Shown here piece after piece: positions 1-64,000 of a stretch of 64,000 nucleotides of DNA. Made by a program: the position numbers and the translations under genes. The first letter of the stretch is position 1. Each line of letters begins with the position of its first letter. The notes beneath the pieces were generated by a model. That model was not told the DNA's origin. It worked only from the letters and a program-made list of their open reading frames with translations, and searched no databases. This DNA comes from Natronolimnobius baerhuensis (GTDB lineage: Archaea > Halobacteriota > Halobacteria > Halobacteriales > Natrialbaceae), in assembly GCF_002177135.1 (NCBI RefSeq), contig NZ_MWPH01000001.1, positions 496,001-560,000 on the forward strand, given 5' to 3'.

Positions 1-2058
1 CGAGAGGCCGGTTTCAGAGGGATACGCGTTGAACTCGAGCCAGGCGTCTGCCGTCGCATCGTACGATTCGAAGCTTACCCGTTCCTGGGACGTCAACGCA
101 TCGTGGAACTGTTGTTGAATGCGGTCGGCGTCGCTCTCGGTATCCGACGATTCGTCGTAGACCTCACTGAGATGGCGACCACGCAGTTCGTCCGGCGAGC
201 GCTGTAACAGCGCCCCAGCTCGGTCGTTGACGTGGGTGAACCGACAGTCCTCATCAAGTGCGTAAAACGCATCCGAGATACGACCCAGAATCTCGCTCAG
301 TTCAGTCTCGAGTTCGCTCTTTCGGCGCTCGAGTTGCCGCTGGTGTGTTTTGAGTTTCGTGATGTCTTCGCCGACGGTAATCACGCGTTCGACGGCCCCC
401 TCGGCGTCGAAGATGGGCGCGGCGTTGACGATGAACCACGTCCGCTCGCCAGTTGCGTCCTCGGCTGCGATTTCGACGTCGATGACTGGCTCGCCGCGTG
501 CCAGTGCGCGAGCCGCCGGCGTGCGCTCAGGCGGGAGCGGGTCGCCGTCTGCATCGTACAGCGTCGGCGTCTCCTCACTGTTGACGGCCTGTTGTGTCGG
601 AAAGCCAGGCAGATCCGTGGCGTGTCGATTCGCCCGTACAATCTCGCCATCGGCGTCCGTCACGGCGATTGCGACTGGCGCAGTTCGGAGGAGTTTCTCC
701 ATCTGGCCGCGTTCGCGCTCGAGTTGGCGTTCGTTTTCGATGCGGTTAAACGTCGACTCGAGGCTCGAGGCGGCGATTTTGAGCAACGAGAGATCGCCGC
801 GGTCGAACGCACCCGGCTGTTCCGAGCCGGCGATGATGATGCCGTACTCACCGATTGGGAGGATAATCTCGCTTCGGATCCGTGTCTCGAGATTGTAGAC
901 GTCCGGATCAGATCTGACGTCATCGTAGATTTCCGGTGTTCCGCTTTCGTAGACGCGCCAGGCGATTCCCTCGCCGCGTTCGAACGTCGGCGGCTCGTCG
1001 AACAGTGCTTTCCCCGGCTCCGAGATTGCAATCGGAGACAGCGCCTGAGCGTCTGGGTCGTAGCGAAAGACACCGTTGACCTCGAGATCAAGGACGTCTC
1101 GCAGGCTGTGACAGGCGCGTTCGGCTGCATCCACCTCAGAAGTCGCCTCGAGCCAGTCGGTGACGGCCTCGTTGAGCCGGCGCAACTGGTAGGTCCGGCG
1201 ACGGCGGTCGGTCACGTCGTAGTAGAGTTCGATTCGCCCGCCCGCGTACGGGCCGGACTCAATCGGGTGGCTCCGGTGCTCGAGCCAGCGTGGCTCTCGG
1301 TCGTCACCGGGGAGGACCCGGCACTCGAACTGTTCGACGTAGGTGTTATCGTCGTAGGTCGCGGTGACAGTGTCTCGAAACGTCGAAAAGTCGGCGATCC
1401 GGTCCTCGAGTTGCGCTGCGATAACAGCGCGTTTGTCCCGGCCGATAACGGCTGACCGCTCGAGGCCGAAGTAGCGTTCTGCCGTCTCGTTGATCCAGGC
1501 GATGTCGACGTTCGAATCGAGCACGAAGACGCCGACATCGGCTTCCTCGAGAACGGACGAGAGGGGTGACTGGGCAATAGCCAGCGACTGGTCCGGCTGT
1601 TCGTCGGTGTGCGCTGATTCGACTGGATCGACGATGCCGACGAAATAGTTCGGGTCATCGTCGTCCGCAGCAGAAAAGCGTTTCAGCCGGATGGTACACG
1701 GAATCCGGTCTCCGTCAGCCGTCCGAACATCGATCGGAATCGGTTCCGTGTCGGTTGTGTCGTCGGCGAGAAAGTCAGACGGGAACTCGCTCGAGTGGGA
1801 AACTGTGGAGTCGCTGCCGGCTTCACCATCGCGTCGAGAGTCGAAGACGGCACTGACCGGTTCTCCCAGCAGGCGCTCACGAGCGTCGGTCGTCAACTCG
1901 AGAAAGGTCTCGTCGAGCGCGACCAGGCGGCCATCAGCACTGCATTGAACGACGCCGCCATCAACCAACTCGACGAGCGCTCGGTAGCCAGCGAGTCCAC
2001 CATGGTCCTCCCCGGCAGTCCAGAATGTCGAGTCGGTCGATTCTGCCCGTTCGCTCAT
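1..2058 (-). CDS. PAS/GAF multidomain sensor protein, C-terminus beyond the window
   Basis: The frame stays open from an ATG at 2058 to the left edge, giving 686 residues without a stop. I read PAS-like units at about residues 25-145 and 165-290, a GAF-like unit at about 310-430 and PAS units at about 450-570 and 576 to the edge. Recognisable pieces are WINETAERYFGLERSAVIGR in the second PAS, FERGEGIAWRVYESG and GIIIAGSEQPGAF in the GAF region, and FTHVNDRAGALLQRSPDELRG in the last PAS. No membrane segment is visible, so it should be a cytosolic redox, light or ligand sensor. In haloarchaea such arrays end either in a histidine kinase or in a Bat-type HTH output domain. That part lies outside, so kinase versus regulator is undecided. 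Confidence 0.85.
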   Translation of the reverse strand, partial: MSERAESTDSTFWTAGEDHGGLAGYRALVELVDGGVVQCSADGRLVALDETFLELTTDARERLLGEPVSAVFDSRRDGEAGSDSTVSHSSEFPSDFLADDTTDTEPIPIDVRTADGDRIPCTIRLKRFSAADDDDPNYFVGIVDPVESAHTDEQPDQSLAIAQSPLSSVLEEADVGVFVLDSNVDIAWINETAERYFGLERSAVIGRDKRAVIAAQLEDRIADFSTFRDTVTATYDDNTYVEQFECRVLPGDDREPRWLEHRSHPIESGPYAGGRIELYYDVTDRRRRTYQLRRLNEAVTDWLEATSEVDAAERACHSLRDVLDLEVNGVFRYDPDAQALSPIAISEPGKALFDEPPTFERGEGIAWRVYESGTPEIYDDVRSDPDVYNLETRIRSEIILPIGEYGIIIAGSEQPGAFDRGDLSLLKIAASSLESTFNRIENERQLERERGQMEKLLRTAPVAIAVTDADGEIVRANRHATDLPGFPTQQAVNSEETPTLYDADGDPLPPERTPAARALARGEPVIDVEIAAEDATGERTWFIVNAAPIFDAEGAVERVITVGEDITKLKTHQRQLERRKSELETELSEILGRISDAFYALDEDCRFTHVNDRAGALLQRSPDELRGRHLSEVYDESSDTESDADRIQQQFHDALTSQERVSFESYDATADAWLEFNAYPSETGLS

Positions 2059-2166
2059 TGCAGGGGAAACGGTGGTCGAACGCATAAGTCCCGCGTTCGC
2101 ACGTATCAGTGTTATTTTCGAGGGCAACGGAGAGAGAACACACTCACGCGCCGATTACGTCGCCGA

Positions 2167-2961
2167 CTATCTAGCGTGTCCGTCGTCGTGGCTCGTCACT
2201 CGAGGCTGTGGCATGAGTGCCTCGAGGGGTTGAGCATCGAGCCACTCGAGCAGCGCAACGAGTTGGTCTGTCGCGGCCTCGAACAGTTCCTCGCCGATTT
2301 CGGCCGTGGCCTCCGTTTGATCGCCGAAAACGCCGTTTTGACTGTTGTCAATCGTGTCGTAGAACGTCGTCGAGCCGTGGACGCGTTCAGCGTCGAAATC
2401 GAAGACGGCTCCGCCATCACGAGCCGCCTCGAGCCGATCCTCATGGACAAGTTCTTCAGCGATGTGCATGATCATCGCTGTCTCCTTGGGACCGCCGTGG
2501 GGACCGGGCGTCTCGAAGACTTCCTCGAGTAGGTCGGGAATCGACTCGTCCCACATCCACTCGAGGGCGTAGGCAGTCTCATCATCGTGGAGCCGTTTGC
2601 CAACCTCGCGGAGATGGGCGACGTTGCCGCCGTGGGCGTTGACGTAGACGATGCGGTCGATGCCGTGATAGGTAAGGTTCCGCGAGACGCTCTCGACGAA
2701 GTCGCGAAACACCGGCGGCTCGACCCACATCGTGCCGGGAAACTGTCGGTGGTGAGAACTGACGCCGATCCGGAGTGGCGGCGTACAGAGCACGTCAGTC
2801 CGGTCTGTGGCTGCTCGAGCCAGCGCTTCGGCGATCAGGTGATCAGTTCCTTCTGGAAGGTGCGGGCCGTGTTGTTCGGTCGAGCCAATTGGGATGACCG
2901 CAAGCGATTCGGTTTCGACGTACTCGGTCAAATCCGGCCACGCCTGCTCGGGAAGGTACAT
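2167..2961 (-). CDS. Creatininase-family amidohydrolase
   Basis: This 264-residue protein carries the metal-binding signature GSTEQHGPHLPEGTDH at residues 26-41, with Glu29, His31 and Asp40 as expected ligands. It also has YVNAHGGN and HGGPKETAMI, the other creatininase-family landmarks. The family hydrolyses cyclic amides or formamides. Archaeal members include ArfB, the formamide hydrolase of riboflavin and F420 synthesis, but the sequence alone does not say which substrate is used. I chose the ATG at 2961 because AGGGAGAG lies just upstream and because family members start near this MYLPEQAW segment; a frame extension reaches 3039. The gene is divergent from the NikR-like regulator and shares its 181-bp upstream region. 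Confidence 0.85.
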   Translation of the reverse strand: MYLPEQAWPDLTEYVETESLAVIPIGSTEQHGPHLPEGTDHLIAEALARAATDRTDVLCTPPLRIGVSSHHRQFPGTMWVEPPVFRDFVESVSRNLTYHGIDRIVYVNAHGGNVAHLREVGKRLHDDETAYALEWMWDESIPDLLEEVFETPGPHGGPKETAMIMHIAEELVHEDRLEAARDGGAVFDFDAERVHGSTTFYDTIDNSQNGVFGDQTEATAEIGEELFEAATDQLVALLEWLDAQPLEALMPQPRVTSHDDGHAR

Positions 2962-3112
2962 ACACTGTTCTCTCCCTGAACTCGCAAAACAGTCGGGGTC
3001 GCTGCTGGCTGGACCGACGAGGTGGAGTGGCCACTGCAAGTCAGTGTGTCATTCGTTGTAATTGCCACTATCGCGTGTTTACTGACGACAGCGAGTGCTG
3101 ACGATGATAAAC

Positions 3113-3119
3113 CTTAATA
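3113..3119 (+). promoter_or_regulatory. Candidate TATA element of the NikR-like gene
   Basis: CTTAATA is centred 27 nt before the ATG at 3143. This is the spacing expected of a haloarchaeal leaderless transcript. The surrounding 60 nt are AT-rich relative to flanking genes. Confidence 0.5.
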
Positions 3120-3142
3120 CTCAACGGCGGTCGAGTTATTAT

Positions 3143-3574
3143 ATGGCAGTTGTAAGCGTCTCGATGCCCGACGAACTTCTCGAGCGACTCGACCAGTTCG
3201 CCGACGAGCATGGCTACACCGGCCGTAGCGAAGTCGTCCGAGAGGCCTCTCGGAATCTCCTCGGCGAGTTCGAAGATACGCGACTCGAGGAGCGCGACCT
3301 CATGGGACTCGTCACGATTTTGTTCGACTACGAGACCACGAGCGTCGAAGAGCGGATGATGCACCTGCGTCACGAACACGAAAACCTCGTCGCCTCGAAC
3401 TTCCACAGCCACGTTGGCGACCACTACTGCATGGAACTGTTCGTCCTCGAGGGCGAACTCGAGGATATCTCGACGTTTGTCGGGAAAATCCGTGCAACAC
3501 AGGATGCGCTGACGGTTGATTACTCTGTGATTCCGGTCGATGATTTCGATCCGATTTCACAGGAACACTCCTGA
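3143..3574 (+). CDS. NikR-type metal-responsive transcription regulator
   Basis: The 143-residue protein has an N-terminal ribbon-helix-helix ([18 protein letters not shown], then [12 protein letters not shown]) and a C-terminal ACT-like metal-sensing domain. His77, His88, His90 and Cys96 reproduce the spacing of the high-affinity nickel site of E. coli NikR (His76, His87, His89, Cys95). It is therefore probably a nickel- or related-metal-dependent repressor. The start at 3143 puts the RHH strand at the very N-terminus, as in the family, and fits the TATA element 27 nt upstream. No nickel transporter is adjacent; the nearest possible target is the divergent creatininase gene. A paralogue lies at 26453-26896. 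Confidence 0.88.
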
Positions 3575-3585
3575 TCGACGGACTG

Positions 3586-4083
3586 TTACGTGCGAACCGA
3601 CCAGCGACTCGCTGAGAGTGACTGGCTGTCGACAACGCGGCTGAGTCCCTGTCGAAGGAGGACGAGAACTGCAAGTAGGGCACCGATGAACACTGCGAAC
3701 ACCGGTGCGAGAAAGACACCGCCAATCCCGGCGGCGAGAATGTAGATACTGCCCACGACCAGCCAGAGTGTCGTGAGCGAAAGTACACCGAAGACAAGTG
3801 ACGTGAGGAGCGCAAGCGTCGTTGCGTCACCCGCACGCCGTCGATTTGTGTCGGTCACCAGTGACGAGCCGAGTCGATAGCCATGTGCCAGCACACCGAC
3901 CAGAACCCATAGCGCGAACACTCCTGGAGTCCCGATGACCACAACGGGGACGAGAAGTTCGCTGAGTGTCCATCCGATACGTCCCGAGGGCTGGACGAGA
4001 AACACCACCGCAATACTGACGACTCCTAGGGCCAGCGCCGCCTCGAGACCATCGAGAGTGAACGGAGAGGGCAGACGACTCAT
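3586..4083 (-). CDS. Hypothetical integral membrane protein
   Basis: The 165-residue product has four or five hydrophobic segments: about residues 14-32, 40-65, 90-110 and 113-145. The loop between the second and third (YRLGSSLVTDTNRRRAGDAT) is charged. I do not recognise the family. It converges with the NikR-like gene (11 bp apart) and is transcribed away from the GlmU-like gene, so it is probably monocistronic. Confidence 0.7.
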   Translation of the reverse strand: MSRLPSPFTLDGLEAALALGVVSIAVVFLVQPSGRIGWTLSELLVPVVVIGTPGVFALWVLVGVLAHGYRLGSSLVTDTNRRRAGDATTLALLTSLVFGVLSLTTLWLVVGSIYILAAGIGGVFLAPVFAVFIGALLAVLVLLRQGLSRVVDSQSLSASRWSVRT

Positions 4084-4307
4084 ACAGACAGCATGTCGGA
4101 CGCTGGCAATAACCGTTCGGCTAGGTCAAGAATCATTGTACCTGTCCGCTCGAGCACTCGGGGCAGCCCCAGTGCTGGCAACGCAGCGCAGTCCCCGCCA
4201 AAACAGACCCGTAATAATGCAAACTATTCTGAGTGGAATTTTCTCGAGACATATCGAAATTCCGTTGAACCAGTGGTTCTAAGGGTTTGTCACCTCTCAA
4301 TTCGTAT

Positions 4308-5495
4308 ATGGATTCGATCTCTGCTGTCGTTCTTGCGGGAGGCGAGGGGTCTCGCCTTCGCCCGCTCACGCACTATCGGCCAAAGCCGCTGTTACCGGCT
4401 GCAACGACGCCGATCCTCGAGCACGTCTTTGATCAGTTGATCGAGGCGGGCGTGACGGACATCACCGTTGTCGTCGGCTACAAACGCCAACGCGTGCAGT
4501 CACACTTCGGGTCGACCTACCGCAACATTCCGCTGACCTACGTCACACAGGACCACCAGTTCGGCAGCGGCCACGCCCTGCTGGCTGCGGATGGAACCGT
4601 TGAGGGACCGATGCTCGTCGTCAACGGCGACCAGTTCGTCGAGAGTGCGATCATCGAAGACGTCCTCGAGGCCCACGACGGCGACAATGCGGTCGCGACA
4701 CTCGGCGTCCTCAACCGGATGGACCTCGACCCCTACGGCGGCGTCGTCCTCGAGGACGAGACGGTTACCGCAGTCGTCGAAAACCCGGACGACGACCGGA
4801 GCTATCGACTCAACGCGGGCGTCTACGTCTTCGAATCCGAGATTTTCGAGGCGATTCGCGACGCCGAGTCTCGAGCGGGCGAACAGTCGTTGACCGACGG
4901 CATCGCCGAACTCCTCGACCACGGCGAACCCGTGCGAGGAACGGTTTCAGACGGTGTGTGGGTCGATGCGACCTACCCGTGGGATCTGCTCGACGTCTCC
5001 TTCGAACTGCTCGAGAGCGGTGTCGTCGACGAGAAGCGAGCCGCGCCGGTCGCTGAGACGGCAACGGTTCACGAGTCGGCCGTGATTCGCGATCCGGTTG
5101 TTATCGCCCCCGACTGCGAGGTTGGGGCGGGTGCCGTCGTCGGGCCGTTTACCTGTCTCGGCGAGAATGCGACCGTCGGCTCGAACGCGGTCGTCGAACG
5201 AAGCGTGATCGACTCGGATACGCGAATCGGTGCCAACGCGACGGTTATCGACTGCGTGACCGGCGTTGGCGTCACGATTGGCAACGGCACGGCGATTCCG
5301 GGCGGCCCCGGCGACGTTCGCGTTGGCGACCGCATCTTCGAGGGTGAGCGACTGTGTGCGCTGCTCGGTGATCGTGTCATGGACCGAGGTGGAAGCACGT
5401 ACGTGCCAGGGGCCGTCATCGGCCCGGATGTCTCCGTCGAAGCCGGAGCCACCGTCCACGGAACCATCGCCGAAGACACAGAGGTTCGATCCTAA
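4308..5495 (+). CDS. GlmU-like sugar-1-phosphate nucleotidyltransferase/acyltransferase
   Basis: The N-terminal half (residues 1-230) is a nucleotidyltransferase Rossmann domain with the signature LAGGEGSRLRPLTHYRPKPL starting at residue 9 and VVNGDQFV as the metal/sugar region. The C-terminal part, from about residue 250, is a left-handed beta-helix of hexapeptide repeats (for example AVIRDPVVIAPDCEVGAGAV), as in acetyltransferases. This two-domain form is the archaeal GlmU-like arrangement that makes UDP-N-acetylglucosamine or a related nucleotide sugar from glucosamine-1-phosphate. The stop TAA at 5493-5495 overlaps the glmS ATG by one base, so the two are co-translated. A frame extension to 4287 is unlikely because the family starts at MDSISAVVLAGG. 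Confidence 0.88.
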   Translation: MDSISAVVLAGGEGSRLRPLTHYRPKPLLPAATTPILEHVFDQLIEAGVTDITVVVGYKRQRVQSHFGSTYRNIPLTYVTQDHQFGSGHALLAADGTVEGPMLVVNGDQFVESAIIEDVLEAHDGDNAVATLGVLNRMDLDPYGGVVLEDETVTAVVENPDDDRSYRLNAGVYVFESEIFEAIRDAESRAGEQSLTDGIAELLDHGEPVRGTVSDGVWVDATYPWDLLDVSFELLESGVVDEKRAAPVAETATVHESAVIRDPVVIAPDCEVGAGAVVGPFTCLGENATVGSNAVVERSVIDSDTRIGANATVIDCVTGVGVTIGNGTAIPGGPGDVRVGDRIFEGERLCALLGDRVMDRGGSTYVPGAVIGPDVSVEAGATVHGTIAEDTEVRS

Positions 5496-7282
5496 TGTGT
5501 GGAATTATCGGCTACACCGGCTCTGAGAACGACGTTCTCGAGGTGCTCATGTCGGGGCTGTCGAACCTCGAGTACCGGGGCTACGACTCTGCAGGCGTCG
5601 CGATTGCCAACGACTCGCTCTCGGTCGAAAAACGCGAAGGCGAGGTCTCGGCACTCGAGGATGCACTGCCCGAAACGGGCATCGACGGACTCGCGGGAAT
5701 CGGCCACACGCGCTGGAGTACCCACGGGCCACCCTCAGACGAAAACGCCCATCCCCACACTGATTGTACAGATCAGGTTGCGGTCGTTCACAACGGCATT
5801 ATCGAGAACTACCAGGACATTCGGACGACACTTGAGGACGACGGCCACACGTTTCAGAGCGAGACGGACACCGAGGTCATTCCGCATCTCATCGAGGATG
5901 CACTCGCAGACGGAGCCAACCCCGAACAGGCGTTTCGAGAGGCAGTCAGCCGCCTCGAGGGTAGTTACGCCGTCGCAGCCGTGTTTCAGGACTCAGAGAC
6001 GATCTATGCGGCTCGCCATGAGTCGCCACTGGTGCTTGGACTCGGCGACGACGGCCACTATCTAGGCAGCGACGTCCCCGCATTTCTCGAGTATACGGAT
6101 CGCGTCATCTACCTCGAGGACGGGCAGTTCGCTCGCATGACGCCGGACGAAATCGTCGTCACGGATCGCGAGGGAGCGGTCGTCGAGATGGCAGTCGACA
6201 CCGTCGCGTGGGATCCCGAAGACGCCGGCAAGTCGGGGTATGACCACTACATGCTCAAAGAGATCAACGAGCAGCCACTGGCGCTTCGCCAGTGTCTCCG
6301 CGAGCGCGTCTCCGAACTCGAGCGGACGATTACCGTCGATGAACTCGCCGACCTCGAGCGGCGGGGACCGGTCCAGTTCGTCGCCTGCGGAACCTCCTAT
6401 CACGCGGCGCTGTATGGCGCGCGATTACTTCGCGAGCAGGGCATTCCGGCCCAGTGTTTCCTCGCGAGCGAGTACGACGCGCGCTCGATTCCGATTACCG
6501 ACGAGACGCTCGTCGTCGGCGTCACCCAAAGCGGCGAGACGGCAGATACGATGTCGGCACTGCGTGGAGCGAACCAAGCCGGCGCGACCACGCTCGCGCT
6601 GACCAACGTCGTCGGCAGTTCGGCCGCCCGCGAGTGCAACTATGTCATGTACATCCGTGCCGGCCCGGAGATCGGCGTCGCCGCGACCAAAACGTTCGTG
6701 AGCCAGCAAGCCGCCCTCGCGATGCTCTCGGGCGTCCTCTCCGAGACGCACTCGTCCGAACTCATCAGGCGACTCCGCCGACTCCCTGACCAGCTCCAGC
6801 AGGTGTTAGACGAGTCGGCAGTGCGTGAGATTGCGAGTACGTATGTCGACGCCGACGCGTACTTCTTCATCGGCCGGGGCTACAACGCGCCCGTCGCGCT
6901 CGAGGGCGCGCTCAAGATGAAAGAGATCACGTACAAACACGCGGAGGGCTTTGCCGCCGGCGAGTTGAAACACGGGCCGCTGGCGCTCGTGACCGAGGAG
7001 ACGCCCGTATTCGCGCTGATCACGGGGCCGAACGCAGCCAAGACGCTCGGCAACGTCAAAGAGGTCGAAGCCCGCGGCGCGCCAGTGATCGCCGTCACCG
7101 ACCAGCCGGAACTGGTCGAGCAGTACGCGACGCACGTTCTCGAGGTGCCAGCGGCCGGCCGCCGACTGACGCCGATTCTCGCGAACGTCCAGTTGCAGTT
7201 GCTTTCCTACTGGGTTGCAAACGAACTGGGACGCTCAATCGACAAGCCGCGCAATCTGGCAAAGAGTGTGACCGTCGAGTGA
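5495..7282 (+). CDS. glmS: Glutamine-fructose-6-phosphate aminotransferase (isomerizing)
   Basis: This is a full-length 595-residue GlmS. Cys2 of MCGIIGYTG is the glutaminase nucleophile, and NLEYRGYDSAGVA and GHTRWSTHG follow in the class II glutamine amidotransferase domain (residues 2-220). Two SIS sugar-binding domains follow: FVACGTSYHAALYGARLL near residue 293 and FIGRGYNAPVALEGALKMKE near 455. The C-terminal tail KPRNLAKSVTVE is the conserved end that closes the active site. It makes glucosamine-6-phosphate from fructose-6-phosphate and glutamine. Overlap with the upstream GlmU-like gene gives a compact pathway operon; the missing mutase step is at 43638-45050. Confidence 0.97.
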   Translation: MCGIIGYTGSENDVLEVLMSGLSNLEYRGYDSAGVAIANDSLSVEKREGEVSALEDALPETGIDGLAGIGHTRWSTHGPPSDENAHPHTDCTDQVAVVHNGIIENYQDIRTTLEDDGHTFQSETDTEVIPHLIEDALADGANPEQAFREAVSRLEGSYAVAAVFQDSETIYAARHESPLVLGLGDDGHYLGSDVPAFLEYTDRVIYLEDGQFARMTPDEIVVTDREGAVVEMAVDTVAWDPEDAGKSGYDHYMLKEINEQPLALRQCLRERVSELERTITVDELADLERRGPVQFVACGTSYHAALYGARLLREQGIPAQCFLASEYDARSIPITDETLVVGVTQSGETADTMSALRGANQAGATTLALTNVVGSSAARECNYVMYIRAGPEIGVAATKTFVSQQAALAMLSGVLSETHSSELIRRLRRLPDQLQQVLDESAVREIASTYVDADAYFFIGRGYNAPVALEGALKMKEITYKHAEGFAAGELKHGPLALVTEETPVFALITGPNAAKTLGNVKEVEARGAPVIAVTDQPELVEQYATHVLEVPAAGRRLTPILANVQLQLLSYWVANELGRSIDKPRNLAKSVTVE

Positions 7283-7319
7283 GACGGTCGGCAGAGTGAG
7301 TTTTCAGCTGAGAAGCGTA

Positions 7320-7426
7320 CTCAGAGGAATTCTCGTAGCGATTCATAGATTCCCATACTGAAACCGATTCACGGCCCCGTCACGTCCCGGTAGACACAGC
7401 CGGCTGGCGACGAGAACCCCTCTCAG
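7320..7426 (+). repeat. 107-bp inverted repeat, left copy
   Basis: This stretch is the reverse complement of 9499-9605 with five mismatches in 107 positions, all single-base changes and no gaps. It starts 38 bp after the glmS stop, and its right end covers the stop codon of the MFS gene. The two copies flank a 2,072-bp segment holding that transporter and a sugar nucleotidyltransferase. Neither copy codes for a recognisable protein. Confidence 0.95.
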
Positions 7427-8607
7427 ATCCGCGTCCCGAGTGCGACCAGCCAGAAGCCAACGGCGACGACGACGACGGTCAGCGCCAGCGCAACGGTGTA
7501 ACTGCCGGTGTAGGCGACGCTCCCGGTTCCAAGCGGCGGCATCGCCAGTGCACCCAGCCCACCAGCGACGTTGAAAATCCCGATGATCGCCGTATCCCGC
7601 TTCGGATCGAAAATCTCCATCAACACCGGAATGTACAGCGTGGCACTCCCGCCCAGTCCGAGGCCAATGATGATAATCGCTACCCCAAGGGCCAGCCAAC
7701 CGGGCAAAAACAGCACGCAGACGCCGATTCCCGCACAGGCGAGCGACGCCAGAAACGCCCGCCTCGAGCCGACGATATCTGCGACGTAGCCGCCACCGAT
7801 TCGGGAGATGATGCTGACGCCGCCGATGAGTCCGAACGCGACGGATGCGGCCGCTTCGGTCATCCCGCGCGCTGCGAAGTAGTCGATGGCGTAGGCGGCG
7901 AGCAACTGGTACCACGCGAACGCCAGACTCATCCCAACGAACAGCAACTGGAAGGTTCGGCTGCCGGCGAGTCCGCGGACCCACTCGAGGACGCCGAGGA
8001 ACGACTCTGACGTCTGGTCGGCCCATCGCGGGCGTCGACAGACGAGGCCGGCGAGGGCGAACGCAGCGGCGGTTATCCCCATGACGACGAGAAAGCCCTG
8101 CCGCACGCCGACGGTCTCGATTGCGCGCTGCCAGATCGGTGGCAAGACGGTCAGTCCCAGGCCGTTGCCGACGAATATCAGGCCGGTTGCGACGCCGCGG
8201 CGCTCGTCGAACCAGCGCGGAACGACCGAGGCAAGCAAGACGAAGACGGTCCCCAGTGCAAGCCCGAGCACGGCGAACACGGCGACGAGTCCGAGATACG
8301 ACTCCGTGACGTAGAGTGCGGGCGCGATGGCGGCGGTCGCCCCCGCACACGCGAGAAGAACGGCGCGAGCGGCGACTCGTGTCGAGGCGATGCCGATCAG
8401 GCCCGAGCCGATGAAAAAGGCAAACAGCATCACCGAGAAAACGGTCGACATCGCAACCGGCGAAATGCCGAACGCCTCGCTAAATGGCTGGTGAAACACG
8501 CCGTAGGAAAGCGGCGTGCCGAACGTAAACACCATCGCGATGGAACCGACGATGGCAACCAGCCAACTGCGCCGACTATCCGGTTGCTCTCTGGAGGACG
8601 AAGACAC
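7423..8607 (-). CDS. MFS transporter (monocarboxylate/oxalate-formate type)
   Basis: The 394-residue protein has about twelve hydrophobic segments in two halves separated by a basic/acidic loop (RRPRWADQTSESFLG, near residue 200). Features of the major facilitator superfamily include VPRWFDERRGVATGLIFVGNG between helices 4 and 5 and GYVADIVGSRRAFL after helix 8. The pattern resembles the OFA/monocarboxylate branch, so the substrate may be a small organic acid, but this is inference. It lies 79 bp downstream of the nucleotidyltransferase on the same strand and may be cotranscribed. Its stop codon lies inside the left inverted repeat. Confidence 0.85.
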   Translation of the reverse strand: MSSSSREQPDSRRSWLVAIVGSIAMVFTFGTPLSYGVFHQPFSEAFGISPVAMSTVFSVMLFAFFIGSGLIGIASTRVAARAVLLACAGATAAIAPALYVTESYLGLVAVFAVLGLALGTVFVLLASVVPRWFDERRGVATGLIFVGNGLGLTVLPPIWQRAIETVGVRQGFLVVMGITAAAFALAGLVCRRPRWADQTSESFLGVLEWVRGLAGSRTFQLLFVGMSLAFAWYQLLAAYAIDYFAARGMTEAAASVAFGLIGGVSIISRIGGGYVADIVGSRRAFLASLACAGIGVCVLFLPGWLALGVAIIIIGLGLGGSATLYIPVLMEIFDPKRDTAIIGIFNVAGGLGALAMPPLGTGSVAYTGSYTVALALTVVVVAVGFWLVALGTRI

Positions 8608-8686
8608 GACTGCTCGTTTGGGTTCAGTCGGCGAAAACGTTCGGATACGAGACTGTCTCGCCGGTTACAGTGCCAGTGCGTGTCAG

Positions 8687-9436
8687 TCAGGACGAGGTCT
8701 GCTCGAGGTCGGGATCGCCGTCCACACCATCCTGAATCCGGGTTTCGGCTTCCTCGCGGTCTTCGGGATAGCCAACGTCGATTCGCCAGCCCTCGAGGCC
8801 GATGGCGTCGATGGTGCGCCCGGACTGGATCAGCAGGTCGATGGCTTCGCTGATCTCGTACTCGCCGCGATTGGAGGGCTGGACGAGGTGACAGGCGTGG
8901 AAGATCGCGGGCGTAAATGTATAGAAGCCGGTCATGACGAGGTTCGACGGCGGCTCGTCGGGTTTCTCGACGACATCGGTGATCTCGCCGTACTTGTTCG
9001 TATCGCAGACGCCGTATCTCGAGGCTTCCTCCCAGGGGACCTCTTCGACGAGGAAGGCGGCGTCCGCGCGGTCCTCGCGCTGGCGGCGCACGACATCCTC
9101 GAGGTTGGCCTCGAAGATGTTGTCGCCCAGAATCAGCATGAAGTCATCCTCGACGTGCTCCTCGACGGTCAACAGGGCGTGAGCGAGGCCCTGCTGTTCG
9201 CGCTGGTGGGCGTAGGTGATGGGGACGTCACGGTATTCATCGCCGTAGTGGTCGATAATCCGCTCTTTGAGATAGCCAACGACGACGATTAGCTCGGTCG
9301 CACCGAGTTCGACGAGTTGATCGAAACAGTGAGTGAGAATTGGCTCTCCGTCGACCTCGACCATCCCCTTTGGCTTGTCATCGGTCAGCGGCCGCAGACG
9401 CGTCCCCTTGCCGGCGGCAAGAACGACAGCTTGCAT
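8687..9436 (-). CDS. Glucose-1-phosphate nucleotidyltransferase (UTP or dTTP type)
   Basis: The 249-residue single-domain enzyme begins MQAVVLAAGKGTRLRPLT and continues with KPKGMVEVDGEPIL, the nucleotide-binding signature of sugar nucleotidyltransferases. LILGDNIF holds the metal-binding Asp, VVEKPDEPPS is the sugar-phosphate loop, and GEYEISEAI and WRIDVGYPED complete the family pattern. The size and end are close to haloarchaeal AglF-type uridylyltransferases that feed protein N-glycosylation, though dTDP-glucose synthase function cannot be excluded. There is no C-terminal hexapeptide domain, unlike the paralogue at 4308. A possible TATA (AAGATACTT) lies between the start codon and the right inverted repeat. 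Confidence 0.88.
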   Translation of the reverse strand: MQAVVLAAGKGTRLRPLTDDKPKGMVEVDGEPILTHCFDQLVELGATELIVVVGYLKERIIDHYGDEYRDVPITYAHQREQQGLAHALLTVEEHVEDDFMLILGDNIFEANLEDVVRRQREDRADAAFLVEEVPWEEASRYGVCDTNKYGEITDVVEKPDEPPSNLVMTGFYTFTPAIFHACHLVQPSNRGEYEISEAIDLLIQSGRTIDAIGLEGWRIDVGYPEDREEAETRIQDGVDGDPDLEQTSS

Positions 9437-9498
9437 GCCCAGAATATCCCAAATGCGCAGACAAGTATCTTCTGATTGGGAGGATCCAAAGACGGTGA

Positions 9499-9605
9499 CT
9501 GAGAGGGGTTTTCGTCGCCAGCCGGCTGTGTCTACCGGGAGGTGACGGGGCCGTGAATCGGCTTCAGTATACGAATCTATGAATCGCTACGAGAATTCCT
9601 CTGAG
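9499..9605 (-). repeat. 107-bp inverted repeat, right copy
   Basis: This is the reverse complement of 7320-7426, with 102 of 107 bases identical. It lies 62 bp upstream of the nucleotidyltransferase start codon and 117 bp before the hydrolase at 9722. The interval 9437-9721 holds this repeat, the presumed promoter of the nucleotidyltransferase and no gene that I can support. Confidence 0.95.
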
Positions 9606-9721
9606 TCTGGACTCGAGCGATCACCTACCCTCGAGAAACGAGCGGCGTGAGCCGCCCGCGACTCGCTTCTGACGAGCAAATCACGGCAGTTATACCGCCT
9701 CGTTCCTTCAATCCCGCCACC

Positions 9722-10279
9722 ATGTGGCCACTCGGACACGCTGCAGTCGGCTATCTCCTCTATACGCTCGCGACGCGGGCGCGATTCGACCGGCCGCCGA
9801 CGGCACTCGCCCTCTGTGCACTCCTGGTCGGCACGCAGTTTCCGGACCTCGTCGACAAGCCGCTCGCGTGGTACGTCGGCGTCCTGCCAACCGGCCGAAC
9901 CCTCGCGCACTCGTTGTTAGTCTTGATTCCCGTCTCCCTCGTCGTTCTCGCGCTCGCTCGCCGCTACGACCGGACGGAACTCGGCTTCGCGTTCGTCCTC
10001 GGCGCGCTCTCACACGCCGTCGTCGACGTCATCCCCGCACTCTGGGGCGCAGCCGACCCCAACATGCTGCTCTGGCCGCTTGTGCCCGTTGAGGCCTACG
10101 AGAGCGGCCCACCGACCGTCGTGGGGCTGTTCCTCGCGTCGCTGTCCGATCCGTACTTCCTCCTCGAGTTCGTCCTCGCCGCGCTCGCGCTCGTGGCGTG
10201 GCGACGCGATGGGTACCCCGGCCTCGAGCTCGTTCGCTCGGCGGTTGGGCGGGTGCTTCCGGGTCGGTCGGACGCCTGA
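9722..10279 (+). CDS. Membrane-bound metal-dependent hydrolase (DUF457/YdjM family)
   Basis: The 185-residue protein opens with MWPLGHAAVGYLLY and contains FPDLVDKPLAW, RTLAHSLLVL and LGALSHAVVDVIPALW. These His/Asp motifs between hydrophobic segments typify the YdjM-like membrane hydrolases. I see four to five membrane segments. The ATG at 9722 is preferred over an upstream GTG frame extension because family members begin at this MWPxGHxAxGY motif. It converges with the lipoprotein at 10319. The substrate is unknown. Confidence 0.8.
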   Translation: MWPLGHAAVGYLLYTLATRARFDRPPTALALCALLVGTQFPDLVDKPLAWYVGVLPTGRTLAHSLLVLIPVSLVVLALARRYDRTELGFAFVLGALSHAVVDVIPALWGAADPNMLLWPLVPVEAYESGPPTVVGLFLASLSDPYFLLEFVLAALALVAWRRDGYPGLELVRSAVGRVLPGRSDA

Positions 10280-10318
10280 GACGAACCGGGAACGACACGC
10301 TGTGCTGACACAGATCAG

Positions 10319-10930
10319 TTATGGTGCGTTGTACGTCGTCTCCTGATGGTCGCCGGAGAAATTGCCGTGTCGATGGGTGAGTGTCGCCTGCTGGGGCTGC
10401 TGTGGGGCGTCGACACGAATCAACGCGGTGTACGGTGTCTCTGCGTTCAAGTCTGAGCTGCCATCATGATACGTACAGGTGTAGGCATGAATTGACTCGT
10501 CCATTTGTTCGATACCAGCTACGTCGACCTGATACCCCAGACTCCGCGTCGTCACCTGCCAGCCGAGCATGACTGCCGTCTCGTAATCGGTCTCACTGAC
10601 GAACGTGATGATCGACGCATGGCCTTCGTCATCTTCCTCGAGTTGGTCCAGTCCAAACACTGTTTCTGCCTCGTCGGCTGATCGCGCACAGACGAACGAT
10701 GTCTCGTCTGTTGACCCAGTCGAATCGGCGGCCGACTCAGCCGTAGAAAATGAAACACCAGTGTGAGCAAGCATCGTAGTCTCGTAGGAGGAGTCACTCG
10801 CGTCGTCAGGAGCGTGCGAACATGCCGCGGCGCGTCGCTGTGTCTCCTCGGAACGAATTACGTCAAGACACCCGGCAACCGCAGATCCAACGAAAAGACT
10901 CCCGCCAGCGAGAACAGTTCGGCGGTGCAT
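10319..10930 (-). CDS. Tat-type lipoprotein of unknown function
   Basis: The 203-residue product starts MHRRTVLAGGSLFVGSAVAGC. It has a twin-arginine followed by a hydrophobic stretch and a lipobox ending at Cys21, so it should be exported by Tat and anchored by a lipid on the outer face of the membrane. The mature part is acidic and soluble with no family that I recognise; there are a few Cys residues (ACSHAP, FVCARSAD, YTCTYHDG). Starting at 10930 removes a 30-residue extension that would bury the signal. Direct repeats 13-47 nt upstream may control it. Confidence 0.75.
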   Translation of the reverse strand: MHRRTVLAGGSLFVGSAVAGCLDVIRSEETQRRAAACSHAPDDASDSSYETTMLAHTGVSFSTAESAADSTGSTDETSFVCARSADEAETVFGLDQLEEDDEGHASIITFVSETDYETAVMLGWQVTTRSLGYQVDVAGIEQMDESIHAYTCTYHDGSSDLNAETPYTALIRVDAPQQPQQATLTHRHGNFSGDHQETTYNAP

Positions 10931-10942
10931 ATTGATTCGAAC

Positions 10943-10977
10943 GTTGACAGTCAGATGTAAAAGTACTGTTGACTGTC
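10943..10977. promoter_or_regulatory. Paired GTTGAC(A/T)GTC direct repeats, candidate operator
   Basis: GTTGACAGTC at 10943-10952 and GTTGACTGTC at 10968-10977 are 25 bp apart start to start. They flank the likely TATA region (CTTTTACA read on the minus strand) of the lipoprotein gene. The first contains the palindrome TGACAGTCA. Placement either side of the core promoter suggests a regulator site; this is inference. Confidence 0.45.
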
Positions 10978-11152
10978 GTTTGGTATCGGTTATTTCGCTT
11001 CGATTGTTCTCGAGGCACACGCAACGTACCCGCGTTTATGTAGCGAACCCGCAGCAAGCGGAGGGTACCTGACACCGACCACTCGAGAAGACAACTCGTC
11101 GGCGAGTACAATATGTGTAGTTAAGTACGGCGACGGTCGTCTGTAGAGTACG

Positions 11153-12130
11153 ATGGTCTACTATGCGGGCGTCGACCTCGGCGCGACGAACGTGCGGGCC
11201 GCCGTCGCCAAAGGCGACGGGACGACAATCGGTGTGAGTAAAAACGCCACACCGCGGGGACCGACCGGCATCGACGTCACGGAAGGCGTGCTCCAGACAG
11301 TGCGAGAGGCCTGTATCGACGGCGACATTGATCCCGAAGCCGTCGAGTCGGCCGGTATCGGCTCGATTGGGCCGTTCGACCTCGCCGAAGGTACTGTGGT
11401 CGACCCGGCGAACCTCCCCGACTCGATTGACCGAATCCCGCTCACCGGCCCGATTGGTGAACTGATCGACAGCGACGAAGTCTACCTGCACAACGATACG
11501 AACGCGGGCGTCATCGGCGAACGGTTCCACGCCGACCGCAACCCCGACGACATGGTCTACATCACCATCTCCTCGGGGATCGGTGCCGGCGTCTGCTGTG
11601 ACGGTGAAATTTTGGCCGGCTGGGACGGCAACGCGGGCGAGGTCGGCCACTGCGTCGTCGACCCGCGTGGGCGACTCACCTGTGGCTGTGGCATCGACGG
11701 CCACTGGGAGGCGTACTGTTCGGGCAACGGCATCCCCGACTACACTCGCCTACTCGCCGAAGACGACCCAACCATTACGACCTCGCTCCCGCTCGAGGAT
11801 CCCGACTTTACCGCTAAAGACGTCTTCGAACTCGCAGGCGAGGACGAACTGGCAGACTACACGATTGACCAACTCGCCCACTGGAACGCCATCGGCGTCG
11901 CGAACGTGATCCACTCCTTTGCCCCGCTCGTGATCTCCTTCGGCGGTGCCGTCTCGCTGCACAATGAGGACCTCGTGATCGACCCGATTCGCGAGCGTGT
12001 CGCTGACATGGTCCTGAGCAACGTCCCCGAAATCCGCGTGACGGATATGGGCGACGACGTGGTACTCGAGGGCGCACTCGCGAGTGCGATGACCGAAGGG
12101 ACCGGCGACCAGCGGCGATTCCAGAACTGA
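11153..12130 (+). CDS. ROK-family glucokinase
   Basis: The 325-residue enzyme has the ATP-phosphate loop YYAGVDLGATNVRAAV at its N-terminus. HNDTNAGVIGE holds the catalytic Asp, and GNAGEVGHCVVD and TCGCGIDGHWEAYCSG follow. The last is the ROK zinc motif, here with His where many members have the third Cys. It should phosphorylate glucose to glucose-6-phosphate with ATP in the cytosol, feeding the semi-phosphorylative or amino-sugar pathways. Length agrees with archaeal ROK glucokinases. The upstream 222 bp (10931-11152) is shared with the divergent lipoprotein. Confidence 0.88.
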   Translation: MVYYAGVDLGATNVRAAVAKGDGTTIGVSKNATPRGPTGIDVTEGVLQTVREACIDGDIDPEAVESAGIGSIGPFDLAEGTVVDPANLPDSIDRIPLTGPIGELIDSDEVYLHNDTNAGVIGERFHADRNPDDMVYITISSGIGAGVCCDGEILAGWDGNAGEVGHCVVDPRGRLTCGCGIDGHWEAYCSGNGIPDYTRLLAEDDPTITTSLPLEDPDFTAKDVFELAGEDELADYTIDQLAHWNAIGVANVIHSFAPLVISFGGAVSLHNEDLVIDPIRERVADMVLSNVPEIRVTDMGDDVVLEGALASAMTEGTGDQRRFQN

Positions 12131-12203
12131 ACGGCAATTCGCAATTGCGAGTCTCGAACCGCGTGAGGTGAGGTTATGTGTCTTCGGCGACGTATTGAGA
12201 GAT

Positions 12204-13715
12204 ATGCGACGACGAGCCCTCCTTCGGACTGGCGGCGCGGGCCTGGGAATCGCGTTCGCGGGGACTGGACTGCTCGCCGGCCACAGCCGAGCACAGCCCA
12301 CGACAACACAGTCTTCGTACGAACCGCTCGGCCGCGTCGACATCGATAACGCGGCGGAAGCCGTCGTTGGCGACGACGGCGACATCGTCTACGTCGCGGC
12401 CACTACCGGCTTTGCGACCGTCGATATTAACGATCCGAGCGAACCCGAACTCCTGGCCGAAGAGCGCGGCCTCGAGTTCGATGAACGGAGATTCAACGAA
12501 ATTCTTGACGTGAAAGTCGACGGCGACCTGCTCGCTGTTGCTGGCCCGGCAAATCAGGCGAACGACTTTCTCTTTCACGGCTTTGCAGTATACGACGTCA
12601 GCGACCCTGCCGAACCGGAACTGCTCGGCGAGCCGTACGAAACCGGCTACCACATCCACAACTGCTACCTCGAGGACGAAACGCTCTACGTCGTCGGCAA
12701 CGGCGAACTCGAGAATCCGCTCGTCATCTACGACCTGGGCGGCGACGAAATCGAAGAGATAGGTCGGTGGTCATTGGTCGAACACGAACCGGACTGGCAG
12801 GATGTCGACTGGCTCGTACGGTACCTCCACGACGTGTACGTCCACGACGACATCGCCTACCTCGCCCACTGGAACGCCGGAACCTACCTGCTCGACGTCA
12901 GCGACCCCAGCGATCCGGCGTACATCTCCCACGTCACAGAGACAACGCTTGAGGACGAACTGGCTGTCGAGGACGACAACGAGGCACAGATGGGACTGCC
13001 AGGCAACGACCACTACTCAGCGGTCGACGACACGGGCGATCTCCTCGGGGTCGGCCGCGAGGCCTGGGCGACGGGCCAGGGAGATCCTGACGGTCCCGGT
13101 GGGATCGATCTCTACGACGTAAGCGACCCTGCCGATCCCGTCCACCAGGCGACAATCGACGCGCCTCGAGCGCTCAACGAGCGCTCCAACGGCGGGCTCT
13201 GGACAACGGCACACAACTTCGAACTGCGCGACGGCGAACTCTACGCCTCGTGGTATCAGGGTGGCGTGACGATTCACGACGTGAGCGACCCGAGCGAGCC
13301 CGAGGAAATCGCCTCATGGCGCGACCCCGAAACCGCGGGCTTCTGGACCGCTCGAGTCGCCGAGTCCGGCGAGACGTTCGTCGCGAGCAGTACCGAACTC
13401 ATCCCGAACGCGCCGACGGAAGGCGCGCTCTATACGTTCCCAATCGAGGCCGGTGAACGGGCCGACCAGCCCTCACTCACCGATCCCGACGATCTCGCGT
13501 TCGACGTCGAAGCGCCGGACGACGAGAACGGGGAAAGCGGCGGTAGCGATGACGCGGAGACCAACGCTGACGACGGAGGCAACGGCGATGAGAGTGACAG
13601 TGAGAACGGCGACAACGGCTCGGATTCCGTCGCCGGCTTTACCATCGGGGTCGGCGCTGCGGGTGGACTCGCCGCGCTCGAGGTGCTTCGACGACGCAGC
13701 GACCGCGACGAGTGA
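12204..13715 (+). CDS. Tat-exported LVIVD-repeat surface protein
   Basis: The 503-residue protein begins with MRRRALLRTGGAGLGIAFAG, a Tat signal, followed by cleavage near HSRAQ. The body repeats the phrase YDVSDPAEPELL or close variants (DINDPSEPELL, LDVSDPSDPAYI, YDVSDPADPVHQ, HDVSDPSEPEEI). This is the LVIVD/beta-propeller repeat of extracellular proteins. A Ser/Asp/Glu-rich linker (residues 435-475) leads to VAGFTIGVGAAGGLAALEVL and RRRSDRDE. This resembles an archaeosortase sorting tail but lacks the strict PGF triplet. The start at 12204 puts the twin Arg at the N-terminus; a GTG at 12168 would not. It is probably a surface-anchored binding protein. Confidence 0.85.
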   Translation: MRRRALLRTGGAGLGIAFAGTGLLAGHSRAQPTTTQSSYEPLGRVDIDNAAEAVVGDDGDIVYVAATTGFATVDINDPSEPELLAEERGLEFDERRFNEILDVKVDGDLLAVAGPANQANDFLFHGFAVYDVSDPAEPELLGEPYETGYHIHNCYLEDETLYVVGNGELENPLVIYDLGGDEIEEIGRWSLVEHEPDWQDVDWLVRYLHDVYVHDDIAYLAHWNAGTYLLDVSDPSDPAYISHVTETTLEDELAVEDDNEAQMGLPGNDHYSAVDDTGDLLGVGREAWATGQGDPDGPGGIDLYDVSDPADPVHQATIDAPRALNERSNGGLWTTAHNFELRDGELYASWYQGGVTIHDVSDPSEPEEIASWRDPETAGFWTARVAESGETFVASSTELIPNAPTEGALYTFPIEAGERADQPSLTDPDDLAFDVEAPDDENGESGGSDDAETNADDGGNGDESDSENGDNGSDSVAGFTIGVGAAGGLAALEVLRRRSDRDE

Positions 13716-13811
13716 ACTGTCTCGGGTAGCTTTCTCGAGTGCGCCGGCGCTCGCGTGGCCGAACAATGATATGCCCGGCACGCCGAGTGAACACCAACGA
13801 ACGGTGTCCCA

Positions 13812-16490
13812 ATGACGAGTCACTACGATCACGAGCAGGTCCAGGAGTTTTGGCAATACGTCTGGGAGCGCGACGAGGTGTATCACCTCGAGGACGACGC
13901 CGTCGATCCGACCTACGTCCTCGGTATGTTTCCCTACACGTCGGGGACGCTGCATATGGGTCACGTCCGCAACTACGCAATTACGGACGCCTACGCGCGC
14001 TACCGACGAATGCAAGGCGATGACGTGCTCCATCCGATGGGATGGGACGCGTTTGGCCTTCCAGCCGAAAACGCCGCCTACGAGCGCGCGAGCGATCCGA
14101 ACTCGTGGACACAGGCCTGTATCCGCCGGATGCGTGAAGAACTCGAGACGATGGGCTTCGGGTACGACTGGTCGCGAGAGATCACGACCTGTGAGCCAGA
14201 CTACTATCAATGGAATCAGTGGCTGTTCAAGCGATTCTACGAGGCGGGACTCGTCGAGTACGAGGCCGCCTCGGTTAACTGGTGTCCCGACTGCGAGACG
14301 GTGCTGGCTGACGCACAGGTCACAGAGGATGCAGACGGACACGTCTGCTGGCGCTGTGAAACGCCCGTCACTCGGCGGGAACTCGATCAGTGGTTCTTTA
14401 CGATTACCGACTACGCCGAGGAACTCGTCGACGGACTCGACGACCTCGAGGGCTGGCCCGACGGCGTCCGCGAGATTCAGCGTAACTGGATCGGCCGACA
14501 GGAGGGGACCCGAATCACGTTCGGAGTCGCTGAGGGGAAGACAGAGACCACCGCCGTCGACGTGTTCAGCACGCGCCCGGACACCATCTACGGCGCGACC
14601 TTCCTCGCGGTCTCGCCCGGCCACGAGTTCGCGCGCGACCTCGCCGAAACCGACGACCGCGTCGCAGAGTACGTCGATACCGTCCGCGAGCAAGACCCCG
14701 GCGACGTTGGCCTCTCGGGTGTCGAAACCGACGCGACGGCGATTCACCCGCTGACCGGCGAGGAACTGCCGGTGTACGTCGCGGGCTACGTCCTCGAGGA
14801 TGTCGGCACCGGCGCGGTAATGGGCGTTCCCGCACACAACGAGCGCGATCACGCCTTCGCCGCCGAGCACGACCTCCCCGTTACAGGCGTCGTTACGCCG
14901 ACAGCAGGGGCGACCGACGTCGACCTCGAGTCCGCAGCCTACACCGGCGAGGGCATTCTCGAGGATAGCGGCGAGTATTCGGGCCTCGAGAGCGAGGCGG
15001 CTCGCGAGCGGCTGGTTGAGGACCACGACGCCCTCGAGGCGGACGTGACCTACCGACTGCGCGATTGGCTGATCTCCCGGCAGCGCTACTGGGGGACGCC
15101 GATTCCGGTCGTTCACTGTGATGACTGTGGGCACGTCCTCGTTCCGGACGAGGACCTGCCTGTCGAACTGCCGGAGTTCGTTCGGACGACGGGGAACCCG
15201 CTCGCGGAACACGAGTCGTTCCGCGAGACCGAGTGTCCCGACTGCGGCGGCCCGGCCCGCCGCGAGACGGATACGATGGACACCTTCGTCGATTCGTCGT
15301 GGTACTACCTGCGATTCCTCTCGCCGGACTACGACGACGGCCCGTTCGACCCCGAAAAGGCAGCCGAGTGGATGCCCATCGACGTCTACGTCGGCGGCGA
15401 CGAACACGCCATCCTCCACCTGCTCTACATCCGCTTTTTCGCCCGTGCGCTGTCCGATCTCGGGCTGCTCGAGTGTCGCGAGCCGGTCCAGGAACTCATC
15501 AGCCAGGGGACGGTGCTGTACGACGGCGAAAAGATGTCGAGTTCGAAAGGCAACGTCGTCGCGCCACAGGAGTACGGTGCGGAGACGACCCGACTGTTCG
15601 TCCTCTCGGCGGCCCACCCCGAACAGGACTTCGAGTGGACGGCAAACAATGTTCGCGGGGCCTACGACCTCCAACAGGACCTCTACGGGATGGCGACTGC
15701 GTTCGTCGAAGAAGGCGATACCCGCCTCGAGCGAACGCCTCACGACGACTATCTTGCTGGCGAGATCGACCGGACGATCATCGCCGTCACCGAGGAGTAC
15801 GAGCGGTTTCGGTTCCATCGCGCCGCAACCGAAATTCGAGAACTGGCCCAACTGCTTCGACGCTATCGAGCCTACGACCGGCCCCACGACGAGACCTACC
15901 GCCGCGGGCTATTGACCCTCGCGGCGTTGATTTCGCCGATGGCACCGCATCTGGGCGAGGAGTGCTGGAACAAACTCCGCGGTGATGGTCTCGTCGTCGA
16001 CGCCGACTGGCCCGAACCAGAGAGTGAGATCGAAGACCACCGCCTCGAGCGGCGACTGGTCGAGCGAACGCTCGCGGACGTCCGCGATATTGTCGATGTT
16101 GCCTCGATTGACGAACCCGAGCGGATCGACCTGATTGTCGCGCCGACGTGGACGTATCGCGCGGCGGCACAGGCTGGCGACGCCGGTGACGGACCCCCGA
16201 CCGAGGCCGAACTCGAGTCACTCGCCGAGCGCCTCCGCGATGAGACGGACGCGGACATCGACGCTGATCGAATCAGTGCCTTCCTCGAGCAGCGAGCCGA
16301 CGCACACGGCCACGGCGTTGACGCGATGCTCGAGCCAGAGCGCGAGCGCCTGTTGCTCGAGCAGGCCGCCTGGCTCGTGACGGACGAGTTCGAGGCGGAC
16401 GTGACGATTCGCCGCGCGGGCGCGGTCGATCTTGGGGATGACCGCGAGACGACCGCCCGACCCGGCAAACCGGCGATTCGGATCGAGTGA
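13812..16490 (+). CDS. leuS: Leucyl-tRNA synthetase, bacterial-type body with archaeal-type tail
   Basis: The 892-residue enzyme has the class I signatures GTLHMGHVRNY near residue 46 and KMSSSKGN near residue 575. It also has the LeuRS editing domain with VFSTRPDTIYGATFLAVSPG and GVPAHNERDHAFA. WCPDCETVLA and CWRCETPV form the zinc-binding module typical of the bacterial type, and the domain order is bacterial. The extreme C-terminus, ETTARPGKPAIRIE, instead matches the archaeal/eukaryal-type LeuRS end. Natrialba magadii is known to carry two such chimeric LeuRSs, one clearly more active. Which of the two this gene matches, and whether a second copy exists, cannot be seen here. Confidence 0.95.
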   Translation: MTSHYDHEQVQEFWQYVWERDEVYHLEDDAVDPTYVLGMFPYTSGTLHMGHVRNYAITDAYARYRRMQGDDVLHPMGWDAFGLPAENAAYERASDPNSWTQACIRRMREELETMGFGYDWSREITTCEPDYYQWNQWLFKRFYEAGLVEYEAASVNWCPDCETVLADAQVTEDADGHVCWRCETPVTRRELDQWFFTITDYAEELVDGLDDLEGWPDGVREIQRNWIGRQEGTRITFGVAEGKTETTAVDVFSTRPDTIYGATFLAVSPGHEFARDLAETDDRVAEYVDTVREQDPGDVGLSGVETDATAIHPLTGEELPVYVAGYVLEDVGTGAVMGVPAHNERDHAFAAEHDLPVTGVVTPTAGATDVDLESAAYTGEGILEDSGEYSGLESEAARERLVEDHDALEADVTYRLRDWLISRQRYWGTPIPVVHCDDCGHVLVPDEDLPVELPEFVRTTGNPLAEHESFRETECPDCGGPARRETDTMDTFVDSSWYYLRFLSPDYDDGPFDPEKAAEWMPIDVYVGGDEHAILHLLYIRFFARALSDLGLLECREPVQELISQGTVLYDGEKMSSSKGNVVAPQEYGAETTRLFVLSAAHPEQDFEWTANNVRGAYDLQQDLYGMATAFVEEGDTRLERTPHDDYLAGEIDRTIIAVTEEYERFRFHRAATEIRELAQLLRRYRAYDRPHDETYRRGLLTLAALISPMAPHLGEECWNKLRGDGLVVDADWPEPESEIEDHRLERRLVERTLADVRDIVDVASIDEPERIDLIVAPTWTYRAAAQAGDAGDGPPTEAELESLAERLRDETDADIDADRISAFLEQRADAHGHGVDAMLEPERERLLLEQAAWLVTDEFEADVTIRRAGAVDLGDDRETTARPGKPAIRIE

Positions 16491-16567
16491 GGGCTGGCGG
16501 CTACCGACAGTCGTTGCCAGCGTCGAAACCCCCTTTTCATGGGCGTTCCTACAGCGAGACAGATGTT

Positions 16568-17554
16568 ATGCCGACCGTGACCGTCAGCGCAGGCGCGCGC
16601 CTCCACGTTGGCTTTCAGAACCTCTCGCTGGCCCGTCAGCGCCTCTATGGGGGCGTTGGAATCGGCCTGGCAGAGCCACGCGTCACCGTCACCGCGTCTC
16701 CCGCCGAAACCGTCGACTGTGTCGACTCGCTCGGGCGCGAGTACGCAACGCGGGCCTGTGACATTCTCGAGGTTCCGGGCGTCTCGATCACGCTCGAGGA
16801 GCGACTGCCGCGTCACGTCGGGCTCGGCAGCGGCACGCAACTCGCGCTCGCGGTGTTTGCGGCGACGGCAGTTGCACACGATCTCGAACCCGATATTCGT
16901 GACCACGCCCCTGCGATGGGACGCGGTGGACGAAGCGGTATCGGCGTCGCGACGTTCGAGGACGGCGGCTTCGTGGTCGACGCGGGCCATCCGACCGCTC
17001 GATTCACGACACGCCCGCCTGATGAAGGCGACTGGACGGTTCCGCCGGTCGTCGCCCGCCACGACCTGCCCGACGATTGGCGATTTCTCGTCGTCGTCCC
17101 CGACGTTGCTCCCGGTCGCAGCGGCGAGAGCGAAGACGAGAGTATGCGTGCGGTCGTCGAACGCGCAGACCCTGCCGTCGCGGACGAACTCGCCGGCGTC
17201 GTCACCCGAAAACTGCTGCCAGCAGCCGCGGCCGGCCGACTCGAGGCCTTCGGGGAAGCCATCGCCGAAATCGGCCGCAAGAACGGCGCGTGGTACGCCG
17301 ACGCCCAGGGTGGCGTGTTCCGCCCGCCCGCAGGCGAACTCGTCGAGGCGCTCGAGGACTGCCCTGTGCTCTCGGGAATCGGCCAGTCCTCGTGGGGACC
17401 GGTCGTTTACGGCGTGACCGACCGCAACCACGGCGATGAGGCAGTGAGCGCGGCCGAGGACGCACTGTCGGCTCGTGGACTCGAGGGCGAGGTATTGCTC
17501 TCGCAGGCTGCGACGAGTGGTGCGACAATTCGTGGCGGCGACGCCGAGCCATAG
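16568..17554 (+). CDS. GHMP-fold beta-RFAP synthase-like protein
   Basis: The 328-residue protein starts VTVSAGARLHVGFQNLS and has PRHVGLGSGTQLALAV, the glycine-rich phosphate loop of the GHMP superfamily in the form found in beta-ribofuranosylaminobenzene 5'-phosphate synthase. GRGGRSGIGVATFEDGGFVV and SGIGQSSWGPVVYG are further family segments. In methanogens this enzyme joins 4-hydroxybenzoate or aminobenzoate to PRPP in methanopterin synthesis. Its role in a haloarchaeon is unsettled, perhaps in a modified pterin. The ATG at 16568 gives the family N-terminus. It is 77 bp after leuS on the same strand. Confidence 0.8.
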   Translation: MPTVTVSAGARLHVGFQNLSLARQRLYGGVGIGLAEPRVTVTASPAETVDCVDSLGREYATRACDILEVPGVSITLEERLPRHVGLGSGTQLALAVFAATAVAHDLEPDIRDHAPAMGRGGRSGIGVATFEDGGFVVDAGHPTARFTTRPPDEGDWTVPPVVARHDLPDDWRFLVVVPDVAPGRSGESEDESMRAVVERADPAVADELAGVVTRKLLPAAAAGRLEAFGEAIAEIGRKNGAWYADAQGGVFRPPAGELVEALEDCPVLSGIGQSSWGPVVYGVTDRNHGDEAVSAAEDALSARGLEGEVLLSQAATSGATIRGGDAEP

Positions 17555-17603
17555 CTGGTAGTGGGGTAGTCGTAGCCGAGCGCCGACCGTCGGATCACGA
17601 ACA

Positions 17604-17610
17604 TCTATAC
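17604..17610 (+). promoter_or_regulatory. Candidate TATA element of the RecA-like gene
   Basis: TCTATAC is centred 26 nt before the ATG at 17633, in a 78-bp spacer. This is consistent with a leaderless start for the 17.6-kb gene module. Confidence 0.45.
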
Positions 17611-17632
17611 CGCATGCCACCCACGGACGCGT

Positions 17633-18469
17633 ATGGAGCGGATGCCGCTTGGCGTCTCACGACTCGACCGACTCATCGGGGGCGGGGCCCCGACCGGCAG
17701 CGTCGTCCTGGCCGCTGGCGACTCCGGGGCGGGGGCCCGAGAGTTCTGCTATACGAGTGCCGTGATGAACGGCCTCGCAATTCAGGAAGCCGACCAGTTC
17801 GACCTCCACTACGGCAGCCTCGAGTCGAGTGCGGTCCTCCCCGAGTCGGTTCACTACGTCTCCTTTACCGACGATCAGCGGGCAGTCACACGGGAGATGT
17901 CGTTCGTGATGAACGACGACCTCGTCATCGACGGGATGGGAGCAGTCGAGTTCGTCGAACTGGCCGAGGAGTACTTTCAGTTGACGCCGGTGCCGACGGA
18001 GTGGTACGCCGAACGGACAGCCACCATTACCGAACTTGGCTCACAGACCGAACGCGGCGACATTCTCGAGGCCTTTGCGGACTATCTCTCGGCACAGGCT
18101 GCGGGCAGCCTCGTCGTCGTCGATTCCATTACGGATCTGGTTGCTGCGGCCGACGAGCGCTTTGATTGGGCCGATCTGACGGTCCTCCTGAAGGGACTGG
18201 CCCGCGCGTCCCGTCGCTGGGGCAGTGTCATCTTGTTGCTGGTCAACTCGGACGTCCTCGAGGCAACCGAATTCGGCCGACTCAAGGAGGCAACCGACGG
18301 CACACTGCTATTCGAGTGGGAAAGCGGCGGCTCAGAGCGTGCACGCACCCTCGTCGTCGAACAGTTCCGGGGGGTCCTCTCACGACTCGAGGATGAAGAC
18401 ATCGTTCGTTTCGAGACCGAAATCGGTGATGATGGTTTCGACATTAGTACTGTTCGAAAAATACGATAA
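17633..18469 (+). CDS. RecA/KaiC-like (HTR-like) protein with degenerate P-loop
   Basis: The 278-residue protein has the layout of the haloarchaeal HTR-like branch of RecA/KaiC proteins. MPLGVSRLDRLIGGGAPTGS is the family opening, a P-loop position follows at residues 29-36, and SLVVVDSITDLVAAA is a Walker B strand near residue 161. In the P-loop, GDSGAGAR replaces GxxGxGK(T/S): the Lys is Ala35 and the Thr/Ser is Arg36. Classical ATP hydrolysis is therefore doubtful, and a regulatory or scaffolding role is more likely. It is followed 88 bp later by a coiled-coil zinc protein with its own TATA. Confidence 0.75.
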   Translation: MERMPLGVSRLDRLIGGGAPTGSVVLAAGDSGAGAREFCYTSAVMNGLAIQEADQFDLHYGSLESSAVLPESVHYVSFTDDQRAVTREMSFVMNDDLVIDGMGAVEFVELAEEYFQLTPVPTEWYAERTATITELGSQTERGDILEAFADYLSAQAAGSLVVVDSITDLVAAADERFDWADLTVLLKGLARASRRWGSVILLLVNSDVLEATEFGRLKEATDGTLLFEWESGGSERARTLVVEQFRGVLSRLEDEDIVRFETEIGDDGFDISTVRKIR

Positions 18470-18525
18470 TCTTCGGCTTGACGGACTTAGCATCCGTATT
18501 ACGTCCGATTGCAGTGGGCAGCAAC

Positions 18526-18533
18526 CCTTATAC
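18526..18533 (+). promoter_or_regulatory. TATA element of the RHH/coiled-coil gene
   Basis: CCTTATAC is centred 28 nt before the ATG at 18558 and matches the haloarchaeal TATA consensus well. It gives the second part of the module a promoter separate from the RecA-like gene. Confidence 0.55.
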
Positions 18534-18557
18534 ACCGACCGCCAGTAACTACGATAA

Positions 18558-19418
18558 ATGGCGAGCGAGAACGACGATGGGGGCGTCTCGTTCGCGCTAC
18601 CGGCCGAGGTCGATGCGTGGGTGGCGGAAACGGCCGAACAGCGCGATGAATCGCGCGAGGAAATCTGTCGTCGCGTAGTCACCGCAGCACACGCTATCGC
18701 GACCGACGATGAGTCCGTTCCTGTCGACCAGCGCGAACTCGAGGACCTTGAGGAGCAGGTCGAAGCCGACCTCGAGAGCCATCACGAGGAGTTTCACGAG
18801 TTGCTCGAGGACGTTCGCTCGCGCGTGATTCAGGTTAAACGCGAAGCGGACGCGAAAGCGCCTGCAGACCACGACCACGCCGAGTACGAAGACGACATCG
18901 CGTCGATGCGTACAGACCTCACAGACCTTGAGGACCACGTGAGCGCTGGCTTCGAGAACTTCGAGGACGTGCTCGATTACCTGTTTGACCAGACTGACGA
19001 CCTCGAGGAGCGCTCGACCGTCCTCGCAACGGCTGTCGTCGATCTCCGGGATCGCTGGAATGCTGTTGCCGAACGCGAGCGCCGCCGCGCTGCAGTCGAA
19101 CGCTTGCAACTGGCTGCGAACCAACTCGGAATTCGGGCCGCAGCCTGCGAGGACTGCGATGCAAGCGTCGATATTGCACTTCTCACTGCGCCCGAATGCC
19201 CACACTGTGCAAGTTCGTTTGCCGACGTCACCGAACGAACCTCGTTTTTCGGCTCGCATATTCTCGAGACCGGCGAGCCACCCGCCCTCGAGGGGCAAGC
19301 CAGACGCGAAACCCAACCGACGAGTGACGAGGTGTTCGAGGAACTCGAATCCGATGCTGAAACCACACGCGACCGGAACTCGAGACCCTCCTCCGAGGTG
19401 ACCGGAAGCGATGACTGA
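18558..19418 (+). CDS. RHH-like, coiled-coil and zinc-ribbon protein of unknown function
   Basis: The 286-residue acidic protein has an N-terminal segment resembling a ribbon-helix-helix (VSFALPAEVDAWVAETAEQ, then SREEICRRVVTAAHAI). A long heptad-rich coil follows at about residues 55-190. Then comes CEDCDASVDIALLTAPECPHC, two CxxC pairs forming a likely zinc ribbon at about residues 197-217. The tail is disordered and acidic. It overlaps the next gene by 8 bp, so the two are probably co-translated. DNA or RNA-polymerase binding is possible given the RHH-like start and the proximity to TFS, but no function is established. Confidence 0.7.
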   Translation: MASENDDGGVSFALPAEVDAWVAETAEQRDESREEICRRVVTAAHAIATDDESVPVDQRELEDLEEQVEADLESHHEEFHELLEDVRSRVIQVKREADAKAPADHDHAEYEDDIASMRTDLTDLEDHVSAGFENFEDVLDYLFDQTDDLEERSTVLATAVVDLRDRWNAVAERERRRAAVERLQLAANQLGIRAAACEDCDASVDIALLTAPECPHCASSFADVTERTSFFGSHILETGEPPALEGQARRETQPTSDEVFEELESDAETTRDRNSRPSSEVTGSDD

Positions 19419-19968
19419 GGACAGAAGCGATACGGACGACGAGAGAGCCAACACGGAGTCCGCGCCGTTTGCGGATCACGTCGCGTCGCTTCCGGGCGAC
19501 TCCGGGACAGATGAGGCGGCTGCAGTCGACGAGGCGCTTCCCGATATTCCTCGAGCCGACGCCGATGACGCCGATGACACCCAGGGACCACAACAAGAGT
19601 TCAGACGCGACCGGCAGGGTCCGTTGAGTGACATTGCGTCGGCTGTCGACGAACGGTCGACCGACGCCGGCGAGAGTGCGTTCGACGAACTCTTCGAGCA
19701 AGAGCAGGTCGCCGAAATCGACAGCGACCAGCTCTGGGACCGCCTCGAGAACGACCAGCCACCCGACTCGTTTCTCGAGGCCGACCGCGAGGTCCGCGAA
19801 ATCGACAAACACAGTTACTGCCACCAGTGTCCACACTTCGCCGAGCCACCCGAACTCGCGTGTGGCCACGACGGCACCGACATTCTGGATGTTCCCTCAC
19901 TCGAGACGTTTCGCGTCGCAGACTGCCCCGTTGTCCTCGAGAACGAAGACCTCGAGCGAGAGTACTGA
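19411..19968 (+). CDS. Acidic protein with C-terminal Cys/His cluster
   Basis: The 185-residue product is very acidic and probably disordered up to about residue 130. It then has KHSYCHQCPHFAEPPELACG, and later a single Cys in VADCPVV. CxxC, Cys and Cys with nearby His residues suggest one zinc or iron-sulfur site. It starts within the end of the preceding gene (8-bp overlap). I do not recognise a wider family; it appears to be the partner of the RHH/coiled-coil protein. Confidence 0.7.
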   Translation: MTEDRSDTDDERANTESAPFADHVASLPGDSGTDEAAAVDEALPDIPRADADDADDTQGPQQEFRRDRQGPLSDIASAVDERSTDAGESAFDELFEQEQVAEIDSDQLWDRLENDQPPDSFLEADREVREIDKHSYCHQCPHFAEPPELACGHDGTDILDVPSLETFRVADCPVVLENEDLEREY

Positions 19969-20097
19969 TACGGATCCGTGTAGTGTTTTACCGATGATTG
20001 CTGACCCATCCAAGCGATCACCGGGAACGAACTACAAGTGTCCGTATGAGACTGCAGGAGCGGGAGTGTTTTTGCACTCGGTTTCGTAGGCCTCGTC

Positions 20098-20427
20098 ATG
20101 CAGTTTTGCGACGATTGCGGTTCGATGATGAAAGCCAAGGGCGACCGCATGATCTGTACGAACGACGAGTGTGGCTCCTCGAGCGAACGAGATCGTGATC
20201 TCGAGGATGAGTTCGTTTCGACGGAGTCACAGACGGGCGAGGAAATCATCGAGTCGGACGAGAACGCGAATTTCGAGGGGAAACCGAAAGCAACCGACGT
20301 GATCTGTGATAAGTGTGAGACGCAGGAAGCGTGGTACACCCTCAAACAGACTGCCTCAGCCGATGAGCCGCCGACGCGCTTCTTTAAGTGCACCGAATGT
20401 GGCCATCGCTGGCGCGGCTATAACTAG
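20098..20427 (+). CDS. tfs: Transcription factor S (TFIIS/RPB9-like)
   Basis: The 109-residue protein has an N-terminal RPB9-like zinc ribbon (FCDDCGSMM, then CTNDEC) and a C-terminal TFIIS-like ribbon (CDKCETQEAWYTL, then FFKCTECGHRWRGY). The acidic catalytic loop QTASADEPPTRF keeps the Asp-Glu pair that enters the polymerase secondary channel. It should therefore stimulate transcript cleavage by stalled archaeal RNA polymerase rather than inhibit it. Length and domain order match archaeal TFS. It is preceded by 129 bp of spacer and has its own promoter region. Confidence 0.93.
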   Translation: MQFCDDCGSMMKAKGDRMICTNDECGSSSERDRDLEDEFVSTESQTGEEIIESDENANFEGKPKATDVICDKCETQEAWYTLKQTASADEPPTRFFKCTECGHRWRGYN

Positions 20428-20504
20428 TGTCGCGTCAACCGTGAACGGACGAGTCTCGTATCCTTCGATCAAACTACCAACACCAACACGTTTTTGTAAC
20501 ATTG

Positions 20505-21041
20505 TTAGTCATCGAGTTCGCTTCTGAGTTTCTTATTCAGGTTTTGCGTTTCGATATCTGATTCGATGAGTTCACCGCACGCTTCAACGAAGTCCGTGTT
20601 TTTCATCCTCCCAGTGAAGACCTGGGATTCGCCGTCATCGCTTCTAATGGAAGCGATAATAACGTCGTATTCTTCACCGTTGAAGTATTCATACGTGGTA
20701 GAAATCCCACCGAGAACCATCAGAAACATAAATAATATCATCAACATCATGCGTTGACTTATCGACCCCCCAGTGATAGCGCCGACCGTGAACAGAGAGA
20801 CGATCAAGATGAGTACAAGAGTGACGGCAGCGAAGAACCATCCAAGAAACTGGTTACGGAGAAAGGATGTGTTGCGCCTGAAAGTAACGCTAGTGATTTC
20901 ATCGGTTGGGATGGAGACTGAGGACGACATATCCGAGTGTTCCGGGGTGTACGTGATGCTAGTGTCGTCTCCGGCGAAGACACCAGTGTTTCTCCCATCA
21001 ATGACGTACTCATCGATGTACGCTTCAGTTTCAAAATTCAT
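20505..21041 (-). CDS. Hypothetical protein with two membrane segments
   Basis: The 178-residue product has a soluble N-terminal part (residues 1-60) and two close hydrophobic segments at about 68-92 and 98-115 joined by a short loop. A soluble C-terminal part follows (YDVIIASIRSDDGESQVFTG). The layout suggests a PH-like or bacterial-PH-related membrane domain, but I cannot assign it. The gene and its flanks are noticeably more AT-rich than neighbouring genes, which may reflect recent acquisition or relaxed composition. Confidence 0.65.
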   Translation of the reverse strand: MNFETEAYIDEYVIDGRNTGVFAGDDTSITYTPEHSDMSSSVSIPTDEITSVTFRRNTSFLRNQFLGWFFAAVTLVLILIVSLFTVGAITGGSISQRMMLMILFMFLMVLGGISTTYEYFNGEEYDVIIASIRSDDGESQVFTGRMKNTDFVEACGELIESDIETQNLNKKLRSELDD

Positions 21042-21427
21042 TCAGTGTATTTTGAAAGGCTTCTCTTTTTAGAGTTTTTGGCCCGTGTAAAATCTACGGT
21101 TGGTGATCTTTCTGGCAGTTGGTGCTAAATATATCCGCTAACTCTTGATTCCGTTCATGGTAGATGTTAGTGCTAATCTTTGGTATTACAGGGATAAACT
21201 CGTAAGTCGAGACTTGAACTACCACTAGTGGCGGTCCACGCTTGAACTGAGAGGTGAATCGAAGGCCGTTAGCTGATTTTATCGATAGTAACAACTGAAA
21301 CTGTAGACACACCAATCCGCGGTTCGGAACGAACGAAGTGAGTGAGAACCGCGCGGCCGTCGTGCGATTGGGTGTGCACTGACTGTCAGTGGCTACTCTA
21401 TCAGTCGACGGTTGGAACGGTACTAGC
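21042..21427. other. Intergenic region holding palindromic element A
   Basis: These 386 bp carry no gene that I can support. The first half (21042-21285) is AT-rich and contains only short frames. The second half is occupied by the repeat element at 21286-21397. Confidence 0.7.
21286..21397 (+). repeat. Dispersed palindromic element, copy A
   Basis: The element runs from TAGTAACAACTGAAACTGT to GTGCACTGACTGTCAGTGG and CTACT. Its outer arms are imperfect inverted repeats, with an inner stem ACACACCAATC/GATTGGGTGTG. This copy also carries a nested hairpin CCGCGGTTC/GAACCGCG absent from the other two. The same right arm recurs at 30006-30030 and 35567-35592. Confidence 0.85.
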
Positions 21428-21817
21428 TCAGAGTTCGTTTTTGAGGTAGACGCCGATAACCGCGCCGAAGATGCTCAATCCGAGCGCGTAGAGCATCCCA
21501 ATCAGGAACATGACCAGCAAAAACGTCCCGAGCACTCCCGGGCCGCCAGCAAAAAAGGTGAACGCGACCATCCCGAAAAACGTGACCGGAATGAGCATGA
21601 TCAGGCCGGCGAACAGCCCGACCCAGAGCCCATCCGTCGTCTCGCCACCCTCGAGATAGCCAGCGATTGCGCCCCCAAGCAGCGGTGAGCCGGGGATAAA
21701 CGAGAAGACGATACCGGCACCGCCGCCCGCTGCGGCGTTCATCAGCGTCTTTGTGTGGTCCTGGGGCTCCTCGTAGGAGTCGACTGGCGGTGGCGTGTTC
21801 GCCGAGTCAGTAGGCAT
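21428..21817 (-). CDS. DUF5518-like small membrane protein
   Basis: The 129-residue protein has a short polar N-terminus rich in Pro/Glu, then NAAAGGGAGIVFSFIPGSPL and LGGAIAGYLEGGETTDGLWV. Two further strongly hydrophobic segments lead to a charged end (YLKNEL). The Gly-rich GGAIAGYLEGG pattern is typical of the haloarchaeal DUF5518 family of unknown function. The ATG at 21817 was chosen; a TTG at 21844 is also possible. Nothing nearby indicates a partner. Confidence 0.7.
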   Translation of the reverse strand: MPTDSANTPPPVDSYEEPQDHTKTLMNAAAGGGAGIVFSFIPGSPLLGGAIAGYLEGGETTDGLWVGLFAGLIMLIPVTFFGMVAFTFFAGGPGVLGTFLLVMFLIGMLYALGLSIFGAVIGVYLKNEL

Positions 21818-21921
21818 AAGCCCCGGTTCCAAGCCTGTGGCCAAAAGCCTTCCCTACTAACACAAATTGGCTCGCCAGCGTGGCACAACGTTCACAACGA
21901 CGCGGACGAAGGTCCAACTGA

Positions 21922-23268
21922 ATGCCCGACGGGCCACGGCTGCCGGGCGTCGACCACGAAGACGACGAGGACCGAATCGTCTGTCACGTCGACGCCGACT
22001 GCTTCTATGCCTCCTGTGAGCGACTGCGCGAGCCCGAACTGGAGGACGACCCCGTCGTCGTCGGCATGGGCTACGAACCCGGTGAGACCATCGGCGCGGT
22101 CGCCACCGCCAGCTACGAGGCCCGCGAGTTCGGCGTCGAAAGCGCCCAGGCCATCTCGAGTGCGCTCGAGCGACTCCCTCGCCGTGCGGCCCTCGATCCG
22201 GACGCCGACGACCACGATCCAGACCTCACGCGCGAGGACACTGGCCACTACCGCCCGGTCGATATGGACTTTTACGAGTCCGTCGCTGACGACGTCCGGG
22301 AAATCCTGCACGACTGCGCCGATATCGTTCGCGAGGTTAGCATCGACGAGGCCTACTTAGATGTCACCGACCGCACCGCCTGGGAGGTCGCCGACGGCTT
22401 CGCTCGTCACATCAAAGACCGCATCCGCCGCGAGGTCGGCGTCACCGTCAGCGTCGGCGTTGCACCCACCATGAGCGCCGCGAAAATTGCCAGCGACTTC
22501 GACAAACCTGACGGTCTCACCGTTATCGAACCCGGCGAGGTCCGTGAGTTCCTGGCTCCGCTCGAGGTCGACCTGCTCCACGGCGTCGGCCCTGTGACTG
22601 CCCGCGAACTTCGGGACATGGGCCTCGAGACGGCAGGCGACGTCGCGGCAACCGATCCCGAGCCGCTGGCTGAGCGCTTCGGCGAGCGCGGCCGAGAGCT
22701 CTACGACCGCGCCCGCGGCGACGACGACCGACGCGTCGAACCCAAAGGCGATCCCAAGAGCTTCTCGCGCGAATCCGCGTTCGCCGAGCCAGTTGCCGAC
22801 TCCGAGCCGAAGTACGACCAGATCGACACGCTCGCCGCAGCCGTTGCCGACCGCGCGACGCGCGAGGGCGCGCTGTACCGGACTGTCGGCGTCAAAGCCG
22901 TCCTGCCGCCGTTCGAGGTTAATACCCGCGAGCAATCCCTTTCTGGCCCTGTTGACGACCCCGAACTGGTCGAACGCATCGCTCGCGACCTGTTCGCCGA
23001 GTTCGAAAGTGACGCCGTGAGAAAACTCGGCGTCCGTGTCGCCAACCTCGAGTTCTCCGCGGCTGATCAGGCCAGTCTGGACGGCTGGGACAGTGCTGAC
23101 TCGAGTGCGAGTCCAGCCGAGTCACCGACTGAGGCTGACAGAGAGTCTGGGTCACACGCAGCAGCGAGTGACGACCTCGAGTCAGAGCCGGACCCTGACG
23201 AGTCCGACGCAGACTCAGACGGGATCAGCGAGGGCCAATCCTCGCTTACCGACTTTTCCCGCGAGTGA
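21922..23268 (+). CDS. dinB: DNA polymerase IV (Y family)
   Basis: The 448-residue enzyme has CHVDADCFYASCERL at residues 16-30, with the first catalytic Asp, and SIDEAYLDVTD near residue 140, with the second Asp and Glu. KIASDFDKPDGLTVI and the helix-hairpin-helix GVGPVTARELRDMGLETAGD also match Y-family polymerases. The C-terminal tail is acidic and ends with QSSLTDFS, a PCNA-interacting peptide, so it should be recruited to the sliding clamp for translesion synthesis. The insertion between residues about 60 and 100 (acidic, EDTGHYRPVD) is common in haloarchaeal homologues. Confidence 0.95.
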   Translation: MPDGPRLPGVDHEDDEDRIVCHVDADCFYASCERLREPELEDDPVVVGMGYEPGETIGAVATASYEAREFGVESAQAISSALERLPRRAALDPDADDHDPDLTREDTGHYRPVDMDFYESVADDVREILHDCADIVREVSIDEAYLDVTDRTAWEVADGFARHIKDRIRREVGVTVSVGVAPTMSAAKIASDFDKPDGLTVIEPGEVREFLAPLEVDLLHGVGPVTARELRDMGLETAGDVAATDPEPLAERFGERGRELYDRARGDDDRRVEPKGDPKSFSRESAFAEPVADSEPKYDQIDTLAAAVADRATREGALYRTVGVKAVLPPFEVNTREQSLSGPVDDPELVERIARDLFAEFESDAVRKLGVRVANLEFSAADQASLDGWDSADSSASPAESPTEADRESGSHAAASDDLESEPDPDESDADSDGISEGQSSLTDFSRE

Positions 23269-23401
23269 TACGTCGTCCGGGCCGTTCACTGGCGGTCCGT
23301 CCCTCATTCGGTGGTTCGTGACAGCAATCGATTCGAACAGAACACTGAAATGATCCCCCTTCGTTCACAAGCAGTAGCAACTGATATCGCTTCGATCTCT
23401 C

Positions 23402-24823
23402 ATGACAGAGGACTTCTATGACCTTCTCGAGATCTCATCCGATGCCTCCCAGGATGAGATCAAAGACGCCTACCGCGAGAAGGTTCGTGTCTACCATCCG
23501 GACGTCAACGACGATGATCGCGCGCGAGCGCAGTTTACCGCCGTCAAAAAAGCCAACGAGATTCTTGGCGATCCGGTCGAGCGTCAGGCCTACGACCGAC
23601 TTGGACACAAAGACTACGTCGCGAAACGAACGAGCGGCATCCCCTCGCCGGACGTCTGGAACTCCGATAGTGACAGCGATTCGTCGACGTCCTCGAGCGG
23701 CTCACGAACGCGCACGTCCACTTCCACCTCAAGCTCGAGTCAAAACGGTTCGACAGCAAGCAGTTCGCGCTCGCAGTCGTCTCGATCCCGGTCGCGCTCG
23801 CGTTCCGGTTCGAATTCGGACTCGAGTTCGCGCTCTCACGCTGGCTCGTCGGCATCGGGAACGACTGGGACAACGTCTGCAACTGCCGGCACGAGCGCCA
23901 GCGGATCGGGATCACGGACGCAGTCTCGCTCACGCTCGAGTTCAACGGATCAAGATGCGAGTACGGGGACAGGAGCCAGTGCGAGCACACACTCGAGGAC
24001 GAACACGAGTACTGGAGGTGCGACTGGCTCGCATCAGAGTGGATCGGGACAGCAGACACACTCGAACACCGGAGACGCGAGCGCAACCGCGAACACGGCG
24101 ACGGCAACTGAGAACGCAACAGCGGACGAAAGCCAGACTCGGCTGTCGGATAACCCACTCACTCGCTGGTGGCGTCGCCAGAACTTCTCCTTGCCGCTCA
24201 TTTGGCTCTCTGTCCTCATCTACGCACTCGGTCTCGCTCACTTCATCCTCGAGAACGACAGCGCACTCGAAGGAGTTTTCGCCGACGTCGCTGCGATGGG
24301 GACCGACGTCGAGGCGATCTGGACACTGCTCGTCGAGGGACGCCACGGCATCGAAAATCCGGCGATGTTCGTTACCCGCCTCGAACTTGTCGCCCCACCG
24401 TTGCCGGCACTCGAGTGGTACGGCGCGCTCGCAGGAGTCGTCGTTGCTGCGCTCGTATTGGTCCTCGTCAATCGCCTGTGGCGTCACGACGATCCCTGGG
24501 AGACGATTACAATCGACGAGACGATCTTCCTGGCGATTGCGCTCTCGATTTCGACGACGCTCGTCGGTGGCCCGCTACTCGCTGGTGCGGTGCTCATGCC
24601 GTTCCTGTTCGGCGTCGTCGTTCACCACACTCGGCTGCGGCCCGGCTGGAAACCGTCGTATCTGTACGTCGTTCCCGTCCTCGCGCCGATCATCGGTATC
24701 GGCGCTGGGCTGGCTGGCTACGGCCTGCTCCCGGCTGAACTCCTCGCGTTCGTCGTCTTGCCACTTGCAGGCGCACTCGGCTTGCCGCTGCGGGCGACGA
24801 TCAGAAAGCGATTCGGTCGGTAG
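23402..24823 (+). CDS. Membrane-anchored J-domain (DnaJ-like) protein
   Basis: The 473-residue protein has a canonical J domain at residues 1-67 (DFYDLLEISSDASQDEIKDA, the HPD of VYHPDVND, then FTAVKKANEILGDPVERQAY). About 180 residues of Ser/Thr/Gly/Arg low-complexity linker follow, and then at least four hydrophobic segments from about residue 260 to 465. It lacks the Gly/Phe, zinc and client-binding domains of true DnaJ, so it is a type III J protein. It probably recruits Hsp70 (DnaK) to the membrane. The long linker reads in frame throughout, and codon use is normal. Confidence 0.85.
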   Translation: MTEDFYDLLEISSDASQDEIKDAYREKVRVYHPDVNDDDRARAQFTAVKKANEILGDPVERQAYDRLGHKDYVAKRTSGIPSPDVWNSDSDSDSSTSSSGSRTRTSTSTSSSSQNGSTASSSRSQSSRSRSRSRSGSNSDSSSRSHAGSSASGTTGTTSATAGTSASGSGSRTQSRSRSSSTDQDASTGTGASASTHSRTNTSTGGATGSHQSGSGQQTHSNTGDASATANTATATENATADESQTRLSDNPLTRWWRRQNFSLPLIWLSVLIYALGLAHFILENDSALEGVFADVAAMGTDVEAIWTLLVEGRHGIENPAMFVTRLELVAPPLPALEWYGALAGVVVAALVLVLVNRLWRHDDPWETITIDETIFLAIALSISTTLVGGPLLAGAVLMPFLFGVVVHHTRLRPGWKPSYLYVVPVLAPIIGIGAGLAGYGLLPAELLAFVVLPLAGALGLPLRATIRKRFGR

Positions 24824-24824
24824 T

Positions 24825-25457
24825 TCAGCCAACCGTCGTCGCTACACCCTTTGTCTGCCGGTAATCACTTGCTAGAATGGCCTCGAGTCGCTCTACGAGT
24901 CGCTCACGGTCGCCGGACTCCCACTCGTCTGGCTCGCGAATCGGGACGACCATGAAGCCACGACCGCGGATTTCCCGCGCGTGGAGGTCGTCCGTCTCGA
25001 GGTCGAATCGCCGGCGCTGGGTCGTGTACGTCTCGAGGATGTGATCCGTCGCGGCCGTGCCGACCGGGAGCAGAATGTGGGCGTTGATCGCCCGCAGTTC
25101 GGCGTCAAAAAAGCGCTCTAAGTCGTCGTACTCTCGCTGTGTCGGCTGGTGGCCGTCCGGCAGACAGCACATGTGGATGTAGCTGCCAAAGAGGTTCTCG
25201 AAGCGAGGCTCGTCTGTCGGTCCGGAGACGAACTCGAGGTCGCGAAAGATGTCCTGAATCGCGAGGCCGGCGTCGGTGTCGGTAAACGGGATGCCGGATC
25301 GCTTGCCGCCATGCGCCCCTGGATGGTCGCCGATAAGGTGGAAGTCGGCGTTCGCGTCACCGTAGCCAAACACGGCCGTGCGCGCGTCCGGGGCGGTCCG
25401 GTCAAACGGCGGGCGGAGTCCGAACGGGTTGCTCGTTCTATCGGTGACGTTCTTCAC
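24825..25457 (-). CDS. Uracil-DNA glycosylase superfamily protein, divergent
   Basis: The 210-residue product begins KNVTDRTSNPFGLRPP. It contains FHLIGDHPGAHGGKRSGIPF, which parallels the family 4/5 UDG motif GExPGxxEDxxGxPF, with Asp for Glu and no acidic pair. LLPVGTAATDHIL corresponds to the strand before the helix, but the usual HPSP motif is replaced by VVPIREPDEW. It is probably a base-excision or UDG-fold protein with changed substrate or no activity. I prefer the GTG at 25457 because homologue-like sequence begins there; an in-frame start at 25481 exists. Confidence 0.7.
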   Translation of the reverse strand: MKNVTDRTSNPFGLRPPFDRTAPDARTAVFGYGDANADFHLIGDHPGAHGGKRSGIPFTDTDAGLAIQDIFRDLEFVSGPTDEPRFENLFGSYIHMCCLPDGHQPTQREYDDLERFFDAELRAINAHILLPVGTAATDHILETYTTQRRRFDLETDDLHAREIRGRGFMVVPIREPDEWESGDRERLVERLEAILASDYRQTKGVATTVG

Positions 25458-25531
25458 GAGCGGGATAACGAGGGCCGTCACAATAACGACCGCGGTTGGG
25501 GCTGGCCCGTCCCAACAGGTCGTCTGTCCCG

Positions 25532-26272
25532 CTACTGGGACGAGTCATCTGCCCGAGTGTACTCGGATGTCGGCCCGTACTCATCATCCAGGCCACCGTT
25601 TGCGAATGCTGTCTCGGCCGTCGACCGTGAGCCGGCCGCAAGCGTCGAGTCGATGAGTGCTGCGAGCCCTCGTCTGAGTCGCTGTGAGACCGCAGAATCC
25701 GAAATCTCGAGTCGCTCGCCGAGATCGACGAGTGTCGTCTCCCGTGGCACGTCGAAATAGCCTGCCTCGTAGGCGGCGACAATGAGCGTTCGCTGTGGCG
25801 TTGTCAGCCCAAAGCGGCGTTGATTCTCCTGCGTCACAGCCTCGTGTAGTTGGACAAGTTCGACCGAGATATTCTGGTTCGTACAGGTCGTATAGAACGA
25901 CGAGAGCGCGTCGTAGGTCGGGAACCGAAGCCGGAACGTCCACGTCGAGGCTGTGCCAACGGCGCTCGTGACAATCGCCTCGTTCTGACGAATCGCCTCG
26001 AGAATGCCATTGACCTGCTCGTTCCAATCGATCTTGAGCAGGGCGTTGTCCTCGAGTCTATCGATGATGGCGACCGCATCGACCAGTGATTCGTTCTCGA
26101 GTCGCTCGTGAACTGACTCGAGTGCCTCGAGTGGAACCCAGAGATAGGGGATGATTCCCTCGCTCGTCGGGACTGTCGTTTCGACGGTCACGGTGACATC
26201 GAGGTCTGAGTCGAGCATCGAGCCAAGGGGAAACGCTGTCGCAGGGATGGAAACTGTCGCGATAACACTCAT
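25532..26272 (-). CDS. Bat-type HTH_10 transcription regulator
   Basis: The 246-residue protein has an N-terminal alpha/beta region (SVIATVSIPATAFPLGSML and following) typical of the bacterioopsin-activator N-terminal domain. Near residue 155 it has FGLTTPQRTLIVAAYEAGYF, then VPRETTLVDLGERLEISDSA and VSQRLRRGLAAL, the HTH_10 DNA-binding domain. These haloarchaeal regulators control single operons in response to unknown ligands. The start at 26272 matches the domain start. It faces away from the NikR-like gene by 180 bp, and its target is not evident. Confidence 0.85.
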   Translation of the reverse strand: MSVIATVSIPATAFPLGSMLDSDLDVTVTVETTVPTSEGIIPYLWVPLEALESVHERLENESLVDAVAIIDRLEDNALLKIDWNEQVNGILEAIRQNEAIVTSAVGTASTWTFRLRFPTYDALSSFYTTCTNQNISVELVQLHEAVTQENQRRFGLTTPQRTLIVAAYEAGYFDVPRETTLVDLGERLEISDSAVSQRLRRGLAALIDSTLAAGSRSTAETAFANGGLDDEYGPTSEYTRADDSSQ

Positions 26273-26452
26273 TGATTGGGGGCAAACTGGGGACGTCGAC
26301 TGCGTGGAACTGCCGCATGGTCCGGTCGGTTGCAAGTTGGTACCGATTGGATCGGCCTATGGAGGACTGAATTGCAACAATGGACAAACATGGGGGGCGC
26401 TCAGTCGTATATTCTCCGGTTCTTATAAGAATCGGCGGGTTCGATATCGAAG

Positions 26453-26896
26453 TCATTTATTACCGTCGTGGCTGGAATGATGACTGTCATCCTGGGCTGT
26501 GTGTTCCGACTCAACGCGCAACAGCGTCACTGAAACCCGTCCGACAGCGTCGAAATCCTTCAACTGATAGACCAACGACCGAATCTCGGCTGCATCGCCG
26601 TGACAAAACACGGACTCGAGACACCATTCACCGTGGTGGACGTGACAGGTCGTGTCGATAACAGCCTGATACTCGTGTTGGATTTCGTGGAGTGTCTCGA
26701 TAATCTCGTCATGGACGTAATCGAAGACGAGTGTCGCCGCCACCGTCCCGTGGGCCTGCTCGAGGCTATGGTGTGATTCGACGTACTCCTGAATTGCCTC
26801 GCGGAGTGCTCGAGATCGGGAATCAAGCCCTTCTGCCTGCCAGGTCTGATCGAATTCGGCGATCATCTCCTCGGGGATATTGAGGCTCGTTCGCAT
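26453..26896 (-). CDS. NikR/CopG-family regulator, second copy
   Basis: The 147-residue protein begins with an RHH (MRTSLNIPEEMIAEFDQTW, then SRSRALREAIQEYV) and continues with an ACT-like domain. His74, His85 and His87 correspond to the NikR metal ligands, but the following Cys is at 92, one residue closer than in the 3143 paralogue. The segment is CHVHHGEWC. The C-terminus is His/Asp-rich (HTAQDDSHHSSHDGNK), a possible extra metal-binding tail. The start at 26896 excludes a 37-residue extension with no RHH character. It is 123 bp downstream of the ctaA end on the same strand. Confidence 0.82.
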   Translation of the reverse strand: MRTSLNIPEEMIAEFDQTWQAEGLDSRSRALREAIQEYVESHHSLEQAHGTVAATLVFDYVHDEIIETLHEIQHEYQAVIDTTCHVHHGEWCLESVFCHGDAAEIRSLVYQLKDFDAVGRVSVTLLRVESEHTAQDDSHHSSHDGNK

Positions 26897-27019
26897 ACAT
26901 CGTCGTTGGGCTGGCAGCGAAAAAGCGTCGCGGTTGCCCGCGCGTTCGATCTGGTCGGCCTCGAGTGGGCGAGTCACTGCTGGGTGGACACGACTGGGAG
27001 ACAGCAATGAGAGCCAGCC

Positions 27020-27898
27020 TCAATGGGCAGAATCGGTGCGCGTTGCCCGCGTGTGACTGTAGTAGCCGCCAGCACAGAAGATGAAAAAGAGCACGACGGC
27101 GAGTCCGATGTAGAGCTGGTCGAGTGCCGAAATGTTGTTCATCACGAGCTGTCGGCCGAGATACGAGACTGCGAGTCCCAATACGGCTGTCACGCCGGCT
27201 ATGGCAAGTAGCGGGCGGTCATCGAAGCGCCAGCGGCCGACCATGATGGCGACGATGACGGCGGCGATCAGCGCAAGCGTGACACCGTACTGGAGCAACT
27301 GAACGGTCGGCGAGTACTCTGAGACGACTCCAAGGTCGGTCGGACTCAACGCGATATGCAGGGGAACCGAGAGGAGACCGAGTCCAAAGGCGGCAGTCAC
27401 CGTCTCAGCACCGAGCGCAGATCGCCAGACGAGCACCGTTGCGACGACGAACAGGCCGAAGATCAGGATTGCAGTCCAGAAGTGCAACGAGAGGATGTCC
27501 ATCTCGTATACTAACACGGTTTCACGACCCAGGTACACCTGAATCGGCGTGAGGACCATTCCGAGGACAACCAGCGATGCGACTCGAGTGTCGATGTCGG
27601 GGAGTCGCCAGGCGGCGACCGCCGAGCCGATAATCGCAAAGCCAGCGAACATCGCGACGAATCGGTGAATCCACTCGTAGAAACTCGGGAGGTTCGCCGG
27701 GAATAGATTGAACGGGCCGGCATCACACTGTGGCCAGTTCGCCTCGCAGGCAAGTCCCGAGCCGGTTGCTTTCGCGGCAACGCCTAAGAGGATGGTTGCC
27801 GCGACCAACACGAGTGTTGCCGCGAGGAAATGCGGGTAGCCAAACCGGTCGGTCACTGATCGAAGTGTCGGACGCGAAGGGGAGCTATCGGACGACAC
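27020..27898 (-). CDS. ctaA: Heme A synthase (COX15/CtaA family)
   Basis: The 292-residue protein has about eight membrane segments in two four-helix halves. GVAAKATGSGLACEANWPQC, FYEWIHRFVAMFAG and LSLHFWTAIL contain the conserved Cys pair and histidines of the COX15/CtaA family. It converts heme O to heme A for terminal oxidases. The C-terminal half has weaker His conservation, as is usual in archaeal forms. It is divergent from the M24-fold gene at 28026 with 127 bp between them. Confidence 0.9.
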   Translation of the reverse strand: MSSDSSPSRPTLRSVTDRFGYPHFLAATLVLVAATILLGVAAKATGSGLACEANWPQCDAGPFNLFPANLPSFYEWIHRFVAMFAGFAIIGSAVAAWRLPDIDTRVASLVVLGMVLTPIQVYLGRETVLVYEMDILSLHFWTAILIFGLFVVATVLVWRSALGAETVTAAFGLGLLSVPLHIALSPTDLGVVSEYSPTVQLLQYGVTLALIAAVIVAIMVGRWRFDDRPLLAIAGVTAVLGLAVSYLGRQLVMNNISALDQLYIGLAVVLFFIFCAGGYYSHTRATRTDSAH

Positions 27899-28025
27899 GG
27901 TCGTTCAGCCCGGAGTTAGGACCAGCCGTATTTAGGCTTCCCGTGTTGATTCCCACCGACTGAGAGCCAGCAGTCCGCACGTTCACGAGTCTTTTGAACG
28001 ATTTTTCAGACAGTCCATCGCAGCC

Positions 28026-29195
28026 ATGGTCCGTCGCATTCAAGGACTCCCCACGCCAGCACCTGACATGGACAACGTCAAACGCGAGCGACTCGAGGCC
28101 GTCCTCGAGTCCCATGATCTCGATTCTGTCTGGTTCGCCCGGCCTAACTCCTTTGCGTGGCTGACGGGTGGCAACAGCGTCATCGACCGCGAAGCCGATG
28201 CCGGCATCGCGGCCGTTGGCTACGATGGCGACGTACACGTCGTCACCGACACCATCGAAGCCCCACGAATCGAAGCCGAGGAACTGCCAGACCTCGGCGA
28301 TGAGTTCACCCTCGAGCAGTTCGACTGGTACGCGACGTCGCTCGAGCGCGCCATCGCCGAGCAGGTCGCGGACGACGAACAGGCTGCAGCCGACATCGAG
28401 GTGCCCGGCCTCGAGCGCATCGACCCGGCGACGGTGCGCCAGCCGCTGACCGACCGCGACCGCGAGCGCTACCGCGAACTGAGCGTCGAAACGGCCGCTG
28501 CGGTCGAATCCGTCTGTCGTGAACTCCGACCCGAAGACAGCGAACTCGAGGTCGCCTCGGCGCTGCAGGTGGCTCTCTCGGCACGAAACATCGAAGCGCC
28601 GGTGCGACTGGTCGGCGGCAGTGAGCGCGCGACGCAGTATCGCCACTACACGCCGACACAGACCGAACTCGGCGACTACGCGCTCGTCTCAGTGACCGCC
28701 GAAAAGTACGGCCTGCACGCGAGTTGTACGCGCACAGTAGCGTTCGACGCCCCCGACTGGCTCGAGGCACGCCATCGCGCTGCCACGCAGGTTGAGACAA
28801 CGGCGCTTGCGGCGACACAAGCCACTGCAGCGGCTGACGGGACCGCGGGCGACGTATTCAGCGCCGTCCAGGACGCCTACGCTGCGGTCGGCTTCGAGGG
28901 CGAATGGGAATACCACCATCAGGGCGGTGCCGCTGGCTTCGCAGGCCGCGAGTGGATCGCGACGCCGGACAATGACGCGCCGGTCAAGACGCCGATGGCC
29001 TACGCCTGGAATCCGACGGTACAGGGTGCAAAAAGCGAGGATACCGCGCTCGTCACTGACGAGGAAATAGAGGCGCTGACGACGACTGGCGGCTGGGAAA
29101 CGACGACAGTCGAACCGCTCGAACTCGAGGAGTGGGACTTCGGCGACGAGGTCGCACTCGAGCGGCCGGACGTGCTGACGCTCGGCGAAGAGTAA
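28026..29195 (+). CDS. M24-fold (Xaa-Pro peptidase-like) protein lacking metal ligands
   Basis: The 389-residue protein has the creatinase-type N-terminal domain (LDSVWFARPNSFAWLTGGNS) and a C-terminal pita-bread domain. In the latter, the two Asp ligands of active M24 peptidases are replaced (VSVTAEKYGLHASCTRT in place of DxGA...DxTRT). The Glu of the EP motif is Asn (MAYAWNPTVQGA). The final Glu (KSEDTALVT) and a His pair (YHHQGG) remain. It is unlikely to be a metallo-aminopeptidase; a creatinase-like metal-free hydrolase or a pseudoenzyme is more likely. The start could also be the ATG at 28068 (MDNVKRER). Confidence 0.78.
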   Translation: MVRRIQGLPTPAPDMDNVKRERLEAVLESHDLDSVWFARPNSFAWLTGGNSVIDREADAGIAAVGYDGDVHVVTDTIEAPRIEAEELPDLGDEFTLEQFDWYATSLERAIAEQVADDEQAAADIEVPGLERIDPATVRQPLTDRDRERYRELSVETAAAVESVCRELRPEDSELEVASALQVALSARNIEAPVRLVGGSERATQYRHYTPTQTELGDYALVSVTAEKYGLHASCTRTVAFDAPDWLEARHRAATQVETTALAATQATAAADGTAGDVFSAVQDAYAAVGFEGEWEYHHQGGAAGFAGREWIATPDNDAPVKTPMAYAWNPTVQGAKSEDTALVTDEEIEALTTTGGWETTTVEPLELEEWDFGDEVALERPDVLTLGEE

Positions 29196-29259
29196 TCGGC
29201 TGGGCTGTCAGTCTGTTTTGTACCGGCGCGACGGGTGACGGCGACAGTGAGGGGTTCGA

Positions 29260-29868
29260 TCAGGAGTCGGTCGGGTCGTCGGAGTCAGATTCGAGGTCAG
29301 CGTCGGACTCGAGGCCGGAATCGGCAGACTCGTCGTCCTCGAGCGGGTCCGTGTCGTCGACAGTAATCGTCACGGGGTCGGTGTCATCGCCGAAAGCGGG
29401 GTCGGACTCGACCGTCTCGTCGCGGTCGAGCACGCGATCCAGCGTGAAGATGGTGTTGAGTTCCTGCTGGACCTGATCGACGACGCCGCCGACGAGTTCG
29501 CTCGGCTGAATCGCCGTGTACTCGTAGGGGTTGTTCCCCGCGCCCTCGCTTGCTCGCTTTTCACGGACGACCCGATCTTCCTCGTGGAGTTCTGCGAGCG
29601 CCTCGCGGACGGTGCTTGGATACAGTCCCGTCCCCTTTGCGACCTCCTCGCTCGTGCTGCCGGGATGTGCGAGCAGGTGGACGTAAATCTTCGCTCGCGT
29701 CTCCGTATCGAGGATCCACGAGAGCAGATCGACGATTCGTTGGTCGACCTCGTCGACCGTGTTTCGACCACTGCCATCGACGAGATCGTCGGGATCAATG
29801 GCCCCGTCCTCGAGTGATCGGCCGTCTCCGTCCGTTTCCTCGTGCTCGTCAGTGTCGTTTGGGTCCAT
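29260..29868 (-). CDS. Winged-helix transcription regulator
   Basis: The 202-residue protein has an acidic leader, then a winged-helix domain at about residues 45-125. Landmarks are VDLLSWILDTETRAKIYVHL, GSTSEEVAKGTGLYPSTVRE and ALAELHEEDRVVREKR, then YEYTAIQPSELV. A C-terminal acidic tail follows. Members of this haloarchaeal ArsR/TrmB-like group are often found upstream of top6B, which is divergent here with 240 bp between the genes. ATG 29868 was chosen over 29889 because it gives the shorter acidic leader; either is possible. Confidence 0.8.
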   Translation of the reverse strand: MDPNDTDEHEETDGDGRSLEDGAIDPDDLVDGSGRNTVDEVDQRIVDLLSWILDTETRAKIYVHLLAHPGSTSEEVAKGTGLYPSTVREALAELHEEDRVVREKRASEGAGNNPYEYTAIQPSELVGGVVDQVQQELNTIFTLDRVLDRDETVESDPAFGDDTDPVTITVDDTDPLEDDESADSGLESDADLESDSDDPTDS

Positions 29869-29950
29869 GTGTCCTCTCGAGTAGGACAAAGTCTCGAGTG
29901 ACGTTAAACCTTTGTGCAGTGACTATTCCCATTCGACTGTCCACGCAATA

Positions 29951-30030
29951 TAGTCGCAACTGCAACGAGTGACACACTGATCGCCGACATGGCTGGCGAT
30001 CAGGTGTGCACTGACTGTCAGTGGCTAGTA
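29951..30030 (+). repeat. Dispersed palindromic element, copy B
   Basis: This 80-bp copy lies between the winged-helix gene and top6B. Its inner stem, TGATCGCC/GGCGATCA, differs from copies A and C but keeps pairing, while the right arm GTGCACTGACTGTCAGTGG is identical. It begins TAGTCGCAACTG and ends GGCTAGTA. Confidence 0.8.
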
Positions 30031-30074
30031 TGCTCGAGGTGAGCCGAGGTGTTCACTTTCACTTCGGTAGCGCA

Positions 30075-30085
30075 CATCTTTTAGC
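30075..30085 (+). promoter_or_regulatory. Candidate TATA region of top6B
   Basis: CATCTTTTAGC is centred about 29 nt upstream of the top6B ATG at 30109, immediately after element B. It is a weak match, placed correctly for a short-leader transcript. Confidence 0.4.
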
Positions 30086-30108
30086 CCCCCCGCTAGTACA
30101 GGGATACG

Positions 30109-32571
30109 ATGACGTCGTTCCAGTCGACACTCGGTGAAGAGGAGGGGATCGCCGAGGAGCTGGCCGAGAACCAGCAAGCGATCTCCATCGCCGAGTTCTT
30201 CGAGAAGAACAAGCACATGCTCGGCTTCGACAGCGGCGCTCGAGGCCTTGTGACGGCCGTCAAAGAGGCCGTCGACAACGCCCTGGACGCCGCCGAGGAG
30301 TCAGGAATTCTGCCCGATATCTATGTTGAAATTCAAGAAGCAGGTGACTACTACCGGCTGATCGTCGAGGACAACGGTCCCGGGCTGACGAAAGACTCGC
30401 TGCCGAAAGTATTCGGGAAACTGCTCTATGGCTCTCGATTCCACGCCCGCGAACAATCTCGCGGTCAGCAAGGAATCGGTATCTCCGCTGCCGTCCTCTA
30501 CTCGCAACTGACGAGTGGCAAACCCGCCAAGATCACGAGTCGAACAGAGGGCTCGAGCGAGGCACAGTACTTCGAACTAATCGTCGATACCGACGACAAC
30601 GAACCCGAAATCAGCGTCGAGGAGACGACCACGTGGGATCGGCCACACGGCACGCGCATCGAACTCGAGATGGAGGCAAACATGCGCGCTCGCCAGCAAC
30701 TCCACGACTACATCAAGCACACGGCGGTCGTCAACCCCCACGCCCGCCTCGAGTTGCGCGAACCCACAGCCCATTTCAAATTCGAGCGCGCAACCGACCA
30801 GTTGCCCGAGGAGACCGAGGAAATCCGACCCCACCCCCACGGCGTCGAACTCGGGACCGTGATGAAGATGCTCGGGGCGACGGACTCTCAGACTGTCTCG
30901 GGCTTCCTTCAGGAGGAGTTTACCCGTGTCGGCAAGAAAACGGCCGACTCGGTTATCGACGAGTTCCGTGACCGCCACTACGGCCGCGAGATGCGCTGGC
31001 AGCCACCCGCAGCCCACGAGGACATCGACCTCGAGAGCGCGGTCTCCGAGGCAACGGTAAACAAAGGGGCGGACGCGACGGCAGCGTTCGCCGAAACTAT
31101 CGCAGACGAGGTCGACAGCACCGACCGGATCGCCCACCACGAACTGCTCGAGATCGTCGAAGACACCGCTGAGGCGGTCGAAGACGAGTACGGAACGACG
31201 TTCGGCGAGACCGTCCGCGACAACGCCGTCGACGCGGTCTGGCTCGCGCTGATCGATGAGTTGCCAGACGATGCGGCCGAGCCAGCATCGGATGACGGGA
31301 CGGCTGACTCGAGGCTCGTTACCGATTGTTACGAACTCGCAGACGACGCAACGAGTACGCGCAAGGACGACGAGATTATCCAGGCGTTCGCCCAGCGACT
31401 GGCTGGGACGCTCGTCGATGCAGCCGAGGACGACGTTCGACACCGGATCACGCACGACGGCCTGTGGGAGTACGTCGACCGCGCTGCAGACCTCACCGAG
31501 GAGTACGACGAGGTCACCTTCGGTGACACCGCCCGTGAGAACATCGTCGAAGCAATCTGGGACGTGATGGCGACCGTCCCCGATGATCCACCACTCGTGC
31601 GTGAACTCGACGGCGACCGCGACGCGACGAGCGACCTCGTCGACGGGATGCGGGCGACGGATATCATGGCACCGCCGACCCGGTGTCTTGCCCCCATCTC
31701 TGCGGATCTGATCGAGGCTGGACTCCAGAAGGAGTTCGACGCCGACTTTTACGCCTCCGCCACGCGCGATGCCGAAGTCCACGGCGGCGATCCGTTCGTC
31801 GTCGAAGCCGGCATCGCCTACGGCGGCGACCTCGAGGCCGAAGGGAGCGCCGACGTGCTCCGATTTGCAAACCGCGTGCCACTGGTCTACCAGCGCGGTG
31901 CGTGTGCGACGACTGACGTGGTCAAAAGTATCGGCTGGCGAAATTACGGACTCGACCAGCCCGGTGGCTCCGGCGTGCCAAACGGCCCTGCGGTGATCAT
32001 GATTCACGTCGCCTCGACGAACGTTCCCTTCACAAGCGAGTCCAAAGACGCCGTCGCGAACGTTCCGGAAATCGAAGACGAGATCGAACTCGCGATCCGT
32101 GAGGCCGCACGCGAACTCAAGAGCTTCCTCAACAAGCGCCGCTCGATGCAGAAACGCCGGAAGAAACAGAACGTCCTCGGGAAGATTCTCCCCGAAATGG
32201 CAACCAAGGTTGCCGAAGTGACCGGCAAAGAAGAGCCAAACATCGACGACGCTATCGCCCGAATCATGAACAACGTCCTCGTCGAACGCGAGGTCGAACA
32301 GAACGGCACCACACAGGCCGTCTCGATTGTGGTCGAGAACAACTCGGGAACGAACGAATCGCTCGAGATTACGGACATCGTCTCAGCCGAACCGAGCGCC
32401 CTGCCCGATGACGCCACCGTCGTCGAAATGGATGGCGAGTGGTTCGTCAAGTGGGGCGTCGAGGTCGCAAGCGACGACGAGGCCGCACTCGAGTATACGG
32501 TCTCAGATGACGCGGCGTTCGATCTGGATATCAAGGGTGTCGAAAGCGAGAAACTTACCGTCAAACAATGA
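30109..32571 (+). CDS. top6B: DNA topoisomerase VI subunit B
   Basis: The 820-residue subunit has the GHKL ATPase motifs: [13 protein letters not shown] near residue 48, IVEDNGPG near 86 and [15 protein letters not shown] near 122. The H2TH region and the transducer domain follow. Between them lies a 190-residue acidic insertion in which two segments, residues 327-388 and 427-493, are related copies exactly 100 residues apart at their starts. The C-terminal domain ([15 protein letters not shown] onward) is immunoglobulin-like, as in other archaeal Top6B. With top6A, which overlaps by 4 bp, it forms the ATP-dependent type IIB topoisomerase that decatenates and relaxes DNA. Confidence 0.96.
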
Positions 32572-33659
32572 GCGCGGACAACGAACAACAGGCCAGAGAA
32601 CAGTTACTCGATCTCGCAGCGCAGTTTTACGACCAGTTCGAACTGGGCGAGATTCCACATATGTCCGTGCCGACGCGGACGAAGAACAACATCGAATATG
32701 ACGAGGACTCGAACGTCTGGGTGTACGGCGACCGCGAGTCGACGCGCTCGGCAAACTCCGTCAAGGGGGCACGAAAGCTCCTCAAGGCAGTCTACACCAT
32801 CGAGTTCCTCGCCGAACAACTCGAGGAAGATCGGTCCTCGACCCTGCGTGAACTCTACTACCTTTCAGAGAGTTGGGATAACAACGAGGCCCAGTTTACG
32901 AGTCAGGACGAGTCCAACGGCATGATCGAGGACTTAGAGATCGTCTCCGGCGTCACTCGCGAGGACTTCCACATGCGCCCCGAGGAGTCGGGCGCGAAGG
33001 TGATGGGGCCAATCCATATTCGTGAGCAGACGAACCGTGGCGACCGCGACATCCACTGCCAACTGGACGTCGGGCAGGGCGGGTATCAGATTCCGAACAA
33101 CCCGGATATGATCCAGTTCCTCGACAACGACGCCGATTTCGTCCTGTGTGTCGAGACCGGTGGGATGCGTGACCGACTCGTCGAGAACGGCTTCGACGAA
33201 GAGCACAACGCCATTGTCGTCCACCTCGGCGGTCAGCCCGCCCGCGCGACGCGCCGGCTGACCAAGCGATTCCACGACGAACTCGGTCTCCCCGTCGTGG
33301 TCTTTACAGACGGCGACCCGTGGTCGTACCGCATCTACGGCTCGGTCGCCTACGGCTCGATCAAGTCGGCACATCTCTCGGAGTACCTCGCGACGCCCGA
33401 AGCGAAGTTCATCGGCATCCAGCCCGCCGATATCGTCGAGTACGACCTTCCGACCGACCCACTCTCGGACTCGGACAAGAACGCACTCGAGAGCGAACTC
33501 GAGGACCCGCGCTTCCAGACGGACTACTGGGAAGAACAGATCGAGTTGCAACTCGAGATTGAGAAGAAGTCCGAACAGCAGTCACTGGCATCGCATGGGC
33601 TTGATTTCGTGACGGATACGTATCTCCCAGAACGGCTCAGTGAGATGGGCGTCATCTAG
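32568..33659 (+). CDS. top6A: DNA topoisomerase VI subunit A
   Basis: The 363-residue Spo11-type subunit carries [11 protein letters not shown], with the cleavage tyrosine in the Tyr97/Tyr98 pair. It also has a TOPRIM domain with CVETGGM (the Glu ligand) and [13 protein letters not shown] (the DxD ligands). It makes the two-nucleotide-staggered double-strand break and links to the 5' ends. The ATG overlaps the end of top6B, so subunit synthesis should be coupled. In several haloarchaea gyrB and gyrA follow directly; here the next gene is on the opposite strand, so that arrangement is broken. Confidence 0.97.
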
Positions 33660-33721
33660 ACGGCCATCGAACCGCGGTTCAGGGAGATGGTGACAGAGCT
33701 GCTCGAGGATTTCACAGCCGT

Positions 33722-34684
33722 CTACTCGAGTGCAGCATCAGTTTCGACATCGTCGTGACACGACCGGTGATTGCCGTCTCGAGTCGACCCAGCCGTCGTG
33801 GATGGGTGTGACTCTGGTTCGGTATCGGTAATCGGCTGGTCGGCGCTCGCACAGCGCTGACAGTAGTAATTTGTCCCGCTCGAGCCGGTGATCGGGACGC
33901 CGAACAGACAAAACTCCGAGCGATAGCGCCGCTCGAGGCCGTGACCAATTGGTTCGCCACAGGTCATACAGGGCTCTGTGTAAGAGTTGACGCGTTGCTC
34001 ATCGACGGAGCGGGTACGTCCGTTCGTCAGGACGGAGTGACGCCTCGAGAGTCGGCTGTTGACCGAGGGCAAGACGCTGGCCCCGACGAGTCCAAAGAGC
34101 GCCGCAATGGCTAGGAGAAGGCCGGTGACGAACCATGGCGCAGTGCCGAGAGTCATGGCGCTGAGGACCAGGACCAGTATTCCAAGCAGCCAGCAGGCAC
34201 CAGTCGTCATCCGCGCGAGGATGTGTGACAACGCAGACCATTCTGTCTCGTTCTCGAGAGTGGGATCGCTGGCTGCGTCGGGATAAAGCACCATGCGTTC
34301 GGGTTTTTCGGAGTACGCGTAAATGCCATAGAGGACGTTTCCAAGTCCCATTGTCCACCAGAGCGTGCCCAAACCAACCAGGACATGAGCATCAAAGGTG
34401 CCGGCCGACCGGCGACTCATGACCGCTCGGTCACCGAAATCGTACTCGAGTTTCCAGCCGTCGCTCGTCGCCATCGCGATTTTGTCCTCGAGTTGCTGGC
34501 GTCGCGCGTCGGCTGACGGCGATGCGTGACTTGCGGTAGTGTCACGCTCCGTTTCGGCGGATGGGTTCTGGGCTCGATTCGGAGTTCCACACGCCGGACA
34601 GAAGTTCATCGACGGCTCGAGACTGACGTCACACCTCGAGCACGCATCTGTCTCACCACCGTGTCCCCGACGCTCGGTTCGCAT
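33722..34684 (-). CDS. Double zinc-ribbon membrane protein
   Basis: The 320-residue protein has an N-terminal zinc ribbon (CSRCDVSLEPSMNFCPACG), a polar linker and a short segment LGTLWWTMGLGNVLYGIYA. A pair of membrane helices follows at about residues 165-210. Next is a second Cys-rich region (CMTCGEPIGHGLERRY, then CLFGVP and YYCQRC) and a polar tail. Both ribbons probably face the cytosol. It converges with top6A, 62 bp away. Family and role are unknown; similar zinc-ribbon membrane proteins are common in haloarchaea. Confidence 0.72.
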   Translation of the reverse strand: MRTERRGHGGETDACSRCDVSLEPSMNFCPACGTPNRAQNPSAETERDTTASHASPSADARRQQLEDKIAMATSDGWKLEYDFGDRAVMSRRSAGTFDAHVLVGLGTLWWTMGLGNVLYGIYAYSEKPERMVLYPDAASDPTLENETEWSALSHILARMTTGACWLLGILVLVLSAMTLGTAPWFVTGLLLAIAALFGLVGASVLPSVNSRLSRRHSVLTNGRTRSVDEQRVNSYTEPCMTCGEPIGHGLERRYRSEFCLFGVPITGSSGTNYYCQRCASADQPITDTEPESHPSTTAGSTRDGNHRSCHDDVETDAALE

Positions 34685-34759
34685 ACGTCTCTATTCGAGG
34701 GTGGGACCACTAACTCTTTGGAAATATAACACGTCGAGTACGTCCAGCGGGGTAACTGA

Positions 34760-35464
34760 TTACCCCTCGAGGACGACGGGGATGCCACGTCGGGCGACGT
34801 CGACGACGAATGCGTCCGCATCGGCGGCAATTTCCTCGAACGTATCGTAGTGGAGGGGGAGGACGAGATCCGGAACCATCGCAGCGGCGAGGTCGGCAGC
34901 GTCGTGGCGGTCCATGGTGTACGTGCCGCCAATTGGGGGCAAGAAGAGGTCGACTGCCAGTTCCTCGTGAACCGGCAGGGCGTCGGTATCGCCAGGCCAG
35001 AACGCAGTGACGCCGTCGATAGTGACACCGAAGCCACAGCCCGCGCCCTCGGCGTGATATGGGTTCCCGTCAGCATCGGTGTGTGGGCCTGCCGGGTCGT
35101 TGTACGCCGGCGTCGTAAACAGATCCAGTGGCCCAAGCACGAACGATTCGTCGGCTCGAACACGTTCGACCTCGTATGGCAACTGTTCGGGCTGGTCGAC
35201 TGGCCCGTCGATCATCTCGGCGTCGACCGACTCGTGGACGACGACGAATGCGTTCTCGTGTGCGACCCGCCGAATTGCGTCCGGATCGTAGTGATGATCG
35301 TGTGAGACGAGAATGAGATCGCCGTCCCGAGGGGTCTGATCCTCGAGGATGCCGTATTCGGTCGGCCCAGGGTCAATGTAGATGACAGCGCCGGTCTGTC
35401 CCTCGAGTCGAACCGATGCGAGGCCGAACCAGTCAATTGTAATTGCGCCAAAACGGACGGTCAT
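34760..35464 (-). CDS. Metallo-beta-lactamase-fold hydrolase (UlaG-like)
   Basis: The 234-residue protein has LILVSHDHHYDPDAIRRV, the metal-binding HxHxxD-type motif in the form SHDHxxH/D. It also has IDPG near the start, FWPGDTD and VLPLHYDTF. The order matches the UlaG/YycJ-like MBL-fold hydrolases, soluble cytosolic enzymes acting on phosphoesters or lactones. The substrate is not predictable. It starts 370 bp upstream of the divergent TFB gene, separated by repeat C and TFB promoter DNA. Confidence 0.8.
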   Translation of the reverse strand: MTVRFGAITIDWFGLASVRLEGQTGAVIYIDPGPTEYGILEDQTPRDGDLILVSHDHHYDPDAIRRVAHENAFVVVHESVDAEMIDGPVDQPEQLPYEVERVRADESFVLGPLDLFTTPAYNDPAGPHTDADGNPYHAEGAGCGFGVTIDGVTAFWPGDTDALPVHEELAVDLFLPPIGGTYTMDRHDAADLAAAMVPDLVLPLHYDTFEEIAADADAFVVDVARRGIPVVLEG

Positions 35465-35512
35465 ACAGCGTCTTTCTCTGGCCGGGTCGAAAAGTGTTCG
35501 AGGTCTGCATTA

Positions 35513-35592
35513 TAGTAACAACTGAAACTGTTTACACACCAATCGCATAGCCGTCGTTCGATTGGGTGTGCACTGACTGTCAGTGGCTACTA
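35513..35592 (+). repeat. Dispersed palindromic element, copy C
   Basis: The 80-bp copy runs from TAGTAACAACTGAAACTGT through ACACACCAATCG and CGATTGGGTGTG to GTGGCTACTA. The outer arms pair imperfectly and the inner 10-12 bp stem is near perfect. The left arm is almost identical to copy A (two differences in about 30 nt), showing that the whole element, and not just its right end, is repeated. Confidence 0.85.
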
Positions 35593-35679
35593 TAGTGTTC
35601 GATGTCCGCATTTCAGCCCGGAGCTCGTTCACCGATCAATTAGGTATTGTACGTAGCCAGTTCTGCATTATCAGTGATT

Positions 35680-35745
35680 GTATAACCAAAACATATATAT
35701 GGACACTGGGCAGTCAGTTTATAAAGTAGGCGAAGCATTTATATG
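35680..35745 (+). promoter_or_regulatory. Multiple TATA-like elements upstream of TFB
   Basis: TGTATAACC (35680-35688), CATATATATGG (35692-35702), TTTATAAAG (35718-35726) and ATTTATATG (35737-35745) lie within 66 bp. The last two would start transcription near 35745-35770, giving a leader of about 65-90 nt. Several promoters, or autoregulation by TFB/TBP variants, are plausible. Confidence 0.5.
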
Positions 35746-35834
35746 CGTTCCGGTATTACTATATGTTAACCGAGGCGTCCGGGTTTCTTCTGGTTACCCC
35801 ACCCGGGAGCCCCGAGTAACCAACCCGATACACC

Positions 35835-36821
35835 ATGACTGATACAAACATCCGAGCCTATACGAGCGAGCAAGAGGTGGAACGCGACGAGGAAACTGAG
35901 GAGACAGCACGCTCTGAGGAACAAGAGCAGTGTCCCGAATGTGGTGGTCGTCTCATCTCGGACGCCGAACACGCCGAGACCGTCTGTGACGACTGTGGCC
36001 TCGTCGTCGAAGAAGACGGAATCGACCGCGGCCCTGAGTGGCGCGCATTCGACTCCGCAGAGAAAGACAAGAAAAGCCGCGTCGGCGCCCCAACGACGAA
36101 CATGATGCACGACCAGGGCCTGTCGACGAACATCGGCTGGCAGGACAAAGACGCCTACGGCAAGTCCCTCTCGAGTCGTCAGCGCCAGAAGATGCAACGC
36201 CTTCGCACCTGGAACGAGCGCTTCCGCACGCGTGACTCCAAGGAGCGCAACCTGAAACAGGCACTCGGCGAAATCGACCGCATGGCGAGTGCGCTCGGAC
36301 TGCCGGAGAACGTCCGCGAAACGGCAAGCGTCATCTACCGACGCGCACTCGAGGAGGACCTCCTCCCGGGTCGCTCGATTGAAGGTGTCGCGACGGCCTC
36401 GCTGTACGCCTCTGCACGACAGGCAGGGACGCCACGCAGCCTCGACGAAATCTCGGCTGTCAGCCGCGTCGAGAAGATGGAACTGACGCGTACGTATCGC
36501 TACATCATCCGCGAACTCGGCCTCGAGGTCCAGCCGGCTGACCCAGAGAGCTACGTTCCACGGTTCGTCAGCGACCTCGATCTCTCCGATGAGACCGAGC
36601 GGATGGCCCGCGAGCTGCTCGACTCCGCACGCGCGGCGGGCGTCCACAGCGGTAAGTCGCCAGTCGGCCTCGCCGCTGCTGGTGTCTACGCTGCGGCGCT
36701 GCTCACGAACGAGAAAGTCACCCAAAACGAGGTCAGCGAAGTCGCAAGCATCTCCGAAGTGACGATCCGAAACCGGTACAAAGAACTCCTCGAGGCGTCG
36801 GATTCGGCCGCGCCTGCCTAA
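35835..36821 (+). CDS. tfb: Transcription initiation factor IIB (TFB)
   Basis: The 328-residue factor has an N-terminal zinc ribbon (CPECGGRLI, then CDDCGLVVEE) and the B-reader/linker (GPEWRAFDSAEKDKKSRVGA). Two cyclin-like repeats follow at about residues 125-215 and 225-315, with GRSIEGVATASLYASARQ and GKSPVGLAAAGVYAAALL. It recruits RNA polymerase to TBP-bound promoters. Haloarchaea carry several TFB paralogues with different promoter choice; which one this is cannot be told here. The unusually long AT-rich promoter and structured leader suggest tight control. Confidence 0.95.
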   Translation: MTDTNIRAYTSEQEVERDEETEETARSEEQEQCPECGGRLISDAEHAETVCDDCGLVVEEDGIDRGPEWRAFDSAEKDKKSRVGAPTTNMMHDQGLSTNIGWQDKDAYGKSLSSRQRQKMQRLRTWNERFRTRDSKERNLKQALGEIDRMASALGLPENVRETASVIYRRALEEDLLPGRSIEGVATASLYASARQAGTPRSLDEISAVSRVEKMELTRTYRYIIRELGLEVQPADPESYVPRFVSDLDLSDETERMARELLDSARAAGVHSGKSPVGLAAAGVYAAALLTNEKVTQNEVSEVASISEVTIRNRYKELLEASDSAAPA

Positions 36822-36931
36822 CACGGGAGTCTCGCTCGCCGGTTCGGGTCGGTAATTTCAGATTGAACGCCTCCAGCGTGGTGGCGTGTGATGCGACAAA
36901 GTTTTTCACAGTTGGTGTGTAACACCATAGC

Positions 36932-37111
36932 ATGGACCAGACGACTGTGCAGCTGCTGTGTCCTGAATGTACCAAAGACTGGCAGTCCGCACCGCGCGAA
37001 CTTCCTGACTCAACGTCGATGTTTCACTGTCCGAACTGTCATGCAACACGACGGACTTCCGAGTTTATGCGAACTGATCGTGACCTCCAAACGCTGAATC
37101 AACTCGGGTAA
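36932..37111 (+). CDS. Small CxxC zinc-ribbon protein
   Basis: A 59-residue frame reads MDQTTVQLLCPECTKDWQ, then SMFHCPNCHATRRTSEFM and an end QTLNQLG. CPEC and CPNC form a single zinc ribbon, as in many haloarchaeal small proteins. The ATG at 36932 lies 110 bp after TFB on the same strand, with AAGTTTTTC about 29 nt upstream as a possible TATA. It may bind nucleic acid or a protein partner. Confidence 0.75.
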   Translation: MDQTTVQLLCPECTKDWQSAPRELPDSTSMFHCPNCHATRRTSEFMRTDRDLQTLNQLG

Positions 37112-37432
37112 CCCATCCTCGAGTACGGGTCATAACTATCCCTTCGTTGTCTCGATGAATCGGACTAACCAGTGCCTACTGGCGGCATCGACGATAGACT
37201 GTGCGTGTCGAGAGCAGGTCGTATTCGCGTCCCGATGGAACAGCATCGGCCACCAAAACATATCAAAGTAGACAGTAATTAAATCCCAGTCCAAACATGG
37301 GTTGTTGCCAGTTTTATGCGGCTAATCGGCAGCTTCAACACAGTATTGATCGTGATATTCACTCTCACGAATAGAGGGCGTGTGGTAACGCGACTCAAGA
37401 TAATAATATAACCCTGCAGTGGGTAGAACAGG
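37112..37432. other. Intergenic region without recognisable gene
   Basis: These 321 bp contain only frames of 13-25 codons (for example from the ATG at 37297), with no family resemblance. The last 30 bp hold the TATA-like ATAATATAACC of the next gene. The composition is more AT-rich than neighbouring genes. Confidence 0.6.
37402..37412 (+). promoter_or_regulatory. TATA element of the UPF0058 gene
   Basis: AATAATATAAC is centred about 26 nt before the ATG at 37433 and 32 nt before the preferred ATG at 37439. Transcription would start almost at the first codon. Confidence 0.5.
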
Positions 37433-37438
37433 ATGGTT

Positions 37439-37675
37439 ATGAAGAAGCAGGAGCTCATCCACCTTCACGGTCTTCTCGCGGAGGTATCGAACCAGTGTGC
37501 AGAGTGGGACAACTGTCAGATCGATCTCGAGGAGTACGAATCTCGAGGCATTCGGCCAACATCAATTCACAAATCGAAAACGGATCACAAAGCCGCTGTT
37601 TTTGCACTCGCCAACGGAATCACGACGAACATGGGCGAAGACGAGCAGGAAGCCATCGCGGCGACCGCGGACTAA
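37439..37675 (+). CDS. UPF0058-family small protein
   Basis: The 78-residue protein MKKQELIHLHGLLAEV, then CAEWDNCQIDLEEYESRGIR and RPTSIHKSKTDHKAAVFALA, matches the archaeal UPF0058 family, small helical proteins of unknown function. The family normally starts MKKQEL, so I place the start at 37439. The ATG at 37433 would add two residues and fits the TATA spacing slightly better. Confidence 0.82.
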   Translation: MKKQELIHLHGLLAEVSNQCAEWDNCQIDLEEYESRGIRPTSIHKSKTDHKAAVFALANGITTNMGEDEQEAIAATAD

Positions 37676-37842
37676 TCCTTCGAGACGAATCTCCGGCAGC
37701 CAACAGTGACAAACTGGCAAGACTGCCAGAGTAGCTGCTGCCAGTCAGGACACACATACTTACACAGCACTGGTACGATTAGTACGTCCGCAGTAACGGT
37801 GGGGACTCTCGAGTCACTGATCCACTATCAATGGACAGCACC

Positions 37843-38343
37843 TTATTCGACGAGATCTTCGAACTCAGGTAACACGTCATCGTCTGTCGACTCCGATTGG
37901 GTCGACGCGTCATCTCCCTCGTCTGTCTCGAGTGAGTCCTCACCCAGGTCAAGGTCGTCTAACTCATCGTCGTCTTCCTCATCCGCTGTGGACTCCTCAT
38001 CGTCTTCGTCCTCAATGACATCGACAACGATCACCTCGAGTGGGATGTTCTCGAGGAGTTGGCCGATCTCTTTGCGTGCGATTCGTGAGGCGTGTTCCTC
38101 GCGCTCGACGTTGAAGACGGTCATCTCCAACTCGAGGGCGACGAGGGCTTCGTCGGCCGCGATAAACGCAGGCGGCAGTTCCTCTCCCGATGGGGAGGTC
38201 CGCTCGCCCATGTTGATTTCGACGTAATTTAAGTCAGGGTTCAGCATCTCGCCTGTCTTCGAGATGGCGATCCGGATCGCCTCGTCTTCCGTCTCAACGT
38301 CGAACACCGGCACGGCAGCCTCGACGACAACCCTGCAGTTCAT
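37843..38343 (-). CDS. UPF0212/DUF555-family protein
   Basis: The 166-residue protein begins MNCRVVVEAAVPVFDVETED and continues AIRIAISKTGEMLNPDLNYV, the diagnostic start of the archaeal DUF555 (UPF0212) family. MTVFNVEREEHASRIARKEI is also conserved. The last 55 residues are a haloarchaeal acidic tail, mostly Asp/Glu/Ser. The function is unknown; the family is nearly universal in euryarchaea. It is divergent from the glycosylase gene by about 190 bp. Confidence 0.85.
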   Translation of the reverse strand: MNCRVVVEAAVPVFDVETEDEAIRIAISKTGEMLNPDLNYVEINMGERTSPSGEELPPAFIAADEALVALELEMTVFNVEREEHASRIARKEIGQLLENIPLEVIVVDVIEDEDDEESTADEEDDDELDDLDLGEDSLETDEGDDASTQSESTDDDVLPEFEDLVE

Positions 38344-38535
38344 ACCTAGACATTGTGTGGCCTACAGTATCAAGGTTCGCCCAACGAGTTATCGACGGTG
38401 ACCGTTTCTCGCTGGAAATGACTGCAACAGTGGGGCATATGAGACTGAAAAACGGTTTCGCTGACTTCGGCCGGGTTTGTGAGACGGGCACTGGCTTCGA
38501 AAGGTCCAAGCCCGCACCGACAAAGCTAGCAACGA

Positions 38536-39423
38536 ATGGAAACGGGAACGATTCCGCTCGCCTCCCTCTCGGGCGGACTCGACCTCTATCGTACCCTCGA
38601 GAGCGGGCAAAGCTACCTCTGGCGGCGCGCTGATGGCGAGATGTACCAGAGCGAACCCGACCCAGGAACCTGGTATCACACTGTTGTCGACGACGAGGTG
38701 ATTCGCGTCCGCACGCTCGAGGACTGCCTCGAGTGGCAGTCATGGACGGATGCCGAGACGCAAGTTCGGCGACTCCTCCGACTGGATGACGACCTCGAGG
38801 CAATCGTCGCCACAGCACCCGACGATCCGCTCCTGCGCGAGGCCTACGACGCTCACCGCGGTATGCGACTGGTCGCTGACCCACCGTTTGGCACGCTGAT
38901 TTCGTTCATCTGTTCGGCCCAGATGCGCGTCAGTCGCATTCATACGATGGTGTCGACGCTGGCCCGCGAGTACGGCACCGCACTCGAGTTTGATGGCGAA
39001 ACGTACCACGCGTTCCCGACACCGGAACAACTCGCGACGGCGACCGAGGACGAACTTCGCGAGTTAGGACTCGGTTACCGCGCGCCCTACGTCGTTCGTA
39101 CGGCCGAAATGGTTGCCAACGGAGAGGCACATCCAGCTGAAGCACGAAATCTCGAGTACGAAGCGGCGCGGGAGTATCTCTGTCAGTTCGTCGGCGTCGG
39201 CGACAAGGTCGCAGACTGCGTGTTGCTCTTCGCGCTCGACTTCGACGAGGCCGTCCCGCTCGATACGTGGATCAAATCCGCCATCGAGGAGTACTACCCC
39301 GACTGCGACGGTGGCTCCTATGCCACGACCTCGAGAGCGATTCGTGACCGACTGGGAAGCGAATATGCAGGGTACGCCCAGACGTATATTTTCCACCACC
39401 TCCGGACTGGATCGGGCGAATGA
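38536..39423 (+). CDS. 8-oxoguanine DNA glycosylase (OGG1/AlkA superfamily)
   Basis: The 295-residue enzyme has an N-terminal TBP-like domain and the HhH-GPD core. FVGVGDKVADCVLLFALDFD holds the helix-hairpin-helix with the catalytic Lys of OGG1-type glycosylases, and AVPLDTWI holds the catalytic Asp. TLISFICSAQMRVSRIHTMV is the conserved helix before it. It should remove 8-oxoguanine opposite C and nick at the resulting site. The Lys-containing form separates it from the monofunctional AlkA. It stands alone transcriptionally. Confidence 0.88.
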   Translation: METGTIPLASLSGGLDLYRTLESGQSYLWRRADGEMYQSEPDPGTWYHTVVDDEVIRVRTLEDCLEWQSWTDAETQVRRLLRLDDDLEAIVATAPDDPLLREAYDAHRGMRLVADPPFGTLISFICSAQMRVSRIHTMVSTLAREYGTALEFDGETYHAFPTPEQLATATEDELRELGLGYRAPYVVRTAEMVANGEAHPAEARNLEYEAAREYLCQFVGVGDKVADCVLLFALDFDEAVPLDTWIKSAIEEYYPDCDGGSYATTSRAIRDRLGSEYAGYAQTYIFHHLRTGSGE

Positions 39424-39492
39424 GGTTCAGTTGGAGTATCTCGTTCAGACACAGCGAACAATGATTTTGTGACTGCGTTGGCAAGATAGTGT

Positions 39493-39822
39493 ATGGAACT
39501 CGGTGGAGTAATTTCGCTCGTCGCCGCTGCCATATTCGTCGGCGGCCTCGGAATTCTCATCAAACACTTCGGCCGCGTCGAACTCATCGCTGGCTACGAT
39601 CCTGAGCGGGTGACCGACGAAGAGGGACTGGCCGCGTTCATCGGCACGAACGCCCTCTACGTTGCCGGACTGTTGGTCTTCGTCGCGCTCGTCAGTTACA
39701 CCGAACCGTTGGGTGGCGAACTGGCCGCACTCAGCGGTCCGCTGCTCATCGTCGGCACACTACTGCTGGCCGGTCGCATGGTTATCGGCGCACGACGCTA
39801 CGAACAATCCGCCGAATCATGA
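39493..39822 (+). CDS. Small membrane protein (DUF3784-like)
   Basis: The 109-residue product has three hydrophobic segments at about residues 5-25, 55-75 and 79-98. Between the first two is a loop ELIAGYDPERVTDEEGLAAF. This pattern, with LIAGYxP after the first helix, resembles the DUF3784 family of unknown function. It starts 70 bp after the glycosylase gene on the same strand. Confidence 0.7.
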   Translation: MELGGVISLVAAAIFVGGLGILIKHFGRVELIAGYDPERVTDEEGLAAFIGTNALYVAGLLVFVALVSYTEPLGGELAALSGPLLIVGTLLLAGRMVIGARRYEQSAES

Positions 39823-39916
39823 TTGCTGATCTCGAGACCACAGAAGACCCTTTATACGAGAATTCTTCAAGAGGTCATCGAAATGACTAAATACACCTGA
39901 TGATCTGTTTTCACCA

Positions 39917-40306
39917 ATGGAAGAACGGGTGTGGGACACACTCATTGCGACACTCGCAGTTCTAACGCTTCCACTCGGGCTGTTAACCGGTATTTTCGTT
40001 GGGTTTCAAGCAGCGCTTGTCGTGTTCATCGTTGGCTGGTTGCTACTCTTACCACTCATGGCGATTTCCAGAGAATTTGTCGTTGGTTCTCCCGACGAGT
40101 CACACCGCGATAGCCACGAGTCAGCGGATAACTCGATGGGGGCATTAGAGACGCTCAAAGAACGATACGCAGCGGGCGAAATCGATGAAACCGAGTTTGA
40201 ACGGAAAGTTGACCAACTGGTCGATACGGAGGGCATTGAGATGGGTCGTACGAACGAGACCGACCAGTCCACTCAGGAATCTGACGAAGAATACGATCTG
40301 AACTAG
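39917..40306 (+). CDS. SHOCT-domain membrane protein
   Basis: The 129-residue protein has two hydrophobic helices near residues 10-30 and 33-55. A C-terminal SHOCT motif follows (ALETLKERYAAGEIDETEFE, then KVDQLVDTE), with a polar tail after it. SHOCT modules mediate oligomerisation in membrane proteins. TTTATAC at 39850-39856 is a possible promoter about 64 nt upstream. Confidence 0.78.
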   Translation: MEERVWDTLIATLAVLTLPLGLLTGIFVGFQAALVVFIVGWLLLLPLMAISREFVVGSPDESHRDSHESADNSMGALETLKERYAAGEIDETEFERKVDQLVDTEGIEMGRTNETDQSTQESDEEYDLN

Positions 40307-40352
40307 CGGTTTCAGGCTCGAGACTGAATCGAGAACGCGCTCCTATCGACTG

Positions 40353-40607
40353 TCACTCGTAATCTGACCGCCCGGTGATCGCCCAGTACGTCTGCGAAAT
40401 GAGCATCACGCCGAAGATCAGGACGAGAGCAGCGGCGACGACGAGTGCAACTGTGTGGCCGAGCAGATAGTACGCGAGGGCGCTCGCGACGAGGACGAAC
40501 ACCAGCGCACCCGCGGCTAACTCGAGCAGTTCCCGGACGGTCGCCCGGCGACTCGAGACGTCGACGTACTCGTCTTCGACGCGGTCGAGCGGTCCCATAG
40601 CGGCCAT
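40353..40607 (-). CDS. Small two-helix membrane protein
   Basis: The 84-residue product has a charged N-terminus (DRVEDEYVDVSSRRATVREL) and two hydrophobic segments at about residues 30-48 and 52-72. It ends in AITGRSDYE. The family is unrecognised. It is divergent from the acylphosphatase gene by 87 bp; an alternative start is the ATG at 40598. Confidence 0.65.
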   Translation of the reverse strand: MAAMGPLDRVEDEYVDVSSRRATVRELLELAAGALVFVLVASALAYYLLGHTVALVVAAALVLIFGVMLISQTYWAITGRSDYE

Positions 40608-40694
40608 ACGCCGTGGTTGCAGTTAAGCGCCGGCCCCGCTCGCAACGAGTGGCAACGAACTGGATTTTTGTCGCTCGCGACCAAGCGTTCGCGT

Positions 40695-40973
40695 ATGGCA
40701 GACCGAACCCGCGCACACGTTTTCGTCTCGGGGACAGTACAGGGCGTTTACTACCGTGCAACGACACGCGACACGGCCCAAGACAAAGGCGTCGACGGCT
40801 GGGTAAAAAATCTCTCAGACGGGCGCGTCGAGGCCGTCTTCGAAGGAAGTGAGGACGCAGTCGAGGCGATGCTCGAGTTCTGTCAGGAGGGCAGTCCCGC
40901 AGCCGATGTCGACGATGTCGCAGTCGAGTACGACAAACCGCAGGGCGTCAACGGCTTTGAAATTCGGTACTGA
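40695..40973 (+). CDS. acyP: Acylphosphatase
   Basis: The 92-residue enzyme contains VFVSGTVQGVYYRATTRDTA, with the phosphate-binding loop and catalytic Arg of the acylphosphatase family. GWVKNLSDGRVEAVFEG supplies the catalytic Asn. It hydrolyses carboxyl-phosphate bonds of acylphosphates in the cytosol. The ATG at 40695 gives the standard length; the frame is open upstream to 40617 but without family sequence. Confidence 0.93.
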   Translation: MADRTRAHVFVSGTVQGVYYRATTRDTAQDKGVDGWVKNLSDGRVEAVFEGSEDAVEAMLEFCQEGSPAADVDDVAVEYDKPQGVNGFEIRY

Positions 40974-41012
40974 GACGTTACGGCGGTCGGCTCGAGGGTG
41001 GCGACCGTTGGC

Positions 41013-41510
41013 TCACTCGAGTGCGAGCAGATACTCCTCGAGCCATGGCGGCTCGTCGGTGTAATTCCACTCGGCCCACTCGGCCTTTTCGCCGGCGTAG
41101 TAGGCCCGATACGCGCTTACTGGGTCGTCGGGATCTGTGTACTCGTCGGGCATGGCCTGTGGACGTGGCGTTGGCTCGCTCGCAGGGAAGTCGATTGCGT
41201 CGGGATCGATCCGGTCGATAACCTGCCAACTCGCGTGGTCCTCGTCTTTCTCGTAGCGCTCGACGAACTCCGCGTTGAGCGCCTCGGCGTGTGTGCGCAG
41301 GCGGAGCCAGTTCGCCCGCGATTCGGTCGCCCACTGCGTTACCGGATGCGCGATATGCGTCGGCTGGTACAGGAACTCGCGCTCGAGGCCGTTTTCGCGA
41401 GCCGCCGTACACAGCACTTGCGCGGCCTCGAGCAGCAGTTTGTTGACGTGCTGGTCGCAGTGATACCGCGCGGCGAGGCGCGGGTCCTCGTCGAGCCAGA
41501 AGACGTTCAC
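41013..41510 (-). CDS. Conserved protein of unknown function, phage-type family
   Basis: The 165-residue protein starts at a GTG and reads NVFWLDEDPRLAARYHCDQH, then VNKLLLEAAQVLCTA. PTHIAHPVTQWATESRANW and YYAGEKAEWAEWNYTDEPPW follow. These blocks resemble a family that I associate with phage and marine-virus genomes (YHCDKHVVKMxLE...), of unknown function. The pattern of one Cys with several His and Trp may bind metal. The GTG at 41510 avoids overlap with the divergent nnr gene; the start is uncertain. Confidence 0.7.
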   Translation of the reverse strand: MNVFWLDEDPRLAARYHCDQHVNKLLLEAAQVLCTAARENGLEREFLYQPTHIAHPVTQWATESRANWLRLRTHAEALNAEFVERYEKDEDHASWQVIDRIDPDAIDFPASEPTPRPQAMPDEYTDPDDPVSAYRAYYAGEKAEWAEWNYTDEPPWLEEYLLALE

Positions 41511-41584
41511 GGTCCTGTTGGGTGCTGGGACGGCTTGAGCATGTCGTCGCAATATTGAACGGGTGGCCCGCCGAAATCGAGCGT

Positions 41585-43018
41585 ATGATCACAGGCGAGC
41601 GGATGGCCGCCGTCGACGAGAACGCAGCGGCACTCGGCGTGCCCCGAAAGCAATTGATGGAGTCGAGCGGCAACGCCGTCGCCCGCGCGGTTCGCGACCT
41701 CGCGGACCCGGGCGCAAGCGTCGCACTCGTCGCCGGCCGCGGAAACAACGGCGGAGACGCGTTCGTCGCCGCCCGCTTTCTCGAGGCGTACGATGTGACC
41801 ACCGTCTTGCTCGGACGCGCTGCAACCATCGGCACCGACATCGCCCGCGAGAACTGGGATGCCCTCGAGCAAGCCGGCTACGACACGCGCGAGGTGCGCG
41901 ACTCGAGCCAGTTCGACCTGCCAGACTGTGACCTCGTCGTCGACGCCATGCTCGGGACGGGAATCAGCGGCGACCTCAGAGAGCCCGTCGCGACCGCCGC
42001 GCAGGCGATCAACGCAACCGACGCGACGGTGCTCGCGGTCGACGTTCCCACGGGCTTCGACGCTGACGGGGGCGATCACGCCGAGAACCGGGTCGAGGCG
42101 GACCACGTCGTCACGTTCCACGACACGAAGCCGGGACTCGCCAACCTCGAGTGCCCGGTCACCGTCGCGGATATCGGTATCCCCGCCGCGGCCGAGCGCT
42201 TCGTCGGCCCCGGAGACATCGACCTCGCTCGCCCCGACGGCCGCGACGGGCGTCCGAATATCATCGGCGGCGGTCCCTACACCGGCGCGCCGGCACTCGC
42301 CGCCCAGGCTACCCTCCGCGCTGGCACCGAACTCGCGTTCGTCGCCGCCCCCGACACCGTCGCCGGCGAAATCCAGGGGTACAGCGAGGATCTCATCGTT
42401 CAGCCCTACGAGGAAGACGTGCTCACACCCGAGCAAGCCACGGACCTCCTCGAGACCGTCGAAAACTACGAGTCGCCGGTCGTCATCGGCCCGGGACTGG
42501 GCACTGCAGACGAGACGCTCGAGGCTGCCAAGCAGTTCCTCTCATCCTATACAGGCACCGCAGTCGTCGACGCCGACGCGCTCCAGGTTGTGCCCGACCT
42601 CGAGACAGACGCGACGCTGATCTGTACGCCGAATCGAGGCGAACTCGCGGGGATGGGCGGCCCCGACGCGGACGATCTCGAGGCCGTCGCCGACGACATC
42701 AAATCCTTCGCGGCCGACCTCGGACACGTCGTCCTCGCGAAGGGAGCCAAGGACGTGATCACCGACGGCGAGCGAACTCGAGTCAGTCGCTCTGGAACCG
42801 TCGGCATGAAAGTCGGCGGCACCGGGGATACGCTCGCGGGCATCGTCGCCGCGCTGGTCGAACACGCCGAGCCCCTCGACGCCGCGGCGGCAGCCGCTCA
42901 CGTCAACGGACTGGCCGGCGAGCGACTCGCCGAGCGCGCCGAGCACGGCTTTCTCGCCTCGGAACTGCTTACGGAAATCCCTACTGTGCTGTGGGACGAA
43001 GGTGCGCTCAATGTCTGA
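41585..43018 (+). CDS. nnr: Bifunctional NAD(P)H-hydrate epimerase/dehydratase
   Basis: The 477-residue protein fuses two repair enzymes. The YjeF-N epimerase domain is at residues 1-215, with VAGRGNNGGDAFVAARFL, VVDAMLGTGISGDLREPV and AVDVPTGFDADGG. The ribokinase-like dehydratase is at 225-470, with VIGPGLGTADETLE, GTAVVDADALQVV, CTPNRGELAGM and GGTGDTLAGIVAAL. Together they return the damaged hydrates R- and S-NAD(P)HX to NAD(P)H. ATG 41585 (MITGERMAAVDENA) gives the family start. Its last 8 bp overlap moaC, so the two form an operon. Confidence 0.93.
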   Translation: MITGERMAAVDENAAALGVPRKQLMESSGNAVARAVRDLADPGASVALVAGRGNNGGDAFVAARFLEAYDVTTVLLGRAATIGTDIARENWDALEQAGYDTREVRDSSQFDLPDCDLVVDAMLGTGISGDLREPVATAAQAINATDATVLAVDVPTGFDADGGDHAENRVEADHVVTFHDTKPGLANLECPVTVADIGIPAAAERFVGPGDIDLARPDGRDGRPNIIGGGPYTGAPALAAQATLRAGTELAFVAAPDTVAGEIQGYSEDLIVQPYEEDVLTPEQATDLLETVENYESPVVIGPGLGTADETLEAAKQFLSSYTGTAVVDADALQVVPDLETDATLICTPNRGELAGMGGPDADDLEAVADDIKSFAADLGHVVLAKGAKDVITDGERTRVSRSGTVGMKVGGTGDTLAGIVAALVEHAEPLDAAAAAAHVNGLAGERLAERAEHGFLASELLTEIPTVLWDEGALNV

Positions 43019-43550
43019 CGATCCCACGCCCGCTGCGGGCTCGAATCCCGATCCGCGACACGATCACGACGGCGACGCTCGAGACCTTACGCACACCACA
43101 GATGAGGGCGACGTACAGATGGTCGACGTCGGCGACAAACCTGACAGCAAACGCCGTGCCGTCGCCGCGGGCGAAATTCGACTGCAGCCCTCGACTATCG
43201 AGGCCATCCGCGACGACCAAATTGGCAAGGGCGACGTGCTCGCAACCGCCCGAATCGGCGCAATTCAGGCCGTCAAACACACCTGGGAGACGATCCCAAT
43301 GTGTCACCAGATTCCGGTCACGAACGTCGACACCGACTTCGATCTCGAGGCGGACCGAGTCGTCTGCGAGGTCGCCGTCGAGACGACCGGCAAGACGGGC
43401 TGTGAGATGGAGGCGCTCGAGGGCGTCACGACCGGCTTAAACGTCGTCTGGGATATGGTCAAAGCCATCGAGAAGGATGCAGACGGGCAGTACCCCGAGA
43501 CTGGCATCGAGAATGTGCGAGTGCTCGCAAAGGAAAAGCACCAGCAGTAA
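43011..43550 (+). CDS. moaC: Cyclic pyranopterin monophosphate synthase
   Basis: The 179-residue enzyme has a 25-residue acidic leader. Then come THTTDEGDVQMVDVGDKPDS, PMCHQIPVTNV and TTGKTGCEMEALEGVTTGLN, the conserved active-site blocks of MoaC. It acts second in molybdenum cofactor synthesis, turning 3',8-cyclo-7,8-dihydroGTP into cyclic pyranopterin monophosphate. The overlap with nnr is striking, as the two pathways are unrelated. moaA is not in the window. Confidence 0.94.
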   Translation: MSDDPTPAAGSNPDPRHDHDGDARDLTHTTDEGDVQMVDVGDKPDSKRRAVAAGEIRLQPSTIEAIRDDQIGKGDVLATARIGAIQAVKHTWETIPMCHQIPVTNVDTDFDLEADRVVCEVAVETTGKTGCEMEALEGVTTGLNVVWDMVKAIEKDADGQYPETGIENVRVLAKEKHQQ

Positions 43551-43605
43551 TCGAGACGGTGCGTTGTCTTCTTGATCCGATCACAGCGCGTTTCGTCTTC
43601 GACAC

Positions 43606-43613
43606 AGTATAAG
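43606..43613 (+). promoter_or_regulatory. TATA element of glmM
   Basis: AGTATAAG is centred 28 nt before the ATG at 43638, a good match to the haloarchaeal TATA and to a leaderless transcript. It makes glmM independent of the upstream nnr-moaC operon. Confidence 0.55.
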
Positions 43614-43637
43614 TATCTCCTCGCAGAACCTCAGTAT

Positions 43638-45050
43638 ATGACACTGTTCGGGACCGCTGGTATTCGCGGTCCAGTGACGGAAATCACGCCGGCGTTGGCG
43701 CTCGAGGTCGGGCAGGCCGCCGGCGAACCGGGCGAAACGTTCGTCGTCGGCCGCGACGGCCGCGAAACCGGGCCGGCGCTTGCCGCCGCGATGGAAGCCG
43801 GCCTCGAGAGCGCCGGGGCGTCCGTCGTCCGCATCGGGCAGGTGCCGACGCCGACGCTCGCGTTCGCCTCTCGCGGTCGCCGCGGGGTGATGCTCACCGC
43901 GAGTCACAACCCGCCGGAAGACAACGGGATCAAACTGTTCGCCGACGGCGTCGAGTACGACCGCGACGCCGAGCGAGCAATCGAAGAATCAATCGCCAGC
44001 GACGACACCGACGCCGTCTCGTGGGACGACTGGGGCGACTCGAGTCGAATGGACGTCCTCGAGACGTATCGAAAACTGGTTATCGACTACATCGGAGACG
44101 AACTCGTCGATGGGACAGACGCCAGCGAGCCACTCGCAGGCTTCTCGATTGCCGTCGACTGCGGCAACGGGATGGGGTCGGTTGCGACACCCCACGTGCT
44201 GGAACGCCTCGGCGCTGAGGTTGTCGCCCTCAACGCGACCGTCGACGGCCACTTCCCGGCTCGAGAGAGCAAGCCGACCCCGAAGACGCTTCGCGAGTTT
44301 TCGGCGTTTCTTGAGGAGCAAGACCCGCACGCGGTGTCCGATTCGGAACCGCGATTTGACCTCGGGCTCGCCCACGACGGCGACGCAGACCGGCTGGTCG
44401 TCCTCGGCCCTGACGGCGAGGTGATCCACGAGGATACGATTCTCGCGGTCGTCGCCGAACACTACGTCGCCACGAGCGAGGCGGCCGACCCCGTCGTCGT
44501 CACAACACCGAACGCCTCCGCGCGGATCGACGAACGGGTGCGCGAGGCTGGCGGCCGGGTCGAACGGGTCCGCCTCGGCGCGCTCCACGAGGGCATTGCT
44601 CGAGAGCGAGCACAGGGAGACGACGACACCGAGGTCGTCTTTGCGGCCGAGCCGTGGAAACACATCCACACGGCTTTCGGCGGCTGGATCGACGGCGTCG
44701 TCAGCGCCGCCGCGGTCGCCACGCTCGTCGCCGACACAGGCGATACGGCTGCCCTCCGCGAGCCAGTCACCGAACGCCCGTACCGAAAGATCAGCGTCGA
44801 CTGTCCAGACGACGCCAAATCGGACGTGATGGAGACGCTCGAGACCGCACTCCCGGAGACGTTTTCCGACACGACGGTCGACACCGACTACGGCGTGCGC
44901 CTCGAGTTCGACGACGCCTCCTGGATACTGGTGCGCCCGAGCGGGACCGAACCCTACGTTCGCATCTACGCCGAAAGCGACGAGGTGGACGACTTGGTGG
45001 ATGAGGCAAGCGACGTGGTCGAGTCGACGGTCGCCGACGTGTCCGAGTAA
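43638..45050 (+). CDS. glmM: Phosphoglucosamine mutase (phosphohexomutase family)
   Basis: The 470-residue enzyme has LFGTAGIRGPV at its start and the phosphoserine loop LTASHNPPEDNGIKLF near residue 90. The magnesium loop HDGDADRLV is near 247, and RPSGTEPYVRIYAE is near 433. These match the GlmM-like archaeal branch, which converts glucosamine-6-phosphate to glucosamine-1-phosphate; phosphomannomutase activity is possible too. It supplies the step between GlmS (5495-7282) and the GlmU-like enzyme (4308-5495). A 22-residue upstream frame extension was rejected because the TATA fits 43638. Confidence 0.9.
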   Translation: MTLFGTAGIRGPVTEITPALALEVGQAAGEPGETFVVGRDGRETGPALAAAMEAGLESAGASVVRIGQVPTPTLAFASRGRRGVMLTASHNPPEDNGIKLFADGVEYDRDAERAIEESIASDDTDAVSWDDWGDSSRMDVLETYRKLVIDYIGDELVDGTDASEPLAGFSIAVDCGNGMGSVATPHVLERLGAEVVALNATVDGHFPARESKPTPKTLREFSAFLEEQDPHAVSDSEPRFDLGLAHDGDADRLVVLGPDGEVIHEDTILAVVAEHYVATSEAADPVVVTTPNASARIDERVREAGGRVERVRLGALHEGIARERAQGDDDTEVVFAAEPWKHIHTAFGGWIDGVVSAAAVATLVADTGDTAALREPVTERPYRKISVDCPDDAKSDVMETLETALPETFSDTTVDTDYGVRLEFDDASWILVRPSGTEPYVRIYAESDEVDDLVDEASDVVESTVADVSE

Positions 45051-45055
45051 CGGCG

Positions 45056-45499
45056 CTACAGCGATTTTGCCAGACACGTTGCCGAGGCTGGACACAGTTC
45101 AGCGAACTCGGTTGTCGTCCGAATCGACTCCGGAGCGGCCCGTCGCTCGCGTTCGTCGTACCCTCGAGACGCGAAGAACGATTCCGCGGTCGTCGTGAGC
45201 AGGAACAGCCTCTCGAGACCCATCTTCGCGGCTCGCGCCTCGAGTGCGTCACAGAGCGCCGCGCCGTAGCCGTTCCCCCGCGCCGACTGTTCGATCACGA
45301 GCGAGCGAAGCAGTGCGTCGGCGCCGTAGCGCTCGAGACCACCGATGCCGACACGCTCACCCCGAACCGAGGCGACGTAGAAACACTCGTTTTTCGCTTG
45401 AACGTCTACTGAAGGCAATCCGTTCGCGTCCAGCAGCCGCTCGACGTACGAGAGTGCCTCCGAATCCGCTTGTTCGAGGGTGATCTTCGCGTCGCTCAT
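45056..45499 (-). CDS. GNAT-family N-acetyltransferase
   Basis: The 147-residue protein has the GNAT fold. VERLLDANGLPSV is the first helix, FYVASVRGERVGIGGLERYG the central strands, and SLVIEQSARGNGYGAALC the acetyl-CoA binding motif (RGxGxG/A). LFLLTTTAESFFASRGYDER is the typical end. It resembles the ArsN2-type or amino-acid acetyltransferases, but the substrate is unclear. It converges with glmM, 5 bp apart, and is divergent from cdd. Confidence 0.85.
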   Translation of the reverse strand: MSDAKITLEQADSEALSYVERLLDANGLPSVDVQAKNECFYVASVRGERVGIGGLERYGADALLRSLVIEQSARGNGYGAALCDALEARAAKMGLERLFLLTTTAESFFASRGYDERERRAAPESIRTTTEFAELCPASATCLAKSL

Positions 45500-45591
45500 G
45501 TGGCGACGATTCGACGAGACGATGCTAATACGTTGCCCACCGCCCGGAGCCGGACGGTGCTTTCTTGCCCGCGCTCGAGCAAGCAGATGCT

Positions 45592-45996
45592 ATGGCACGT
45601 TCTGACGCCGACCTCATCGAGGCCGCTCGCGATATCCAGTCCCAGGCGCACGTCCCCTACTCCGAGTACCGCGTCGGTGCGGCACTCGAGACCGCAGACG
45701 GCGAGGTGTTCGTCGGCTGTAACCTCGAGAACGCGAACTACAGCAACAGTCTCCACGCCGAGGAGGTCGCCATCGCGGAGGCGGTGAAGGAGGGCCACCG
45801 CGAGTTTTCGCGGCTTGCCGTTAGCTCGAGTCGCCATGATGGCGTCACGCCCTGTGGCATGTGTCGCCAGACGCTCACGGAGTTCTGTGACGACGACCTC
45901 CGCGTGCTCTGTGACGAAGGCGAGGGCGCAGAGCCGACGGAATATACGCTCGGCGAACTGTTGCCGAATACGATCAGTCAGGAGACGCTCGAGTAG
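45592..45996 (+). CDS. cdd: Cytidine deaminase
   Basis: The 134-residue homotetrameric-type enzyme has YSEYRVGAALETADGEVFVG and NYSNSLHAEEVAIAEAVKEG, with the zinc-bound His and catalytic Glu. It then has PCGMCRQTLTEF with the two zinc-ligand cysteines. It deaminates cytidine and deoxycytidine for pyrimidine salvage. ATG 45592 was chosen over 45565 as the usual start. Confidence 0.94.
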   Translation: MARSDADLIEAARDIQSQAHVPYSEYRVGAALETADGEVFVGCNLENANYSNSLHAEEVAIAEAVKEGHREFSRLAVSSSRHDGVTPCGMCRQTLTEFCDDDLRVLCDEGEGAEPTEYTLGELLPNTISQETLE

Positions 45997-46070
45997 GCCG
46001 TCTCGAGTGACCGTTGACGATTCGTTGTCTGATCGAAATCACTTTGGAAACAGACTGTCACAGTACAGGT

Positions 46071-46379
46071 ATGTCCCCGCCAGACGAGACGCAGCGAACG
46101 CCGCTTTCGGACATGGACGACGCGGAACTCTACACCGTCGTTCGGCGTGCGACGCGGGACGCTATCTTCGACGTAGTCGGTACACTGGCATTGCTCGGGT
46201 TTTCGCTGGTATCACTCTGGATCGGCGTCCAGACCGTCATCGAACAAGGTACCGAGGGCGCGATTTTTGCTGCCCCGTTCGTGTTACTCGCCCTCTACTG
46301 CGGTGCCGCCGCGTTCAATCGCGCTCCGCTCCCGTCAATTCCGTTTGCACCTGCCGAAGACGGCACAGGCAGATACTGA
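46071..46379 (+). CDS. Small membrane protein
   Basis: The 102-residue product has a soluble start (TPLSDMDDAELYTVVRRATR) and two hydrophobic helices at about residues 33-55 and 65-82. It ends in a Pro-rich tail. I see no recognised family. It is 74 bp after cdd on the same strand and converges with the TrmB-type regulator gene (8 bp apart). Confidence 0.65.
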   Translation: MSPPDETQRTPLSDMDDAELYTVVRRATRDAIFDVVGTLALLGFSLVSLWIGVQTVIEQGTEGAIFAAPFVLLALYCGAAAFNRAPLPSIPFAPAEDGTGRY

Positions 46380-46387
46380 GGGGAAGC

Positions 46388-47152
46388 TTACCCACTCGAG
46401 GGATCGTGAACTTCCTCACTCGCCTCGATCAGTTGTACCAGCACCGAGGCAAACAGCGATCCGGCACTCCAGATCGCCGTCTCACAGCCGTCGTCATCGA
46501 CCACGCTCAACAGGATGGTATCGTCGTCGATGATAATGATCCGGCCCGAGCGCTGATCCCCCGTCCGAGATTTTGGCGGCGAGTCGACTGCAACGCCCTC
46601 GAGGTCATCGAACTGCGCCCGGATCGTCTCGTCGCGGCTCACGACGAGCACGGAGACGCCCTCGGCTGCTTGCGTCTCGAGTGCGCGTTCAAGTGGCTCC
46701 GTAATGAACTCCGGCAAGCGCGTCCCGAAGACGATCCGGTCGTCCGCCCGCGAAAGCAGATCCAGTACGCGGTCGTCGACCCGATCCCGGCCGCGAACGG
46801 TCCAGATGTCCTCTTGCGTTTCCTCGCCCGTAGAGTCCTGTTTGACCTCGTCGACGTACGCGAACGCTCGTTCTCGTTCCTGTTCGAAGCGATTCTGGAG
46901 CGTTCGTTCTGCCTCCTCGAGACTGACCGGTCGGTACCGGATCGGACTCGACTGTTGAACCTCGAGGAGACCGCGCTCTTCTAAGCTCTCGGCGACGCTG
47001 TAGACCTGCGAGCGCGGAACATCGGCAACTCGGTCGACGTCTCGAGCGGTGCCGGAGCCGAGTTGGTGGAGTGCGATGAAGACTTTCGCCTCGTAGCTGG
47101 TGAGACCGAGGCGTTCGAAGGCGTCGATGGCTTCGGTTTCGTCGACGCTCAT
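46388..47152 (-). CDS. TrmB-family transcription regulator
   Basis: The 254-residue protein has a winged helix at residues 10-75 (LGLTSYEAKVFIALHQLGSG, then TARDVDRVADVPRSQVYSVA and ESLEERGLLEVQ). A coiled linker and a PLD-like TrmB sensor domain follow, with SGRIIIIDDDTILLSVVDDD. Its ATG overlaps the stop of the upstream RND exporter gene by 4 bp, so it is probably translated with it. It may control that operon in response to a transported compound; this is inference from position. Confidence 0.9.
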   Translation of the reverse strand: MSVDETEAIDAFERLGLTSYEAKVFIALHQLGSGTARDVDRVADVPRSQVYSVAESLEERGLLEVQQSSPIRYRPVSLEEAERTLQNRFEQERERAFAYVDEVKQDSTGEETQEDIWTVRGRDRVDDRVLDLLSRADDRIVFGTRLPEFITEPLERALETQAAEGVSVLVVSRDETIRAQFDDLEGVAVDSPPKSRTGDQRSGRIIIIDDDTILLSVVDDDGCETAIWSAGSLFASVLVQLIEASEEVHDPSSG

Positions 47153-50100
47153 TCGCTGTCACCACCGTTTTCGTCGGCTGATTGTGTGTCCGTCTCAGTC
47201 GTCTCTCCGTCGTCGGCTACTCTGCCGCCGTCGCTTGCGGCGGGCGCTCGCTGTTGTGTCGAGTGACGATCAAACGAAACGTCTGGACCGAAGTAGCGTG
47301 TCCAGAGCACGAGCAGCGTTGGTAAGACAACGACGCTCGCCAGGAACGCGTAGATGATCGTCAGCCCGGTGATGATGCCAAACTGTCGGAGCACGGGCAA
47401 GATCGCAAACGCCAGCGTGCCGAAGCCACCGACTGTCGTCGCCGCACTTCCGAGGAGGGCACCGCCGGTGCCGGTGACCGTTGTGTTCATCGCGTCCCAG
47501 ACGTTGCCCTGTCTGTCCAACTCGAGGGTGTAGCGGGCGCTGATGTGGATGCTGTAGGCGACCCCGAGGCCGATGGTGAGGCTGGTGATCATCCCTGTCA
47601 GGACGTTAAACGGCATCCCGATGAGGTACATCGTGCCGAGAATCCAGCTCGTCGCGAACGCGACGGGCAACAGGGTGACTGCCCCGAGCGTTGCGCTGTT
47701 GCCGGTCAGCCAGTACGCCGCAGAGAGGAACGTAAAGACGGCGACGAGCGTGATGAGCAGACTCTGAAGGACCGTATCGAGCAGATCCTGTTCGACGATG
47801 TAGTTGACGATGGGGTCGCCGGTAGCGATGGCGCTGACGCCACCGTAGTCGACCGCAGCCGCAGCCGATTCGTTATCCGCTTCATCGTCGCTCGCCACGG
47901 CGCGGTCGTCGCCGATTCCATCATCGTCAATCGTGCCTGCAATCGTTCGCATCTCGTCGGTCGTGTCCGCGAACGCCGCATCGCCTTCGGTGGCGACGAT
48001 GAGTCGAACCGAGTCGTACTCGCCGTCGTCGGTCCGATGAATAACGGTGCTCGCAGCGTCGTCGTCGATCTCGAACAGTTCGTCGAACAGCGCCGACACG
48101 TCCTCATCAGGAATGCCGTCGTCAGTCGTATCCGCCGCCTGGAACGACTCGTTGAATGACTCGTTCTGTGCCGCGGTCTCTTCCATCACCGAGAGCGGAC
48201 TCTCGACATCCGCATCGCCAGTCGGTAGCGTGTACGTCACGGGACTCTCACTGGCCTCGTTCTCTGCGGCCTCGAGGCGTTCCAGAACGTCCCCATTCGC
48301 AACGTTGCCTTCGACCAGAATCTGTGCCTGGACGTCGTCACGCTGGAAGTTCTCGTTGATGTAGTCGAGATTATCGGCGGCCTGGTACTCGCCGGGTGCC
48401 ATCGAACCGGGCAGGTTCTGGGTCCACTCGGGCGGACTCTCCGCGAGGAAATCCTCCTCTTCGAAGCTCGTATCGACCTGACTCGCGCCGTAGACGCCGC
48501 CGGCGGTGAGCAACAGGACGGCGACCAACAGGACCAGCGGGATGCGACGTGCGGCGACGGAGCCAACTGAAAGCAGGCTGCTAAAGCGACTGCCGCCGGT
48601 TCCGAACGCGCGTTTATGTCGGTCGAAGCCGCGTGACTCGAGCCAGGAGTCGATTTCGACTTTCGCGGCCGGAATGAGTCCGCCGAAGACGATCAGGGCC
48701 GAGACGATCCCGACGGAACTGACGACGCCGAACTCCTGAATCGGGCCGATTGGGCTGATGAGGTTCGCGAGGAAGCCGATTGCTGTGGTTGCGGTCACCC
48801 AGAGGAGTGCAACGCCGACGCCGGCGAGCGCGATAGACATGGAGCCGCGGACGGTGTTGACGCCCGCTCCCGACTCCGTCTCCCGGTCCGCCTCGGCTGA
48901 TGCGCGTGAGGCCTCTCGTTGCTCACGATGGCGCATGAAGACGTGTATCGCATAATCTATCGAGAGCCCGATCAGTAACACCGGAACCGCGACGAACATC
49001 TGGTTGAACGAGATTCCCGCCCAACCCATGAAGCCGAACGTCCAGACGAGCACCGCGACGATGCCGACGAGACCGAGCACGATATCGAGCGGATCGCGAT
49101 AGGCGACAAACAGCGCCGCAGCGACGAACGCCAGCGCAAGCGGCCCGACAATCGAGAGGCTATCGACCATCGAGCGATCAATCTCGTCGGTGATTATCCC
49201 CACGCCGAAGACGACGTGGTCGTGCTCGTGTGCCGACGCGAGCGTTCCGAGATCTTGCTGGGCGTCGATTACGCCGTTGCCGCCATCGGCTGCGCCCATC
49301 TCGAGGTCGTCGCCACCGGTGTCCTGCATGATCGAGGTCATTCGGGCCTCGGCCTCAGTCGACCCCGGCTCGTACTCCGAGGGCATGAAGGCCAGTCCCG
49401 GCCCATCCTCGCCGTTATCGCCGTCCGAGAGGGTGTCCTCGAGTGCCTGCTCGAACGTCTCCTCATCAATCGTTTCGAGCGTCTCGATCTGTTCGTCGAG
49501 CGACATTCGTTCGTCGTCCTCCTCGAGTGCCTCCTGGTCCGCTTCGAACGCGTCGAAATCGTCCTCGAGTTGTGCGTACTCGTCTTCGAGGACGCCCATC
49601 GTCGCGCCAGCGTAGACGTCATCGAAGCCCTCCTGCAGCTCCTGGTACTCCTCGCTCTCTTCGAGTTGGTCGGGGTCGTCGACACTTTGCTCGAGTTCGT
49701 ACAGATCTGACTCGAGCATGCGTGCCTGTCCGGCGAATTCTTCGTACGTCTCGGCTTGTTCGTCGTCGAGGGCAGCCTCCGCTGTAATCTCCGCAAGGAG
49801 GTCGTCGTAGCCTTCCTCGATTTCTGCGGCTCCTTCCTGGTACTCCGGTGCGTCCTCGTCGTACTCGTCGCTCAGTTCCTCGTACTCGCGCTGGAGGTCG
49901 CGAGACTCGTTGATTCCGGCCTCGAGTTGGGCGCTTCTGGCCTCGAGTTCGGCCTCGCGCTCGCCGAGTTCTTCGCCGCGCTCCTCGAGTTCCTCGCCCT
50001 GCTCGGTTGCGTTAGCCGTGATCGCGACGAGATTCTCGACGCCGGTGATCGGATCATCGTCGGCAAGCGTCGCGTTCATCGACTCGTTGGCTTGTATCTC

Positions 50101-50388
50101 CTGTTGGAACTCGAGTGAACTGAGCAGTGACTCTCGCTCAAGGACGTTCTCGCCGTCGCCTCTGGTGATCAACTGGACGGCTGTCGTATTGTCGTCAGTC
50201 CCGAATCGGTCGTCGATGTCGTCCATCGCCTGTGCCTCCGGCGAGTCGGTTTCAAATTGATCGAGCGAGGAATCGTCGTCGACCATCGGCATTCCTGCGC
50301 CAACGAGCGCGGTCAACAAGAGAAGCGCAACGAACACGATCCGTGAGTGGTCGGTCACGACGGCGGCAAAGCGGTGTGGGAGACTCAT
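47149..50388 (-). CDS. RND/MMPL-type exporter with extracellular coiled coil
   Basis: The 1,079-residue protein has the 12-helix RND plan: one helix at residues 17-37, a very long first external loop, five helices at about 410-560, a second loop (585-880) and five more at 880-1045. GLSIDYAIHVFMRHREQRE and SLTIGLGVAYSIHISARY are the conserved helix-4/10 segments of MMPL/RND proteins. The first loop (about residues 100-330) is a Glu-rich heptad region (EELEERGEELGEREAELEAR and on), so a projecting coiled-coil hairpin is likely. No membrane-fusion partner is present. The C-terminal tail is polar. Its substrate is unknown, probably a lipid or a drug. Confidence 0.88.
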   Translation of the reverse strand: MSLPHRFAAVVTDHSRIVFVALLLLTALVGAGMPMVDDDSSLDQFETDSPEAQAMDDIDDRFGTDDNTTAVQLITRGDGENVLERESLLSSLEFQQEIQANESMNATLADDDPITGVENLVAITANATEQGEELEERGEELGEREAELEARSAQLEAGINESRDLQREYEELSDEYDEDAPEYQEGAAEIEEGYDDLLAEITAEAALDDEQAETYEEFAGQARMLESDLYELEQSVDDPDQLEESEEYQELQEGFDDVYAGATMGVLEDEYAQLEDDFDAFEADQEALEEDDERMSLDEQIETLETIDEETFEQALEDTLSDGDNGEDGPGLAFMPSEYEPGSTEAEARMTSIMQDTGGDDLEMGAADGGNGVIDAQQDLGTLASAHEHDHVVFGVGIITDEIDRSMVDSLSIVGPLALAFVAAALFVAYRDPLDIVLGLVGIVAVLVWTFGFMGWAGISFNQMFVAVPVLLIGLSIDYAIHVFMRHREQREASRASAEADRETESGAGVNTVRGSMSIALAGVGVALLWVTATTAIGFLANLISPIGPIQEFGVVSSVGIVSALIVFGGLIPAAKVEIDSWLESRGFDRHKRAFGTGGSRFSSLLSVGSVAARRIPLVLLVAVLLLTAGGVYGASQVDTSFEEEDFLAESPPEWTQNLPGSMAPGEYQAADNLDYINENFQRDDVQAQILVEGNVANGDVLERLEAAENEASESPVTYTLPTGDADVESPLSVMEETAAQNESFNESFQAADTTDDGIPDEDVSALFDELFEIDDDAASTVIHRTDDGEYDSVRLIVATEGDAAFADTTDEMRTIAGTIDDDGIGDDRAVASDDEADNESAAAAVDYGGVSAIATGDPIVNYIVEQDLLDTVLQSLLITLVAVFTFLSAAYWLTGNSATLGAVTLLPVAFATSWILGTMYLIGMPFNVLTGMITSLTIGLGVAYSIHISARYTLELDRQGNVWDAMNTTVTGTGGALLGSAATTVGGFGTLAFAILPVLRQFGIITGLTIIYAFLASVVVLPTLLVLWTRYFGPDVSFDRHSTQQRAPAASDGGRVADDGETTETDTQSADENGGDSE

Positions 50389-50666
50389 TCCATCGCCTCC
50401 TTCGAGTGACCATGGCGTTGGCAAGACATCTGTTGTTATAATCCTACAAACGGCACTGCTTATACGTATTTGGTTGTTGATATTTATGTGAAAGTCACGA
50501 CTTCTGATATCGGGATATAATTGTTATTCGCCCCTCTATAGGAAATATAGGTGCTAGCTCGTATACTCTTCCTAATCTGTTATATCTGCCCTACAACTCA
50601 GGTACTGTCGTGGTTATTTCGACAAGCTAACACCTAACTAAACGCCTGTAATTCGACCGATGGCAT
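50389..50666. other. AT-rich divergent promoter region
   Basis: This 278-bp interval separates the RND exporter and formyltransferase genes. It is far richer in A and T than its neighbours and contains several TATA-like runs (TTATAATC, TATACGTATT, GGATATAATTG). No frame of family character is present. Confidence 0.55.
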
Positions 50667-51623
50667 ATGGGTTCAGCAGAACCGCAGACAGTCGGCCTTC
50701 TCACCGAACCCTATCTCTACGAGTGGCAAGTCCGCGCCCTCAAGAGACTTTATGAGCGGACTGATCTTGAGGTCACACTGGTCGTCAGCAACGAGCGCAA
50801 CGCGGCGTGTGTCATCGATGACTGGAATACGCGCGACCGAATCGGTCTCGAGGACGTCAGGCAGTTTCTGACCGAAATCCATCGTGAACGTGCCTGGACG
50901 TTCGTTCTCGCCGAGCGAAACCTCGCGAGACTTGTCGGTGAGACAGCACCGCTCTGGCACCGTCGTGCACTCGAGGATGTCTCGGCCCTGACTGGGACCG
51001 CTCACGTTCAGTGTCGTCCAGACCTCACAGGGTCGTGGGCGGAGTTTCCAGAGTCCGTCGTCTCCCAAGTCGAACACCGTTGTGATGTCGTTATCCGATT
51101 CGGCTTTGGGCTCATCCGCGGCGACATTCTCGAGGCACCCGACTACGGCGTCCTGAGCTTTCACCCGGCCGATATCCGTCGCTTTCGCGGATTGGGTCCG
51201 CCGGCAATTTTCTACGACGGACGGTCAGTCGCAGGTGCCACGTTGCAACGATTGACCGACTCAATTGATGGCGGCGAAATCGTCGCCGTTGACGACGTTC
51301 CAATCGACGACTGTGACACGATGTGGGACGTCTTCGACCGGACCGCAACGCTTCAGATCGACCTGCTTGCTGACGGCCTCGAGAACCTCAGTGATCCGTC
51401 GTTCGAGCCGACGACCGTTCCAGAGTCGGAACTCGGTGCGTTTTATTCTCGGAATCAGCGCCGCTCTCTCGGCTTCGCGGCCCGTATTCTGGCGCGCAAT
51501 CTCCGTGGGCGATTGAAACGCCAGTACCGACAGCGAGTGCAGACTCTCGATGAAAGCGAGGACACGCGACCAGTGGATGCGGAGACGACTCCTGTGTCGG
51601 AGCCGTCCGATTCCCGGCGGTGA
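50667..51623 (+). CDS. Formyltransferase-fold protein with altered active site
   Basis: The 318-residue protein resembles the formyl_trans_N domain of methionyl-tRNA or sugar formyltransferases: LSFHPADIRRFRGLGPPAIF, then ATLQRLTDSIDGGEIVAVDD. The NxHxSLLPxYRG motif is changed. The catalytic Asn position is Ser and the HPS is HPA, while the His and the Asp/Gly of DGG remain. The first 100 residues are Rossmann-like (VGLLTEPYLYEWQVRALKR), and the end is a basic tail (RILARNLRGRLKRQYRQR). It could act on a sugar nucleotide or be a non-catalytic relative. Confidence 0.72.
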   Translation: MGSAEPQTVGLLTEPYLYEWQVRALKRLYERTDLEVTLVVSNERNAACVIDDWNTRDRIGLEDVRQFLTEIHRERAWTFVLAERNLARLVGETAPLWHRRALEDVSALTGTAHVQCRPDLTGSWAEFPESVVSQVEHRCDVVIRFGFGLIRGDILEAPDYGVLSFHPADIRRFRGLGPPAIFYDGRSVAGATLQRLTDSIDGGEIVAVDDVPIDDCDTMWDVFDRTATLQIDLLADGLENLSDPSFEPTTVPESELGAFYSRNQRRSLGFAARILARNLRGRLKRQYRQRVQTLDESEDTRPVDAETTPVSEPSDSRR

Positions 51624-51653
51624 CCCGCCGAAATTGCCCTGTTGCCCGGCAAC

Positions 51654-52388
51654 TCACTCAATCGTAATCGTCAGCAGATCCTCCGCAAACCGGACATCGC
51701 CGTCGTACTGTCTGGCAATCGACTCGAGCATTTCCTCGTGGCGGCCGTCGGTGTGCGGATAGAGATGCGTCAGATAGATACGGCCGATATCGTGGCCGGC
51801 GAGCGCCGTTCCGAGTGTTTCCGGCGTGGGATGAATCGAGACGTCGACGTCGTCGGGGAACGAACAGTCATGAGCAAGCACCGCCGAACCTTCAGCGAAG
51901 TTCGCCAGTCCGTCAAACGCCTCGGTGTCGCTGCTGAACGTAAACAGATCGCCGAAGCGGTAGGCCAGACACGGCAGCGAGTGGCGAGTTTCATACGCCG
52001 AGACGTCGAAGCCGGCGACCGAAAACTCGCCCTGATGGACTTCGCGGATCTGCAACTCGAGTCGCCCGTCCATATACTCGTGGACTGAGAGCAGGTCGTC
52101 GACCAGCCCTTTCGTCCCCTGCGGGCCGACAATCTCGAGGTGTTCCTCGCCGGCGAGCCAGCGGGCTTTCATCAGCGGCAACAGATCGGCGATGTGGTCG
52201 AGATGGTGGTGTGTCAACAGCACCGTCGAAACGTTCTCGTAGCCGACGCCGGATTGCTGGAGGCGGTGAAGAACGCCCGACCCGCAATCGACGAGCAGTG
52301 TTCGACCATCCGCCTGTAGGAGCACTCCCGTCTGGAAGCGCTCGCCCGTCGGCATTGCGCTTCCGGTGCCCAAAAACGTAACCTGCAT
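51654..52388 (-). CDS. RNase Z-like metallo-beta-lactamase hydrolase
   Basis: The 244-residue protein starts MQVTFLGTGSAMPTGERFQT and contains VLLTHHHLDHIADLLPL, the HxHxDH motif. FSSDTEAFDG and LAHDCSFPD follow, then IYLTHLYPHTDG. These match the short archaeal RNase Z/MBL-fold subgroup, which trims tRNA 3' ends or acts as a phosphodiesterase. Without the longer exosite arm the tRNA role is not certain. It is divergent from lhr with 123 bp between them. Confidence 0.82.
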   Translation of the reverse strand: MQVTFLGTGSAMPTGERFQTGVLLQADGRTLLVDCGSGVLHRLQQSGVGYENVSTVLLTHHHLDHIADLLPLMKARWLAGEEHLEIVGPQGTKGLVDDLLSVHEYMDGRLELQIREVHQGEFSVAGFDVSAYETRHSLPCLAYRFGDLFTFSSDTEAFDGLANFAEGSAVLAHDCSFPDDVDVSIHPTPETLGTALAGHDIGRIYLTHLYPHTDGRHEEMLESIARQYDGDVRFAEDLLTITIE

Positions 52389-52511
52389 GCGAGAGCGTGT
52401 GCCCGGCCCGAGCAAAAGGGTTGCGCTGGCCGCTGTGACTGTCGCCCCCATCGTTTCACTTTCACTGCGCTGGCCAAACCCTCTTACATACCCGTCCCCG
52501 AGTCGTCGGCA

Positions 52512-55298
52512 ATGAGCGGATCTGCGGATCTCGAGTTGCCGGTCGCCGACGAGGAATTGCCGTTCGATCCCAACGCGGCGACGATTTCCGACGGCAATGT
52601 CTTCGACCTGCTCGAGCCCGCAGTCCAGGAGTGGTGGCTCGAGGAATTCGGCGAATTCGTTCCCGAGAACGAGGGCTTTTTTACGCCGCCACAGCGCGGT
52701 GCGATTCCGAAGATCCACGACGAACAGAACACGTTGATCTGTGCGCCGACCGGATCGGGCAAAACGCAAGCCAGTTTCTGTGCGATCATCAACGAACTCT
52801 ACAGACGCGACCGCGAATCCACAGCCGAGACCGAGGAGACCGGCGGCCTCGAGAATTCCGTCTACTGTCTGTATATCTCTCCCCTCAAGTCGCTCGCAAA
52901 CGACATCCACCGGAATCTCGAGGTCCCACTCGATGGCATCGAATCGCTCGCTGCCGACCGCGACGAACCGATGGGCGAGATTCGCCACGCCATCCGCCAC
53001 GGCGATACGCCCTCGAGCGAGCGCCAGAAGATGCTCGAGGAGACGCCCCACATCCTGAATACGACGCCCGAGACGCTCGCCATCTTGCTCAACTCGCCGA
53101 AGTTTCGCGAAAAGCTGCGGACCATCGAGTACGTCATCGTCGATGAGATCCACTCGCTGGCCGCGAGCAAACGGGGGACGCATCTGTCCGTGAGCCTCGA
53201 GCGACTCGAGGCGATGGTCGAGCACGACATTACGCGAATTGGCTGTTCGGCGACGATTGATCCGTTGTCGCAGGTTGCGGAGTTCCTCGTCGGACAGGAA
53301 GAGTCGGGTGGCGACCACCGCCCGTACGACATCGTCGACGCCCGCTTCGCCCGTGAGTTCGACATCGAACTCGAGTGTCCCGCGGACGACCTGATCAATA
53401 CGTCCCGCGAGGTCGTCCAGGAGCGCTTCTATGCGATGCTCCACGAGCACATTCAGGACCATACCAACACGCTCGTCTTTACGAACACCCGCTCGGGCGC
53501 AGAACGCGTCCTGCACACCCTCCGCGAGAACTTCGACGCCTACGACGAAGAGAACTCTGGCTGTCACCACGGCAGTCTCTCGAAGGAGGTCCGCCACAAC
53601 ATCGAGGGGCGGCTCAAAGACGGCACGCTCGACGTGGTGACCACCTCGACGAGCCTCGAGTTGGGCATCGACATGCCCCACGTCGACCTCGTGGTGCAGG
53701 TCGGCTCGCCCAAATCCGTCGCCTCGCTGCTCCAGCGGGTCGGCCGCGCCGGCCACCGCGTCGGCCAAACCGTCACCGGGCGAGTAATCGCACTGGACCG
53801 AGACGAACTGCTCGAGTGTGCCGTCATGCTCAAAAAGGCCGAGGAGGGCTTCGTCGACTCGGTTTCGATCCCCGAAAACGCACAGGACGTGGCGTCCCAG
53901 CAGGTCTACGGGATGGCAATCGCCGAGATTCGCCCGGAATCGGACGTGAAAAACGTACTGCGTCGCGCGTATCCCTACCGCGCCTACTCCGAGGCGGAGT
54001 GGGAGTCGCTCTGTCGGTACCTCACCGCTGAGTACGCCGGTCTCGAGGACAAGAACGTCTACGCGAAAATCTGGCGCGACGAGAACGACCCACCCGACGG
54101 CGAGCACCACTACGAGGAGTATCCGGTGGGCAAACCGCTGATCGGCAAGCGCGGCCGACTCGCGCGGGTGATCTACATGACCAACATCGGGACGATTCCG
54201 GACTCTTTTACCTGCGACGTCTACACCCGTGCCAGCGACGAGTGGGTCGGCCAACTCGACGAGAACTATCTGGACACGCTCGAGAAAGGCGACGTGTTCG
54301 TCCTCGGCGGCGACCACTTCGAGTTTCGCTACCGCCGGGGGTCGAAGGTCTATGTCGACCGCACGCACTCGCGGCCGACGGTGCCGTCGTGGTACTCCGA
54401 ACGCCTGCCGCTATCGTACGATCTGGGTCGGGAAATCGTCGACTTTCAGGGACAACTGCTCGACCACTACGAGGAGGGCGGACCGGCGCGCGTTCGCGCG
54501 TGGCTCCGGGAGTTCCCGTTAGACGACAACAGCGTCCGCGCCATCGCACGGCTGTTCGACCACCAACTCCAGTACGCCGGCCCGGAAAGCGTCAGCACGC
54601 CCGACCGACTCGCCATCGAGGTCGACCGCGACCGCGAGGAGTACGAACGCCACTACTACGTCCACTCCGCGTACGGCCGCAGATTCAACGACGGCTTCTC
54701 GCGCCTGCTGGCGTATCGCTGCGCCCAAGAGGCGACGGCCAACGTCCGCGTCGCCGTCGCGGACAACGGCTTCGTGCTCTCGATGCCCCTAAATCGAAAA
54801 GTCGACCTCGAGGGCATTATCGACGATCTCTCCGCCGACCAGGTCCGGGATGACCTGCGCGTAGCGATTTCTGATACTGACCTGCTGCAACGGTATTTCC
54901 GGATCAACGCAACCCGCTCGCTGATGATCCTCAAACGCTACAAGGGCTACGAGAAATCCGCCAGCGAGCAGCAGGTCTCGAGCGAGATGCTCCTCGGATT
55001 CGCGGAGGACCTCGAGAACTTCGCCGTCATCGAAGAGACCTATCGCGAAATCCTCGAGGACAAACTCGCCGTCGACGAACTCGAGGCCGTCGTCGACGCG
55101 ATTGAGTCGGGCGACCTCGCAGTCGAACGCCACCTCGTCGACTCGCCAACACCGCGTGCGTTTGGCCTCGCGACGCTCTCCGCGAGTGACGTCGTGCTCG
55201 CCGAAGACGAGAGCGCGGCCTTACAGGCGTTTCACGAGCACGTCCTCGAGGAGATCGGCACGGAGTCGATGCAGGGACTTGCCTCTGAATCAGAGTAG
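52512..55298 (+). CDS. lhr: Lhr-type ATP-dependent DNA helicase
   Basis: The 928-residue SF2 helicase has CAPTGSGKTQASF (Walker A) near residue 77, YVIVDEIHSL (DEIH box), GCSATIDPLS (motif III) and LEVVTTSTS-like TTSTSLELGIDMPHVD. RVGRAGHRVGQTVTGRVIA completes motif VI. The C-terminal half is the winged-helix/Lhr-specific region ending at about 870. Lhr-core enzymes unwind 3'-tailed DNA and RNA-DNA hybrids at damaged forks. Length agrees with the archaeal Lhr2/Lhr-core group. ATG 52512 fits the family start. Confidence 0.93.
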   Translation: MSGSADLELPVADEELPFDPNAATISDGNVFDLLEPAVQEWWLEEFGEFVPENEGFFTPPQRGAIPKIHDEQNTLICAPTGSGKTQASFCAIINELYRRDRESTAETEETGGLENSVYCLYISPLKSLANDIHRNLEVPLDGIESLAADRDEPMGEIRHAIRHGDTPSSERQKMLEETPHILNTTPETLAILLNSPKFREKLRTIEYVIVDEIHSLAASKRGTHLSVSLERLEAMVEHDITRIGCSATIDPLSQVAEFLVGQEESGGDHRPYDIVDARFAREFDIELECPADDLINTSREVVQERFYAMLHEHIQDHTNTLVFTNTRSGAERVLHTLRENFDAYDEENSGCHHGSLSKEVRHNIEGRLKDGTLDVVTTSTSLELGIDMPHVDLVVQVGSPKSVASLLQRVGRAGHRVGQTVTGRVIALDRDELLECAVMLKKAEEGFVDSVSIPENAQDVASQQVYGMAIAEIRPESDVKNVLRRAYPYRAYSEAEWESLCRYLTAEYAGLEDKNVYAKIWRDENDPPDGEHHYEEYPVGKPLIGKRGRLARVIYMTNIGTIPDSFTCDVYTRASDEWVGQLDENYLDTLEKGDVFVLGGDHFEFRYRRGSKVYVDRTHSRPTVPSWYSERLPLSYDLGREIVDFQGQLLDHYEEGGPARVRAWLREFPLDDNSVRAIARLFDHQLQYAGPESVSTPDRLAIEVDRDREEYERHYYVHSAYGRRFNDGFSRLLAYRCAQEATANVRVAVADNGFVLSMPLNRKVDLEGIIDDLSADQVRDDLRVAISDTDLLQRYFRINATRSLMILKRYKGYEKSASEQQVSSEMLLGFAEDLENFAVIEETYREILEDKLAVDELEAVVDAIESGDLAVERHLVDSPTPRAFGLATLSASDVVLAEDESAALQAFHEHVLEEIGTESMQGLASESE

Positions 55299-55367
55299 GG
55301 ATCGAAATCTCCACGAGGCCTTTCTGACACTAATTTTTAAATATAGTTCCCTGCGAACAAATCACTA

Positions 55368-55550
55368 ATGTCAGGAATTGTATGTCCCCGGTCGGTGATG
55401 ATGTTGCCGATTGCCAACGTTGCCCTTCCGATCACCCTCATCCTCTTTATTCTGCTTGCAGGAGGGGTCGTTTTTGTCGGGATACTACTCGGTATCGCTT
55501 CCCTTTTCAAGCGGTTCTCCCGCAGTTCGGAAGAGCGCACAGAACCGTGA
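55368..55550 (+). CDS. Small membrane protein overlapping a methyltransferase gene
   Basis: The 60-residue frame encodes a single or paired hydrophobic helix (residues 10-45, LPITLILFILLAGGVVFVGI) followed by SLFKRFSRSSEERTEP, a basic cytosolic tail. Its TGA overlaps the GTG of the next gene in the sequence GTGA, a typical coupled start. No family match; the coupling is the best evidence that it is real. Confidence 0.6.
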   Translation: MSGIVCPRSVMMLPIANVALPITLILFILLAGGVVFVGILLGIASLFKRFSRSSEERTEP

Positions 55551-56194
55551 GACGGGAACAGACACATCACAGCAAAGCGTGGTATAACGCGCTCAGTCCG
55601 TACTATGACGTCCTCGTTGATCCGTTCCAGGGTCGTCTTCGGAGACGCGGAATCGAGTGGTTCGGCGTCTCTCCCGACGACCGCGTTCTCGACATCGGCT
55701 GTGGGACCGGTCGCGGGATTGCCACACTGCAGAATGCTGTCGCATCTGACGGCCACGTTATCGGGATCGACGTTGCAGAGCAGATGTGCCAACTCGCACA
55801 GGATCGGCTTGACGACGAGGATCCATCCGCGGTTGTCTGCGGCGATGCACTGTCGTTGCCGTTCGATGCCGACAGTTTCGATGCTGTCCTCGTGAGTTTC
55901 GCGCTCGAACTGTTCGACGACGACCACCGGACGGCCGTCCTCGCCGAAATCCATCGTGTGCTCAGACCGAGCGGTCGAATCTGTGTCATCAGCCCCACGA
56001 CAGCGGCGAGCGATATCGTCTCGCTGCTCTATACGCGACTCAACGACGCTTTTCCGACGCTGGTCGATAGTCGCCCGCTCGATGTCAGTGCCGTCCTTAC
56101 TACCGCCGGATTCGGGGTTGTGCAAACCCGGATCGAGTGGGCGGTCATCGTCCCGGTCGAAGTCGTCGTTGCCCATCACGAGTCGCGTGCATAG
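55547..56194 (+). CDS. SAM-dependent methyltransferase
   Basis: The 215-residue protein, started at GTG 55547, reads YNALSPYYDVLVDPFQGRLR, then VLDIGCGTGRGIATL (motif I) and HVIGIDVAEQMCQLA. VVCGDALSLPFDADSFDAVL (motif II/III) and HRVLRPSGRICVIS follow. This is the UbiE/type 11 class I methyltransferase pattern. The likely substrate is a small lipid-soluble molecule or quinone, given the coupled membrane protein. A longer frame from 55382 lacks family sequence in its first 55 residues. Confidence 0.82.
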   Translation: MRREQTHHSKAWYNALSPYYDVLVDPFQGRLRRRGIEWFGVSPDDRVLDIGCGTGRGIATLQNAVASDGHVIGIDVAEQMCQLAQDRLDDEDPSAVVCGDALSLPFDADSFDAVLVSFALELFDDDHRTAVLAEIHRVLRPSGRICVISPTTAASDIVSLLYTRLNDAFPTLVDSRPLDVSAVLTTAGFGVVQTRIEWAVIVPVEVVVAHHESRA

Positions 56195-56388
56195 ACCCGC
56201 TCTGTGACACCGACTGACTGTCTCTGCTAGCCGAGGTCGCATGTGAGAACCGGGCGTCTATTCAGCACACAGCAGTCAGCAGCATTGGTCGGGAACAGTG
56301 CCAGCAGTAGGTTTGCACCAGCCACGATCATCGACGTCCTCGAGTCGACGCCGACAGGTACAAACCTCCAATCGTTCCAGTTCGTGAT

Positions 56389-57375
56389 ATGCCCGGGAAG
56401 GTACCGCCGGAGAAGTTGCTCACACACGTCTTCAATCGGACGGGAAACGCCGACGCAGACGAGACGATCATCCAGGGGCCGGCCCACGGCGAGGACGCTG
56501 CGGCCATCGACTGGCCGGGTGGCAATCTCGTCGTGAGTTCCGACCCAATCTCGCTTGCTGCCTCGAAGGTCGGCACCCTCGGCGTCGCCATTGCCTGTAA
56601 CGACGTCGCCGCGGCCGGGGCCGACCCGCGCTGGCTGACCGCCGTCATCTTGCTCCCCGACGAGAGCGCCGACCTCGAGACCATCACGGCCGATCTCGAC
56701 GCCGCCGCGAACGAGGTCGGCGCGTCGATTGTCGGTGGCCACTCCGAGTACGTCGACCAACTCGAGCGCCCGCTGCTCTCGCTGACGGCGATGGGCGCAA
56801 CCGAGACAGTGATCCCGACCGGCGGCGCAGAACCCGGCGACCGAGTCATTCTGACGAAAGCAGCGGGGATCGAGGGCACGGCGATTCTCGCGTCCGATTT
56901 CGGCGATGAGTTCGAGATCGACGACGATCTGCGCGAGCGCGCCGAAGCGTTTCTCGAGGACCTCTCTATCGTCCCCGATGCCCGCGTCGTCCGCGAGTAC
57001 GCGACGGCGATGCACGACCCGACCGAAGGCGGCGTCGTGGCCGGATTACGGGAACTCGCTCGCGCCTCGGATGTCCGCCTCGAGGTCGACCGTGATGCGG
57101 TTCCGGTCCGCGAGGAAACCCGGCGACTCTGCGAGGCGGCCGACGTGGATCCACTGCAGATTTTCGGCTCCGGAGCCTTGCTCGCGGCCGTGCCAGCCGA
57201 CGCCGTCGAGGACTGTCTCGCAGATCTCGCAAACGCCGGGATCGCAGCCGCCGATATCGGCATCGCGACGGCTGGCGGGTCGGACGTGTTACTCGAGGGC
57301 GAGCCACTGACTGGCTCGCTCGAGGACGATTTGTACCCGCTTTGGGAGTCGGCTGACAGCGACGCCGACGCCTGA
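56389..57375 (+). CDS. HypE/AIR-synthase-related protein
   Basis: The 328-residue protein has the PurM/HypE two-domain fold: GEDAAAIDWPGGNLVVSSDP, VAIACNDVAAAGADPRWLTA, IVGGHSEYV, then MHDPTEGGVVAGLRELARAS and FGSGALLAAVP. These are the ATP/substrate loops of the AIR synthase/HypE/ThiL superfamily. It lacks the Cys-containing tail of true HypE. As no hydrogenase genes are visible, it is probably a stand-alone haloarchaeal AIRS-like enzyme of unknown substrate. Confidence 0.82.
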   Translation: MPGKVPPEKLLTHVFNRTGNADADETIIQGPAHGEDAAAIDWPGGNLVVSSDPISLAASKVGTLGVAIACNDVAAAGADPRWLTAVILLPDESADLETITADLDAAANEVGASIVGGHSEYVDQLERPLLSLTAMGATETVIPTGGAEPGDRVILTKAAGIEGTAILASDFGDEFEIDDDLRERAEAFLEDLSIVPDARVVREYATAMHDPTEGGVVAGLRELARASDVRLEVDRDAVPVREETRRLCEAADVDPLQIFGSGALLAAVPADAVEDCLADLANAGIAAADIGIATAGGSDVLLEGEPLTGSLEDDLYPLWESADSDADA

Positions 57376-57717
57376 TCGCGTCAGCGAATCGCTCTCGAGC
57401 CACGAGCCAGCAAGTCGACCGGCTGTGGCAGTGCCGACGGCTGATAAAATCGCTTCGTCTCGGTTTGTGGTTCGTGTGTCTCGAGCGTCCCCGGCTGTGG
57501 ACGGCGAGCGCACAGCTCGATTGCACCACGTGATTCCCTCCCCACTGGTTGCATTCGTTCGGTAATGAACGATAGCTATTGATGAACGTTATGGTACTCG
57601 ATACCGATGTACTGACCATCAGTCTTTGCCGCAGACACGAACGAGATATTACGTTTGTATAAGGGTCGGGCAAAAGAGCCCACAAGACATTTGTCTACAT
57701 ATCAGACACATCACAGT
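57376..57717. other. Intergenic region with possible PIN-like remnant
   Basis: These 342 bp hold no complete gene. A 26-codon frame at 57582-57662 reads MNVMVLDTDVLTISLCRRHE before a stop. Its start resembles the first strand of a PIN-domain toxin (MxVLDTDVL), but nothing of the fold follows. A TATA-like TTGTATAAGG at 57654-57663 could serve the lipoprotein at 57718. Confidence 0.5.
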
Positions 57718-58194
57718 ATGAAACGCAGAACGCTTCTTGGGATATGCGGAGTGGCCTGTGGAATGGGTACCGCAGGGTGCACGTTTGCCGTTGACCGTGA
57801 CGAGGACGAATACGATGAGGACGAATACGATGGTGATCCGTGGGAAAACCCGGATTCGAGTTTAGGAGTTTCCGTGACGATTGAAGTTGTTGAGTCAACT
57901 CCAAATGACGTTGAGCCGATTTCCTCCGACGACGAACGTATAGAGGATGTCGAACTGATCAACGATGCTCTTGATATGCTCTTCGGAACTGATTCCGAAC
58001 CCGAGGAGGAACTATACGGAGAAGCGGCCCTTGCAACCACACACCCGAGAACAGGAGAAAAAGCACAGGAGGCCCGCGAGGCTCGTGAACAACTCCCCGA
58101 TCACGTCTCAGATTCTGACGAAGCAAAAGGGACATATATTGAATATAAATCAAACATACTGAAGGTGAATATATTATTATATTCTGAAGATTGA
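57718..58194 (+). CDS. Tat-type lipoprotein, hypothetical
   Basis: The 158-residue product begins MKRRTLLGICGVACGMGTAG and then CTFAV. A twin-arginine-like start, a hydrophobic core and a lipobox put Cys21 as the lipidated residue. The mature region opens with Asp/Glu/Tyr repeats (DEDEYDEDEYDGD) and is otherwise unremarkable. It ends in a hydrophobic strand. Codon use and base composition are more AT-rich than neighbours in the last third. No family is recognised. Confidence 0.7.
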   Translation: MKRRTLLGICGVACGMGTAGCTFAVDRDEDEYDEDEYDGDPWENPDSSLGVSVTIEVVESTPNDVEPISSDDERIEDVELINDALDMLFGTDSEPEEELYGEAALATTHPRTGEKAQEAREAREQLPDHVSDSDEAKGTYIEYKSNILKVNILLYSED

Positions 58195-58318
58195 TTCCTT
58201 GCGAAGGATTCAGCAGTTTGTTTTCGTGGATTCTACCCCATGTTCGTTACATTGGTCACTTATACTGAACAGGAGTTTCACGACGCACTCTGACTAACGA
58301 AACCCTGCTACACTACTG

Positions 58319-61045
58319 TTATCCCTGTGCCCACTCGAGCATCCGTTCATAAACCGGCTCACTCTCGAGCGCGGTCGCATCACCGACGAGGACGAGCGCG
58401 CGCTTTGGGCGCGTCAGCGCGACGTTAATCCGGCGGTAGTCCTCGAAGATCGGCCCCTCGAGCCTGTCGGTCGCGGTAAAGGAGACGATGATGACCTCTT
58501 GGCTCGAGCCCTGGAACCGATCAACGGTGTCGACTGCCACGTCCTCGGGCACGTGTTTCGAGATTTCGGACACCTGAGCGCGGAACGGGGCAATGACCCC
58601 GATATCCGTACGCTCGAGGCCAGCCGATTCGTAGGTCTCGATCAACTCGGCGATGCGGGCGGCCTCCTCGCTGTCCGTGTAGCGACTTCCGTCACCCTCA
58701 ACGTCGACGAACGTGACTGGATCGTGCAGGGAGTCAGGAAGCGTGTCTCGAGCGACCCCCTCGAGGTCGTCGAGCGTCCGGGCTGCAACCTCGGGTTCGG
58801 CCGGGCGCAACTGGCCGTCGTAGAACTCGCTCGAGGCGAATGCCTGAATGCGCTGGTTCATGCGGTACTGGCGGTCGAGCATGACGCCCGCCTCGGGGTG
58901 GAGATCGATGAGCCGTTCGAACAGCGACTCCGTCAGTTCGTTTTCGGCGCGGACGACGGGCGGCAGTTGCTCGTGGTCGCCGACCAGAACGAACCGCTCG
59001 GCGAGGTTGATCGCCGCGTGCGTGCCGGGTTCGGTCAGTTGGGCGGCCTCATCAACCAGCGCCACGTCGAAGGCCTGCTCTTTCATCACGCGAGAGCCAC
59101 AGGTCGCCGTCGTCGCCGCGACCACCTGCGCGTTCTCGAGTTCGGCAAGACGGTCTTCGGGCTCGCCCGACCGCTCCAGACGATAGGGTGCCATGTCGTC
59201 GCGAACGCCGCTTTCGGAGCCAACACGGACGACGCGGTCCGACTCGAGGCTATCACCGAGTTGCTCGAGGACCGCCTCGAGTGCGTTATCGACGGCCCGA
59301 TTGGTAAACGCTGAGAGGAGAACGCGCTCGCCGCGTTCGACCATCGCGCGGATGGCTCGAGCGATGGTGTAGGTCTTCCCGGTGCCGGGCGGGCCGTGGA
59401 TCAGCGCGCAGTCGTTCGCGCCGACAGCCTTCGTCACGGCCTCGTTCTGGCGTGCGTTGTTGTCGATGAATGTCTCCTCGATTTCACCGAATTCGGGATC
59501 AGCGCGACCGAACAGCACGTCTTTCCGGCGCTCGTTGCCCTTCAACAGCGCATCGTGGAGCGCGGCGAGCAGCCGATCCGTGGTGAGTTCGGAGGGGTAG
59601 ACGTCCAGTCTCGAGACTTCGACCGGTTCGTCGGCCGTCAGTACGACCTCATCATCCAGTCGCTCGATCATCGCAAGCTCGGAGTTGCCCCGAACCGGGT
59701 GGCCGTCGCTCGCCAGCACGAGGTCGCCCTCGCGGAGCTTCGAGGTCGCGCCGCTCGTGCGCGTCGCGTGCAGTTCCCAGCGTCCGCCCTCGAGTTCGCG
59801 CATCTCGGTGAACTCGAGGTCGATCAGCGCGCGGTCGTCGTCGGCGCGTTCCTGGGCGTCTTGCTCCCAGAGTTTGGCGTACTCGCGATGGACTTCGCGG
59901 CGTTCCTCCTCGATGGCGCGATAGAATCGGTCGAAGTACTCGCGTTCCGCCTCAGGGAGTGGCGTGCCGATCTGGCCGGCTTTGGACTCCTGGTCGAGGC
60001 GACCGGAGACGACCATGCAGGTGTCCTGCTCGAAGCAGTACTCGCATTTGGCTGAGCCTTCATAGCCCGTGGGAACGCCCTCGGTCATCTCCATCGCGGC
60101 GAGTTCGTTTCGCAGACGAACGACGAACTTCAGGAGGCCATCGCCCATCGAGAAGTCCTTCGCCGGCGTGAGATCGCCAGTCTCCTCGTTGCGATCCAGC
60201 GCGGAGTTTTTCGTATAGAGGAGCGTTCCCGTATCCACGTCGCCGCCGCGTTCCTCGAGCAAAAGCGCGTAGCAGGCGGCCTGCACCTTGTCCTTGAACC
60301 GGGGCTCTTTCTTGAGGTTCTTGCCAGTCTTGAGTTCGACTGGCGCGCCCCGCCGGATGGCGTCAGCCCGCCCGCGGATGCCGAACGTCTCGCTGATGAG
60401 CAGTTGCTCGGAGCGCCAGGAATCATCTTCGGTGAGGCGACCCTGCTCGAGCCAGCCCTCGATTGCGCCGGCGTTCTCGCGAACGTCCTCGGCGACGGCT
60501 TCGGGAGACTCACCGAGTAAGCCGAGTTGCAGGCCGCGTTCCTCGACGCGCGCATCGATGGACTCCTCGAGGTCGCGCCCGCGGAGCAAGTCGCCGAAGA
60601 CCTCGTGGACGAGCGTCCCTTTCACGACCGGATAGTTCAGGGGGACGCCCGAGAGCTTGTTCAGGTAGTACAGGCGCGGACACTCCACCCAGTTGCGGAT
60701 CGAGGTCACGTTGACGAGAAAGCTCGGCTCGACGACGACGTACGACTCTCCCGTCGTCTTGTATCGCTGTTCGCCCTGATACTCGTCTTCTGCGACGTCC
60801 GTAACCAGCAGTTCCATCCCGGCCTCGAGCAGGTCGGCCGACTCGGTCCACTTGTTCCAGCACGTGACTGTGGTCGGCTCGTGGTCCTCGCCGTCGGCTG
60901 GGGCCGGCCTCGAGGCATGAATCGACTCGATGTCGGTTGCGACCGTGTCGATCTGCAGCGGTACCTCGGCCAGATCGCTCTCGCCGTAGCTTGTCGACAC
61001 CGACCGCACCTCGACGTCGCCCGCGACGGTTCCGCGTATGTGCAC
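58319..61045 (-). CDS. Dna2-like nuclease-helicase
   Basis: The 908-residue protein joins a Cas4/RecB-type nuclease to an SF1B helicase. WVECPRLYYLNKL and CEYCFEQDTC supply the four Fe-S cysteines, and GTLVHEVF, RGRADAI and PVELKTGK are the nuclease motifs. Helicase motifs run from HGPPGTGKTYT (near residue 560) through SAFTNRAVDN, LVDEAAQL and GDHEQLPPV to TVDRFQGSSQEVIIVSF and ALTRPKRAL. This is the Dna2-like arrangement used in Okazaki-fragment processing and end resection. The N-terminal 100 residues look like an OB fold. It is divergent from the SPW-like gene. Confidence 0.9.
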   Translation of the reverse strand: MHIRGTVAGDVEVRSVSTSYGESDLAEVPLQIDTVATDIESIHASRPAPADGEDHEPTTVTCWNKWTESADLLEAGMELLVTDVAEDEYQGEQRYKTTGESYVVVEPSFLVNVTSIRNWVECPRLYYLNKLSGVPLNYPVVKGTLVHEVFGDLLRGRDLEESIDARVEERGLQLGLLGESPEAVAEDVRENAGAIEGWLEQGRLTEDDSWRSEQLLISETFGIRGRADAIRRGAPVELKTGKNLKKEPRFKDKVQAACYALLLEERGGDVDTGTLLYTKNSALDRNEETGDLTPAKDFSMGDGLLKFVVRLRNELAAMEMTEGVPTGYEGSAKCEYCFEQDTCMVVSGRLDQESKAGQIGTPLPEAEREYFDRFYRAIEEERREVHREYAKLWEQDAQERADDDRALIDLEFTEMRELEGGRWELHATRTSGATSKLREGDLVLASDGHPVRGNSELAMIERLDDEVVLTADEPVEVSRLDVYPSELTTDRLLAALHDALLKGNERRKDVLFGRADPEFGEIEETFIDNNARQNEAVTKAVGANDCALIHGPPGTGKTYTIARAIRAMVERGERVLLSAFTNRAVDNALEAVLEQLGDSLESDRVVRVGSESGVRDDMAPYRLERSGEPEDRLAELENAQVVAATTATCGSRVMKEQAFDVALVDEAAQLTEPGTHAAINLAERFVLVGDHEQLPPVVRAENELTESLFERLIDLHPEAGVMLDRQYRMNQRIQAFASSEFYDGQLRPAEPEVAARTLDDLEGVARDTLPDSLHDPVTFVDVEGDGSRYTDSEEAARIAELIETYESAGLERTDIGVIAPFRAQVSEISKHVPEDVAVDTVDRFQGSSQEVIIVSFTATDRLEGPIFEDYRRINVALTRPKRALVLVGDATALESEPVYERMLEWAQG

Positions 61046-61250
61046 GACTATGGCTCACGAACCGAGCCAGCAAAAACGCTACTAGTCGGTGACTCTCGTC
61101 GGCAGGCGAGTGTTTCGGCGGCTCGACGCGTCTTCCCAGCACCCAGCCATAACCGTTCACGAACGTAATCCCGTCTTACTCCCGTTCTCGCCCAGTCGGT
61201 GACCGAAACGGTCGCCCTCGCTTTTGAGAACTCGAGGGCAAGCGCCGTCT

Positions 61251-61826
61251 ATGAGTGACCCGACAGACGACCGTCATCGGGAGACGGAATCCGACTCTGA
61301 TCCGAGACACGACGAGCGGGCAGACACGCCGAGAGACCCTGCCGAGGAGGCGATGGTCTCGGATGTCGACTCGGAAACCGGCGTCGGCGACAACCCGCAG
61401 ATGGACGAACGCGATCCGGGCGACGACGGGACGCTGATCGCCTCGGAGGAGCGGCGTCGGAACACCTCTCTCGTCAGCGCGCTCGTCGCTGTTCTGGGCG
61501 CGTGGGTTGCACTCTCCGTGTTGCTCTATGAGGTAAGCGGTGCGACGCTTGGGAACAACGTCCTCGTCGGCGCAGTCGTGTTCGTCGCTGCGGGATACAA
61601 CTACTACCGCCTTGCGAACGATATTCCGTTGAGCGTCGGCGTCGCCTCGCTGGTCGCCGTCCTCGGCATCTGGCTCATTATCTCGGCGGCGCTGTTCGAG
61701 ATGATCGGTGGCATGTTCTGGAGTACGCTCGTCACCGGCCTGCTCATCGCCGGGCTCTCCGGGTACAACGCCTACGAAGCCCGCGAAGCGCGAGCCATCA
61801 CTGATGCAGACCTTGACAGTGGCTAA
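61251..61826 (+). CDS. SPW-repeat-like membrane protein
   Basis: The 191-residue product has an acidic disordered start (70 residues). Four hydrophobic helices follow in two repeated pairs, LVAVLGAWVALSVLLYEVSG and LVAVLGIWLIISAALFEMIG, each followed by a NxxLVG/TGL-type helix and YNYYR or YNAYEAREAR. The internal repeat suggests an SPW-repeat-like protein of unknown function. ATG 61251 was preferred over 61224. Confidence 0.78.
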   Translation: MSDPTDDRHRETESDSDPRHDERADTPRDPAEEAMVSDVDSETGVGDNPQMDERDPGDDGTLIASEERRRNTSLVSALVAVLGAWVALSVLLYEVSGATLGNNVLVGAVVFVAAGYNYYRLANDIPLSVGVASLVAVLGIWLIISAALFEMIGGMFWSTLVTGLLIAGLSGYNAYEAREARAITDADLDSG

Positions 61827-61837
61827 ACAACCCGTCC

Positions 61838-62077
61838 TCAGATCTCTGCCTCGAGCGTTCGAAGCCGATACTCCGCTGCGTGATGACGCAACGCGACGAC
61901 GGCAAAGCCGAGGACACCGAGAGCGAAACTGAGTGAGACGACCGGTGATACGCCGTTGACGTAACTGTTGAGTAACTGTCCGACTGCAAGCACCAGTGGC
62001 CCAATCGTCAGCAAGCAACTCGTCGCTGGCGTCGCACGAAACAGTTCGGAAATCGGGACGGATTGGCGGGTAGACAT
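61838..62077 (-). CDS. Small membrane protein
   Basis: The 79-residue product has two hydrophobic segments, about residues 18-38 and 45-63. It ends in AEYRLRTLEAEI. The family is unknown. It converges with the SPW-like gene, 11 bp apart. The reading is supported by its length, codon use and clean two-helix pattern only. Confidence 0.6.
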   Translation of the reverse strand: MSTRQSVPISELFRATPATSCLLTIGPLVLAVGQLLNSYVNGVSPVVSLSFALGVLGFAVVALRHHAAEYRLRTLEAEI

Positions 62078-62204
62078 GGCGAATCGAGGGATATGCGTCC
62101 TGTCGGGTCACCCGTCGTATTCCTTTTGGTTCGTGCCCTGACTGGGCACCTCCGTTTTCACCCCGACCGATACGTTCATTCCGACTGCGTTCCAACCGCC
62201 GCCT

Positions 62205-62759
62205 ATGCGGATTCGCGAGTGGCAGGACATACTTGAGGACGTTACTGACCGAGGTGTCGACGCCGAAGACTGGCGGGCAGTTGCCGGTGACCGAGCCGGT
62301 GGTGTCGGCGAAGACATGTATCTCGCACATCCTCGCGCTGGGGTCTTTTTCCTGAAAACGTACGCCAAAAACCCCTACGAGGTGCGCGGCGTCGGCACGC
62401 ACGTCGCCCGCAATCTCGACGACGAAATCGGCTCGTTTCTTCCCGACCAGCAAGAGTCGGGGGGCCGCTTTGCCGTCCAGTCGCCACCCGAGGACGAAGA
62501 CCATGCCCACTCCGTCTCGAAGCGCCTCCAGACAGTTCTCGAGACCCACGCGGATGCACCGACGCGGCCACAGGATCTGTTCGACGACGTGATGGACGCT
62601 CTCGAGAGTCCGGCGTTCGGGCCGATGGAGTACGACCAGTATGACCGCCCCGACGAACTCGAGGCGTTGGCCGACCGGTTCGAGGAGGCCGACGACCTGC
62701 TGAACGCGGAACTCGAAGACTTGATCGAGACGGATGAAGTCGACCGCGGCTTCATGTGA
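62205..62759 (+). CDS. Conserved hypothetical haloarchaeal protein
   Basis: The 184-residue soluble acidic protein opens MRIREWQDILEDVTDRGVDA and contains DMYLAHPRAGVFFLKTYAKN and GTHVARNLDDEIGSFLPDQQ. I do not recognise a family outside haloarchaea. The absence of membrane segments and the good codon use support a real cytosolic protein. It precedes the NTF2-like gene by 74 bp on the same strand. Confidence 0.7.
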   Translation: MRIREWQDILEDVTDRGVDAEDWRAVAGDRAGGVGEDMYLAHPRAGVFFLKTYAKNPYEVRGVGTHVARNLDDEIGSFLPDQQESGGRFAVQSPPEDEDHAHSVSKRLQTVLETHADAPTRPQDLFDDVMDALESPAFGPMEYDQYDRPDELEALADRFEEADDLLNAELEDLIETDEVDRGFM

Positions 62760-62833
62760 CCTGCGACGTGCCTGCAACTCGCCTGCGATTGCGTCCGGTG
62801 GGTCTATACGACTCGCATCCGACGAAGACACCA

Positions 62834-63247
62834 ATGAGTGAGTCCCCAGCAACCGTCGTCCGCGAGTACTACGACGCGCTCCGGGCCGGCGAGGCGCTCG
62901 AGGCGTATTTCCTCGAGGTCGAGGGAGCGACGACAGTCAAGTTTGGCATCAGCGAGGCGCTGTCTGGCTACGAGGCGGTCGCCGAGGCGCTTCGAGAACA
63001 GACCGAAACGACCGATGCGTGGTCACTCGAGAGTACCAATCTGGTCGTCAGCGAGTACGAGGGAGCGGCGACGTTCGCAGACGAAGTGACGATGGCCTGG
63101 ACGGACACCGAACGCGGCGACCGCAAGCGCTTCGAAACGCGCTGGAGTGGGACGCTTGTTCCGGCCGACTCGAGCGAGGACGCGACTGATTCAGACCCAG
63201 ACTGGCGCTTTGTCTCGATGCACGTCAGCACCGCGGAGGCGGTATGA
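62834..63247 (+). CDS. NTF2/SnoaL-like domain protein
   Basis: The 137-residue protein starts ATVVREYYDALRAGEALEAY and has VKFGISEALSGYEAVAEALR. ATFADEVTMAWTDTERGDRK and RFETRWSGTLVP follow. This is the cone-shaped NTF2-like fold, here with an Asp/Glu-rich insertion near the end. Such domains bind or turn over small hydrophobic ligands. The stop overlaps the next ATG by 4 bp, so the two are co-translated. Confidence 0.8.
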   Translation: MSESPATVVREYYDALRAGEALEAYFLEVEGATTVKFGISEALSGYEAVAEALREQTETTDAWSLESTNLVVSEYEGAATFADEVTMAWTDTERGDRKRFETRWSGTLVPADSSEDATDSDPDWRFVSMHVSTAEAV

Positions 63248-63543
63248 GCGACGACCGCGGGCGGACGTATGGGCACAAACGCGACCGTGAGCAGGACACT
63301 CGAGAGCACGGTCGCCGCGGACGGAACCGCCGGGGACGAGGCCGTCACGGCACGAGCGCACGCGATCCCGACGTCGCGGGCCGACGACAACTCGGTGCCG
63401 GATTCGTCGCTCTCGTCGGGCTCTCCGGTGGCCTCATGGCGATTCAGGGCGGCGCTCCGCTCGAGGTGATCGGCGCGGTCACGCTCGGCAGTTTCCTTCT
63501 CGGTGGCGCGTTGCTGTGGTACCTGTCCCGGATCATGGGATAG
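63244..63543 (+). CDS. Small basic-N-terminus membrane protein
   Basis: The 99-residue product has a highly basic, disordered start (KRDREQDTREHGRRGRNRRG) and two hydrophobic helices near residues 52-68 and 75-95. The Arg-rich region is unusual for an otherwise acidic proteome and may bind nucleic acid or acidic lipids. It overlaps the NTF2-like gene by 4 bp. No family is recognised. Confidence 0.68.
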   Translation: MSDDRGRTYGHKRDREQDTREHGRRGRNRRGRGRHGTSARDPDVAGRRQLGAGFVALVGLSGGLMAIQGGAPLEVIGAVTLGSFLLGGALLWYLSRIMG

Positions 63544-63559
63544 CGAGGTCAGACGGACT

Positions 63560-64000
63560 TCAGCGCTCGACGCGTCGAATCCACGTCTCCGGCGCGTCGA
63601 GTTCATCGTGACTCGGCAGGTACTCCGGGCCCTCCCAGACCAGCGAGGCCGTCTCGAGGTCGCGAGCGGCGGCGATGTGTTCGAAGAAGTCCTTCCCGCG
63701 TTCGTACTGGCGGCGCTTGAGACCGAGCCCGAGCAGGCGACGGAACAACTGCTGGAGCGGGCCACGACCCTGTCGGCGCTCGTCGAGTTTTCGCCGCAGG
63801 TCTTCGTACTCGCCGTCGAAGGCGTGATCCATCAGCAGTTCAGCATAGCCTTCGACGACGGTCATCGCCGCGTCGAGTTCGCGGAACGCATCACGGTCGA
63901 ACGACCCCTGTGAAAGCGTCGCGATACCCGCCTCCATGCGCTGCTCGAGATGCTCGGAGAGCCACGGTGCGGCCCCGAACTCGGCGGCGTGGGTGACTTC
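63560..64000 (-). CDS. DUF2342-type zinc metalloprotease (N-terminus beyond window)
   Basis: The C-terminal 146 residues are present; the frame is open to the right edge. It begins EVTHAAEFGAAPWLSEHL, which is the end of an HExxH-like zinc motif in the F420-biosynthesis-associated DUF2342 family; the first His would lie just outside. MTVVEGYAELLMDHAFDGEY, LKRRQYERGKDFFEHI and PEYLPSHDELDAPETWIRRV match the family end. Despite the family name, proteolytic activity is not established. Confidence 0.82.
   Translation of the reverse strand, partial: EVTHAAEFGAAPWLSEHLEQRMEAGIATLSQGSFDRDAFRELDAAMTVVEGYAELLMDHAFDGEYEDLRRKLDERRQGRGPLQQLFRRLLGLGLKRRQYERGKDFFEHIAAARDLETASLVWEGPEYLPSHDELDAPETWIRRVER

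Follow-up and report, generated by a model that had tools for sequence, protein, structure and literature searches.

PhiCh1, a halovirus of the related haloarchaeal host Natrialba magadii, possesses an invertible region that lies between inverted repeats and is served by a dedicated recombinase. Several MITEs have been described in haloarchaea, including ISH2 and MITEHsal1/2 of Halobacterium and HqIRS of Haloquadratum. They are short and non-coding, carry terminal inverted repeats, generate target duplications, and occur as dispersed copies without a transposase of their own (PMC3119063, PMC10264941). The duplications measure 6-8 bp in the MITEHsal2 insertions listed in PMC10264941 and 10 bp in an ISH2-ISH8A cassette (PMC10264941). 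SMR-A of Haloquadratum walsbyi, ~110 bp long, has prominent terminal inverted repeats, many copies, and no known transposase; it is reported to make no target duplication and to strike IS605-type elements and PATEs (PMC3119063). Inversions of the kind considered here are already known for mobile elements (PMC10264941, PMC10969869). The inversion isomers of the Halobacterium gas-vesicle plasmid and other ISH-associated inversions (Ng et al. 1991, as summarized in PMC10264941) combine inverted copies of mobile DNA with an inversion of the intervening sequence. The Correia repeats of Neisseria (PMC10969869) are MITEs that affect the expression of neighboring genes and are subject to inversion.

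The window is a 64,000-nucleotide stretch of the Natronolimnobius baerhuensis genome (G000), which was compared with a congener (G001) and an outgroup (G020). Two arms, at 7320-7426 and 9499-9605, had been described in a first-pass annotation as inverted repeats around a two-gene segment devoid of a transposase, and this description is correct. Read directly, the arms are reverse complements identical at 102 of 107 positions, with the five mismatches at arm positions 34, 35, 44, 65, and 95. A repeat search returned arms of 108 nt (7319-7426 and 9499-9606) that are 95% complementary and enclose 2072 nt. The second-best inverted repeat within 7 kb is merely 33 nt long and 73% complementary, which excludes a chance origin of the arms. 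An MFS transporter gene and AglF are the only genes between them.

Each arm consists of a C, a 3-bp duplication, a 99-bp element, a second 3-bp duplication, and a G. The left MITE-like element (7324-7422, plus strand) directs its head to glmS and its tail to the MFS gene, and is flanked by TCA on the outer side (7321-7323) and the inner side (7423-7425). The right copy (9503-9601, minus strand) is inverted, with its tail toward AglF and its head toward the hydrolase gene, and is flanked by TGA at 9500-9502 (inner) and 9602-9604 (outer). The two elements score 78.8 and 72.3 bits, respectively, with a profile (R2) built from 48 copies. Homology between the arms stops precisely at CTNAG on both sides, which points to two insertions and not to a chance segmental duplication. 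Together with the existence of a third copy in the same genome (G000:C2:475312), these edges rule out an origin of the arms by segmental duplication or a staggered break. The single-strand fold of the arm is no better than that of shuffled sequences (z = -0.8), so no hairpin role is claimed, and no RNA gene or Rfam family was found in 6800-10000.

The element belongs to a dispersed family. BLAST of the arm among 100 relatives gave no match outside the present genome, and the exact core pattern in GTDB, IMG/VR, plasmids, and phages likewise gave nothing outside it. A profile search was needed to reveal its relatives. A first profile built from three copies gave hits in 21 of the 125 host-family genomes, nearly all ~95-109 bp long and at most 16 per genome. 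The R2 profile finds nine copies in the present genome, and one copy resides on a plasmid of the element-rich Natronosalvus amylolyticus (record NZ_CP101160). No autonomous transposon with the element's ends was found at terminal-repeat sites that lack a partner in the first list and come from six of the eight scanned genomes. The family appears to be undescribed in the literature searched, ISfinder excluded; a literature search with the end sequences also gave no relevant match.

The element is non-coding, ~99 bp long, and has imperfect terminal inverted repeats of ~16 bp. In the copy alignment the ends read TAGGGATTMTCGTMG, in opposite orientation and at near-constant spacing; they are also given as TAGGGATTMTCG, with 3-bp TNA duplications. 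Of 48 copies, 36 carry identical 3-bp flanks (TCA/TCA in 25, TGA/TGA in 11, mixed in none; Fisher p=1.7e-9), which identifies the flanks as target duplications inside C-TNA-G. The empty site of the third copy is preserved in G001, where ...ATAGT-TCA-GTAGACG runs uninterrupted with a single TCA. There the congener has CACATAGT-TCA-GTAGACG and the present genome CACGTAGG-TAA-[element]-TCA-GTAGACA, the first duplication having mutated to TAA. The flanks of copies in genera g14 and g29 are too diverged for an empty-site comparison, and the G001 site homologous to the copy at G000:C1:1130628 was not located. With terminal inverted repeats, a fixed 3-bp duplication, and mobility evidenced by the empty site, the arms and their relatives are classified by anatomy as MITEs. 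The repeats had been suspected of being remnants of a mobile element, a suspicion that the target duplications of these MITE-like insertions support.

Other small repeats accompany the family. A further family of short repeats, whose ends resemble TACGGWTTRCTGTAA and whose target is apparently similar, adjoins or nests with the first in L078, L102, L103, and the flanks of L062 and L088. The element also occurs in length variants (L097:2861-3002, L102:3041-3240) with ~134-180 bp between the ends, one of which apparently holds another small repeat inside.

Copies are over-represented at stop codons. Among 43 copies, 20 have an open frame of at least 80 codons whose final codon is the duplicated TGA, compared with ~8.5 expected, and the two other frames give counts of 8 and 9 (p about 1e-4, binomial). 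The stop codon lies in the target duplication both in the MFS gene and in the gene neighboring the third copy. The left arm was correctly said to hold the transporter stop codon: the minus-strand TGA at 7423-7425 is the inner target duplication of the inserted element. Since the target is duplicated at the stop codon, the stop codon is kept, and this seat offers a simple reason why the family does little harm.

A blastn comparison with G001 aligns 2202-7283 (+), 7426-9476 (-), 9678-10279 (+), and 11043 onward (+) of the window. The inverted segment, 7426-9476, corresponds to G001:C1:225930-227994 and is the sole inverted block in about 74 kb (G000:C1:476037-550078), the remainder being collinear. 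In G001, glmS, AglF, the MFS gene, and the hydrolase gene follow one another in this order on one strand. The first-pass annotation had predicted that recombination between the arms would bring both genes in line with glmS and had proposed a comparison of orientation in relatives. The congener matches this prediction: it carries the opposite orientation, the reversal is confined to the stretch between the arms, and each genome has one orientation. As expected of an inversion between inverted repeats, the comparison shows that an inversion did occur, with its breakpoints at the arms.

The junctions in G001 contain no element, not even a decayed copy, in a profile search with filters off. When the spacer on the glmS side, CTCAG, and the spacer on the AglF side are joined in this order, the G001 spacer is restored (z=9.6, with 0 of 300 shuffles as good); the score comes mostly from the conserved AglF upstream region, and the join itself aligns without a large gap. 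In G001 the spacer between the MFS and hydrolase genes exceeds that of the window, counted without its element, by ~100 bp. This length hinted at an ancient shared copy, a candidate rejected because the spacer neither resembles the element (z=0.7) nor gives a profile hit with filters off. The G001 order is probably ancestral; the elements and the inversion would then have been gained in the present lineage. As the genus is sampled by two species, each with a single genome, only one comparison underlies the direction and timing. In the outgroup, AglF is divergent beside a hydrolase homolog as in the window, with another spacer and with neither the MFS gene nor glmS, a layout that weakly favors the window order as the older.

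The flanks of the segment, glmS on the left (5495-7282, plus strand) and the gene of a YdjM-family membrane protein of the metal-dependent hydrolase type on the right (9722-10279, plus strand), are collinear with G001. Both enclosed genes are inverted relative to G001. The MFS gene (7423-8607, minus strand) encodes a protein that ends in ...GTRI* here and in ...GTRIR* in G001. It weakly resembles the monocarboxylate/oxalate transporter group, so a sugar role of this transporter is not required. AglF (8687-9436, minus strand), a UTP--glucose-1-phosphate uridylyltransferase, is assigned by NCBIfam NF041313 with 444 bits against a cut-off of 400. Alignment with G001 defines a conserved region upstream of AglF (9437-9476, minus strand), a probable promoter, that travels with the gene in both orientations. 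AglF differs from its G001 counterpart at 15% of fourfold sites, compared with ~33% in four neighboring genes (p=4e-5), which suggests recent gene exchange or conversion. In G020 (L206:8878-10659), AglF is 88% identical to that of the window, and the neighboring hydrolase homolog is followed by a sugar epimerase-like gene.

Six further copies in the present genome were mapped to G001, several of the loci having been selected without knowledge of their arrangement in G001. Three are collinear (C2:475312, C2:183583, C1:652339), one lies within a region that is variable relative to G001 (C2:424583), and two are located at inversion breakpoints (C3:483772, C2:142861). The copy at C3:483772 lies at the right end of a 2.5-kb inversion relative to G001 (L180:1185-3771 = G000:C3:481185-483771), and recognizable homology ends ~68 bp to its left. 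The copy at C2:142861 (L167:2861-2952 = G000:C2:142861-142952) is tail-truncated; in the comparison with G001 it marks an end of an inversion-type rearrangement of 77 kb, whose partner breakpoint (G000:C2:220048-220241) contains no copy. Each of these rearrangements thus has an element copy at one end only, and recombination between two copies is no general account of all the breakpoints. The distribution is suggestive of an enrichment of copies at breakpoints, in small numbers and with the genome-wide background outside the count. Inverted element pairs 5.7-5.8 kb apart in G113 (L110:2853-2957 and 8649-8752, on G113:C14) and in G013 (G013:C35:31792 and 37565) are candidates for more inverted segments.

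In our preferred reading, to which we assign a probability of about 0.77, the arms are two MITE-like copies, and exchange between them inverted the AglF-MFS segment after the split from the congener. One copy would have come to lie in the glmS-AglF spacer and another, in opposite orientation, at the MFS stop codon; an exchange between the two would then have inverted the 2.07-kb segment in the present lineage. The exchange may have been homologous recombination of the copies, or a transposition that made the second copy while inverting the intervening DNA. We infer from the sequences that the arms caused the inversion, as well as the exact reaction and the ancestral status of the G001 order. 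The arms share 95% identity with each other, compared with 82-85% with the third copy and 58-67% with all other copies. They are sister copies, which favors a local copying event. Their corrected divergence of 0.048 amounts to ~1/8 of the value at fourfold sites between the species (0.411); as a rough guess, this would date the separation of the arms to well after that of the species.

The transposition route would require a single resident copy that attacked a nearby CTNAG intramolecularly, copying itself in inverted orientation and flipping the intervening DNA in one event. It needs no second independent insertion, and it suits the fact that the arms are by far each other's closest relatives, as well as the spacing of the young copies: of the three in this 3.9-Mb genome, two are separated by 2.2 kb (probability by chance estimated at ~0.003). 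The pattern of duplications, with TCA outside and inside on the left and TGA inside and outside on the right, also fits. However, this route demands such a capability of a putative transposase, the other copy-bearing breakpoints hold one copy each, and two insertions followed by homologous recombination would leave the same end sequence. TCA and TGA are reverse complements, so the final sequences are identical and the duplications cannot separate the two routes. We regard the one-event route as a tentative possibility. It is unlikely that the inversion arose by other means and that the junction spacers received their elements afterward. The elements favor gene ends and spacers, where inversion breakpoints fall too, and the copy at G000:C3:483772, with matching duplications and a left-flank homology that ends 68 bp away, would fit insertion beside an older breakpoint. 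At the present locus, however, exactly two breakpoints exist in 74 kb, and both bear copies that are oppositely oriented sisters. Insertion of the entire 2.3-kb unit as a composite transposon is scarcely credible: the outer ends with their terminal repeats have the anatomy of a mobile element, but the outer duplications, TCA (7321-7323) and TGA (9602-9604), do not form the direct repeat that would lie outside the end elements, and G001 has both genes at the same locus without arms.

The first-pass annotation had also proposed a reversible module controlling surface-sugar supply, which is not upheld. An active module, whose arms recombine often so that both orientations coexist in the population and alter glmS read-through, would account for long inverted repeats around a segment found in both orientations across species. 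We consider it very unlikely, however. Because the arms are absent from G001, the orientation found there does not represent the alternative state of a living switch. The two repeats are 5% diverged and bear no sign of homogenization, the AglF upstream region moves along with its gene, and the MFS protein, only weakly similar to the monocarboxylate/oxalate group, need not act on sugars. The proposed genome-wide search for the repeat unit did return further copies, whereas its companion, the search for a nearby recombinase, found no recombinase domain among the neighboring genes examined from 2167 to 16490, two of which have no Pfam match; the dedicated recombinase of a site-specific switch is thus missing among these genes. 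On the sequence evidence, the segment is an evolutionary rearrangement and not a demonstrated switch.

The locus shows a MITE-like family at both ends of a species-level inversion, which is more informative than a static repeat would be. The family has spread over many genera of the host family, leaving 3-bp duplications. Should inversions result from its transposition, the family would explain part of the local gene flipping seen in haloarchaea, a proposal that can be tested with existing strains. A further reading, which is rather doubtful, would see in the repeats a new haloarchaeal family whose target overlaps the TGA stop codon, so that it would insert behind genes without harm, and whose transposition would itself invert neighbors, as a recurrent gene-flipper throughout the host family.

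The element is similar to the haloarchaeal MITEs in anatomy and dispersal, but has a length of ~99 bp with a 3-bp TNA duplication, shorter than the duplications of MITEHsal2 and of the ISH2-ISH8A cassette. It resembles SMR-A in size, terminal repeats, copy number, and the lack of a known transposase. The two are set apart by the description of SMR-A, not by its sequence: the family here has 3-bp duplications and often sits at stop codons. The repeats of the gas-vesicle plasmid are far longer than the 107-bp arms, and the present locus displays only two species-level states. In the Correia repeats the element itself inverts, whereas here the genes between two elements invert. PhiCh1 has a dedicated recombinase, whereas none was found among the genes examined here. 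Relative to these systems, the locus offers an archaeal case, resolved to the base, that links a MITE-like element of ~100 bp with an inverted gene order; each of two sister species displays one of the states.
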